Source: Nitrosomonas communis (lineage in GTDB: Bacteria > Pseudomonadota > Gammaproteobacteria > Burkholderiales > Nitrosomonadaceae). Taken from it: DNA of 42,959 nt. Position numbers and translations under genes: made by a program. The DNA lies in contig NZ_JAGFJM010000002.1 in assembly GCF_024102715.1 (NCBI RefSeq), forward strand, positions 1-42,959, given 5' to 3'. Under the pieces are notes generated by a model. It had not been told where the DNA came from, ran no database searches, and worked only from the letters and a program-made list of their open reading frames with translations. Of the stretch, positions 1 through 42,959 are shown piece by piece. How positions within the stretch are numbered: position 1 is the first letter of the stretch; each line of letters begins with the position of its first letter.

Positions 1-2
1 AC

Positions 3-206
3 CTGTATCAGCTCATGCAGGGCAAAACAGTTATTGCCATTGCCCACCGCTTATCCACCATTGCCGCCATGGATCGACTCATCGTATTAGATAAAGGACG
101 CATTGTTGAACAAGGCAGTCACGCTGAACTGCTCTCGCATGATCAACTCTATGCCATGCTCTGGAATCACCAGTCAGGAGGATTCCTTGGACAACTGAGC
201 AGCTAG
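3..206 (+). CDS. ABC transporter ATP-binding protein, C-terminal fragment
   Basis: This is the last 67 codons of a gene that begins before the window. The frame is open from the first complete codon at position 3. The residues around [10 protein letters not shown] form the H-loop (switch histidine) of an ABC ATPase. They are followed by the usual distal strand and tail, with a [13 protein letters not shown] core. This ending is typical of exporter-type fused permease-ATPases (MsbA/HlyB-like), in which the ATPase is C-terminal. The Walker A, signature and Walker B motifs lie outside the window, so substrate and subfamily cannot be judged. The 203 bases to the next gene hold no convincing terminator. 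Confidence 0.85.
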
Positions 207-409
207 CAGAATAAAGGTAATCACGTTTAAAAAGTATCTCAAGAATTGATCAATATTCATAAAATTAACCTTATCTGATAGCAAAAATATTTTGACGAAA
301 CCTGAAACTCTGATAGGCTTGCTGTTAACTTCCAAAGCTAAGTTCTTTCGTGCATCAGTACGCAAGATTACCAATTTAGCTTTTAACTGAAATTCTCCGG
401 AGGATCAGT

Positions 410-739
410 ATGAAAATAATAAAATTGGGACAGATAGTTTTTGGTTTCATATTCACAGCTATTCTCGCGATAAGCCCTGCATGGTCGACACCTGAGGAAA
501 CACCTCATCCCGGATTCGCATGGCAAAATGGCGCTGAAATCTATGCCAAGATTTGCGCTTATTGCCATGAAGCTCAAGTTGGACCGCCCATTCGCAATCG
601 AGAACTGCCCCCGGCATATATTCGTGCAATTGTCCGCAACGGCAAGCGGGCCATGCCCGCCTTCCGTTCTTCAGAAATCGATGATGAATCGTTAGTCAAA
701 TTAGTTGATTTCATTTCAAAAAAAGAAACTGAACATTAA
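410..739 (+). CDS. Small c-type cytochrome, 4-cresol dehydrogenase/eugenol hydroxylase cytochrome subunit type
   Basis: A 109-residue exported monohaem cytochrome c. An N-terminal signal peptide (about residues 1-26, ending near SPAWS) precedes the haem site CAYCH at residues 49-53. The probable axial methionine is Met82 in AMPAF. Spacing and flanking residues (VGPP, then IVRNGKRAMPAFRSSEIDD) closely resemble the cytochrome subunit of p-cresol methylhydroxylase as I remember it. In that family the cytochrome accepts electrons one at a time from the flavoprotein FAD and passes them to periplasmic carriers. A clear ribosome site (GGAGGA) sits just upstream of the ATG. The stop TAA is fused to the next gene's Shine-Dalgarno (TAAGGAGGT), so the two are translated as one operon with the flavoprotein two genes on. 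Confidence 0.85.
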   Translation: MKIIKLGQIVFGFIFTAILAISPAWSTPEETPHPGFAWQNGAEIYAKICAYCHEAQVGPPIRNRELPPAYIRAIVRNGKRAMPAFRSSEIDDESLVKLVDFISKKETEH

Positions 740-753
740 GGAGGTCGCCTACT

Positions 754-1713
754 ATGGACGAAGCACGACGCAGCCTCATCAAAGGTATGTTCACTGGTGG
801 AACGTGGCTAGCTCTGGGTTTACCTTCCATCGTTCCGGCCATACCCACCAATCAGCCTACTGCTGGCAAAGCCCGGAATTACAGGTTATTGCTGGGAAAT
901 ACAGCCATCAACGAAGCATTCAACAGCGGTGCCAATGCTGCCTGGACCAGCTATACCCACAACCAGCAGGGCTTGTTACCAGTGACAAAATTAGAAACTG
1001 CAGTCCTGGCTAATCCGTTTGGTATAGCTGAAGTATTGCAACAATCTCCTGGTCGCTGGATTGCCATTATGGATGATGCCATCGCAGCAATCTTCACTGA
1101 ATTGATCCGAAGTATTGATGGCCATCTGCTGTCGCTTGGTTTACATACGTATTCCGGCGATGACATGTCCCTGCCGCTTCGTCATGTGTGGACCACCGCA
1201 TCCCCTGTATTCAGTGCAGGAGGATTATTGGCATCCAGGCTTGCCCAAAATCAGCATAGTTTTTCCATCGTCGAACATTTTCTCGCAGAGGCAGAAACGG
1301 CAAGCAATGAGGCAATAAGAGGCCAATCAATATCCTGCTTCCGGTCTTACCGGTCAGCCGAGCAAGCGACAGTGCAGCTCCATTGTGCAGGTATTTCCCC
1401 GGTCGAAGCAAGTACGCTACTGGGCTGGAAAACATCCACAAAATGGGAATCCGTACCTCCCCCACCAAACGAACGCTCAACTTTCCCCAACAACGCAGCA
1501 AATGATGCAGCAACTGAACCTTACCAAGGTACAAGCTGGGTAGAAGCTACCGGCTATGCCATTGCTGCTACTGCGCTTGGCATGGAAATGTTGCAAGAAT
1601 CTTGCACTCGCCGTGCATTTGTATATGAATCAAGTCAAAGTAATCAGCATAGAGAGAGATCATCGCAAGGATTAGCGCAAACACATTTCGTCTCGTTCAT
1701 AATGGACGTGTAA
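754..1713 (+). CDS. Unrecognised protein with Tat-like signal, inside the cresol-hydroxylase-like operon
   Basis: A 319-residue protein I do not recognise. The N-terminus has ARRSLIKG (Arg5-Arg6) followed by a moderately hydrophobic stretch to about residue 30. This looks like a twin-arginine (Tat) export signal. No haem, Fe-S, nucleotide-binding or metal motif is evident. A segment near residues 125-160 contains GLHTYSGDD and PLRHVW, and a low-complexity Asn/Pro stretch follows around residues 230-255. A near-perfect ribosome site, AAGGAGGT, lies 8 bases before the ATG and overlaps the cytochrome stop. The gene sits exactly between the cytochrome and flavoprotein genes and shares their spacing, so a role in assembly, export or electron transfer of that enzyme is likely but is only an inference. 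Other possibilities are a periplasmic binding or accessory subunit. Confidence 0.75.
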   Translation: MDEARRSLIKGMFTGGTWLALGLPSIVPAIPTNQPTAGKARNYRLLLGNTAINEAFNSGANAAWTSYTHNQQGLLPVTKLETAVLANPFGIAEVLQQSPGRWIAIMDDAIAAIFTELIRSIDGHLLSLGLHTYSGDDMSLPLRHVWTTASPVFSAGGLLASRLAQNQHSFSIVEHFLAEAETASNEAIRGQSISCFRSYRSAEQATVQLHCAGISPVEASTLLGWKTSTKWESVPPPPNERSTFPNNAANDAATEPYQGTSWVEATGYAIAATALGMEMLQESCTRRAFVYESSQSNQHRERSSQGLAQTHFVSFIMDV

Positions 1714-1725
1714 GGAGTATACAGA

Positions 1726-3270
1726 ATGACCAGTCAATATATCGCATTACCCAAAGGCGTAGCCGAGCAAACTTTTGATGCGGCCATCAGCAGTTTCCGC
1801 AATGTGCTTGGTGATGCGGCTGTGCTCACGAGCGCAGAACAACTCGCACCCTACATCAAGACCATGATGCCGGTCCCCGATGCCAATCATATGCCTTCCG
1901 CAGCATTGCTGGCGACAACGGTCGAACAGATCCAGAAAATCGTTGCTATCTGTAATCAACACAAAGTGCCGATCTGGACGATTTCCACGGGGAAAAATCT
2001 GGGTTATGGCTCCGCAGCGCCAGCAGAACGCGGGCAGGTAGTACTTGATCTCAAACGCATGAACCGTATTCTCGAGGTCGATAAGGATTTGGCTTACGCC
2101 CTGGTTGAGCCAGGTGTCACCTATCAGCAATTGTATGATTATATCAACGAGCATAAGCTGGGATTATGGCTATCCATGCCCGCACCCACTGCCATTGCGG
2201 GGCCGGTCGGCAATACCCTGGATCGCGGGGTGGGTTATACCCCTTATGGCGAGCATTTTCTGTTTGCCTGTGGCATGGAAGTCGTATTAGCTAACGGCGA
2301 AGTATTGCGTACCGGCATGGGTTCGATGCCCAATTCCAATACCTGGCAGGTATTCAAATGGGGTTATGGTCCCTATCTGGATGGAATTTTCACACAATCC
2401 AACTATGGCATAGTCACTAAATTTGGTTTCTGGCTCATGCCGGCGCCACCGGCATTTAAACCTTTCGTTATTCAGTACCAGCATGAAGAAGATATCGTAG
2501 AAATTGTGGAAACGATCCGACCGTTGCGCATCAATGGCATCATTCCCAACGCGGTCGTCATCGCCCATGCATTATACGAAGCACCGGTAATAGCCCGACG
2601 TAGCGATTATGTCTCTGGGCCGGGTTCTATCTCGGATGAAGCTGTCCGTAAAATTACGAAGGATCATAAACTGGGAATCTGGAATGTGTATGCCGCGCTC
2701 TATGGCACTCAGGAACAAATCGACGTCAATTGGCAAATCGTCACACAAGCCTTTGGCCGATCAGGCAAAGCCAAGATCCTGACCGAACAGGAAATGGGCG
2801 ATGATCCTGCATTTAATTACCGTGCCAAACTGATGCGCGGAGATATGACGCTCACGGAGTTCTCCTTGTATAACTGGCGCGGAGGCGGCGGCTCGATGTG
2901 GTTTGCGCCTGTTTCGCAAGCACGTGGCAGTGAAACACTCAAACAAATGGCTCTTACCAAGCAGATTCTTGCTAAATATGGATTGGATTATTCCGGTGAA
3001 TTTATTGTCGGCATGCGCGACATGCATCATATCGTTGACGTGCTGTACGATAAAACCGATCCCGAACAAACGAAAGCTGCTTATCAATGTTTCGATGAAC
3101 TGCTGACCGTATTCTCGGCGCAAGGTTACGGCACCTATCGCGTCAACACTGCGTTTATGGATAAAGTGGCAGAGACCTATGGGCCGGTGCAGCGGAATGT
3201 GCACAAAACACTCAAACATGCGCTGGATCCGAATGGCATTCTTGCGCCGGGAAAATCGGGAATTCGATAG
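1726..3270 (+). CDS. 4-cresol dehydrogenase/eugenol hydroxylase-type FAD flavoprotein (VAO family)
   Basis: A 514-residue flavoprotein of the vanillyl-alcohol oxidase/p-cresol methylhydroxylase family. An N-terminal FAD-binding half carries KNLGYGSAAP (90-99) and GPVGNTLDRGVGYTPYGEHF (159-178). The C-terminal cap domain carries LYNWRGGGGSMWFAPVS (381-397). From memory of P. putida PchF, Tyr382 here corresponds to the covalent FAD-linking Tyr384. Tyr471-Arg472 correspond to the substrate-phenolate residues Tyr473-Arg474, and Tyr94 to the third phenol-binding tyrosine. The family dehydrogenates para-alkyl phenols to quinone methides, which water hydroxylates to 4-hydroxybenzyl-type alcohols. 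There is no signal peptide, as in PchF. The ribosome site TAAGGAG again contains the stop of the preceding gene. The exact substrate (4-cresol, 4-ethylphenol, vanillyl or eugenol type) cannot be read from sequence alone. Confidence 0.92.
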   Translation: MTSQYIALPKGVAEQTFDAAISSFRNVLGDAAVLTSAEQLAPYIKTMMPVPDANHMPSAALLATTVEQIQKIVAICNQHKVPIWTISTGKNLGYGSAAPAERGQVVLDLKRMNRILEVDKDLAYALVEPGVTYQQLYDYINEHKLGLWLSMPAPTAIAGPVGNTLDRGVGYTPYGEHFLFACGMEVVLANGEVLRTGMGSMPNSNTWQVFKWGYGPYLDGIFTQSNYGIVTKFGFWLMPAPPAFKPFVIQYQHEEDIVEIVETIRPLRINGIIPNAVVIAHALYEAPVIARRSDYVSGPGSISDEAVRKITKDHKLGIWNVYAALYGTQEQIDVNWQIVTQAFGRSGKAKILTEQEMGDDPAFNYRAKLMRGDMTLTEFSLYNWRGGGGSMWFAPVSQARGSETLKQMALTKQILAKYGLDYSGEFIVGMRDMHHIVDVLYDKTDPEQTKAAYQCFDELLTVFSAQGYGTYRVNTAFMDKVAETYGPVQRNVHKTLKHALDPNGILAPGKSGIR

Positions 3271-3366
3271 TTTCTGCTGCATCAATTACCGATGGCACTG
3301 ATACAAACGCATGCATAGAGAGGCGCTATAGCTCACAAAAAACAATCATTTTCAGTGGGAGGGCAA

Positions 3367-4479
3367 ATGAAAAAAATCAAGGCAGCAGTAATTCGACAAA
3401 AAGGAGGACCTTTTCAGATCGAAGAATTGTTGCAAGAGGAGCCACGTTCCGATGAAGTACGCGTTCGAATCGTGGCCACTGGCATGTGTCATACTGATAT
3501 GGTCGCACGCGATCAGCTCTATGATGTGCCGCTGCCAATTGTGCTTGGGCATGAGGGGGCGGGCGTCGTCGAGCAGGTCGGCAGCAATGTGAAAAAAGTA
3601 GCTGTTGGCGATCACGTCGTGCTGACCTATATGTGGTGCGGTCATTGCAGGCCATGTTTATCGGGTGATCTGACCTACTGTACGCATTTTTATGCGTTGA
3701 ATTTTGATGGAGCACGCGAGGATGGCAGCACTTCAACCTCTGGAGCAGCCACTGCACAAGAACCGATTCACGATCATTTCTTCGGGCAATCATCATTTGG
3801 CACCTTTGCGCTGGCGCACGAACGCAACGTGATCAAAGTACCGAAAGACGCACCACTGGAATTGCTTGGACCGCTCGGTTGCGGTATTCAAACTGGCGCG
3901 GGAGCCGTTATGAACGCATTAAAAGTCAGCCCTGGCAGCAGTTTTGTAACATTCGGCGGCGGCGCAGTAGGATTGAGCGCCGTAATGGCTGCACGTGTTG
4001 CAGGCGCTACTACCATTATCGCTGCAGACGTAGTTCCAGCGCGCCTGACTTTGGCCATGGAACTTGGCGCAACTCATACGATCAACAGTCGCGAAACCGA
4101 TCCAGTCGCGGCTGTTCGTGAAATTACGGCTGGAGGTGCTGATTTTGCACTCGAATCGAGTGGGCGCCCGACAGTATTACGCCAAGCCATTGATGCGCTG
4201 GCAATACGAGGGACCTGCGGTATAGTTGGCGCACCTGCCTTGGGGACTGAAGCTAGCTTTGATGTAAACGGCGTGATGACGACAGGAAAACGTATTATCG
4301 GGATCATTGAAGGTGACAGCAAGCCCGATCTTTTTATTCCTGCACTCGTTGCGCTTTACAAACAAGGAAGGTTTCCTTTCGACAAGCTAGTGAAGTTTTA
4401 TCCTCTCGATCGAATCAATCAGGCAGCGGAGGATAGTGAGAAAGGTATCACCATTAAGCCGGTTATCCGGCTGCAATGA
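3367..4479 (+). CDS. Zinc-dependent alcohol dehydrogenase, aryl-alcohol type
   Basis: A 371-residue medium-chain zinc dehydrogenase. The catalytic zinc ligands are Cys41, His62-Glu63 and Cys172. The structural zinc loop has four cysteines at 91, 94, 97 and 105 (C-x2-C-x2-C-x7-C). The Rossmann motif is GGGAVG (197-202), with Asp221 after the second strand, which favours NAD over NADP. The overall pattern is that of benzyl/aryl-alcohol dehydrogenases. I take the ATG at 3367, which has GGGAGG just upstream, over an in-frame GTG at 3355. It lies 96 bases after the flavoprotein gene on the same strand. It plausibly oxidises the 4-hydroxybenzyl-type alcohol made by that enzyme to the aldehyde. No aldehyde dehydrogenase gene follows in the window. 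Confidence 0.9.
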
Positions 4480-4989
4480 CAAAATTCATGAAATTTCACT
4501 CAGTATACCGACTTTAGCCGATTCACCAGAAAATGCAAAGGAAAGAATCAGATCATAAGAAAAAATGGACCATCTCTTTTACTCCATACCAATTTCGACC
4601 AACTACCGATTAAGGGCAATGGTAGCACGGAAAGGGACCAAAGGTTTTACCTGACCTGAACTTTGCGCAGCAACTTGCGACAGGCATGAACCATATCAAT
4701 GATCAATCAGTGAATGATTTACCCTATAATCCCCTCGGCAGCGAAAAGAATTCAGGTGTTGACCGCTTCAATGGTGTTTGAGCCATGGCAATATTCACGC
4801 CTGATCAATGGATCACCATTCAACATACGCTGTGTCACTATCCTGTCAATGCACAAACTGTTTTACCGGGGATGAAACCAAAAGTAGGCAAAACGATAAA
4901 ATAGCAGCAAGACTACACGATTATACGATCTTTCAGTCGCTGCCATATTTGCAACGATCTAATTACTCATACCTTCAATAAGAAAAATA
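4480..4989 (+). other. Gene-free stretch with possible decayed coding remnant
   Basis: A 510-base gap between the alcohol dehydrogenase and the FMN reductase genes. One plus-strand frame (about 4563-4904) reads as protein-like text interrupted by stops. Segments such as DLNFAQQLATGMNHINDQSV and MAIFTPDQWITIQHTLCHYP share this frame, separated by TGA or TAG codons. No segment is long enough to be a gene with a believable start, and I do not recognise the family. It may be a pseudogene remnant or chance. No tRNA, clear terminator or repeat was found. Confidence 0.3.
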
Positions 4990-5556
4990 ATGACACTTAA
5001 ACTCCATATTATCATTTGCAGTACCCGACCAGGTCGGGTTGGACCATATGTTGCTAAGTGGTTCCATCACATGGCAATACAGCATGGTCAATTTGAAGCC
5101 ATACTGATCGACCTTGCAGCATTCAATCTTCCTGTTTACGATGAGCCAGAACATCCTGTTCTCCAGCATTACCGGCATGAGCACACCAAAAACTGGGCCG
5201 CCAGCGTCAATACGGCAGATGCCTATGTGTTCGTTACTCCAGAGTATAACTTCGGCCCCCCTCCATCGCTTCTGAATGCACTGAACTATGTTTATAAAGA
5301 ATGGAATTATAAGCCAGCCGGTATCGTCAGTTACGGTGGCGTTTCAGGAGGACTCCGATCCGCACTGATTGAGAAACTGACCTTGACTACCTTGAAAATG
5401 ATGCCTATGGTAGAAGCAGTGTCAGTTCAAAATGTTTCCACTCTCATTGATGACAGCAAGAATTTCACACCTAGCGACCATCACATCAGCTCAGGCACAT
5501 CTCTGCTCAACGAGCTGTACAAATGGGCACAGGCGCTTAAAACGATGAGAACATGA
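4990..5556 (+). CDS. NAD(P)H-dependent FMN reductase family protein
   Basis: A 188-residue flavodoxin-fold protein of the NADPH-dependent FMN reductase family. The phosphate-binding loop is STRPGRVG (11-18) after the first strand. The isoalloxazine loop is TPEYNFGPP (83-91), and a GGVSGGLRS turn lies around 116-124. Members reduce free FMN or quinones, azo compounds or metals with NAD(P)H. Length and motif order are normal for the family. It stands alone, 510 bases after the alcohol dehydrogenase gene, on the same strand. A role in quinone or quinone-methide detoxification next to the cresol-hydroxylase-like genes is attractive but is only an inference from position. Confidence 0.85.
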   Translation: MTLKLHIIICSTRPGRVGPYVAKWFHHMAIQHGQFEAILIDLAAFNLPVYDEPEHPVLQHYRHEHTKNWAASVNTADAYVFVTPEYNFGPPPSLLNALNYVYKEWNYKPAGIVSYGGVSGGLRSALIEKLTLTTLKMMPMVEAVSVQNVSTLIDDSKNFTPSDHHISSGTSLLNELYKWAQALKTMRT

Positions 5557-5682
5557 TCTTGTATTTATTGTGTAGTTGTTACAGCGTAACGCTATCAATT
5601 CGACTATTTAATTTGAGGTATTTATTGCGAGCCTGATTAGAGCAATGATTACACTCTACTTTAATCAAAGAGGTAATGATCC

Positions 5683-6294
5683 ATGGATTTTCCCGATTTT
5701 TATGAACTGGCTCCTGTCGTCCGGACGCGCGATCCATTTGCAGCCTTATTAGGTGCGGCACGTGATGGCATACTGGAATACCGTTATCTCGATGCGGTGC
5801 GGCTGGCCGGTCATTCATGCCCTACTGTTGCGGGTGCATTCCTCATCGGGCGCGCCGCCTTGCATGCACTCTACCCAGATGAGCCTGCCGAGCGTGGCGC
5901 GATTGCAGTGCATATGCCTGCGCCAGAGTGTGAAGGCACCACCGGTGTAATGGCGCAAGTATTGACATTATTGACAGGTGCAGCGGCCAGCAATGGCTTC
6001 CATGGCATACAAGGACATTTCAAGCGCATGGGCTTGCTTAGTTTTGCAGCGCAGCGGGAAGGAGAAGCCATACACTTTAAGCGCCTCGATAGTGGGACAA
6101 GTGTAGCCGTGGAACTCGACATTTCTTGGGTACCGGGTGACCCAGCGCAAAGCGGGCGCTTGATGGCCATCTTACAAAATCGTGCAGATGATACATTGCG
6201 TCGCGCCTTTGCCGATGCTTGGCAAGCACGCGTGCGCCGTTTGTTATTGGAATTCGCAGATGATCCACGGGTAATTCGCGTCAGGCCAGTATAA
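5683..6294 (+). CDS. FmdE-like domain protein of unknown function
   Basis: A 203-residue soluble protein. The stretch AGHSCPTVAGAFL (42-54), with His44 and Cys46, and a second cysteine in PECEGTTGVMAQVLTLLTGA (81-100) match the pattern I associate with the FmdE/formylmethanofuran dehydrogenase subunit E-like family. That family has an N-terminal metal-binding GHxCP motif followed by a Cys-containing segment before a conserved TG. There is no C-terminal zinc ribbon. Outside methanogens the function of these proteins is unknown. The gene stands alone, with SD-like AGAGG before the ATG, 126 bases after the FMN reductase gene and convergent with the symporter gene. Confidence 0.6.
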   Translation: MDFPDFYELAPVVRTRDPFAALLGAARDGILEYRYLDAVRLAGHSCPTVAGAFLIGRAALHALYPDEPAERGAIAVHMPAPECEGTTGVMAQVLTLLTGAAASNGFHGIQGHFKRMGLLSFAAQREGEAIHFKRLDSGTSVAVELDISWVPGDPAQSGRLMAILQNRADDTLRRAFADAWQARVRRLLLEFADDPRVIRVRPV

Positions 6295-6374
6295 TCACCG
6301 ATATCAAGCAAAAGTTAATTCGTTTGATCGAGATATGATTCTCACCTGCTGCTGAATGGATTAATTCGTCATTG

Positions 6375-7610
6375 CTAAGCACCTCTTATCCACTTCTGTA
6401 CGACCAGGCTGCCTATCATATCCCCTTCAACATTAACCATGGTACGAAACGCATCCAGCAAACGATCAACAGGCAGCAAAATAGCTACCGCTTCGGCGGG
6501 CAGACCTACTGCCTGCAACACCATCACCATGGTCACCATACCCGCGCTGGGAATGCCCGGTGCACCGATGGCGGCAAGCATGGCTATCAGGAAAACGATC
6601 AGCTGCTGCATAATATCGAGCTCAATGCCCACAAGATTGGCAACAAATAAAGCGGCAATCGCCTCGTATAATGCCGTTCCGTCCATATTCATGGTTGTTC
6701 CAAGGGGGATGACAAAGCCTGCCACATCGGGCTTGACGTGCAAATGCTGTTCCACACATCGCAAGGTGATCGGCATGGTTGCCGCACTGGAACTGGTTGC
6801 AAATGCGGTAATCAACGCTTCACGCGCGCCCTTCCAGAATTTAACAGGCGTCATGCCGGTCATTAAATAAAGGGTTAGCGGCAATACGACCAAACAATGA
6901 AATAATGTTACGCCAATAACAATCGCAATGAATTTAATCAAAGTGGTGAGCAGGGTGATATCCTGAGCAACGATCAATTGTAGCAACAATGCCATGATAC
7001 CAAGCGGAGCAAGGCGCATGATCCAGCCCACCAGCATCAGTATCAGCTCGAGAAACTCTTTCATCAGAATGAGGATATTCTGATAACGTTCCCCACCGAC
7101 CACCAGAGCAATTCCCAGTAACAATGCAAACACCACAATAGCAAGGATATGACCCTGAGCAAGTGCCGTTAATGGATTCATAAACAATGAATGCAGGAAA
7201 TGCGCAAAAAACTCCGGCAACGACATCTGACTAACTTCGAAACCCTGTATGGCATCCTTAAACATTGTAATTTCAAGCCCTTCGCCCGGTCGGAATACAT
7301 TCGCTACGGTCAGCCCAAGTAGAATGGCCAATGCCATAGTGAATGCAAAAAAACCAAGCGTGATTTGCCATACCCGATTCATTTGCTGATGTGCACGTAA
7401 ATTGGCAACACCAACCACAATGGAGGTAAATACTAATGGGACAAGTACCATTTTCAATAAATCGATAAATAAAGTGCTGATCAGACTAGCGATATACAAA
7501 CTATTCTGAGAAATGGACGAATCCCGATCCAGCATGGCAAGCCCAGCGCCCAGTAAAATACCACACAATGCACCCAACAAAATTTGCATATTGAGCGCTA
7601 TTTTTGGCAT
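6375..7610 (-). CDS. Sodium/proton:dicarboxylate (glutamate-type) symporter
   Basis: A 411-residue inner-membrane transporter of the dicarboxylate/amino acid:cation symporter family (DctA/GltP/GltT type). Its serine-rich re-entrant loop ATSSSAATMP spans 271-280, and the sodium/substrate motif NMDGT spans 308-312, followed by the second hairpin around AAIGAPGIPSAG. Multiple hydrophobic helices run throughout, and the length is normal. The substrate (glutamate, aspartate or C4-dicarboxylate) cannot be fixed from sequence. The start ATG at 7610 follows a GGAGG-type ribosome site. It lies 58 bases after the RDD gene on the same strand and may be co-transcribed with it. Confidence 0.92.
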   Translation of the reverse strand: MPKIALNMQILLGALCGILLGAGLAMLDRDSSISQNSLYIASLISTLFIDLLKMVLVPLVFTSIVVGVANLRAHQQMNRVWQITLGFFAFTMALAILLGLTVANVFRPGEGLEITMFKDAIQGFEVSQMSLPEFFAHFLHSLFMNPLTALAQGHILAIVVFALLLGIALVVGGERYQNILILMKEFLELILMLVGWIMRLAPLGIMALLLQLIVAQDITLLTTLIKFIAIVIGVTLFHCLVVLPLTLYLMTGMTPVKFWKGAREALITAFATSSSAATMPITLRCVEQHLHVKPDVAGFVIPLGTTMNMDGTALYEAIAALFVANLVGIELDIMQQLIVFLIAMLAAIGAPGIPSAGMVTMVMVLQAVGLPAEAVAILLPVDRLLDAFRTMVNVEGDMIGSLVVQKWIRGA

Positions 7611-7668
7611 GGAAGCCTCCGGTTTGCGGCTGGATATGATACGAATGAATTTAATTTAGTCTTCAGTC

Positions 7669-8085
7669 TCAATTTTCTACTTTTATGATACGTGTCCCGG
7701 CGAGCCGATCGTGCAAAAACTGCCGGTCACGATCGAAGAATGCCCATATAATCCCGAAACCAATGAAAGTAATACCGATCACAGCAAAGAGGTAACGCGT
7801 AATGGCTTGTCGAGTCGTGAGCTTGCTGCCATCGGCTGATACCACACGCATTTTCCAGGTTTGCATGGCCAAGGTTTGGCCACCATGTGTCCAGAACCAG
7901 ATGAAATAAATTCCGGCAATAAACAACAAATAGAACTGAAATAGCGGTTTGAAATACACTGCCGTGGTATCACGGAATACAAAATGAAAAATAAAACTGG
8001 CTATAAACCAGACTGCAAGTAACAGCAGAGATTCATAAAGCATGCTTATTGCACGCCGCCAAAACCGAGGAGTCAAATTCATCAT
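7669..8085 (-). CDS. RDD family membrane protein
   Basis: A 138-residue integral membrane protein. It begins LTPRFWRRAISMLYESLLL, with the characteristic Arg near the first helix. It has hydrophobic segments around residues 12-35, 50-65 and 105-125, and a C-terminal FDRDRQFLHDRLAGTRII. That last segment is the typical ending of RDD proteins (arginine, two aspartates, then a DrlaGT motif). The function of most members is unknown, though some are linked to ion exchange. Two adjacent ATG codons (8085, 8082) could start it. It is upstream of the dicarboxylate symporter gene on the same strand and divergent from the tonB operon. Confidence 0.85.
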   Translation of the reverse strand: MMNLTPRFWRRAISMLYESLLLLAVWFIASFIFHFVFRDTTAVYFKPLFQFYLLFIAGIYFIWFWTHGGQTLAMQTWKMRVVSADGSKLTTRQAITRYLFAVIGITFIGFGIIWAFFDRDRQFLHDRLAGTRIIKVEN

Positions 8086-8196
8086 ATCAGCTTACTAGGT
8101 TCCTATCACTGGAGCCATTTTTTTAATTTTCTAAGTTAATCAAAGATACTTCTCTTTTTCGAATGGCACATTGTATGACATTCCATCTGGTCCATT

Positions 8197-8424
8197 TCAC
8201 TTTTTGCCTCGAGAATCAAACTGTTTAGTTGCCCCAAAAATAAAATTCTCAATGACCAATGATTGATAACTATTATCATTTACTTTAATATACAAACTAA
8301 TTTCATTAAATTCTAACGAGCTCATTAAGTCGCTCAAAAAATTAAGATCCCTGCCCATCAATTCCAAATAAGACGCAACTTGACCAGACAATTTTTCCCG
8401 CTTGGAGGGCGTTAACTGTATGAT
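8197..8424 (-). pseudogene. Possible C-terminal gene remnant upstream of tonB
   Basis: A minus-strand frame is open from 8424 to the stop at 8197, about 75 codons, but its only upstream-most start is TTG at 8391 with no ribosome site. The text looks like real protein (for example ASYLELMGRDLNFLSDLMSS, then SLYIKVNDNSYQSLVIENF). It faintly recalls the C-terminal part of DUF4279-type small proteins, but this is a guess. The tonB promoter and Fur box lie inside it, and its upper end runs into the tonB start. I therefore read it as a truncated remnant rather than a working gene, with low certainty. Confidence 0.3.
8263..8291 (+). promoter_or_regulatory. Predicted sigma70 promoter with overlapping Fur box for tonB-exbB-exbD
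   Basis: A -35 element TTGATA (8263-8268) and a -10 element TAATAT (8286-8291) are spaced by exactly 17 bases. Overlapping the -35, TGATAACTATTATCA (8264-8278) matches the 7-1-7 Fur palindrome TGATAATnATTATCA at all but one defined base. It lies about 130 bases upstream of the tonB ATG on the same strand. Iron-dependent repression by Fur of a TonB system is well established in proteobacteria. The site itself is read directly; its function is inferred. Confidence 0.7.
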
Positions 8425-9142
8425 TCATACAAAACGCAACTCGACTATTTCAATCATTTCTCTTAGCAGCTTACTATTTGTCCTCATTGTACATGCTGCC
8501 TTGTTCTATGGCATGTGGCACCATCGGTTTCCTTTGACGAGACCACAAACAATTACACTATCTGCCGAGTTAATCGTTCCGCCACAACCTCAGATTGAAG
8601 CACCTGAAGCGACAAAAGTTGATTTAAAAGCGGAGCATATACCCACCCCTCCAGAAAAACCCAAAGTTGTTAAAAAAACACAACCGCAGCCCAAACAGCG
8701 TCAGCTCGTTTCCAACGCTGCCGTTCTACCCAAAGAGGATTTTATTGCGCCTCCTCCAGAGCCAGAGCCCGTGCGTGAGCCTGATCCTGCACGAAAACAA
8801 GAAACCCAAACTGTAGCAGCCGCCCGCCCAGAACAAATGCAAACAGGTCCTGTTACGCTCTCATCTGAATTATCCGTATCCTGCCCAGAGTTAAGTGCTC
8901 CGGATTATCCTGCCCTTTCGCGCAAACTGGGTGAAGAAGGTAAGCTCACGCTACAAGTTGAACTTGATGAATCAGGCCGTATCAGCAATACGCGCATCAT
9001 CAACAGCAGCGGCTATTCTCGTCTGGATAATGCAGCGCTAGCTGCGGTAAAAACCTGGCGCTGCAGACCTGCAGTACGCAATGGTCAACCCGTACGGGCT
9101 ATCGCCTTGCAACCTTTCAATTTTGTAATACAAGGAAATTAA
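8420..9142 (+). CDS. tonB: TonB family energy transducer
   Basis: A 240-residue TonB-type protein that transmits proton-motive force from ExbB/ExbD to outer-membrane receptors. A short cytoplasmic N-terminus precedes one membrane anchor (about residues 8-34, ending in HAALFYGMW). A long proline/lysine/glutamate-rich periplasmic spacer follows (about 50-140). The C-terminal TonB domain (about 160-240) contains YPALSRKLGEEGKL and VKTWRCRPAVRNGQPV, both typical. An in-frame TTG at 8402 is possible, but the ATG at 8420 has GGAGG 11 bases upstream and gives a normal N-terminus. It is the first gene of a tight tonB-exbB-exbD operon. Confidence 0.9.
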   Translation: MIHTKRNSTISIISLSSLLFVLIVHAALFYGMWHHRFPLTRPQTITLSAELIVPPQPQIEAPEATKVDLKAEHIPTPPEKPKVVKKTQPQPKQRQLVSNAAVLPKEDFIAPPPEPEPVREPDPARKQETQTVAAARPEQMQTGPVTLSSELSVSCPELSAPDYPALSRKLGEEGKLTLQVELDESGRISNTRIINSSGYSRLDNAALAAVKTWRCRPAVRNGQPVRAIALQPFNFVIQGN

Positions 9143-9146
9143 TATA

Positions 9147-9920
9147 ATGGAAGAAAATCTTGGTTTTTCTCATTTTCTAGCCCAGATCGATCATGTAGGG
9201 ATGAGTGTACTCATTGTGTTGCTCTCCCTTTCAGTTGCCAGCTGGTATTTAATTATTACAAAGAGTGTCAGCAACCTTATGGCCACCCGGCGTGCCAACG
9301 CTTTTCTAAAACGATTCTGGGAAGTCGATTCCTTGCAAGAATTAAAACTGGAAATGAAAAGTACTTCCACCGACAATAATGCATTTGCGCATCTCGCAAA
9401 ATTGGCGGTCGATGTCACGGCTGACACACATAAGCATGGCTTAGAGAAGTTAGCCATGGCAGGCGGCGCAAGTGATTTTTTGACACGCACTCTACGCAAT
9501 GGCATTGATCAGGAAGCAACGCGCATTGAGAGCGGCCTCACCATCATCGCATCAGCGGGTTCAGCTGCGCCTTATATCGGATTGTTTGGTACTGTTTGGG
9601 GAATTTATCACGCACTGATTCAAATTGGCATTTCGGGACAAGGAACATTGGACAAGGTAGCCGGGCCTGTGGGCGAAGCTTTGATCATGACCGCGCTGGG
9701 ATTAGCCGTTGCCATCCCAGCAGTATTGGCCTATAACGCCTTCGTCCGGCGAAACCGGCTGTGGATGGCAAAGCTGGATGCGTTCGCGCATGACTTATTC
9801 ACTATCGTCACAGTTGGCAACAAAGTAAGCGACAGTATCAAAACCTCGGCGGTGGAAAATCATGCTTCTCAATTAATGTCTCCTGTGAAGACAGTATCAG
9901 CACTTGAAGGGAGGCAATAA
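9147..9920 (+). CDS. exbB: Biopolymer transport protein ExbB (MotA/TolQ/ExbB proton channel)
   Basis: A 257-residue inner-membrane protein with three hydrophobic segments (about 15-38, 145-165 and 178-200). The MotA/TolQ/ExbB core contains APYIGLFGTVWGIYHAL and GPVGEALIMTALGLAVAIPA. It forms the proton channel with ExbD that energises TonB. The gene starts 4 bases after the tonB stop, and its TAA overlaps the exbD ATG by one base. Order and spacing indicate a single translationally coupled operon under the predicted Fur-box promoter upstream of tonB. A roughly 35-residue polar tail after the last helix is a little long but not exceptional. Confidence 0.93.
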   Translation: MEENLGFSHFLAQIDHVGMSVLIVLLSLSVASWYLIITKSVSNLMATRRANAFLKRFWEVDSLQELKLEMKSTSTDNNAFAHLAKLAVDVTADTHKHGLEKLAMAGGASDFLTRTLRNGIDQEATRIESGLTIIASAGSAAPYIGLFGTVWGIYHALIQIGISGQGTLDKVAGPVGEALIMTALGLAVAIPAVLAYNAFVRRNRLWMAKLDAFAHDLFTIVTVGNKVSDSIKTSAVENHASQLMSPVKTVSALEGRQ

Positions 9921-10339
9921 TGGCATTTGGTAGTTCAGGCCGCTATCAGGGACAAACAACAATGTCTGAGATCAATGTAGTCCCGCTGGTGGACGTCATG
10001 CTTGTTTTGTTGATTATTTTCATTATTACTGCGCCGTTGCTCACCCATTCGGTAAAAATCGATTTGCCTAAAGCAGCGAGCAACCCTAATACAACGCAAT
10101 CCGAACACATTGAATTTGCTATTCGTGCAGATGGCAGTTTCTTCTGGGATGGCGAAACTATCACACTGGAACAACTGGCGCCACGCTTTGCGCAATCAGC
10201 ACAAAACTCTCCTAATACTGAGCTGCATATCCGTGCTGATAAAGATACACAATATGAACACGTGGCACGCGTCATGAGTATTGCAGCTAAAGCTGGATTA
10301 ACAAAGATCGGTTTTATCACGGATCCCACACTCGAATAA
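9920..10339 (+). CDS. exbD: Biopolymer transport protein ExbD
   Basis: A 139-residue ExbD/TolR-type protein. The N-terminus has SEINVVPLVDVMLVLLIIF, in which Asp25 is the membrane-embedded proton-carrying aspartate. It is followed by a periplasmic domain with ADGSFFWDG and the conserved ending IRADKDTQYEHVARVMSIA. The start overlaps the exbB stop (TAATG), a sign of coupled translation. It completes the TonB energising complex. Downstream there is no gene for 879 bases and no clear intrinsic terminator, though an inverted repeat begins 31 bases after the stop. Confidence 0.93.
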   Translation: MAFGSSGRYQGQTTMSEINVVPLVDVMLVLLIIFIITAPLLTHSVKIDLPKAASNPNTTQSEHIEFAIRADGSFFWDGETITLEQLAPRFAQSAQNSPNTELHIRADKDTQYEHVARVMSIAAKAGLTKIGFITDPTLE

Positions 10340-10370
10340 AGAACACCAGTCAGATTTTGCTACCGCTGTG

Positions 10371-10516
10371 CTAGCGGATCGTTCCAGTAAAACCTTTATT
10401 CTGTGCGGTGAACTTGTCGCGTCGCTAAGCAACTGGCTTGGCATTGGCCTTCGACAAGCTCAGACCGGGCGGCATTTTTGTAAATATCATGCCGGAACGA
10501 TCCACTGATATGCTAG
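10371..10516. repeat. Nested inverted repeat, REP/BIME-like
   Basis: Outer arms are GGATCGTTCCAG (10375-10387) and its near-complement CGGAACGATCC (10492-10502), each bordered outside by CTAG (10371, 10513). Inner arms are CGGTGAACTTGTCG (10406-10419) and CGACAAGCTCAGACCG (10452-10467). The inner right arm contains TTCGACAAGCTCAG, a string I remember as widely dispersed in beta- and gammaproteobacterial intergenic repeats. The whole could fold into a long imperfect hairpin just after exbD. It may act as a transcription end or be a decayed mobile repeat. Confidence 0.5.
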
Positions 10517-12880
<2,364 letters not shown>

Positions 12881-13022
12881 TTAAAGGATGCTATCTGAAT
12901 CGTTACCATGTGCTTTATAACTTCGATTATGATTGATCATACTACCTTTCATGAATAATCAAATCACAAGAAATAATTGATTCATCTATACATAAATAAT
13001 CTTAACAATAATATTTAAGTGA

Positions 13023-14326
<1,304 letters not shown>

Positions 14327-14327
<1 letters not shown>

Positions 14328-14620
14328 TGAAAAAACTAGCTTTAACGCTTGTTATATTGATTGCTCTGGCGCAATATCCGTTATGGTATGGCAAAGGAAG
14401 CTGGTTGAATGTATTTGAGATAGATCAACAAATTACTGCACAGCGCCAAATCAATCAGAAATTACAGAACCGAAATACTGTCCTGGAAGCAGAAGTGAAT
14501 AATCTCAAGCAAGGACTCGACGCGATTGAAGAGCTTGCCCGGAATGAATTGGGCATGATACGAAAAGATGAGGTTTTTTTCCAGATTCTGGAGAACAATG
14601 AAGAAATGACTCATAAATAG
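14327..14620 (+). CDS. ftsB: Cell division protein FtsB
   Basis: A 97-residue bitopic membrane protein. One N-terminal membrane helix (about residues 3-20) is followed by [10 protein letters not shown], typical of FtsB. A coiled coil (about 30-70) comes next, and a C-terminal [17 protein letters not shown] motif is shared with the DivIC/FtsB family. FtsB joins FtsL and FtsQ in the divisome and activates septal peptidoglycan synthesis. It overlaps eno by one base. It is convergent with sdhA, whose stop lies 32 bases away. Confidence 0.93.
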
Positions 14621-14652
14621 AACGACAATAAAGTTTGACAGAACGTTATTGG

Positions 14653-16416
14653 TTAATAAGTTCTTGCTTTAGGCGGAAATGAGTCTACCGTCAAAGGCTT
14701 CAAACGGACCGGTTTGTAGTCGATACGCTGCTCTTCTTTGAAAAATAAAGTATGCTTGAGCCATTTGTCATCATTACGCCCAGGAAAATCATCGCGAGCG
14801 TGGGCGCCACGGCTTTCGCAACGAGCCTCAGCGGATACCATCGTGGCGATTGCGACTTCGATCAGGTTATCAAGCTCTAATGCTTCAACACGGGCAGTAT
14901 TGAATACTTTGCTTTTATCTTTGATTTCCGTTTGCGCGACGCGCTCCGCCACTTCACTGATTTTTTCCACTCCCTGCTGTAACATGTCAGCAAAACGGAA
15001 TACACCACAATATGTCTGCATTGTTCTTCGAAGTAGATCGCCTACATGCGCGACATTTTCGCCATCTTTCTGATTATCTAGACGCGCTAAGCGCATAAGC
15101 GATTTATCAGCAATATCATCGGACAGTTGTTTATGGTGAGGATTGCGTTTCAAATCTTCAATGATTTGATTACCTGCAGCGCGTCCGAACACGACTATAT
15201 CCAGTAGTGAGTTCGTCCCCAGCCGATTTGCGCCATGCACGGAAACGCAGGCACACTCGCCTACCGCATAAAAACCTGGCACAACTTCTTCCGGCCCTGT
15301 TTTATAAGGTGCGACCACTTGGCCGTGGATATTGGTCGGAATTCCGCCCATCATGTAATGAGCAGTTGGAACAACCGGTATAGGCTGTTCAATGGGGTCG
15401 ACATGAGCGAATTTAATGGCAATCTCACGTATTCCGGGTAAGCGCGATTTAATTACCTCGGCACCCAGATGATCGAGTTTCAATAAAAGGTGATCCGCGT
15501 TTGGACCACAACCCCGGCCTTCTTTTATTTCAGTAGTCAGAGCACGCGATACCACATCACGGCTAGCCAAATCTTTGGCATGCGGTGCGTAGCGCTCCAT
15601 GAAACGCTCCCCATCCTTATTGAGCAGATAGCCGCCTTCTCCGCGCACGGCTTCACTGATCAGCACACCCACGCCATGCACGCCAGTAGGGTGAAACTGC
15701 CAGAATTCCATATCTTGCAGCGGGATACCGGCACGCGCAGCCATGCCAAGTCCATCGCCGGTATTAATAAATGCATTGGTACTTGCCTGAAAGATGCGCC
15801 CCGCCCCCCCAGTAGCAAATAATGTCGCCCTTGCTTGCAGAATCATGATCTCACCCGTCTCCATTTCCAGAGCGGTTATACCAAGCACATCGCCCTGCTG
15901 ATCACGAATGAGGTCTAATCCCATCCATTCAACAAAAAACTGGGTATTGACACTCACATTACGCTGATAAAGCGTATGCAGCATGGCATGGCCAGTGCGA
16001 TCAGCCACTGCGCAGGATCGTGTCGCCAGCGTGCCACCAAAATTCTGCGAATGTCCGCCGAAAGGACGTTGATAAATTTTGCCATTCTCTAGCCGATCAA
16101 ATGGCATGCCATAGTGTTCCAGCTCGTAAACGACTTCAGGTGCTTGTCGGCACATGAATTCAATCGCATCTTGGTCACCCAAGTAATCCGATCCTTTTAC
16201 TGTGTCATACATATGCCAATGCCAATTATCCTCGGTAACATTACCCAGAGAAGCGGCAATACCACCTTGGGCAGCGACTGTATGTGAGCGCGTTGGAAAT
16301 ACCTTAGACAGTACGGCTACTTTTAGACCGGCTTCTGATAATTGCAGCGCGGCTCGCATTCCTGCTCCGCCTGCACCAACAATCACGACATCAAATTTTC
16401 GTTTAGTGATGGTCAC
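14653..16416 (-). CDS. sdhA: Succinate dehydrogenase flavoprotein subunit
   Basis: A 587-residue SdhA, the FAD-bearing catalytic subunit of complex II. The dinucleotide motif is [15 protein letters not shown]. The covalent FAD histidine lies in [16 protein letters not shown], and the active-site region contains GGHSQNFGG and [28 protein letters not shown] and the YMMGGIPTN segment follow. I choose a GTG start at 16416, two bases after the sdhD stop. The longer TTG-started frame would overlap sdhD and add residues not found in the family. No sdhB follows: convergent ftsB begins 32 bases beyond the stop, so the iron-sulphur subunit must be encoded elsewhere. Confidence 0.95.
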
Positions 16417-16417
16417 A

Positions 16418-16771
16418 TTAACCCCACAAAATTTCAGCAAACCAAATAAGATAGAAAAATAATGAAATGATAACTGCTATGTGTATCGTCAGACGGATAT
16501 TTGCGGCATGAATGTAATCCATCAATACATTACGCACGCCTACCCAGGCATGCCAGCAAAGGCTGATAAAAAATAAAAAAGAAGCGATTCTCATCCACTG
16601 ATTGACAAATAATGCTTTCAGCGCAGCATAATCAAAAATTTGGTAGAAGCTGATTAGAAACATCAGTAGCAATACATAGATCACCATCAATACCGCGGTA
16701 ATACGCTGAATTAACCAATCCCGTAACCCATAGTGCGCCCCGGTGATAATGCGATTTGTCTCTTTCACCAT
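16418..16771 (-). CDS. sdhD: Succinate dehydrogenase membrane anchor subunit SdhD
   Basis: A 117-residue membrane subunit with three helices (about residues 22-42, 60-78 and 88-110). [18 protein letters not shown] opens the first helix, and the haem/quinone region [14 protein letters not shown] follows. With SdhC it anchors SdhA/SdhB and binds haem b and ubiquinone. The open frame extends upstream, but ATG at 16771 gives the family's N-terminus and overlaps the end of sdhC by only 7 bases. The sdhA GTG follows the stop by one base, consistent with coupled translation. Confidence 0.9.
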
Positions 16772-17154
16772 AACCAAACTCCAGCAAACACAGTTAGAAT
16801 AAAACCTGCTATCAAAACTAACTTGCTGCTGAGACGTGCTTGTTCCAAAGAACTGCCATAATGCAAATCCAGCGCCAGAAACCGGATACCAGCAAAGAAA
16901 TGATGTAAAAAAAACCATAGTGACAGCAATAATGCGCACTTAACAAGTGGATCATTCAATATCAGCCGGATCTCAGTGAAGCTCTCGGGCGATTCCAATA
17001 GCCTCTGTAGGCTGTATAGTAACAAAGGAATCCCCGGGAAAAACAATAGCACCCCACTGACGCGATGCAAAATAGAAACCTGGGCTGGCAATGGCTGCTT
17101 AATCTTAAAAAGATTTAGATATTTAGGTCGCTTTCTTTGAAGTTTTGTTTCCAT
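16765..17154 (-). CDS. sdhC: Succinate dehydrogenase cytochrome b556 subunit SdhC
   Basis: A 129-residue membrane protein. QVSILHRVSGVLLFFP is the conserved quinone-site region (Ser and Arg of the SdhC family). HHFFAGIRFLALDLHYG contains the haem b ligand histidine. Three membrane helices are visible. It is the first gene of sdhC-sdhD-sdhA on the minus strand. The 215 bases upstream contain a 9-base inverted repeat that may be regulatory. Confidence 0.92.
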   Translation of the reverse strand: METKLQRKRPKYLNLFKIKQPLPAQVSILHRVSGVLLFFPGIPLLLYSLQRLLESPESFTEIRLILNDPLVKCALLLSLWFFLHHFFAGIRFLALDLHYGSSLEQARLSSKLVLIAGFILTVFAGVWLW

Positions 17155-17168
17155 AGCATTTAGCGAAT

Positions 17169-17242
17169 CACGGTATACTTTTTTAAGTATCTGACAAAAC
17201 TAACAGCTCAGTATTGAGTCTAGTTTAATCTGTTATACCGTG
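17169..17242. repeat. Inverted repeat upstream of sdhC
   Basis: CACGGTATA at 17169-17177 and its exact complement TATACCGTG at 17234-17242, separated by 56 bases, start 15 bases before the sdhC ATG. The arms could bind a dimeric regulator at two sites or form a stem in the leader. The sequence is certain; a function is only a suggestion. Confidence 0.45.
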
Positions 17243-17369
17243 TCGCACAACGGCAATTAGGGAATTACCAATCAATTGACGTACCAAGCAATCTACTCCA
17301 CGCTTACTCTGCATGGCTGATTTCATACCACCAAAGCCTCAGCCATGTACAAGTTTTCCATTTAATACG

Positions 17370-18986
17370 CTAGAAATCGAATTGCACGCGTGTCTCAAAT
17401 ATATCCAGATTGGCATTATTGAAGCCTGCGCTGCGCGCATCCGCCACCCCGCCTGTGTTCACATCAAGCACATGAATATAGTTGGCCATCGCACGCACAT
17501 GCGACAACGGATACCAGTTCAGGCCAAATTTTATGGTATCAGCCTTGCCACCGCGAACATTGCCATCGTTCAGGTTAATATAGTCATAGCCGGCAGCAAT
17601 CTCCCAGGCGCCCCAGCCGCCTTTCATATCAAAATTGCGGTTGGGTTTGATCCGTCCCCAGGCGCCGGTTTCTTTGCGGTAAGTACGGGATTCACCCGTC
17701 AGGAAATAGCTGGCATAACCATAGTAACCAAAGAGCGATTCACCACTATACCCTGTGCCATGAATATCGGTCTGGATATATTCACCCTGCAGGGAGAAAG
17801 GTCCATACACTAGCGCCATTTCAGCGCCAAAACGATTGTAGTTATCAATAATGCGCGAACCGGGGGCGTCCAGATTACCCAGCGTCAAATTGCTGGTATT
17901 CAGGATACTTGTCCGGTCTACGTTGGTTCCAGGAAAGGCGACAAATGACATGCCGCCATTGTTGAATTGGCCGTTTGCACGAAATTGACTGTTTACCACG
18001 GTATGGCCGCCTGAGCCACCGATGTGGAAAAATTTGCTCTCACTTTCCTTCCATGGCAAAAACGAGATCCTGCCTATCACTTCCCAGCTGGTATCACCCG
18101 AGCCGTTATTCCGGCTGTTATTACCATTCGGATTCACCGAAGTGGCGGCGCTGGACCAGCTACCCACCGGTTCAGTCTGGAAAGCAATGCCGGCCTGGAA
18201 GCGCTCTTCTGCCCAGTTAGCACCAATACCGGTTTTATAGGTATTGGGGTTATCAACAAAAGTATTGACGATCATGTTCCGTTCGATGAAGGTAAGAAAA
18301 CGGTTACTGGTCGCTTCTTCCAGACTGAACGGTTCCTTGAATGAGCCCACTTTGAGCGAGAAAGGGCTGCCGGGATAAGTCCAGCGCAAAAAGGCATCGG
18401 TAATGCCTGATGTGACCGAGCCGTTGCCGCGGCTGAAATCGTACTCAAACTTGTAAAACCAGTCCTTGTAGAGGGTGCCTTCCACTCCCAGCCGGGCTCG
18501 GCGGATATTCGCTCCGCTATTTAATTCATTTGGAGTGGAAGCACCGCTGGCGGGCAGAACGTCATTGGTAATATTGTATTGTGAGTCGACTTGAAGACGG
18601 CCATCGATGGCTGCCGTAAAATTGCCATCGGCAGATTCAAAATGCAGGCCAGGTCCGTATTTCGCCTTGACCTTCTCAGTCTCCTTGACACGTTCTTCCA
18701 GGGCGGTAATCGCGTTGGTTTTTTGTGCCAGTTCTTCCCGAATTGCAGTCATCTCAGCCGAACTTGCCGGCGCTGCCCGAGCGGCGGGTTCAGGTGCCGT
18801 TGCTGGCGTGCTCGCTTGCTTATCTTCCACCCGAACAAATGATCCCAGGTGCTCCCGCCCCGCGCCAGCTTCGGTATAAATCTGTTTGGTCTTGGTGTCG
18901 ACGTAAAGATCCAGTGCCAGCGCGTCGGCAGCAGCCCCCGCACTCAGTGCAAGTGAAAATGCGAATGCCTGTTTGGTTAATTTCAT
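17370..18986 (-). CDS. Phosphate-selective porin (OprP/OprO family)
   Basis: A 538-residue outer-membrane porin. A signal peptide (about residues 1-25, ending ADALA) precedes a mature N-terminus LDLYVDTKTKQIYTEAG. A coiled-coil segment (about 75-110, EELAQKTNAITALEERVKE) is followed by a beta-barrel. The barrel shows GRLQVDSQYN, ANIRRARLGVEG and KVGSFKEPFSLEE, features of the phosphate-selective porin O/P family, and it ends with a C-terminal aromatic strand (ETRVQFDF). The ATG at 18986 is preferred to a TTG at 18998. A strong Pho box lies 54 bases upstream, which fits phosphate or polyphosphate uptake induced by starvation. Selectivity is not provable from sequence. Confidence 0.88.
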   Translation of the reverse strand: MKLTKQAFAFSLALSAGAAADALALDLYVDTKTKQIYTEAGAGREHLGSFVRVEDKQASTPATAPEPAARAAPASSAEMTAIREELAQKTNAITALEERVKETEKVKAKYGPGLHFESADGNFTAAIDGRLQVDSQYNITNDVLPASGASTPNELNSGANIRRARLGVEGTLYKDWFYKFEYDFSRGNGSVTSGITDAFLRWTYPGSPFSLKVGSFKEPFSLEEATSNRFLTFIERNMIVNTFVDNPNTYKTGIGANWAEERFQAGIAFQTEPVGSWSSAATSVNPNGNNSRNNGSGDTSWEVIGRISFLPWKESESKFFHIGGSGGHTVVNSQFRANGQFNNGGMSFVAFPGTNVDRTSILNTSNLTLGNLDAPGSRIIDNYNRFGAEMALVYGPFSLQGEYIQTDIHGTGYSGESLFGYYGYASYFLTGESRTYRKETGAWGRIKPNRNFDMKGGWGAWEIAAGYDYINLNDGNVRGGKADTIKFGLNWYPLSHVRAMANYIHVLDVNTGGVADARSAGFNNANLDIFETRVQFDF

Positions 18987-19023
18987 AGTCTGCCCCAAAT
19001 GAGTTGTCAGTAATTGGGACAGA

Positions 19024-19057
19024 ATGGTAGAAGAGCAATATTACAGTTTTATGACAA
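19024..19057 (-). promoter_or_regulatory. Predicted Pho box and -10 element for the OprP-like porin
   Basis: Read on the minus strand, TTGTCATAAAACTGTAAT (19057-19040) is a pair of 7-base repeats in 11-base register. It matches the PhoB consensus CTGTCATAAATCTGTCAC at 14 of 18 positions. Ten bases further is TACCAT (19029-19024) as a -10 element, the normal PhoB-dependent promoter geometry. Further TGTCA-type repeats lie upstream (19060-19085). The downstream gene encodes a phosphate-selective porin, which independently supports the call. Confidence 0.75.
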
Positions 19058-19138
19058 TTGTGACATTTTTGTGTCATTACTATGACAAAACTAAAAACCA
19101 TCTTCGATTCAGAAAATAAACTGGAAAAACAAAATATA

Positions 19139-20032
19139 CTAGAAAAACAGGCGCTCCAGCTCCACACCTGGATCGTCAACACGCATGAATGCTTCCCCTA
19201 CCAGAAAGGTATTCACCTGATGTGCGCACATCAAGGCGACATCATCAGGTGTCTTGATACCACTTTCAGTAACGATGATTCTCTCTGGTGGAATGCGCTC
19301 AATCAATTGCAAAGTAGTATCGAGACGAGTTTCAAAAGTACGTAAATTCCGATTGTTAATGCCAATCAGAGGCGTAGCCAATTGCAAGGCAAGATCAAGT
19401 TCATTTGCATCATGCACTTCAACCAGCACCGCCATACCAAGTGCATGTGCCAGCGACTCAAGCTCAAGCATGCGAGCGAGCGGATCGATTGCGTGTTTTT
19501 CATCGGGATAAGGAAACAGCAAAAAAGCAGAAACAATTAGCAGGATACAATCTGCACCCATGGCACGGGCCTCATATACCTGATAATCATCGAGCATGAA
19601 GTCCTTGCGTAACACCGGTAACTCACAGGCGGCGCGTGCCTGCTTTAAATAGTCCGCACTTCCCATGAAAAACTGTTTATCTGTCAGAACTGACAAACAG
19701 GCAGCGCCATGCCTGGCATAACTTGCCGCAATCTGAGCTGGATCAAAATCTTCGATCACTGCATTGCGTGTATTTCCCATAATCAGATCAGCAGGCGCCA
19801 TTGCTGACTTTAGCCATCCACGCAATAACCCTTTACTAGGGCTCGCCGCTTTGATTTCAGCGATTATAGCAGGCAAACCTTGATCAATTTTGGTACGAAT
19901 TGCACCAACAAAATTGCGTGGTGCCACTGCTGCTTGAGCCTCTGCTTTCATCGCCGCCAATGGTTTTGATGCCTTGGCAGCGGCAATTTCCTGTACTTTG
20001 ACAGTAAGAATTTTATTTAGAATATCGGACAT
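19139..20032 (-). CDS. trpC: Indole-3-glycerol phosphate synthase, with two insertions
   Basis: A 297-residue TrpC, which closes CdRP to indole-3-glycerol phosphate in tryptophan synthesis. Catalytic Glu59 and Lys61 lie in [47 protein letters not shown] and TESGI follow in the normal order of the TIM barrel. The family is usually about 260-270 residues. The excess comes from two in-frame insertions: about residues 72-93 right after the SPSKG loop, and about 170-183 after LLIVSA. All catalytic motifs are intact, so I expect activity. It lies 9 bases after trpD. The convergent flank is the OprP-like porin's promoter region. Confidence 0.93.
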
Positions 20033-20041
20033 GCTTAAATC

Positions 20042-21067
20042 CTAGCTACTTTTATGATTGGAAAATGCGATTAATTCCTGCATCTTTTTCATTGCCGCAC
20101 CACTGGCGAGAATACTGCGTGCTTTCTCAACCCCTTCAGCAAGCGATGTAGTGATTCCTGCCACATAAATAGCCGCACCTGCATTCAGCAGCACAATGTC
20201 TCTCGCTGGTCCGGCCTGGTTGTCCAGCACCGACAGCAACATTTCTTTCGCATGGCTTAGATCGGAAACTTTGATTGTTTCAATCGGCGCGCTGGTAATA
20301 CCGAAATCCTCCGGCTGGATGGTATATTCATAAATTTCCCCCTGCTTAAGCTCGCCCACCTTAGTTTCGCCGGTAATGGTAATTTCATCCAGACCATCAT
20401 AGCCGTGGACAACCATGACATGATGGCTGCCGAGGCGCTGTAACACACGCGAAATGATGCTAACCAACCGAACATCAAATACGCCCAGTAACTGATTCCT
20501 GGCGCCAGCAGGATTGGTCAGCGGCCCCAGAATATTGAATAAGGTACGCACACCCAGTTCACGCCGCACTGGTGCTGCGTATTTCATAGCATTATGGAAA
20601 TTGGGTGCAAACATGAAGCCGACACCGATTTGATCAATCGATTGAGCGATTTGCTGAGGTGTTTGAGTCAAATTGATTCCTATTGCTTCCAGCACATCCG
20701 CACTGCCCGATTTACTGGAAACCGAACGACCGCCATGTTTGGCCACTTGCGCACCTGCTGCAGCCGCAACAAAGGCGGATGCAGTCGATACATTGAAAGT
20801 ATGGGAAGTATCGCCGCCGGTACCACAGGTATCGACCAGATGGGTCAGATCAGACACATCCACCCGGCTGGCAAACTCGCGCATCACCTGCGCTGCGGCA
20901 GCAATCTCATTGATAGTTTCTTTTTTTACGCGCAAACCGGCGATGATTGCCGCGATCATCACCGGTGACAACTCACCACACATGATTTGCCGCATCAGCA
21001 CCAGCATGTCATCGTATGGAATTTCCCGATGCTCGATCAGGCGAATCAATATCTCTTGTGGGCTCAC
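20042..21067 (-). CDS. trpD: Anthranilate phosphoribosyltransferase
   Basis: A 341-residue TrpD, which transfers phosphoribosyl from PRPP to anthranilate. [20 protein letters not shown] is the PRPP-binding glycine-rich region, and [19 protein letters not shown] contains the anthranilate/Mg motif. [20 protein letters not shown] and [12 protein letters not shown] are family signatures. The length is normal. It sits between trpG (40 bases upstream) and trpC (9 bases downstream) in one minus-strand operon. Confidence 0.96.
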
Positions 21068-21107
21068 TGATTAAATTACTTGATGAAAGGACTGAATATC
21101 TGACTGT

Positions 21108-21674
21108 TCACCCGCCAACCAGAAAATTTTTGAGTAGTTGGTGACCATGCTCGCTCAGGATCGATTCCGGGTGAAACTGTACCCCCTCAATCGGTAGTGA
21201 TTTATGACGCACTCCCATGATTTCGCCATCTTCTGTCCAGGCGGTAATCTCCAGGCAATCCGGCAAGCTTTCGCGTTCAATTACGAGAGAATGATAGCGT
21301 GTCGCCACAAACGGATTGGGTAAGCCACGAAATACCCCGACATCATGGTGGAAAATCAGAGAAGTCTTGCCATGCATGAGTTGTTTGGCGTGAACAATGC
21401 GACCACCGAACGCCTGTCCGATGCTCTGGTGACCCAGGCATACCCCCAGTGTAGGAACGTGTCCACTATAATCCCTAAGCAATGGCACGGAAATCCCCGC
21501 TTCATTCGGCGTGCAAGGACCAGGTGAAATGACTATTCTGTCAGGATGAAGCTGTTTAATACGTTCCAGCGTTATTTCATCATTACGGAAAACCTCGACT
21601 TCCTCCCCCAGTTCACCAAAATATTGCACCAGGTTATAGGTGAAAGAATCATAATTGTCGATCATCAGCAGCAT
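21108..21674 (-). CDS. trpG: Anthranilate/aminodeoxychorismate synthase glutaminase subunit
   Basis: A 188-residue class I glutamine amidotransferase that supplies ammonia to anthranilate synthase TrpE, and often also to Pab[17 protein letters not shown] opens the protein. The oxyanion site [11 protein letters not shown] and the nucleophile in [11 protein letters not shown] follow, with the catalytic His-Glu in QFHPESI. It is first in trpG-trpD-trpC. trpE is not adjacent: the next upstream gene, 244 bases away, is a porin. No leader peptide with Trp codons or attenuator is evident. Confidence 0.94.
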
Positions 21675-21918
21675 TTTTTATATCAGTGAAACAAGTAATC
21701 GTGCAGGAAATAAGCAGGTGTTAGATCAGCTTTTCAGGTAGCAATTTTATCACGAACTAAATAATTACCAGCTAAAACCGGCAGCTTTAATCATCGTGAC
21801 GGAAATTAATAGGACCACTTCTAGCGACCCCTATCATTTGATATATCTTTCAGCTTGTTAGCTGTCCAAAGTACAAATCCCAATATGCTATTGTTACGTT
21901 GAGCACCCTAATCGATTG

Positions 21919-23265
21919 TTAAAAAGGAAGTAAGAAATCGAGTGAAAACAAGATCTGATCTTTATTGCCGGCAAAAGGCCTATAAGCAGCAGTTTTATAA
22001 GCATCTACCCTATCGTAGCGTATGTTGGGACGAATCTTAAGTTTCCGTAACAATTCCGATTTAAGTTTCAGTGCCTTAGCCACCTTCCAGTTCATACCAA
22101 TAGTCACGGCATAATAATCAGCGGGCGCAACAGTTACACTGCTGATATCGCCTGCGTAACTAACCACTCTCCCATTCACAATATTGGTAGCAGCCGCTAC
22201 CCGGAAAGGCGATGGATTACGAAAACCATCAGCATCACGAAACCACTCACCCCGTATTCCTATTGACAAGCTATCCGTGAGATCATAGTAGAGATGGGTG
22301 ATAAAACTATACCATTCAGCATCTTTTATTACATTGGTGTATTTCTGATTATTTAGCAAGACCCCACCAGCATGGCCATATACATGATGTAAAACCAGCA
22401 GGGTTTTAGGAGTAATCTTGTGCTGCAGCACAATGTTATAAAACCCCCAAGGCTCACTACTCCGTGTAGACGTTTCGCTATAAGTGCCGGAGAGATGAAG
22501 TGTGGTTGCATGATTGTCGCTGGTCCAAGTAAAACCAGCAATTCCACCCCAGTTACCCAATTCTTTATCCCAACCACCGTCCCAGCCACCCATAGCACTG
22601 CCAGTAATCGCCCCCCCCATGATTAACCAGTTCTCATTGAAATGGTAATTTGCCAGCAAACCGGTATGCGTAAAAGGCTCACCGATATTCAAGGTATAAG
22701 CGCGCGTATAAAAGAAGTTATCGGGTGCAGGCACTGTTTCAAAACCAGTGGGGGTGTAGAAATGACCTATTTTGACGTTGAGTCCCTTCCCAAGGGGCGC
22801 ATAAGCTTCTAAGTAAGTTTGTGGAAGTGCAATACCGTAAGTACGCGTAGAAGCACAGCACAAATCCAGATCCCAGTTACTTCTACTGCGTGGCTCGCCA
22901 GTATTGACGTCGAAAGTTGGCACACCAAAAGCTTGCGTAAAAATAGCATCTGTTCCAAACATGAAATCAACGCGTCCACCAAAATCCCATGCATCACCTG
23001 TTGATACTACGGAACGGCGCATAAACACATTGAATTGATTGAGCTGGAACCGATTGGCTTGATCGGCAAAAATGACAGGGCCATTATAGCCGTCAGTCTG
23101 ACTGGGATTAAAAGTTGCGCCAGCATTAATCCAGCCACCCAATTCTACTCTACTGCTCTTTAAAAAGTTTATTAGATTATTAGCTCCAAGGTTATCAGCA
23201 TGTGAAATGATAACCAGCATACTGACCATTACAGCAAAGTGCAGCCATTGCGGATATTTCAACAT
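21919..23265 (-). CDS. Outer-membrane beta-barrel protein, porin-2 (OmpL-like) family
   Basis: A 448-residue exported beta-barrel protein. It has a signal peptide (about residues 1-23, MLVIISHA) and then GGWINAGATFNPSQTDGYNG. The barrel shows NRFQLNQFNVFMRRSV, RVDFMFGTDA, YLEAYAPLGKGLNVKIGHFY and PDNFFYTRAYTLN, motifs of the putative beta-barrel porin-2 family. It closes with a C-terminal aromatic strand, ILFSLDFLLPF. The substrate is unknown. It is a single gene, upstream of trpG and downstream of dnaJ on the minus strand. Two cysteines in DLCCAST (about 135) are unusual for a porin loop. Confidence 0.8.
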   Translation of the reverse strand: MLKYPQWLHFAVMVSMLVIISHADNLGANNLINFLKSSRVELGGWINAGATFNPSQTDGYNGPVIFADQANRFQLNQFNVFMRRSVVSTGDAWDFGGRVDFMFGTDAIFTQAFGVPTFDVNTGEPRSRSNWDLDLCCASTRTYGIALPQTYLEAYAPLGKGLNVKIGHFYTPTGFETVPAPDNFFYTRAYTLNIGEPFTHTGLLANYHFNENWLIMGGAITGSAMGGWDGGWDKELGNWGGIAGFTWTSDNHATTLHLSGTYSETSTRSSEPWGFYNIVLQHKITPKTLLVLHHVYGHAGGVLLNNQKYTNVIKDAEWYSFITHLYYDLTDSLSIGIRGEWFRDADGFRNPSPFRVAAATNIVNGRVVSYAGDISSVTVAPADYYAVTIGMNWKVAKALKLKSELLRKLKIRPNIRYDRVDAYKTAAYRPFAGNKDQILFSLDFLLPF

Positions 23266-23597
23266 ATATTTCTACTTTGCAGTTACTTTGCTAAATCAAG
23301 ATAAAAAGCTATGTCACTTTAAATAATTGCCAGTTGCGCCGTGATTAATACCGCAAGCAGCGTAACGCATTGGGTCAGATATGATGGATTGCGACAGTAA
23401 TTAAATGCAGGCAGAGCTTAAAAAGCATCTAAAAAATTTTCACTTTTTTGTACTCTTGCACGCAAACTCACTACCCTTCTAGAAGATTAAAAATTATCTA
23501 TGAGATGATAATTATCTCTCAATAAACCAGCGCCTGCCAGACCTATCCCTTACACCTACTGTCAATAACTGATGAGATAAAGCAAGCAGATTTAACT
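23266..23597. other. Intergenic region upstream of the porin-2 gene
   Basis: 332 bases between the dnaJ stop and the porin-2 start, AT-rich, with no gene. It contains a perfect 10-base palindrome GATAATTATC at 23506-23515, flanked by TGAGA and TCTCA, a possible operator. It does not match the 7-1-7 Fur consensus well enough to call. No clear intrinsic terminator for dnaJ is visible. Confidence 0.4.
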
Positions 23598-24713
23598 TCA
23601 TTCTGAGAAGAATTCACGCGCTTTTTCCATCCATGATTTAGCTCGTGGACTATGACGAGAATTATCTTTCTGGCTAATATCTTCCAGCTCCTGCAACAAT
23701 TCCTTCTGGCGTGAAGTAAGGTTGACAGGTGTTTCCACCACCACATGACATAAGAGATCACCAGCAGCGTGACTACGTACACCTTTTACTCCTTTGTTCC
23801 GCAAACGGAAAATCTTGCCGGTTTGTGTTTCCGCAGGAATCTTGATTCTCGCATGACCATCCAGAGTAGGGATCTCAATTTCTCCACCCAAAGCTGCTGC
23901 GGTAAAGCTAATGGGTATCTCACAATGTAAATCATTGCCATCACGTTGGAACACGGGATGGCTTGATAAATGAATTACAACATACAGATCCCCTGGCGGG
24001 CCGCCATTGATCCCCGCTTCACCCTCGCCTGAGATACGAATGCGATTACCTTCGTCAACACCTTGCGGGATTTTAATACTCAAGGTTTTATGCTGCTTGA
24101 CGCGGCCCGCGCCATGGCATGATGAGCATGGGGTAGCAATAATTTTGCCACTGCCATGACATTTGGGACATGTTTGCTGGATAGAGAAAAAACCTTGCTG
24201 CATTCTGACCTGACCATGCCCATCACATGTCGTGCAGGTTTTCGGTGAAGTGCCAGGCTTGGCACCATCACCATGGCAAGTATCACAAATCACCATGGTA
24301 GGAATGCGAATCTTGGTTTCAGCACCACGGGCAGCTTGTTCTAAGGTAATTTCCAGGTTATAGCGTAAATCTGCACCGCGATGAATGTTGGATCGCCCTC
24401 CGCCACCACGCATGCCAAAAATATCACTGAAAATATCGCTGAATGCATCGCCAAATCCATGCGCCCCCGCACCTGCTGCCGCACTAGCATCTACACCTGC
24501 ATGGCCATACTGATCATAGGCAGTCCGTTTACTGGCATCAGACAGGATCTCATACGCTTCTTTAGCTTCTTTGAAACGCTCCTCCGCCTTTGCATCGCCA
24601 GCATTCCGGTCTGGATGATATTTCATCGCCAGCTTACGATAAGCTTTTTTAATTTCACTCTCGTCAGCATCTCTGCCGACACCAAGCACATCATAATAAT
24701 CGCGTTTGCTCAT
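23598..24713 (-). CDS. dnaJ: Chaperone protein DnaJ
   Basis: A 371-residue type I Hsp40. The J-domain has HPD at 33-35, followed by a Gly/Phe-rich linker (about 75-105). Four CxxCxGxG zinc repeats follow ([32 protein letters not shown]). The two C-terminal substrate-binding domains complete the protein. It stimulates DnaK ATPase and delivers unfolded substrates. It is last in grpE-dnaK-dnaJ, 205 bases after dnaK. A stable inverted repeat lies in that gap and may lower dnaJ expression relative to dnaK. Confidence 0.97.
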
Positions 24714-24842
24714 AAAAATTTCCGGCTATCAGGATCTGGTCAAAGCAGCAAATTGACTGGATGATCATTTTGCTACCTTTATTCAAATCCAGTTTAATTC
24801 TGATTTAAAAAGTTAATGATTTTCCTACAAGGAAATATCAAA

Positions 24843-24886
24843 ACGCAGAGCAAACAAGGAATCTTTTTATCCTCGCATCTCTGCGT
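24843..24886. terminator. Hairpin between dnaK and dnaJ
   Basis: Perfect 8-base arms ACGCAGAG (24843-24850) and CTCTGCGT (24879-24886) enclose a further AGGA/TCCT inner pairing. Read on the minus strand the stem is followed by TTTTGAT, so it could be a partial terminator or an mRNA processing or stability stem between dnaK and dnaJ. The T-run is short, so attenuation rather than full termination is likelier. Confidence 0.45.
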
Positions 24887-24918
24887 CTTAGCGCCAATTA
24901 CAACTAGCTAAAAAGAAA

Positions 24919-26850
24919 TTATTTCTTATCTTTCACTTCTTCAAATTCAGCATCAACCACTTCACCTTCTACTGTCTTCTCATCTTTCTTAGCAGAAGCT
25001 GATTCAGTCTTAGCATGCGCTGACTGTGTCTGTTCCTGCGAATAAATCTTTTCTGCCAGTTTTTGAGAAGCTTCGGTTAGTGCTTGGGTTTTTGCTTCAA
25101 TTGTATCCTTGTCATTTGACTTAAGTGCATCTTCCGCATCTTTCAGTGCAGCTTCTATTTTTGCTTTTTCATCTGCTGCCAGTTTGTCGCCATGTTCTGT
25201 CAGCGACTTTCTGACTGAGTGAATCATGGCATCGCACTGATTGCGGCTGTTGACCAGTTCCAATACTTTCTTATCCTCTTCAGCATGTGCCTCGGCATCC
25301 TTGACCATGCGTTGAATTTCATCTTCCGACAAACCTGAGCTCGCCTGAATCTTGATTTTGTTTTCCTTACCAGTCGCTTTGTCTTTGGCTGATACATGCA
25401 ATATACCGTTTGCATCAATATCGAAAGTCACTTCAATTTGCGGCATGCCGCGTGGCGCTGATGGAATATCTGTCAGATTAAACTGTCCCAAGCTTTTATT
25501 ACCCGATGCCATTTCCCGCTCACCTTGCAGTACGTGAATCGTCACTGCAGTCTGATTATCATCCGCCGTGGAAAACACCTGCTGTGCTTTGGTCGGGATG
25601 GTCGTATTCTTTTGAATCAGCTTGGTCATGACACCACCGAGGGTTTCAATGCCTAACGATAACGGCGTCACATCCAACAACAGCACGTCCTTGACATCAC
25701 CCTTTAATACACCACCCTGAATCGCCGCGCCAATTGCCACCGCTTCATCCGGATTGACATCCTTACGTGGCTCTTTGCCAAAAATCTCTTTAACCTTATC
25801 CTGCACTTTAGGCATGCGGGTTTGTCCACCCACCAGAATCACGTCATCGATATCCGAGAAAGACAAACCTGCATCTTTAATTGCAGTACGGCATGGTGCA
25901 ATCGTGCGTTCGACCAATTCTTCCACCAAACTCTCCAATTTGGCGCGGGTGATTTTGATCGCAAGATGTTTCGGTCCTGAAGCATCTGCCGTGATATAAG
26001 GCAGATTGACCTCTGTCTGTTGACTGGATGACAGCTCAATTTTGGCCTTCTCTGCTGCATCTTTCAGACGCTGCAGGGCTAGCATGTCTTTTCTCAGATC
26101 AATACCGCTTTCTTTCTTGAATTCATCAACCAGATATTCGATCACCCGCGAGTCAAAATCCTCCCCCCCGAGGAAGGTATCTCCATTGGTAGCAAGCACC
26201 TCAAATTGATGCTCGCCTTCTACCTCTGCTATTTCAATAATGGAAATATCGAAAGTGCCACCACCCAAGTCATATACGGCAATCTTACGGTCACCTTCTT
26301 TTTTATCCATGCCGAAAGCCAAAGCAGCCGCAGTCGGTTCATTGATAATGCGCTTGACTTCCAAACCTGCAATCCGGCCTGCATCCTTGGTAGCCTGCCG
26401 TTGCGAATCATTAAAGTAGGCAGGTACTGTGATGACTGCTTCGGTTACCGGTTCTCCCAGATAATCTTCAGCCGTTTTTTTCATTTTTATCAGCACTTGT
26501 GCTGAAATCTCAGGTGGCGCAATCTTCCTGCCACGTACTTCAACCCAGGCATCATTATTATCGGCGCGAACAATACTGTACGGCACCATTTTAATGTCCT
26601 TCTGCACCATGTCTTCGTCGAAACGGCGGCCGATGAGCCGTTTTACGGCAAACAAGGTATTCTTTGGATTGGTCACGGCTTGCCGTTTAGCAGCAGCACC
26701 TACCAGAATTTCACTATCATCCGTGTAAGCCACGATGGAAGGAGTTGTTCGTGCACCTTCCGAATTTTCAATCACCTTGGGTTTACCACTCTCCATCACT
26801 GCGACACACGAGTTGGTGGTACCCAGGTCGATCCCAATTATTTTTCCCAT
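24919..26850 (-). CDS. dnaK: Chaperone protein DnaK (Hsp70)
   Basis: A 643-residue Hsp70. The N-terminal ATPase domain opens [17 protein letters not shown]. It contains [32 protein letters not shown] and [14 protein letters not shown]. The linker [19 protein letters not shown] is followed by the substrate-binding domain and an alpha-helical lid. The C-terminus ends with the acidic EEVKDKK-type tail. Length matches E. coli DnaK (638). It lies 74 bases after grpE on the same strand. Confidence 0.98.
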
Positions 26851-26924
26851 ACTTGCTCGATCCTTTAAGAGGTTAAAACTAACAATTTATCTAAAATCTG
26901 GAAATGGAGACTTCTACCGAAATC

Positions 26925-27512
26925 TCAAGTATCTTTACCCTTTGAAACCGCTACCATTGCCGGACGAATCACCCGATCATGCAGCATATAGCCTCTCTGT
27001 AATACTTGGGTAACTGTATTTGGGGCAAGTTCTGATTCCACCATACACATTGCCTGATGTTGATGGGGATCAAATTTCTCACCATCTGGATTGATAACCT
27101 TAATATTGAATTTCTCGAAAACAGCAGCTAGCTGCTTCTGTGTCAATTCCACGCCATTTTTAAAATTCTCCAGTGTCGCATTCTCGACCGCCAACGCAGC
27201 TTCAAGGCTATCCATGACCGCTAGCAATTCAGTAGAAAATTTTTCAATAGCATATTTATGTGCATTAGCAATATCTGCTTGAGCTCGCTTACGGATATTT
27301 TCAGCTTCTGCTTTGGCACGCAGCCAGGCATCATGATGTTCAGCTGCATTTAACTCAGCCTCTTTCAGTAACTCCTCAAGACTGGGCATTATCTCCACTT
27401 GTGACTCGGTCTCATGGGTATTTTTATCTTTGGAAGCTTCAGCTTCATTTATTTCACCGCTCACCGGTATCAACTCCTGTTCATCTGTTTGTGATTTATT
27501 TGATTCTTGCAT
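26925..27512 (-). CDS. grpE: Nucleotide exchange factor GrpE
   Basis: A 195-residue GrpE, which releases ADP from DnaK. An acidic, disordered N-terminus (about 1-45) leads into a long coiled coil containing [18 protein letters not shown] (about 58-75). The C-terminal beta-domain has the signatures FDPHQHQAM and [14 protein letters not shown]. It is first in the grpE-dnaK-dnaJ operon. A sigma32-like promoter lies just upstream. No hrcA gene and no CIRCE element is present here, pointing to RpoH rather than HrcA control. Confidence 0.96.
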
Positions 27513-27537
27513 ACTTACCTCCCGATTGTGGGATGTT

Positions 27538-27566
27538 ATATTGGGATCGTTATTCCAATTTCAACC
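27538..27566 (-). promoter_or_regulatory. Predicted sigma32 (RpoH) promoter of grpE-dnaK-dnaJ
   Basis: On the minus strand GGTTGAAA (27566-27559) is followed after 13 bases by CCCAATAT (27545-27538). This fits the heat-shock consensus CTTGAAA-N11-16-CCCATnT, with both elements nearly complete. The -10 lies 26 bases before the grpE ATG, giving a short leader that contains the GGGAGG ribosome site. No CIRCE repeat is seen. Confidence 0.75.
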
Positions 27567-27664
27567 CGTTCAACTCATTTAGATTAGCAAATAGCCTAAT
27601 CACAAGAAAAATTGCTACAACGTTATTCTTAATACACTAAAAAATCGATGGAAAATAGTGATCG

Positions 27665-29116
<1,452 letters not shown>

Positions 29117-29148
29117 TCAGCATCTCCAGTTAATCAAAGGATAACCCC

Positions 29149-29775
29149 ATGAAACTGATTGGATCATTGACCTGTCCCTATGTACGCAAAATTCGCATTA
29201 TTCTGACTGAGAAGTACATCAACTATGATTTTGCTATCGATATTCCCTGGAATACCGATAGCCACGTTACCACTCACAACCCGCTGGGTAAGATCCCTGT
29301 CCTGATTATGGATAATGGGAAAACACTGTTTGACTCACGCGTGATTGCAGAATATTTGGATTCTCTGGAGCATACCGATTCCACTTTCCGCCTTATTCCA
29401 GAATCTGGCCCTCATCGATGGGCAGTAAAGCGTTGGGAAGCACTGGCAGATGGTATCTGTGATGCTGCAGCAACCATTTTCCTGGAACTTAAACGCCCTG
29501 AGAACCAGCAAAATCAAGAATGGATAAGCCGTCAGCAAAAGAAAATTGATTTGGGCTTAGCGGCCGCTGCCATGGCACTGGACAGTAACGACTGGTGTGA
29601 AGAAGAGACAATGACACTGGCCGATATCGCTTTGGGCTGTGCGATGGGCTATTTGACATTTCGTTTTCCGCAAATCGATTGGCGCAAATCTTATCCCAAT
29701 CTTGCCAAATTGATTGATAAACTGGAGCAACGCGAATCCTTTATCAGTACGGCACCAACAGATAAAGCCAGTTGA
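29149..29775 (+). CDS. Glutathione S-transferase family protein
   Basis: A 208-residue GST. The N-terminal thioredoxin-like domain has LIGSLTCPYVRKIRIILTEK, with Ser/Cys at the usual glutathione-activating place. NPLGKIPVLIMDNGKTLFDS contains the cis-proline and the glutathione gamma-Glu site. The helical C-terminal domain ends near TLADIALGCAMGYL, the N-capping-box region. It resembles bacterial YibF-like and stress-linked GSTs, but the substrate is not readable. It has its own promoter region divergent from purB, and is convergent with mnmA, whose stop is 30 bases away. Confidence 0.88.
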   Translation: MKLIGSLTCPYVRKIRIILTEKYINYDFAIDIPWNTDSHVTTHNPLGKIPVLIMDNGKTLFDSRVIAEYLDSLEHTDSTFRLIPESGPHRWAVKRWEALADGICDAAATIFLELKRPENQQNQEWISRQQKKIDLGLAAAAMALDSNDWCEEETMTLADIALGCAMGYLTFRFPQIDWRKSYPNLAKLIDKLEQRESFISTAPTDKAS

Positions 29776-29805
29776 ATGCTGCGGCAAGTTCGCCATGAAC
29801 ACCAA

Positions 29806-30891
29806 TCATTCACTGCCAGTGATCACCCCTCCACCGAGACATACCTTGCTTTCATACACCACTACAGATTGCCCTGGAGTCACTGCCCATTGTGGCTGCG
29901 CAAAGTCAATTTGGCAGCTGCCTTGACCAATACGGTTAATAGCACAGGGTGCATCAATTTGTCGGTAACGGGTTTTTGCTGCATACACCCAGTTGCAATG
30001 AGGTGCCTTACCACTGATCCAGGACAGATCAGTCGCCCATAAGGTAGATCGGAGCAATGTCGCATGGTCATGCCCCTGCACCACGATCAATACATTTCTT
30101 GCCATATCTTTAGCTGCAACAAACCACGGCTTTTCAGTGCCATCTTTGGTACCACCAATACCCAGTCCCTGCCGTTGCCCGATAGTGTAATACATCAGGC
30201 CGATATGCTTGCCGACTACCTTCCCTTCTGGCGTCTGGATTTCTCCTGGTTCATGCGGTAAATACCGATTGAGAAACTCACGGAAGGGCCGCTCGCCGAT
30301 GAAACAGATGCCAGTGCTGTCCTTCTTAGAAAAATTCGGTAACTTGTGCTCAAGTGCGATTTGACGCACCTCGCGCTTGTAAAGATGACCAACAGGAAAT
30401 AATGCTTTTGCCAGTTGCTCTTGGTTTAAACGATACAGGAAATAGCTCTGATCCTTGTTGCCATCCTCACCCTTCAATAACTGATACGAATCATTGACCC
30501 TACGTACCTGCGCATAGTGGCCCGTGGCAATATAATCTGCGCCAAGGGTAATAGCATGATCGAGAAAAGCCTTGAACTTGATTTCAGCATTACACAATAC
30601 ATCCGGATTAGGTGTTCTCCCGGCTTTATATTCGGCGAGAAACATACTGAATACGCGTTCTTTATATTCGGCCGAGAAATTAATTACTTCCAGCGGAATA
30701 TCGATAACGTCTGCTACTGATGCCGCATCGATGAAATCCTGGCGGGATGAACAATATTCATCAGTATCATCATCTTCCCAGTTCTTCATGAACAAACCGA
30801 TCACTTCATAACCCTGTTCTTTTAATAAAAGGGCTGCAACAGAAGAGTCTACCCCCCCGGACATCCCTACTATGACACGCTGTTTCCTCAT
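29806..30891 (-). CDS. mnmA: tRNA-specific 2-thiouridylase MnmA
   Basis: A 361-residue MnmA, which makes 2-thiouridine at wobble U34 of tRNA for Lys, Glu and Gln. The PP-loop is SGGVDSS (11-17). The first catalytic cysteine is in VLCNAEIKF, and the second is in [15 protein letters not shown] and [14 protein letters not shown] complete the family pattern. Two starts are possible. ATG at 30903 overlaps the upstream NUDIX gene, and ATG at 30891 gives the usual [12 protein letters not shown] beginning. I prefer 30891. It is translationally close to the NUDIX gene, a pairing common in proteobacteria (mnmA with nudJ-type genes). Confidence 0.95.
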
Positions 30892-30895
30892 GACT

Positions 30896-31345
30896 TCAAT
30901 CATAATGTGTAATAATTTCCAGAGGATAGCGTTTCCCAGCCAAATAATCTTCGATACATTGCATCACCAGTGGACTGCGATGGCAGCTACTGCGTTCACG
31001 AATCTCATGCAGATCAAACCAGGCAGCACACAAAATGCCACTATCCAGCGTTCGATTCGGATCAAAGTCAGTCACCATACCAGACAGCGCAAAACGCAGG
31101 AAAGTTGTGTCAGCAGCGTAAGAATGCCAGTGGTAAATGCCTATCAGCCATTGGGGAATAAAAGTATAAGCCGTTTCTTCCAGTACTTCCCGGATACTCG
31201 CCTCAATAATGGATTCGCCAGGTTCCAAATGCCCGGCGGGCTGATTGAGTTGTATGCCCTGATCCTGTTGATCTTCTTCTACCAATAGATATTTGCCATT
31301 TTGCTCGATAACGGCGGCAACCGTAACATTAGGTTTCCAAATCAT
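30896..31345 (-). CDS. NUDIX hydrolase, NudJ-like
   Basis: A 149-residue NUDIX pyrophosphatase. Its box spans 38-60 (G38-x5-E-x7-REVLEETA) and has alanine in place of the last glycine, as I recall for NudJ-like betaproteobacterial members. The preceding [13 protein letters not shown] and the later GIYHWHS are typical of this subgroup. E. coli NudJ hydrolyses HMP-PP and nucleoside di- and triphosphates; activity here is inferred. Its stop is 4 bases before the preferred mnmA start, so the two genes form one operon. Confidence 0.88.
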
Positions 31346-31435
31346 GATTGTTGTACGGATTAATTTAATAAAGAAGCGTATCTCTAAAACTTGCTATCAT
31401 CATGCCAGCAATATATTGATGAGAGTATATTTTTC

Positions 31436-32161
31436 ATGCATATTTCAATCATTATTCCAGCTTTCAACGAAGAACGTTTGATTGGTCAGTGTTTACAGTT
31501 TGTTACTGAAGCACTTGCCGCCAACCATAATTTTGGTTTTACTCACGAAATCATCGTGGTCGATAACAATTCTACCGACAACACAGCCAAGCTGGCAAAG
31601 CAGGCGGGAGCACGCGTCATTTTTGAACCAATCAATCACATTGCCCGCGCACGTACTGCTGGCACTGCCGCTGCCACTGGAGACTGGCTGATATTTCTGG
31701 ATGCGGATTGTCTGCTGAGCAAGGAATTATTAACCGATATCTTTCGATTGATCAAGGAAGGCAAGCATGTCGGTGCTGGCAGCACCCTGCTGATGCCAGG
31801 ACAGCCCTGGTGGGCAAATGCAATATTAAAGCTATGGACAGTATTATCCGTTTTATTCGGCTGGGCCGCAGGTGCATTAATGGTATGTAACAGTAAAGCA
31901 TTTCATGAAATAGGTGGTTTCAATCTGGAACTCTACGCAGCAGAGGAGATTGAATTCAGTCAAAAACTCAAAAAGTGGGGCCAGGCCCACCGTCTCAAAT
32001 TTACGATTCTAACAACCCACCCTCTCGTAACATCGGCAAGAAAAATTAAACTCTATAGCAAGCGAGAAATTTTTGGACAATTTTTACGTCTTATCCTCCA
32101 TCCCTACCGATCGCTGCATGACAAAAAATGGCTATCGATGTGGTATGACGGGCGACGTTAA
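31436..32161 (+). CDS. Family 2 glycosyltransferase
   Basis: A 241-residue GT2-fold protein. It opens HISIIIPAFNEERLIGQCL. The nucleotide-sugar site is VVDNNSTDNT (41-50), the metal-binding DAD is at 89-91 (FLDADCLL), and GGFNLELYAAEEIEF is the acceptor/ED-like region. It has no long C-terminal membrane domain, so it is soluble or peripherally bound. ATG at 31436 is preferred to a TTG at 31391 because the family begins at HISIIIPAFNE. Sugar and acceptor are unknown. The next gene follows after 20 bases, suggesting a two-gene unit. Confidence 0.88.
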   Translation: MHISIIIPAFNEERLIGQCLQFVTEALAANHNFGFTHEIIVVDNNSTDNTAKLAKQAGARVIFEPINHIARARTAGTAAATGDWLIFLDADCLLSKELLTDIFRLIKEGKHVGAGSTLLMPGQPWWANAILKLWTVLSVLFGWAAGALMVCNSKAFHEIGGFNLELYAAEEIEFSQKLKKWGQAHRLKFTILTTHPLVTSARKIKLYSKREIFGQFLRLILHPYRSLHDKKWLSMWYDGRR

Positions 32162-32181
32162 CTCCTCAGTCACCTAAACAT

Positions 32182-32880
32182 ATGCATCCTACTGAACACA
32201 CCAATAAAGAAACTGCTCATATGCGCTGGAGTCATATCCTGCTGATTGTGCTACTCACCATCGCTGTCACTATAGCGGGCACTTACTGGGTACTCAAGAC
32301 CTACATTTTCACCACCTCGTTTACCCCAGTTATACTCAGTACAAAGGAAGAAAAAACACTTACGGCCAAACTGCATGCGCTCGGCTATGCGCCTGAATTC
32401 TCATCGCGCACAATGAATGAAAAAGAAAATCATGAGATCGGTGAAGACGGATTCCTGAAACCGGAACCCTATTCTGAAGAAAATGCCCCGCGTGAAATCA
32501 GCTTCACCGAACGGGAGCTGAATGCATTACTCGCTAAAAATACCGATCTTGCACAGAAGCTGGCCATCGATCTGGCCGATAATCTCGTCAGCGCAAAGCT
32601 GCTCATTCCACTTGAAGAGGATTTTCCGGTACTGGGTGGCAAAACACTCCGTTTCAATGCCGGCATCGGCATGGCCTATCAGCATGACAAACCCGTCATT
32701 ATCCTCAAAGGTGTCAGCATCATGGGTATCCCCATCCCTAACGCTTGGCTGGGTGGCATAAAAAATATCGATCTGGTCAGTGAATTTGGTGTCGACCCAG
32801 GATTCTGGCAATCCTTTTCCGAAGGCGTCGAAAATATTCAAGTGACAGATGGCAAAATCAATATCAAGCTTAAAGAATAA
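32182..32880 (+). CDS. Hypothetical membrane-anchored protein
   Basis: A 232-residue protein I cannot assign to a family with confidence. One N-terminal membrane segment (about residues 16-38, ILLIVLLTIAVTIAGTYWVL) is followed by a periplasmic part with mixed charged and beta-rich text. SFTERELNALLAKN and KTLRFNAGIGMAYQHDKPVI are examples, and the ending VTDGKINIKL recalls lipid-binding or envelope proteins. An internal ATG at 32221 could also be the start. It follows the glycosyltransferase gene by 20 bases, so an envelope role is likely but inferred. Confidence 0.7.
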   Translation: MHPTEHTNKETAHMRWSHILLIVLLTIAVTIAGTYWVLKTYIFTTSFTPVILSTKEEKTLTAKLHALGYAPEFSSRTMNEKENHEIGEDGFLKPEPYSEENAPREISFTERELNALLAKNTDLAQKLAIDLADNLVSAKLLIPLEEDFPVLGGKTLRFNAGIGMAYQHDKPVIILKGVSIMGIPIPNAWLGGIKNIDLVSEFGVDPGFWQSFSEGVENIQVTDGKINIKLKE

Positions 32881-33037
32881 TCAGCCTTTGCGTGCAAAAC
32901 CCTGCGCTCATACAACAACTTTGCTTGACACTGCGCTGGTGTCCAACAAGTTAAAACTATTCAACTAACAGTTATACTTTACAAGATGACAGGATTTATC
33001 GAACATACTTTTTCCCAAAATTTAAAGGTTACCCTCT

Positions 33038-33451
33038 ATGCTCTGGATTAAATCATTACATATTATTTTCATGGTTACCTGGTTTGCTGGCTTGTTCTAT
33101 TTACCTCGATTGTTTGTTTATCATGCCATGTGTAACGACCAGCCAGGAAATGAACGCTTCAAAGTGATGGAACGCAAACTTTATTACGGTATCATGACAC
33201 CAGGAGCATTGTTAACGCTGATATTCGGAACTTGGTTATGGCTCGGTTACGGTTTCTCTGGCGCCTGGCTGCATGCCAAATTAGCACTGGTCCTGCTGTT
33301 GATTGCATACCATATTTATTGCGGCAAACTATTGATTAATTTCAAACATGATCGCAATCAACACGGCCATGTTTATTATCGCTGGTTCAATGAAATTCCT
33401 GTCGTTATCTTATTTGCAGTAGTCATGCTCGTCGTGGTGAAGCCCTGGTAA
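33038..33451 (+). CDS. hemJ: Protoporphyrinogen IX oxidase HemJ
   Basis: A 137-residue integral membrane protein of the HemJ (UPF0093) family. WIKSLHIIFMVTWFAGLFYL carries the conserved His8, and YLPRLFVYH follows. Four hydrophobic helices are visible. KLYYGIMTPGALLTLIFG, WLHAKLALVLLLIAYH and YYRWFNEIPV are family hallmarks. HemJ oxidises protoporphyrinogen IX in haem synthesis in bacteria without HemG or HemY. A ribosome site (AAAGGT) precedes the ATG. It is convergent with def, 23 bases away. Confidence 0.92.
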   Translation: MLWIKSLHIIFMVTWFAGLFYLPRLFVYHAMCNDQPGNERFKVMERKLYYGIMTPGALLTLIFGTWLWLGYGFSGAWLHAKLALVLLLIAYHIYCGKLLINFKHDRNQHGHVYYRWFNEIPVVILFAVVMLVVVKPW

Positions 33452-33474
33452 TCTTGCTGCTTCCCTGATACAGA

Positions 33475-34008
33475 TTACTCGTCCATGACTTCCTGACCTG
33501 GAAATAATACTGCCGTGAAACCAAATTTGCGAAAATCCGTAATGCGCATCGGATAAAGTATGCCGTGGAGATGATCACATTCATGTTGCACCACACGCGC
33601 ATGAAAACCATCGACGCTTCGGTCAATGGTATTGCCATACTGATCGACACCTCGGTAGCGTAACCGGGTATAGCGGGGAACCATACCACGCATACCTGGA
33701 ACACTCAAACATCCTTCCCAGTCTTCTTCCATCTTTTTTGTCAAAGGTGTCAAAACAGGATTAATCAAGACGGTAAAAGGCACCGTCTCAGCCTCCGGAT
33801 AGCGCGGATTGTATTCCACACCAAATATAACCACCTGCTGATCAATGCCAATTTGCGGTGCAGCCAATCCAGCGCCATTTAGCGCAGCCATCGTATCGCG
33901 CATATCCTGAATCAACCCATCGAGTTCGGGTGTGTTGAATGTATTTACTTTCTTTGCCACTTGTAACAGGCGTGAATCACCCATTCTCAAAACAGTTCTA
34001 ATCGTCAT
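33475..34008 (-). CDS. def: Peptide deformylase
   Basis: A 177-residue metallo-deformylase that removes formyl groups from nascent N-terminal methionine. All three motifs are intact: GLAAPQIG (47-54), EGCLS with metal ligand Cys100, and QHECDH with ligands His142 and His146 and catalytic Glu143. The N-terminus [17 protein letters not shown] is typical of a second, proteobacterial Def subgroup. It overlaps the end of the upstream phosphorylase gene by 11 bases, so it is expressed with it rather than with fmt. Confidence 0.95.
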
Positions 34009-34744
34009 TTATTTTTACCAAATGTTCCAATATATTTCGTACACTTACCATGGCGTTCTCCAAAACGGCATAAACTTCCTCTAACGGAATCGCTCGAACG
34101 CTGGTGCCACGCCCTGCCGCATAGTTCGCCACCGCCGCAATGGCGGCATAAGGCAATCCCAATTCCTTGGCGAGTACTGCTTCTGGCATACCGGTCATGC
34201 CGATCATATCTACTCCATCTCGCTCCAACCGATTCACCTCTGCCGCCGTCTCAAGCCGCGGCCCCTGCGTAACAGCATAAACTCCCCCATCGATAATGTT
34301 TTCGTTTGCCTCTCTTGCGGCTGTCAGTAAATAGTTGCGCGTATCCAGACAAAAAGGATGGGTAAAATCAGTATAAGTAATAGGCCTATCGGTATTATCA
34401 AAATAGGTGAAATTCCGGCCATAGGTATAATCAATAATTTGATCTGGCACCACTACCCTACCCGGGATCAAATCTGCGCGGATGCCACCTACCGATACGA
34501 CCGCAATAACCTTTTTTGGTTTAAATAAATGCAGCGCCCAGAGATTCGCGCGGTAATTGACCGCATGTGGTGGAATAGTATGGCCGTGACCATGTCGCGC
34601 CAGAAATACAATTTCCTGATCATGGATTTTGCCAAAGGTCAAAGGTCCGGATGGCTCACCATAAGGCGTTCTCACGATCTGCCGATGAGATATTTTCAGA
34701 CAAGCAAGCTTGGTCATCCCGCTACCACCAATAATTGCAAGCAT
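33998..34744 (-). CDS. S-methyl-5'-thioinosine/methylthioadenosine phosphorylase
   Basis: A 248-residue PNP/MTAP-family enzyme. It starts [13 protein letters not shown] and contains [20 protein letters not shown], the phosphate and ribose region. [19 protein letters not shown] and [16 protein letters not shown] follow. The base-site segment has Asn (AVANYAAG) where methylthioadenosine phosphorylases carry Asp, so I lean to methylthioinosine as substrate, as in the Pseudomonas homologue. The frame extends upstream to 34774, but that part lies within the decayed hpt gene, so ATG at 34744 is the real start. Its hypoxanthine product would ordinarily feed Hpt. Confidence 0.88.
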
Positions 34745-34757
34745 ACTTTTTTCTACT

Positions 34758-35350
34758 TTATCCCTTAATGGCATAAATTGTAGTTATATTCACCATAGAC
34801 CTTCTCTATCCATGCCATAGTTAAATAGATATTGAGCCTGGCAATGTCATACCGATAAAATCTGCTCATCCCGGTTTTGCCTAATCAATAGTTTCATCTG
34901 TGAGCATCGCTATAAAATGCTTTTGCATCATTATTCCTAATACGCTAATGAATCGTAGCAAGTGTGAATCCTTCGTCAAGTACATCATCCAAAAGCAGTA
35001 CGACTCCCTCTGTCAAATTCAGGCGCGATGATGCTTTCCAATGAATACGCTCGCTTCAAAGCTTGCGATTATAGCGAGTCTCATACAAAAAATCGAAATC
35101 CAGCGGGAAAATCAGTAAAAGCAATTATTATCCGGTAAGGACCCGTAACAAAATAAATCTGCCAAATTCCAGAGCCTAAGCACCACCACACCTTCTATTA
35201 CACAAAAAACTAATAAATGTTGACTCGATTACACCGTGGTAATCTCTTTGTCCTCATGTTCAACTGTTTTCATTAACATTTGCACGCATACGAGCAACTC
35301 TGTATCCATCAACAGTTGTCTTGCTTTCTGATCGGTTAATAAATCAACAT
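34758..35350 (-). pseudogene. hpt: Decayed hypoxanthine phosphoribosyltransferase gene (hpt pseudogene)
   Basis: Minus-strand text reads as a broken HPRT along its whole length, spread over three frames. The N-terminal part (about 35350-35230) reads LLTDQKARQLLMDTELLV. Next comes FPLDFDFLYETRYN before an in-frame TGA at 35058-35056, and then SERIHWKASSRLNL. The PRPP-binding motif VVLLLDDVLDEGFTLATIH (34948-35010) is followed at once by TAG. Remnants AKPG, ADFIGMTLPG, YLFNYGMDREGLW and IYAIKG complete the C-terminus, needing further frameshifts. It ends 13 bases before the phosphorylase ATG, so the two once formed an operon. No intact copy is in the window. Confidence 0.85.
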
Positions 35351-35357
35351 ATCAATA

Positions 35358-37430
<2,073 letters not shown>

Positions 37431-37639
37431 TCAGTGATGGTTTTTTTAATTGGGTATGCTTTGATGATTTTACCCTTCAGAAATGCTGACGTCAGTACGA
37501 TTCAAAGATCATCCGCGCTACTACGATCAAATGACACTTGCACCATGAATTCAGCTTTCCCCTTAAAATCTTCTCGCTGTTTGATCTCTAGATCACTACA
37601 ATAACTGGTAGTGTTGATATGTTTCTATCCATTCTCATT

Positions 37640-38104
37640 ATGAACGACCAACAACTCAAGATTCGCATCAAGCTCAATCAGATTCCGCAATCACTTGAAG
37701 GCACGCACCCGGAAGAAACTGCTGATGAACCCCTTGCAGTTTTCGAAAAACCACCTTTCGATTGGCGAAAAATAACGGCAGCGGCACTGTTATTCGCAGC
37801 AATACTCACTGGCATTTCATATGGGTGGTTAGCGGAAGAAAATGATGCAGCCATTACAGAGTCTTCACCCGCAGAAGAGACTCATTCCATTAGCAATGAG
37901 AGCTTGCTGCCCGATAATAAGATCGAATCAAGTGACCGCCCAGCGGACGATAAAAGTACTGCCAGCCCCACTACGGCGGTTGACATATTTCCTGCAGCAA
38001 AGCCTGCGATTTCTACAGTCAAGCCCATCCCTAAACCTCCCATTGGAACGCGGACTCTAAATTACGATGTGATTCCCCCTAAAAAGCCTGATATCGTAAA
38101 ATGA
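37640..38104 (+). CDS. Hypothetical single-pass membrane protein
   Basis: A 154-residue protein. A short basic N-terminus (NDQQLKIRIKLNQI) is followed by a membrane segment at about 50-67 (ITAAALLFAAILTGISYGWL), then a Ser/Glu/Pro-rich, probably disordered tail ending in KPPIGTRTLNYDVIPPKKP. The layout up to the membrane segment resembles the N-terminal half of DUF2914-type proteins, as I remember them, but the DUF2914 domain itself is missing. ATG at 37619 is an alternative start. It lies 51 bases before a NUDIX gene on the same strand. Confidence 0.6.
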   Translation: MNDQQLKIRIKLNQIPQSLEGTHPEETADEPLAVFEKPPFDWRKITAAALLFAAILTGISYGWLAEENDAAITESSPAEETHSISNESLLPDNKIESSDRPADDKSTASPTTAVDIFPAAKPAISTVKPIPKPPIGTRTLNYDVIPPKKPDIVK

Positions 38105-38155
38105 ATTTGCAGCCTTGTGTATTGGAATACCCTTTGTTGACCGGATACAACAACT

Positions 38156-38695
38156 ATGAAATTCTGTAGTCATTGCAGTGCTACCCTCGTATTGCGCATA
38201 CCTGAAGGTGACACGTTACCTCGCTTTATCTGTTCCACTTGCCATACCATTCATTACCAGAATCCCAAAATGATCGTTGGATGTATTCCGGAATGGAAAG
38301 ACAAAATTCTATTGTGCCGCCGTGCAATTGCGCCCAAGCAAGGGAAATGGACGGTACCTGCAGGATTTATGGAGAACCATGAAACATTAGCTCATGCAGC
38401 TGCCCGCGAAACATTGGAAGAAGCCAATGCAAGAGTAGAGATTGGTGATTTATACGCTGTCTATAATTTGCCTCATATCAGTCAAGTCTATCTTCTGTTT
38501 CAGGCTCGTTTGCTGGATATGGATTTTTCTCCCGGGATAGAAAGTCTGGAAGTCAGGCTTTTCGATGAGCACGAAATTCCATGGAATGACATAGCTTTCC
38601 GCGTGATTCATGATCCTTTGAAGCGCTACCTGGAAGAACGCCGCCAAGGTCAGATTAGTTTTCATATGGGTGTGATCGATCAAGCCCCGTCATGA
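38156..38695 (+). CDS. NUDIX hydrolase with N-terminal zinc ribbon
   Basis: A 179-residue NUDIX protein. A zinc ribbon (Cys4, Cys7, Cys26, Cys29) precedes the NUDIX box at 70-92 (G70-x5-E-x7-RETLEEAN, with Asn for the last Gly). The combination recalls NADH pyrophosphatase-like proteins, but the protein is shorter than NudC and lacks its N-terminal domain and the SQPWPFPxS motif. VPAGFMENHE and the ending FRVIHDPLKRYLEER are typical of the ADP-ribose/FAD-type zinc-ribbon NUDIX group. The substrate is not readable. It is on the same strand as the preceding membrane protein gene. Confidence 0.88.
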   Translation: MKFCSHCSATLVLRIPEGDTLPRFICSTCHTIHYQNPKMIVGCIPEWKDKILLCRRAIAPKQGKWTVPAGFMENHETLAHAAARETLEEANARVEIGDLYAVYNLPHISQVYLLFQARLLDMDFSPGIESLEVRLFDEHEIPWNDIAFRVIHDPLKRYLEERRQGQISFHMGVIDQAPS

Positions 38696-38742
38696 TTGTC
38701 AATAATAGGCTTCTTACAAAATAGATGGTGAGGTCATCGATC

Positions 38743-39405
38743 ATGAGATTTCTGCTGGAAAACAAATGTTGCGGGTGGATAACGTTCTTGCTGACGATAC
38801 TCTTAATGCTATATACCATTCAGGGTATCGCAGCTCAGGGAATAACCACTTCGTCTGAATCACGTTTAATCCCGGTCGCTTCTGGATCACATCAGCAAAA
38901 CACAATCATCGTATTCTACCGAGAAACACTGGGAGGCACGAGAGATGCTCTGGAGAGCGCCTCTTTGACCATTTTCAATGATGGCTATATACAGATCTAT
39001 CGCCCGCCCTATATGAAACAGGCCGGCACCTATGAAGCTTATCTGGAGCCCAATGCTCTGGATCACTTATGGCGTATACTAACAGAAAGAAAAATTCTGG
39101 AATTTGATTCGACGCTTGTCCGCAATAAGATACAAGAAGTCAAACAACAGCGGGAAGCACTTTTTTCTCCAATTGAAAGTATCTTGGATGCACCTGTTAC
39201 TATTATTGAAATTTATCCCAATCGATATCAATCTGCTGAAATATTTGAACAGGGAGATCTTAATGCAAGAAAAAATATTTCCTGGCACGGGCTTAAATGG
39301 ACAGCTGAACAATTTCCCGATATTGAGGAAATTCAGCACCTGCACTCGATTCAGCAACAGCTAAAAACAATTATGCAACGATCTGATCTTAAAAAAATCA
39401 AGTAA
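38743..39405 (+). CDS. Hypothetical exported protein
   Basis: A 220-residue protein of unknown family. An N-terminal hydrophobic segment (about residues 12-32, ITFLLTILLMLYTIQGIAA) looks like a signal peptide, ending near AQG. The mature part has NTIIVFYRETLGGT, SLTIFNDGYIQIYRPPYMKQ and a helical end. No catalytic motif is evident. ATG at 38743 has GGTGAGG 8 bases upstream and is preferred to ATG at 38725. It lies 70 bases before the metalloprotease gene, and both products are predicted to leave the cytoplasm. Confidence 0.65.
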   Translation: MRFLLENKCCGWITFLLTILLMLYTIQGIAAQGITTSSESRLIPVASGSHQQNTIIVFYRETLGGTRDALESASLTIFNDGYIQIYRPPYMKQAGTYEAYLEPNALDHLWRILTERKILEFDSTLVRNKIQEVKQQREALFSPIESILDAPVTIIEIYPNRYQSAEIFEQGDLNARKNISWHGLKWTAEQFPDIEEIQHLHSIQQQLKTIMQRSDLKKIK

Positions 39406-39475
39406 CCACAAATCTGTCAGCATACCCATCATGACAGCTAAAGCAACGCCGATCATTTATGTTTGATAGATCAAG

Positions 39476-40873
39476 ATGACGCGCATACGCCTTCAACCCG
39501 AATTTCTCAGACTCACCGGCTTAAAGCTAGCATTACTTTCAATGATAATCAGTGTAGCTTCGTCCTCTTTTGCAGGAACATTCGGATTCGCAGGAGAAGA
39601 ATATGGCGTCAATATCATTACTCATCCTCCAGGTTACAGTGGTGCAGGCGGAATTCTAACCGTAACGATTGGCATATCACCCTCATCCCCTCATGCCCAA
39701 GAAATGGTGCTTCCTATCCAGAACGTCATCACTACTTGGAATAACTTGATTCCTACACTCGGTAATATCACCACAGATAGCGGCAATGTTCCTCCCAACC
39801 AATTTGATTTTGAATCGGTTGCACTGCACGAATTGGGACATTGTATTGGCCTAGGACATCCCAATCTTGCCTCAGAATCAGGATTGGGTGGCACAGATAG
39901 AAATTTTACTCAATCCATCAAGGGTGCTGACAATCAATTTAACCTTGACAAAGGGGCTGATGGCATCATTGGTTCCGGTGATGATTTACGCGGTGATGAC
40001 ATTAATCTTCACTGGTTCCGTAAAAGCAACAACAATCCATTCAGTATCGCAACAAAAGTCGATACAACGACTTATAGCCGTGATCTAACCGATCTTCCGC
40101 CTGGCAACACCTTTGCTGCAAATGCTGCTCGTAGCGTCGGTGCGTTATTCAATATCCAGAATACCGAGGCCGTCATGCAGCAGGGAATTTTTGCTGGCGA
40201 AATACAACGTATATTGGCTGCAGATGATGTGGCTACTGTGCGGCTGGCTATGAGCGGACTGGACGGATTAGCAAACACTGCCGATGATTATTCGTTAAAA
40301 CTGGAATTTGTTGGGTTCACTGATACTGCCGACATTGTTTTTAGTTTTGATAACAGTAGAGCATCCCTTTCAGCATGTGAAATTAGCGCAATGGCAATCA
40401 ATCCCGTACATTTCGCAATCATTCACGGTCGAATTTACTTTAACAGCAATATCTCATGGTTTTTTAATGATGCACCCAGTCCTGATCCTCCCAAGCTATC
40501 AACGCCCACCCCCACTATTTTTGCCAATCGGCTAAATGATTCCCTAGCCTTGACACAAGACGACATCTTGGCGCTTACTGTGTCACTCAATCCCGGTGTC
40601 TATGCAAATAATCAGGTAGATTACTGGGTGCAAGCGCTTACCCCAATGGGAACATTCTGGTTAAATGATCAATTTGAATTTATCCAATCAAACCAGCCGG
40701 TTCGCGTCTATGGTGGTGATCTATGGGCATTCGACCATTTTCCCATTTTGAATGTTTCTGCAAATAGACTTCCTCCCGGCACTTATACCATAACTTTCGC
40801 TGTTGATGACAATCTGGACGGTATCGCTAATGGCACTTTTATCGACACTGTCACCATTACCATTACCCCTTAG
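39476..40873 (+). CDS. Exported metzincin-like (matrixin-type) zinc metalloprotease
   Basis: A 465-residue protein with a signal peptide (about 1-33, ending SSSFAG). The zinc site is ALHELGHCIGLGHPN: ligands His118, His122 and His128, and base Glu119, in HExxHxxGxxH form. A Met-turn candidate, EAVMQQGI with Met234, is followed by ILAADDVATVRLAMSGLDG, the arrangement seen before the last helix in matrixin-like bacterial proteases. Asp/Gly-rich stretches (DKGADGIIGSGDD, GLDGLANTADDYS) may bind calcium. The C-terminal 200 residues are beta-rich and Thr/Asn-rich, ending TVTITITP, perhaps a carbohydrate- or cell-binding domain. No propeptide cysteine switch is seen. The substrate is unknown. Confidence 0.8.
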   Translation: MTRIRLQPEFLRLTGLKLALLSMIISVASSSFAGTFGFAGEEYGVNIITHPPGYSGAGGILTVTIGISPSSPHAQEMVLPIQNVITTWNNLIPTLGNITTDSGNVPPNQFDFESVALHELGHCIGLGHPNLASESGLGGTDRNFTQSIKGADNQFNLDKGADGIIGSGDDLRGDDINLHWFRKSNNNPFSIATKVDTTTYSRDLTDLPPGNTFAANAARSVGALFNIQNTEAVMQQGIFAGEIQRILAADDVATVRLAMSGLDGLANTADDYSLKLEFVGFTDTADIVFSFDNSRASLSACEISAMAINPVHFAIIHGRIYFNSNISWFFNDAPSPDPPKLSTPTPTIFANRLNDSLALTQDDILALTVSLNPGVYANNQVDYWVQALTPMGTFWLNDQFEFIQSNQPVRVYGGDLWAFDHFPILNVSANRLPPGTYTITFAVDDNLDGIANGTFIDTVTITITP

Positions 40874-40972
40874 CATGATCTTTACCTCGACTGATAATAG
40901 CATGCCACTTAATCACAAATTGCTTCCGGGAAGATATCAGACCATCTCCTAATAAAATCGGGAATAATGCGC

Positions 40973-41452
40973 TCAGCTAGTAATCTCAACGGCTGTTCCC
41001 ACTGCCACCTGCTCAAATAAATCCAGCAAATCACAATTGTGCATGCGGATACAGCCGATCGAACCGGGCTTGCCCATCTTTGCGCTATCGGGGCTACCAT
41101 GGATGTAAATATAGCGGCGCATAGTATCAACCAGCCCTAATCGATTAAAACCGATCTCACATCCTGACAACCACATGATACGTGTCAGGATCCAGTCCCG
41201 GCCGGGAAAGCGTTCTGCCAGTTTGGGCGTGTAAATTTCTCCAGTAGGCCGACGTTTGACGAAGACGGTATTGACTGGCAATTTATCCCCAATTTTGGCA
41301 CGGATAATATGCTTGCCTAGTGGTGTACAGAAGCTTCCTCGCTGCTGACCGACACCGTTTCTGGCAGAAGATATCAAGTAATCTCTGACAACTTTGCCCT
41401 CATCATTCAACAGCACAAGTTGCTGTCGGTTAATGCTGATATGGATTCTCAT
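40973..41452 (-). CDS. L,D-transpeptidase (YkuD) family protein
   Basis: A 159-residue protein consisting of little more than a YkuD catalytic domain. The N-terminus is IHISINRQQLVLLNDEGKVV. The active site has His118 in IYIHGS and catalytic Cys134 in SIGCIRMHN. CTPLGKHIIRAKIGDKLP is the usual mid-domain segment. The family cross-links peptidoglycan (3-3) or attaches proteins to it. No signal peptide is visible, which is unusual for a periplasmic enzyme. The ATG overlaps the tadA stop by four bases (ATGA), so it is translated with tadA. Confidence 0.88.
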   Translation of the reverse strand: MRIHISINRQQLVLLNDEGKVVRDYLISSARNGVGQQRGSFCTPLGKHIIRAKIGDKLPVNTVFVKRRPTGEIYTPKLAERFPGRDWILTRIMWLSGCEIGFNRLGLVDTMRRYIYIHGSPDSAKMGKPGSIGCIRMHNCDLLDLFEQVAVGTAVEITS

Positions 41453-41934
41453 AATAATGTGGCCTTGCCAGAACTCCGCTTCATGATAAAAAATTGTTTC
41501 AGCAAGCTGCTCGCCTCGTCTGCCAGCACACCACCACTCACTTCCAAATGATGATTAAGTCCTGATTCTGCTGGTAAATTCAACACGCTTCCGCAGACAC
41601 CTGTCTTGGGATCTGCGGCAGCATACACAAGACGCTTGATCCTGGCATGGAAAAGCGCCCCTATGCACATAGTGCAAGGCTCTAGGGTAACGAACAACAT
41701 ACAATCCAATAAACGATAATTACCTAAATTCTGGGCTGCATCACGTAAAGCCATTACCTCTGCATGTGCTGTGGGATCCATCGCGCTGATAGAACGATTA
41801 TAGCCACGGCCGATGATTTCGCCGTTTCTAACGATCACTGCGCCGACTGGAACTTCTCCCAACGCCTGTGCCTTGAGGGCAAGATCAAGTGCTGCCTGCA
41901 TAAAATATTGGTCATTCCTGAAGAGTGTGTTCAT
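41449..41934 (-). CDS. tadA: tRNA-specific adenosine deaminase TadA
   Basis: A 161-residue deaminase that converts A34 to inosine in tRNA-Arg(ACG). Zinc ligands are His57 (in HAEV, with proton-shuttling Glu59), Cys87 and Cys90 (PCTMC). ALKAQALGEVPVGAVIV at the start and LFHARIKRLVYAAADPKTG complete the family pattern. The length is normal. It overlaps the L,D-transpeptidase gene by four bases. It is divergent from prmB, with 83 bases between. Confidence 0.95.
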   Translation of the reverse strand: MNTLFRNDQYFMQAALDLALKAQALGEVPVGAVIVRNGEIIGRGYNRSISAMDPTAHAEVMALRDAAQNLGNYRLLDCMLFVTLEPCTMCIGALFHARIKRLVYAAADPKTGVCGSVLNLPAESGLNHHLEVSGGVLADEASSLLKQFFIMKRSSGKATLL

Positions 41935-42017
41935 ATGATTTAATTGAATAATTCAAGCATCAGCGCATCTTTTATGCTACATTCACATCGCATGCAAGTT
42001 TTCTTTTATTGCCACAT

Positions 42018-42944
42018 ATGGTAACGCCTTCCCAAGAATCAAAACTTCCCAACATTAATCATGCCCGCAATGAGCTGAATACACTACGTGACCTGTTGCG
42101 TTTTGCAGTAAGTTATTTCAATCAAGCTAACTTGTTTTTTGGCCATGGTTTTCCCACAGCTTACGATGAAGCCGCTCATCTGATTTTACATGCATTGCAT
42201 CTTACCCCGGATCAGTTAGATCTATTCCTGGACGCACGCATCATTCAGTCAGAGCGCGATCAGATCATTCATCTCATTGAACAACGCGTAAGCGAAAGAA
42301 TTCCAACTGCCTATCTAACAAATGAAGCCCGGTTAGGTGACTTTAGTTTTTACGTCGATCAACGCGTTATCATCCCGCGCTCTTTTATCGCTGAATTATT
42401 GCAAACTCGATTGATGCCCTGGATCAAACATCCTGCTGCTATCCATTCTGCACTGGATTTGTGCACTGGTTCAGGTTGTCTGGCTGTATTACTGGCTCAC
42501 GCTTTTGAAAATGCAGAGATTGATGCAGTGGATATTTCTGCTGAAGCACTGGATGTCGCGCATAAAAATATAAACCGTTATGATCTATCGCATACCATCA
42601 ATCCAATTCAGTCCAATCTATTCAGTGCATTGCACGGCCGACGCTATGATGTAATCGTGAGCAATCCACCTTACGTCAATGCCGAATCGATGGCAGCACT
42701 CCCCAAAGAGTATCACCATGAACCGCAGATTGCGCTGACAGGTGGCTTGGATGGCTTGGCCATAACACGAACGATATTGCGCGAGGCCGCTGACTATCTG
42801 ACCGAGCAGGGAATATTGATCGTCGAGATTGGCCATAATCGCGCTATCCTTGAGCAAATCTTTCCGCGTACGCCTTTTACCTGGCTGGAAACAAGCGCAG
42901 GTGATCAATTTGTTTTCATGTTGAAGCGAAGCGATTTAACTTAG
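42018..42944 (+). CDS. prmB: Ribosomal protein L3 glutamine methyltransferase PrmB
   Basis: A 308-residue PrmB/HemK-type N5-glutamine methyltransferase. The N-terminal helical domain has RDLLRFAVSYFNQANLFFGH and YLTNEARLGDFSFYVDQRV. The SAM site is LDLCTGSGCLAVLLA, and the catalytic NPPY is at about 216-219 in VSNPPYVNAESM. The phrase FYVDQRVIIPRSFIAELL distinguishes PrmB from PrmC. ATG at 42018 is chosen over an in-frame TTG at 42009. It methylates L3 on a glutamine during ribosome assembly. The gene ends 15 bases before the window edge. Confidence 0.95.
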   Translation: MVTPSQESKLPNINHARNELNTLRDLLRFAVSYFNQANLFFGHGFPTAYDEAAHLILHALHLTPDQLDLFLDARIIQSERDQIIHLIEQRVSERIPTAYLTNEARLGDFSFYVDQRVIIPRSFIAELLQTRLMPWIKHPAAIHSALDLCTGSGCLAVLLAHAFENAEIDAVDISAEALDVAHKNINRYDLSHTINPIQSNLFSALHGRRYDVIVSNPPYVNAESMAALPKEYHHEPQIALTGGLDGLAITRTILREAADYLTEQGILIVEIGHNRAILEQIFPRTPFTWLETSAGDQFVFMLKRSDLT

Positions 42945-42959
42945 CTTGCTTATTTTTTG

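Follow-up and report, generated by a model that had tools for sequence, protein, structure and literature searches.

A PCMH-type flavocytochrome cassette with a putative Tat export partner in Nitrosomonas and other nitrifying-type hosts

We report that the window, i.e. the whole stretch of 42,959 nucleotides analysed here, carries a cassette encoding, in this order, a PchC-like cytochrome, a Tat-signal ORF (X), a PchF-like flavoprotein and a Zn-dependent alcohol dehydrogenase (ADH), followed by the remnant of an aldehyde dehydrogenase (ALDH) gene (Table 1). The host genome is Nitrosomonas-type and amoA was found in it, in agreement with the initial annotation, which had supposed an ammonia oxidiser. 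That annotation had also described a PchC-like cytochrome and an aryl-alcohol-type dehydrogenase clustered with the flavoprotein; the coordinates of the three genes hold and their family matches are far beyond chance, while as a gene list of the cassette it was incomplete, the Tat-signal gene and the ALDH remnant having been overlooked.

Table 1. Genes and gene remnants at the cassette locus (positions refer to the window)
Feature	Coordinates	Strand	Basis and remarks
PchC-like c-type cytochrome	410..739	+	PF13442, PDB 1dii_C; N-terminal signal-like stretch
PchX-like Tat-signal protein (X), 319 aa	754..1713	+	Proposed export partner of the flavoprotein; N-terminal motif RRSLIKG
PchF-like flavoprotein subunit of PCMH-type flavocytochrome	1726..3270	+	PF01565, PDB 1dii/1wve
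Zn-dependent benzyl/aryl-alcohol dehydrogenase (ADH)	3367..4479	+	PF08240 + PF00107; listed ORF from GTG 3355
Aldehyde dehydrogenase (ALDH) gene remnant	4656..4862	+	tblastn, 61% identity to L041 residues 431-499
NADPH-dependent FMN/quinone reductase-like gene	4990..5556	+	PF03358 E 3e-32

The top PDB matches of the flavoprotein are P. putida PCMH (1dii and 1wve; E about 2e-230), with bit scores of 769 for PCMH, 456 for eugenol oxidase and 392 for VAO, and the PF01565 domain likewise indicates a PCMH/VAO-type FAD fold, nearest to PCMH. Tyr382 aligns with PCMH Tyr384, a position that we take to be that of the Tyr bearing covalent FAD, and it is kept in 62/62 clade rows (47 of them distinct); Tyr94 (62/62), Tyr471 and Arg472 (61/62 each) are presumably the phenol-binding Tyr, Tyr and Arg of PCMH. 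The PchF pattern noted at the outset (Tyr382, Tyr471-Arg472) is therefore present at its positions and aligned with the PCMH sequence, and the conserved residues also include Glu378, Glu425 and Asp438. Phe233, Tyr284 and Met430 are fixed in the clade, where most of 68 other sequences have Met (54), Trp (64) and Trp (62), respectively, and because of this departure the substrate may differ from p-cresol.

The cytochrome matches PF13442 (E 2.3e-21), has the haem motif CAYCH and an AMPAF stretch near the expected position of the Met ligand, and its sole PDB match at E 0.001 is PchC (1dii_C, E 7.9e-19). VAO and eugenol oxidase have His-linked FAD and no cytochrome partner; here a small c-type cytochrome subunit is encoded alongside the flavoprotein, as for PCMH, and Tyr occupies the FAD-linkage position, which places the flavoprotein outside the VAO/eugenol oxidase group. 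Judged by these sequence features, the enzyme of the cassette is a PCMH-type rather than a VAO-type flavocytochrome.

For the ADH (ORF 3355-4479) the best PDB match is 5tnx (E 4.5e-160), with benzyl alcohol dehydrogenase 1f8f at E 7e-146; ATG 3367 is a likelier start than GTG 3355, and from its family the enzyme is predicted to use NAD. At the place of the ALDH remnant, locus L041 has an intact Aldedh of 500 aa (PF00171 E 6.9e-155). Across 25 ammonia-oxidiser loci the ALDH gene is intact in 12, fragmentary in three and not seen in 10, and the ADH gene is split at two loci and absent from one, suggesting that the steps after the flavocytochrome are dispensable. Genes with 80-87% identity to the reductase-like gene also follow the cassette in L041, L042, L054, L055, L057, L067 and L069, and a gene for a LigB-type dioxygenase adjoins the cassette in 12 of the 25 loci. 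In pairwise comparisons dN/dS was 0.137-0.283 for X, 0.116-0.258 for the cytochrome, 0.049-0.070 for the ADH and 0.014-0.034 for PchF (in 7/8 pairs, dS being saturated in the eighth), i.e. lowest for the flavoprotein, which is under strong constraint.

The initial annotation regarded the cassette as unexpected in such a host, a view that a survey of the family does not bear out: it is present in 44/125 Nitrosomonadaceae genomes, with a patchy distribution (81 genomes have no cassette of this type). Moreover, it was found in 14/175 Nitrospira-family genomes, and in three of these 14 it lies on single contigs of 4.1-4.3 Mb, by which contamination of the bins can be rejected for these three. The cytochrome-X-PchF-ADH order is common to the Nitrosomonas, Nitrosospira and Nitrospira-family loci. 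In the flavoprotein tree, the sequences from Nitrosomonas, Nitrosospira, Nitrotoga and Nitrospira-family hosts form one clade (40 rows, support 100/100) with 42 other rows outside it; VAO and eugenol oxidase were compared by PDB search and not in the tree. The clade is placed among homologues of cresol degraders and its nearest solved structure is PCMH, so the assignment to the PCMH/EUGH group made from the window stands. The contig scan covered the best 80 of 571 confirmed loci, and non-nitrifier members of the clade may have been missed; in a sample of 399 genomes of the order, the only ones to reach 79% identity were G606 and four members of the genus group to which the host belongs. Host G125 (L080) has no AMO and a weak NxrA-type match and is not shown to nitrify, and nitrifier status is likewise unproven for G159 and G285; NxrA was inferred from TIGR03479 matches below the curated cut-off, a family that was also matched in 11/14 control genomes. 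So far, all clade members come from nitrifying-type hosts of unrelated lineages, with G125, G159 and G285 unproven, and the best reading is that a single lineage reached ammonia oxidisers, Nitrotoga and Nitrospira-family hosts by horizontal transfer.

No signal peptide was seen on the window flavoprotein, while X has RRSLIKG followed by a hydrophobic stretch, as in Tat signals. X gave no Pfam, NCBIfam or PDB match by sequence, and its predicted structure (pLDDT 79.5, pTM 0.81) matched no PDB fold at E 0.001 using Foldseek. It occurs in the same 44 of the 125 Nitrosomonadaceae genomes as the close flavoprotein relatives, and profile comparison shows it to be homologous to the gene at the equivalent place in Pseudomonas operons; similarity to nitrifier X was not detectable for X of the Halomonas and Sulfuricurvum operons. 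RR is present within the first 25 residues of the partner gene in 95/98 distinct PCMH-type operons vs 128/561 control ORFs. The partner N-termini have a mean peak hydropathy of 1.66; for PchF N-termini this mean is lower, at 0.66, with a maximum of 1.31. On two Novosphingobium plasmids (L185, L191) no X gene was detected, and there the Tat-like signal is on the flavoprotein itself. The Tat partner in 95/98 operons together with these X-less plasmids suggests that X is a Tat hitchhiking partner that would export the signal-less PchF. Four plasmid flavoproteins have an adjoining Tat-signal ORF and, in flanks of 2.5 kb to either side, no linked cytochrome on the same strand, so the presence of the partner does not depend on the flavocytochrome form. 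That X is instead a maturation factor, acting for example in flavinylation or in periplasmic assembly of the subunits, seems doubtful: it looks exported, adjoins the enzyme genes and has residues invariant in 33/33 aligned sequences (Arg101, Glu116, Arg119, His131, His144 and Cys284), but its body diverges fast and a Tat-like signal on the L185 and L191 flavoproteins replaces it, which export explains directly. An export-partner role for the X gene was not found among the literature matches listed, a scope that does not extend to the original P. putida pch papers; for a PCMH-like enzyme, PMC12724174 proposes that the signal peptide of the cytochrome acts as the guide.

What the sequences show directly are the genes present, the residues, the clade, selection, gene decay and the Tat motifs. 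Our favoured reading is that the cassette encodes a probably working PCMH-type flavocytochrome c, a horizontally spread periplasmic p-alkylphenol dehydrogenase that would be Tat-exported with PchX and feed cytochrome c, in a truncated pathway for detoxification or electron harvest; the substrate, electron flow, hitchhiking export and benefit are predicted. Specifically, the flavoprotein would fold in the cytoplasm, bind FAD covalently via Tyr382, be translocated by the Tat system alongside the upstream-encoded X and, once in the periplasm, join the cytochrome, which would be exported separately. The substrate giving up hydrides would be a para-substituted phenol, whether p-cresol, a 4-alkylphenol or 4-hydroxybenzyl alcohol; oxygen would come from water, and the electrons would go from the flavoprotein via PchC into the pool of cytochrome c in the periplasm. 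The ADH, plus the ALDH in some relatives, may convert the products to 4-hydroxybenzoate and yield NADH, the ALDH step having decayed in the host genome. A search for PobA (4-hydroxybenzoate hydroxylase), the only ring route searched, gave no match over the cut-off in 14 nitrifiers and found it in both Pseudomonas controls; since PobA was not found, the module probably serves phenol detoxification and electron harvest, not carbon supply.

More tentatively, the cassette could be a guild-specific module exchanged between ammonia oxidisers, nitrite oxidisers and a probable comammox organism, with PchF hitchhiking on PchX. It would shield nitrifiers from phenolic inhibitors, p-cresol and the phenolic nitrification inhibitors of plants among them, and supply their periplasmic cytochromes with electrons. 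We consider it unlikely that the cassette reflects ordinary cresol catabolism, with PCMH acquired for environmental p-cresol, unlinked downstream genes and nothing but habitat shared by the nitrifiers. The match of the active-site residues to PCMH, the ADH plus ALDH in relatives and the adjoining LigB-type dioxygenase agree with it; against it are the PobA result, the decay or absence of the ALDH gene, and the ordinary degraders falling outside the nitrifier clade (100/100), and the hosts are known as chemolithoautotrophs. The initial annotation suggested that the phenols arise from co-oxidation of aromatics by the cell's own AMO. The host has AMO, and AMO makes phenols from some aromatics, but AMO was not detected in 16/19 cassette genomes checked (bins can miss AMO, as that of G135, L074, of the inferred Nitrosomonas group, does), so this source is unlikely as a general driver. 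Furthermore, G185 alone has AMO among the 17 cassette genomes outside Nitrosomonadaceae, and the 81 family genomes without the cassette (17 of them from two genera outside the AMO check) also count against it; as an explanation of the cassette we regard it as very improbable. Cross-feeding of phenols from ammonia oxidisers to cassette hosts is possible. Two further roles would fit a 4-hydroxybenzaldehyde or 4-hydroxybenzoate product, namely providing 4-hydroxybenzoate for ubiquinone or removing the p-cresol that the thiamine enzyme ThiH sets free. Both are extremely improbable: the former is rejected as chorismate lyase UbiC is present in 114/125 family genomes, the host included, and the latter as ThiH was found in 0/125 (E. 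coli and other controls were positive).

Ammonia and nitrite are regarded as what nitrifiers live on, and phenols figure in their physiology chiefly as inhibitors. Our data raise the possibility that these microbes also draw electrons from phenols or render them harmless. If ammonia oxidisers and nitrite oxidisers share such a strongly constrained phenol-oxidising complex, this would have implications for mixotrophy, for how phenolic nitrification inhibitors are tolerated and for the removal of p-cresol in nitrifying sludge. The Tat-signal partner provides a testable answer to how a signal-less flavoprotein arrives in the periplasm. Judged from titles and the openings of abstracts, none of the papers listed concerned this enzyme in nitrifiers; PMC11761499 and PMC8853641 mention or cite work on p-cresol in nitrifying reactors.

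Compared with known systems, the cassette resembles P. putida PchCF (1dii, 1wve) in having a flavoprotein with a small c-type cytochrome, a Tyr for covalent FAD and, we assume, the phenol-binding Tyr/Tyr-Arg, and Pseudomonas operons in the Tat-signal gene between the cytochrome and flavoprotein genes. It differs in forming a separate clade (100/100), in the linked alcohol dehydrogenase, in the three clade-specific residues, in the length of X (mostly 291-346 aa vs 229-231 aa in Pseudomonas) and in PobA, present in the Pseudomonas controls and in none of the 14 nitrifiers. The window ADH belongs to the same Zn-ADH family as 1f8f and 5tnx; unlike these it is part of a PCMH cassette, as a predicted benzyl/aryl-alcohol dehydrogenase. 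Among the best 80 of the 571 loci, those of Herminiimonas (L095), Rhodocyclales (L096) and a groundwater betaproteobacterium (L094/L178) form the sister group (70-75% identity) and share the cytochrome-X-PchF order with a homologous X, whereas PchF is followed there by an ALDH (39-42% identity to that of L041) and no ADH of the nitrifier type was seen. Finally, hydrogenase subunits are an example of export by Tat hitchhiking, and by analogy X and PchF would likewise pair a Tat-signal protein with a signal-less, cofactor-bearing subunit.

We report that the PCMH (p-cresol methylhydroxylase)-type cassette in the nitrifier clade is real. Specifically, the three clustered genes noticed in the initial annotation, for a PchC-like cytochrome, a PchF-like flavoprotein and an aryl-alcohol dehydrogenase (ADH), belong to such a cassette, in which they and a gene for a PchX-like protein (X) form a head-to-tail series. 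The ammonia-oxidising host proposed there was borne out by detection of amoA in the genome (3.05 Mb, 99.94% complete). A full-length aldehyde dehydrogenase (ALDH) gene is retained in two loci, L041 and L042, whose next downstream genes match those of the window. The 203-aa protein encoded downstream resembles FmdE in a motif, as judged by eye, and is found downstream of the cassette in seven of the 24 other ammonia-oxidiser loci.

Features of the cassette region in the window
Feature	Position	Remark
PchC-like cytochrome	410-739	
X	754-1713	319 aa, twin-arginine signal
PchF-like flavoprotein	1726-3270	
Aryl-alcohol dehydrogenase	3355-4479	Zn-dependent
Aldehyde dehydrogenase	4656-4862	remnant, after ADH
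203-aa protein	5683-6294	no Pfam match

The flavoprotein aligned to Pseudomonas putida PCMH with a score of 769 bits, vs 456 bits for eugenol oxidase and 392 bits for vanillyl-alcohol oxidase. The PchF pattern read earlier from the sequence (Tyr382, Tyr471, Arg472) is present and conserved across the clade: among 62 rows (47 distinct; some genomes were entered from two collections), Tyr382 and Tyr94 occur in all and Tyr471 and Arg472 in 61, and we take these four to be the known covalent-FAD and phenol-binding residues. Phe233, Tyr284 and Met430 are each shared by at least 95% of the clade; at these positions the 68 sequences outside it mostly have Met (54), Trp (64) and Trp (62), respectively, a difference that argues against p-cresol as the substrate.

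In a tree of 82 flavoproteins rooted with L040, the 40 rows from Nitrosomonas, Nitrosospira, Nitrotoga-type and Nitrospira-family hosts form one group (support 100/100) with the 42 other rows outside and L094/L178, L095 and L096 as sister group; a literature search found no description of a nitrifier PCMH clade. Three Nitrotoga-type rows (L084, L080 and G606) are nested within the Nitrosomonas part (98/85). Those of the Nitrospira family fall into two groups, and the tree does not settle their branching order at the base. This nesting, together with 79-89% identity across phyla, points to spread of the flavoprotein by horizontal transfer, to which we assign no direction.

Among 125 Nitrosomonadaceae genomes, 48 have a flavoprotein match at E 1e-80 or better and 44 have the close type (the window genome and 43 others at 85-94% identity), made up of 27 of the 85 genomes from the host's genus group plus 17 of the 23 from a second genus, which we infer includes Nitrosospira; two further genera, with 17 genomes between them, gave no match at E 1e-80. 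X was found in exactly the same 44 genomes. The other four flavoproteins are P. putida-like PCMHs (65-67% identity) placed elsewhere in the flavoprotein tree, away from the nitrifier clade, and were apparently acquired separately; they lie in the host's genus group (L061, L062/L118, L063/L124 and L064), including N. halophila and a bin labelled N. eutropha. Two further loci were observed: a distant PCMH-like set (L065 7303-9937, genome G031; 32-34% identity) in which a Tat-signal gene and a cytochrome are also present and the flavoprotein match contains a stop codon, and a partial second copy (L066 6137-8789, genome G050) comprising WrbA, a LigB-type dioxygenase, the cytochrome and most of X, without the flavoprotein. 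In the family of Nitrospira, 14 of 175 genomes carry the close type (79-89% identity; two copies broken or split), and in three (G152, G155 and G185) the cassette lies on single contigs of 4.1-4.3 Mb. Among the best 80 of 571 confirmed loci and the order sample, identities of 90-91% were found in Candidatus Nitrotoga fabula (L084), a Gallionellaceae bin (L080) and G606. The order was sampled evenly with 399 genomes: 12 contained a match at E 1e-100, and only G606 and four members of the host's genus group reached 79% identity or above.

AMO (ammonia monooxygenase) was detected in three of 19 cassette genomes, namely two ammonia-oxidiser controls and G185 (L171), which carries the cassette as well and, as a Nitrospira-family genome with AMO, is probably comammox. 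Of the 16 genomes in which AMO was not detected, 13 encode a large NxrA-like protein (TIGR03479 at E 1.8e-57 or better, which falls short of the curated cut-off), and counting G185 the figure is 14 of 19; in G125, G159 and G285 the searches detected no AMO and no strong match of the NxrA type. AMO was not detected in G135 (L074), presumably the same as G037 of the host's genus group, so bins can miss it.

The dN/dS ratios, rough since many synonymous distances are close to saturation, were 0.014-0.034 for PchF (seven of eight pairs, those with finite dS), 0.049-0.070 for ADH (five of six pairs), 0.116-0.258 for the cytochrome (six pairs; the L080 stretch used contained a stop) and 0.137-0.283 for X (eight pairs). 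Across 25 ammonia-oxidiser loci with close-type PchF, the window among them, ADH gave a single unbroken match in 22, was split in two and absent from one; ALDH is full-length in 12, fragmentary in three (window, L050 and L068) and was not seen on the same strand in ten. These losses leave cytochrome, X and PchF as the retained core. Upstream, a LigB-type dioxygenase gene (12 of 25, one copy split) and a WrbA-like gene (8 of 25) suggest phenol or quinone stress. PobA (TIGR02360), the sole target of the genome-wide ring-route search, exceeded its cut-off in two of 17 genomes, both Pseudomonas controls, and in none of 14 nitrifiers nor in Herminiimonas. Because the core is strongly constrained, the ALDH step is decaying and no PobA was found, we prefer detoxification with electron harvest as the cassette's putative role.

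The N-termini of PchF are weakly hydrophobic, with a peak hydropathy that averages 0.66 (highest 1.31) vs 1.66 for X. Among 98 distinct operons with a gap of at least 200 bases, 95 encode between cytochrome and flavoprotein a product with RR in the first 25 residues, vs 128 of 561 control ORFs, and the stricter RR-xxx-polar motif occurs in 88 of 95 X (first 30 residues) vs 56 of 561 controls (first 25), where many operons are closely related, so that counts are not independent, and the controls include some X genes. As to the exceptions, L070 and L091 have no in-frame gene under the rule used, yet X was matched by tblastn, and L115 is frame-shifted. X diverges fast (33-59% identity across the compared loci vs 85-94% for the flavoprotein) yet has Arg, Glu, His and Cys residues that are invariant; its predicted fold matched no PDB entry at E 0.001.

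Of 21 plasmid records we examined 17, leaving out H14 and the apparent near-copies H3, H12 and H19. A Tat-like ORF adjoins the flavoprotein or its cytochrome in 13; in L185 and L191, which lack one, the flavoprotein itself bears a Tat-like signal, the upstream side of L195 is interrupted by an insertion element, and L188 showed no convincing Tat-like ORF. A cytochrome-type ORF lies close to the flavoprotein in 12; of the five without (L187, L188, L192, L194 and L196), four nonetheless have a Tat-like ORF. On the simplest reading of these sequences, the folded flavoprotein would usually have Tat export, mainly through a hitchhiking partner. For the cassette we infer substrate, benefit and export mechanism, and consider it reasonably probable that, as a whole, it provides a PCMH-type flavocytochrome c exported by Tat hitchhiking, serving phenol detoxification and electron harvest; our confidence is lowered slightly by the Tat partners found without a linked cytochrome.

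Finally, profile comparison relates the mature part of nitrifier X to the Pseudomonas product (E 3.6e-10 in one comparison) and to X of Burkholderiales, Aromatoleum and alphaproteobacteria, with no match to the Halomonas or Sulfuricurvum products. For a PCMH-like enzyme, a 2025 paper proposes the cytochrome's signal as the guide (PMC12724174).
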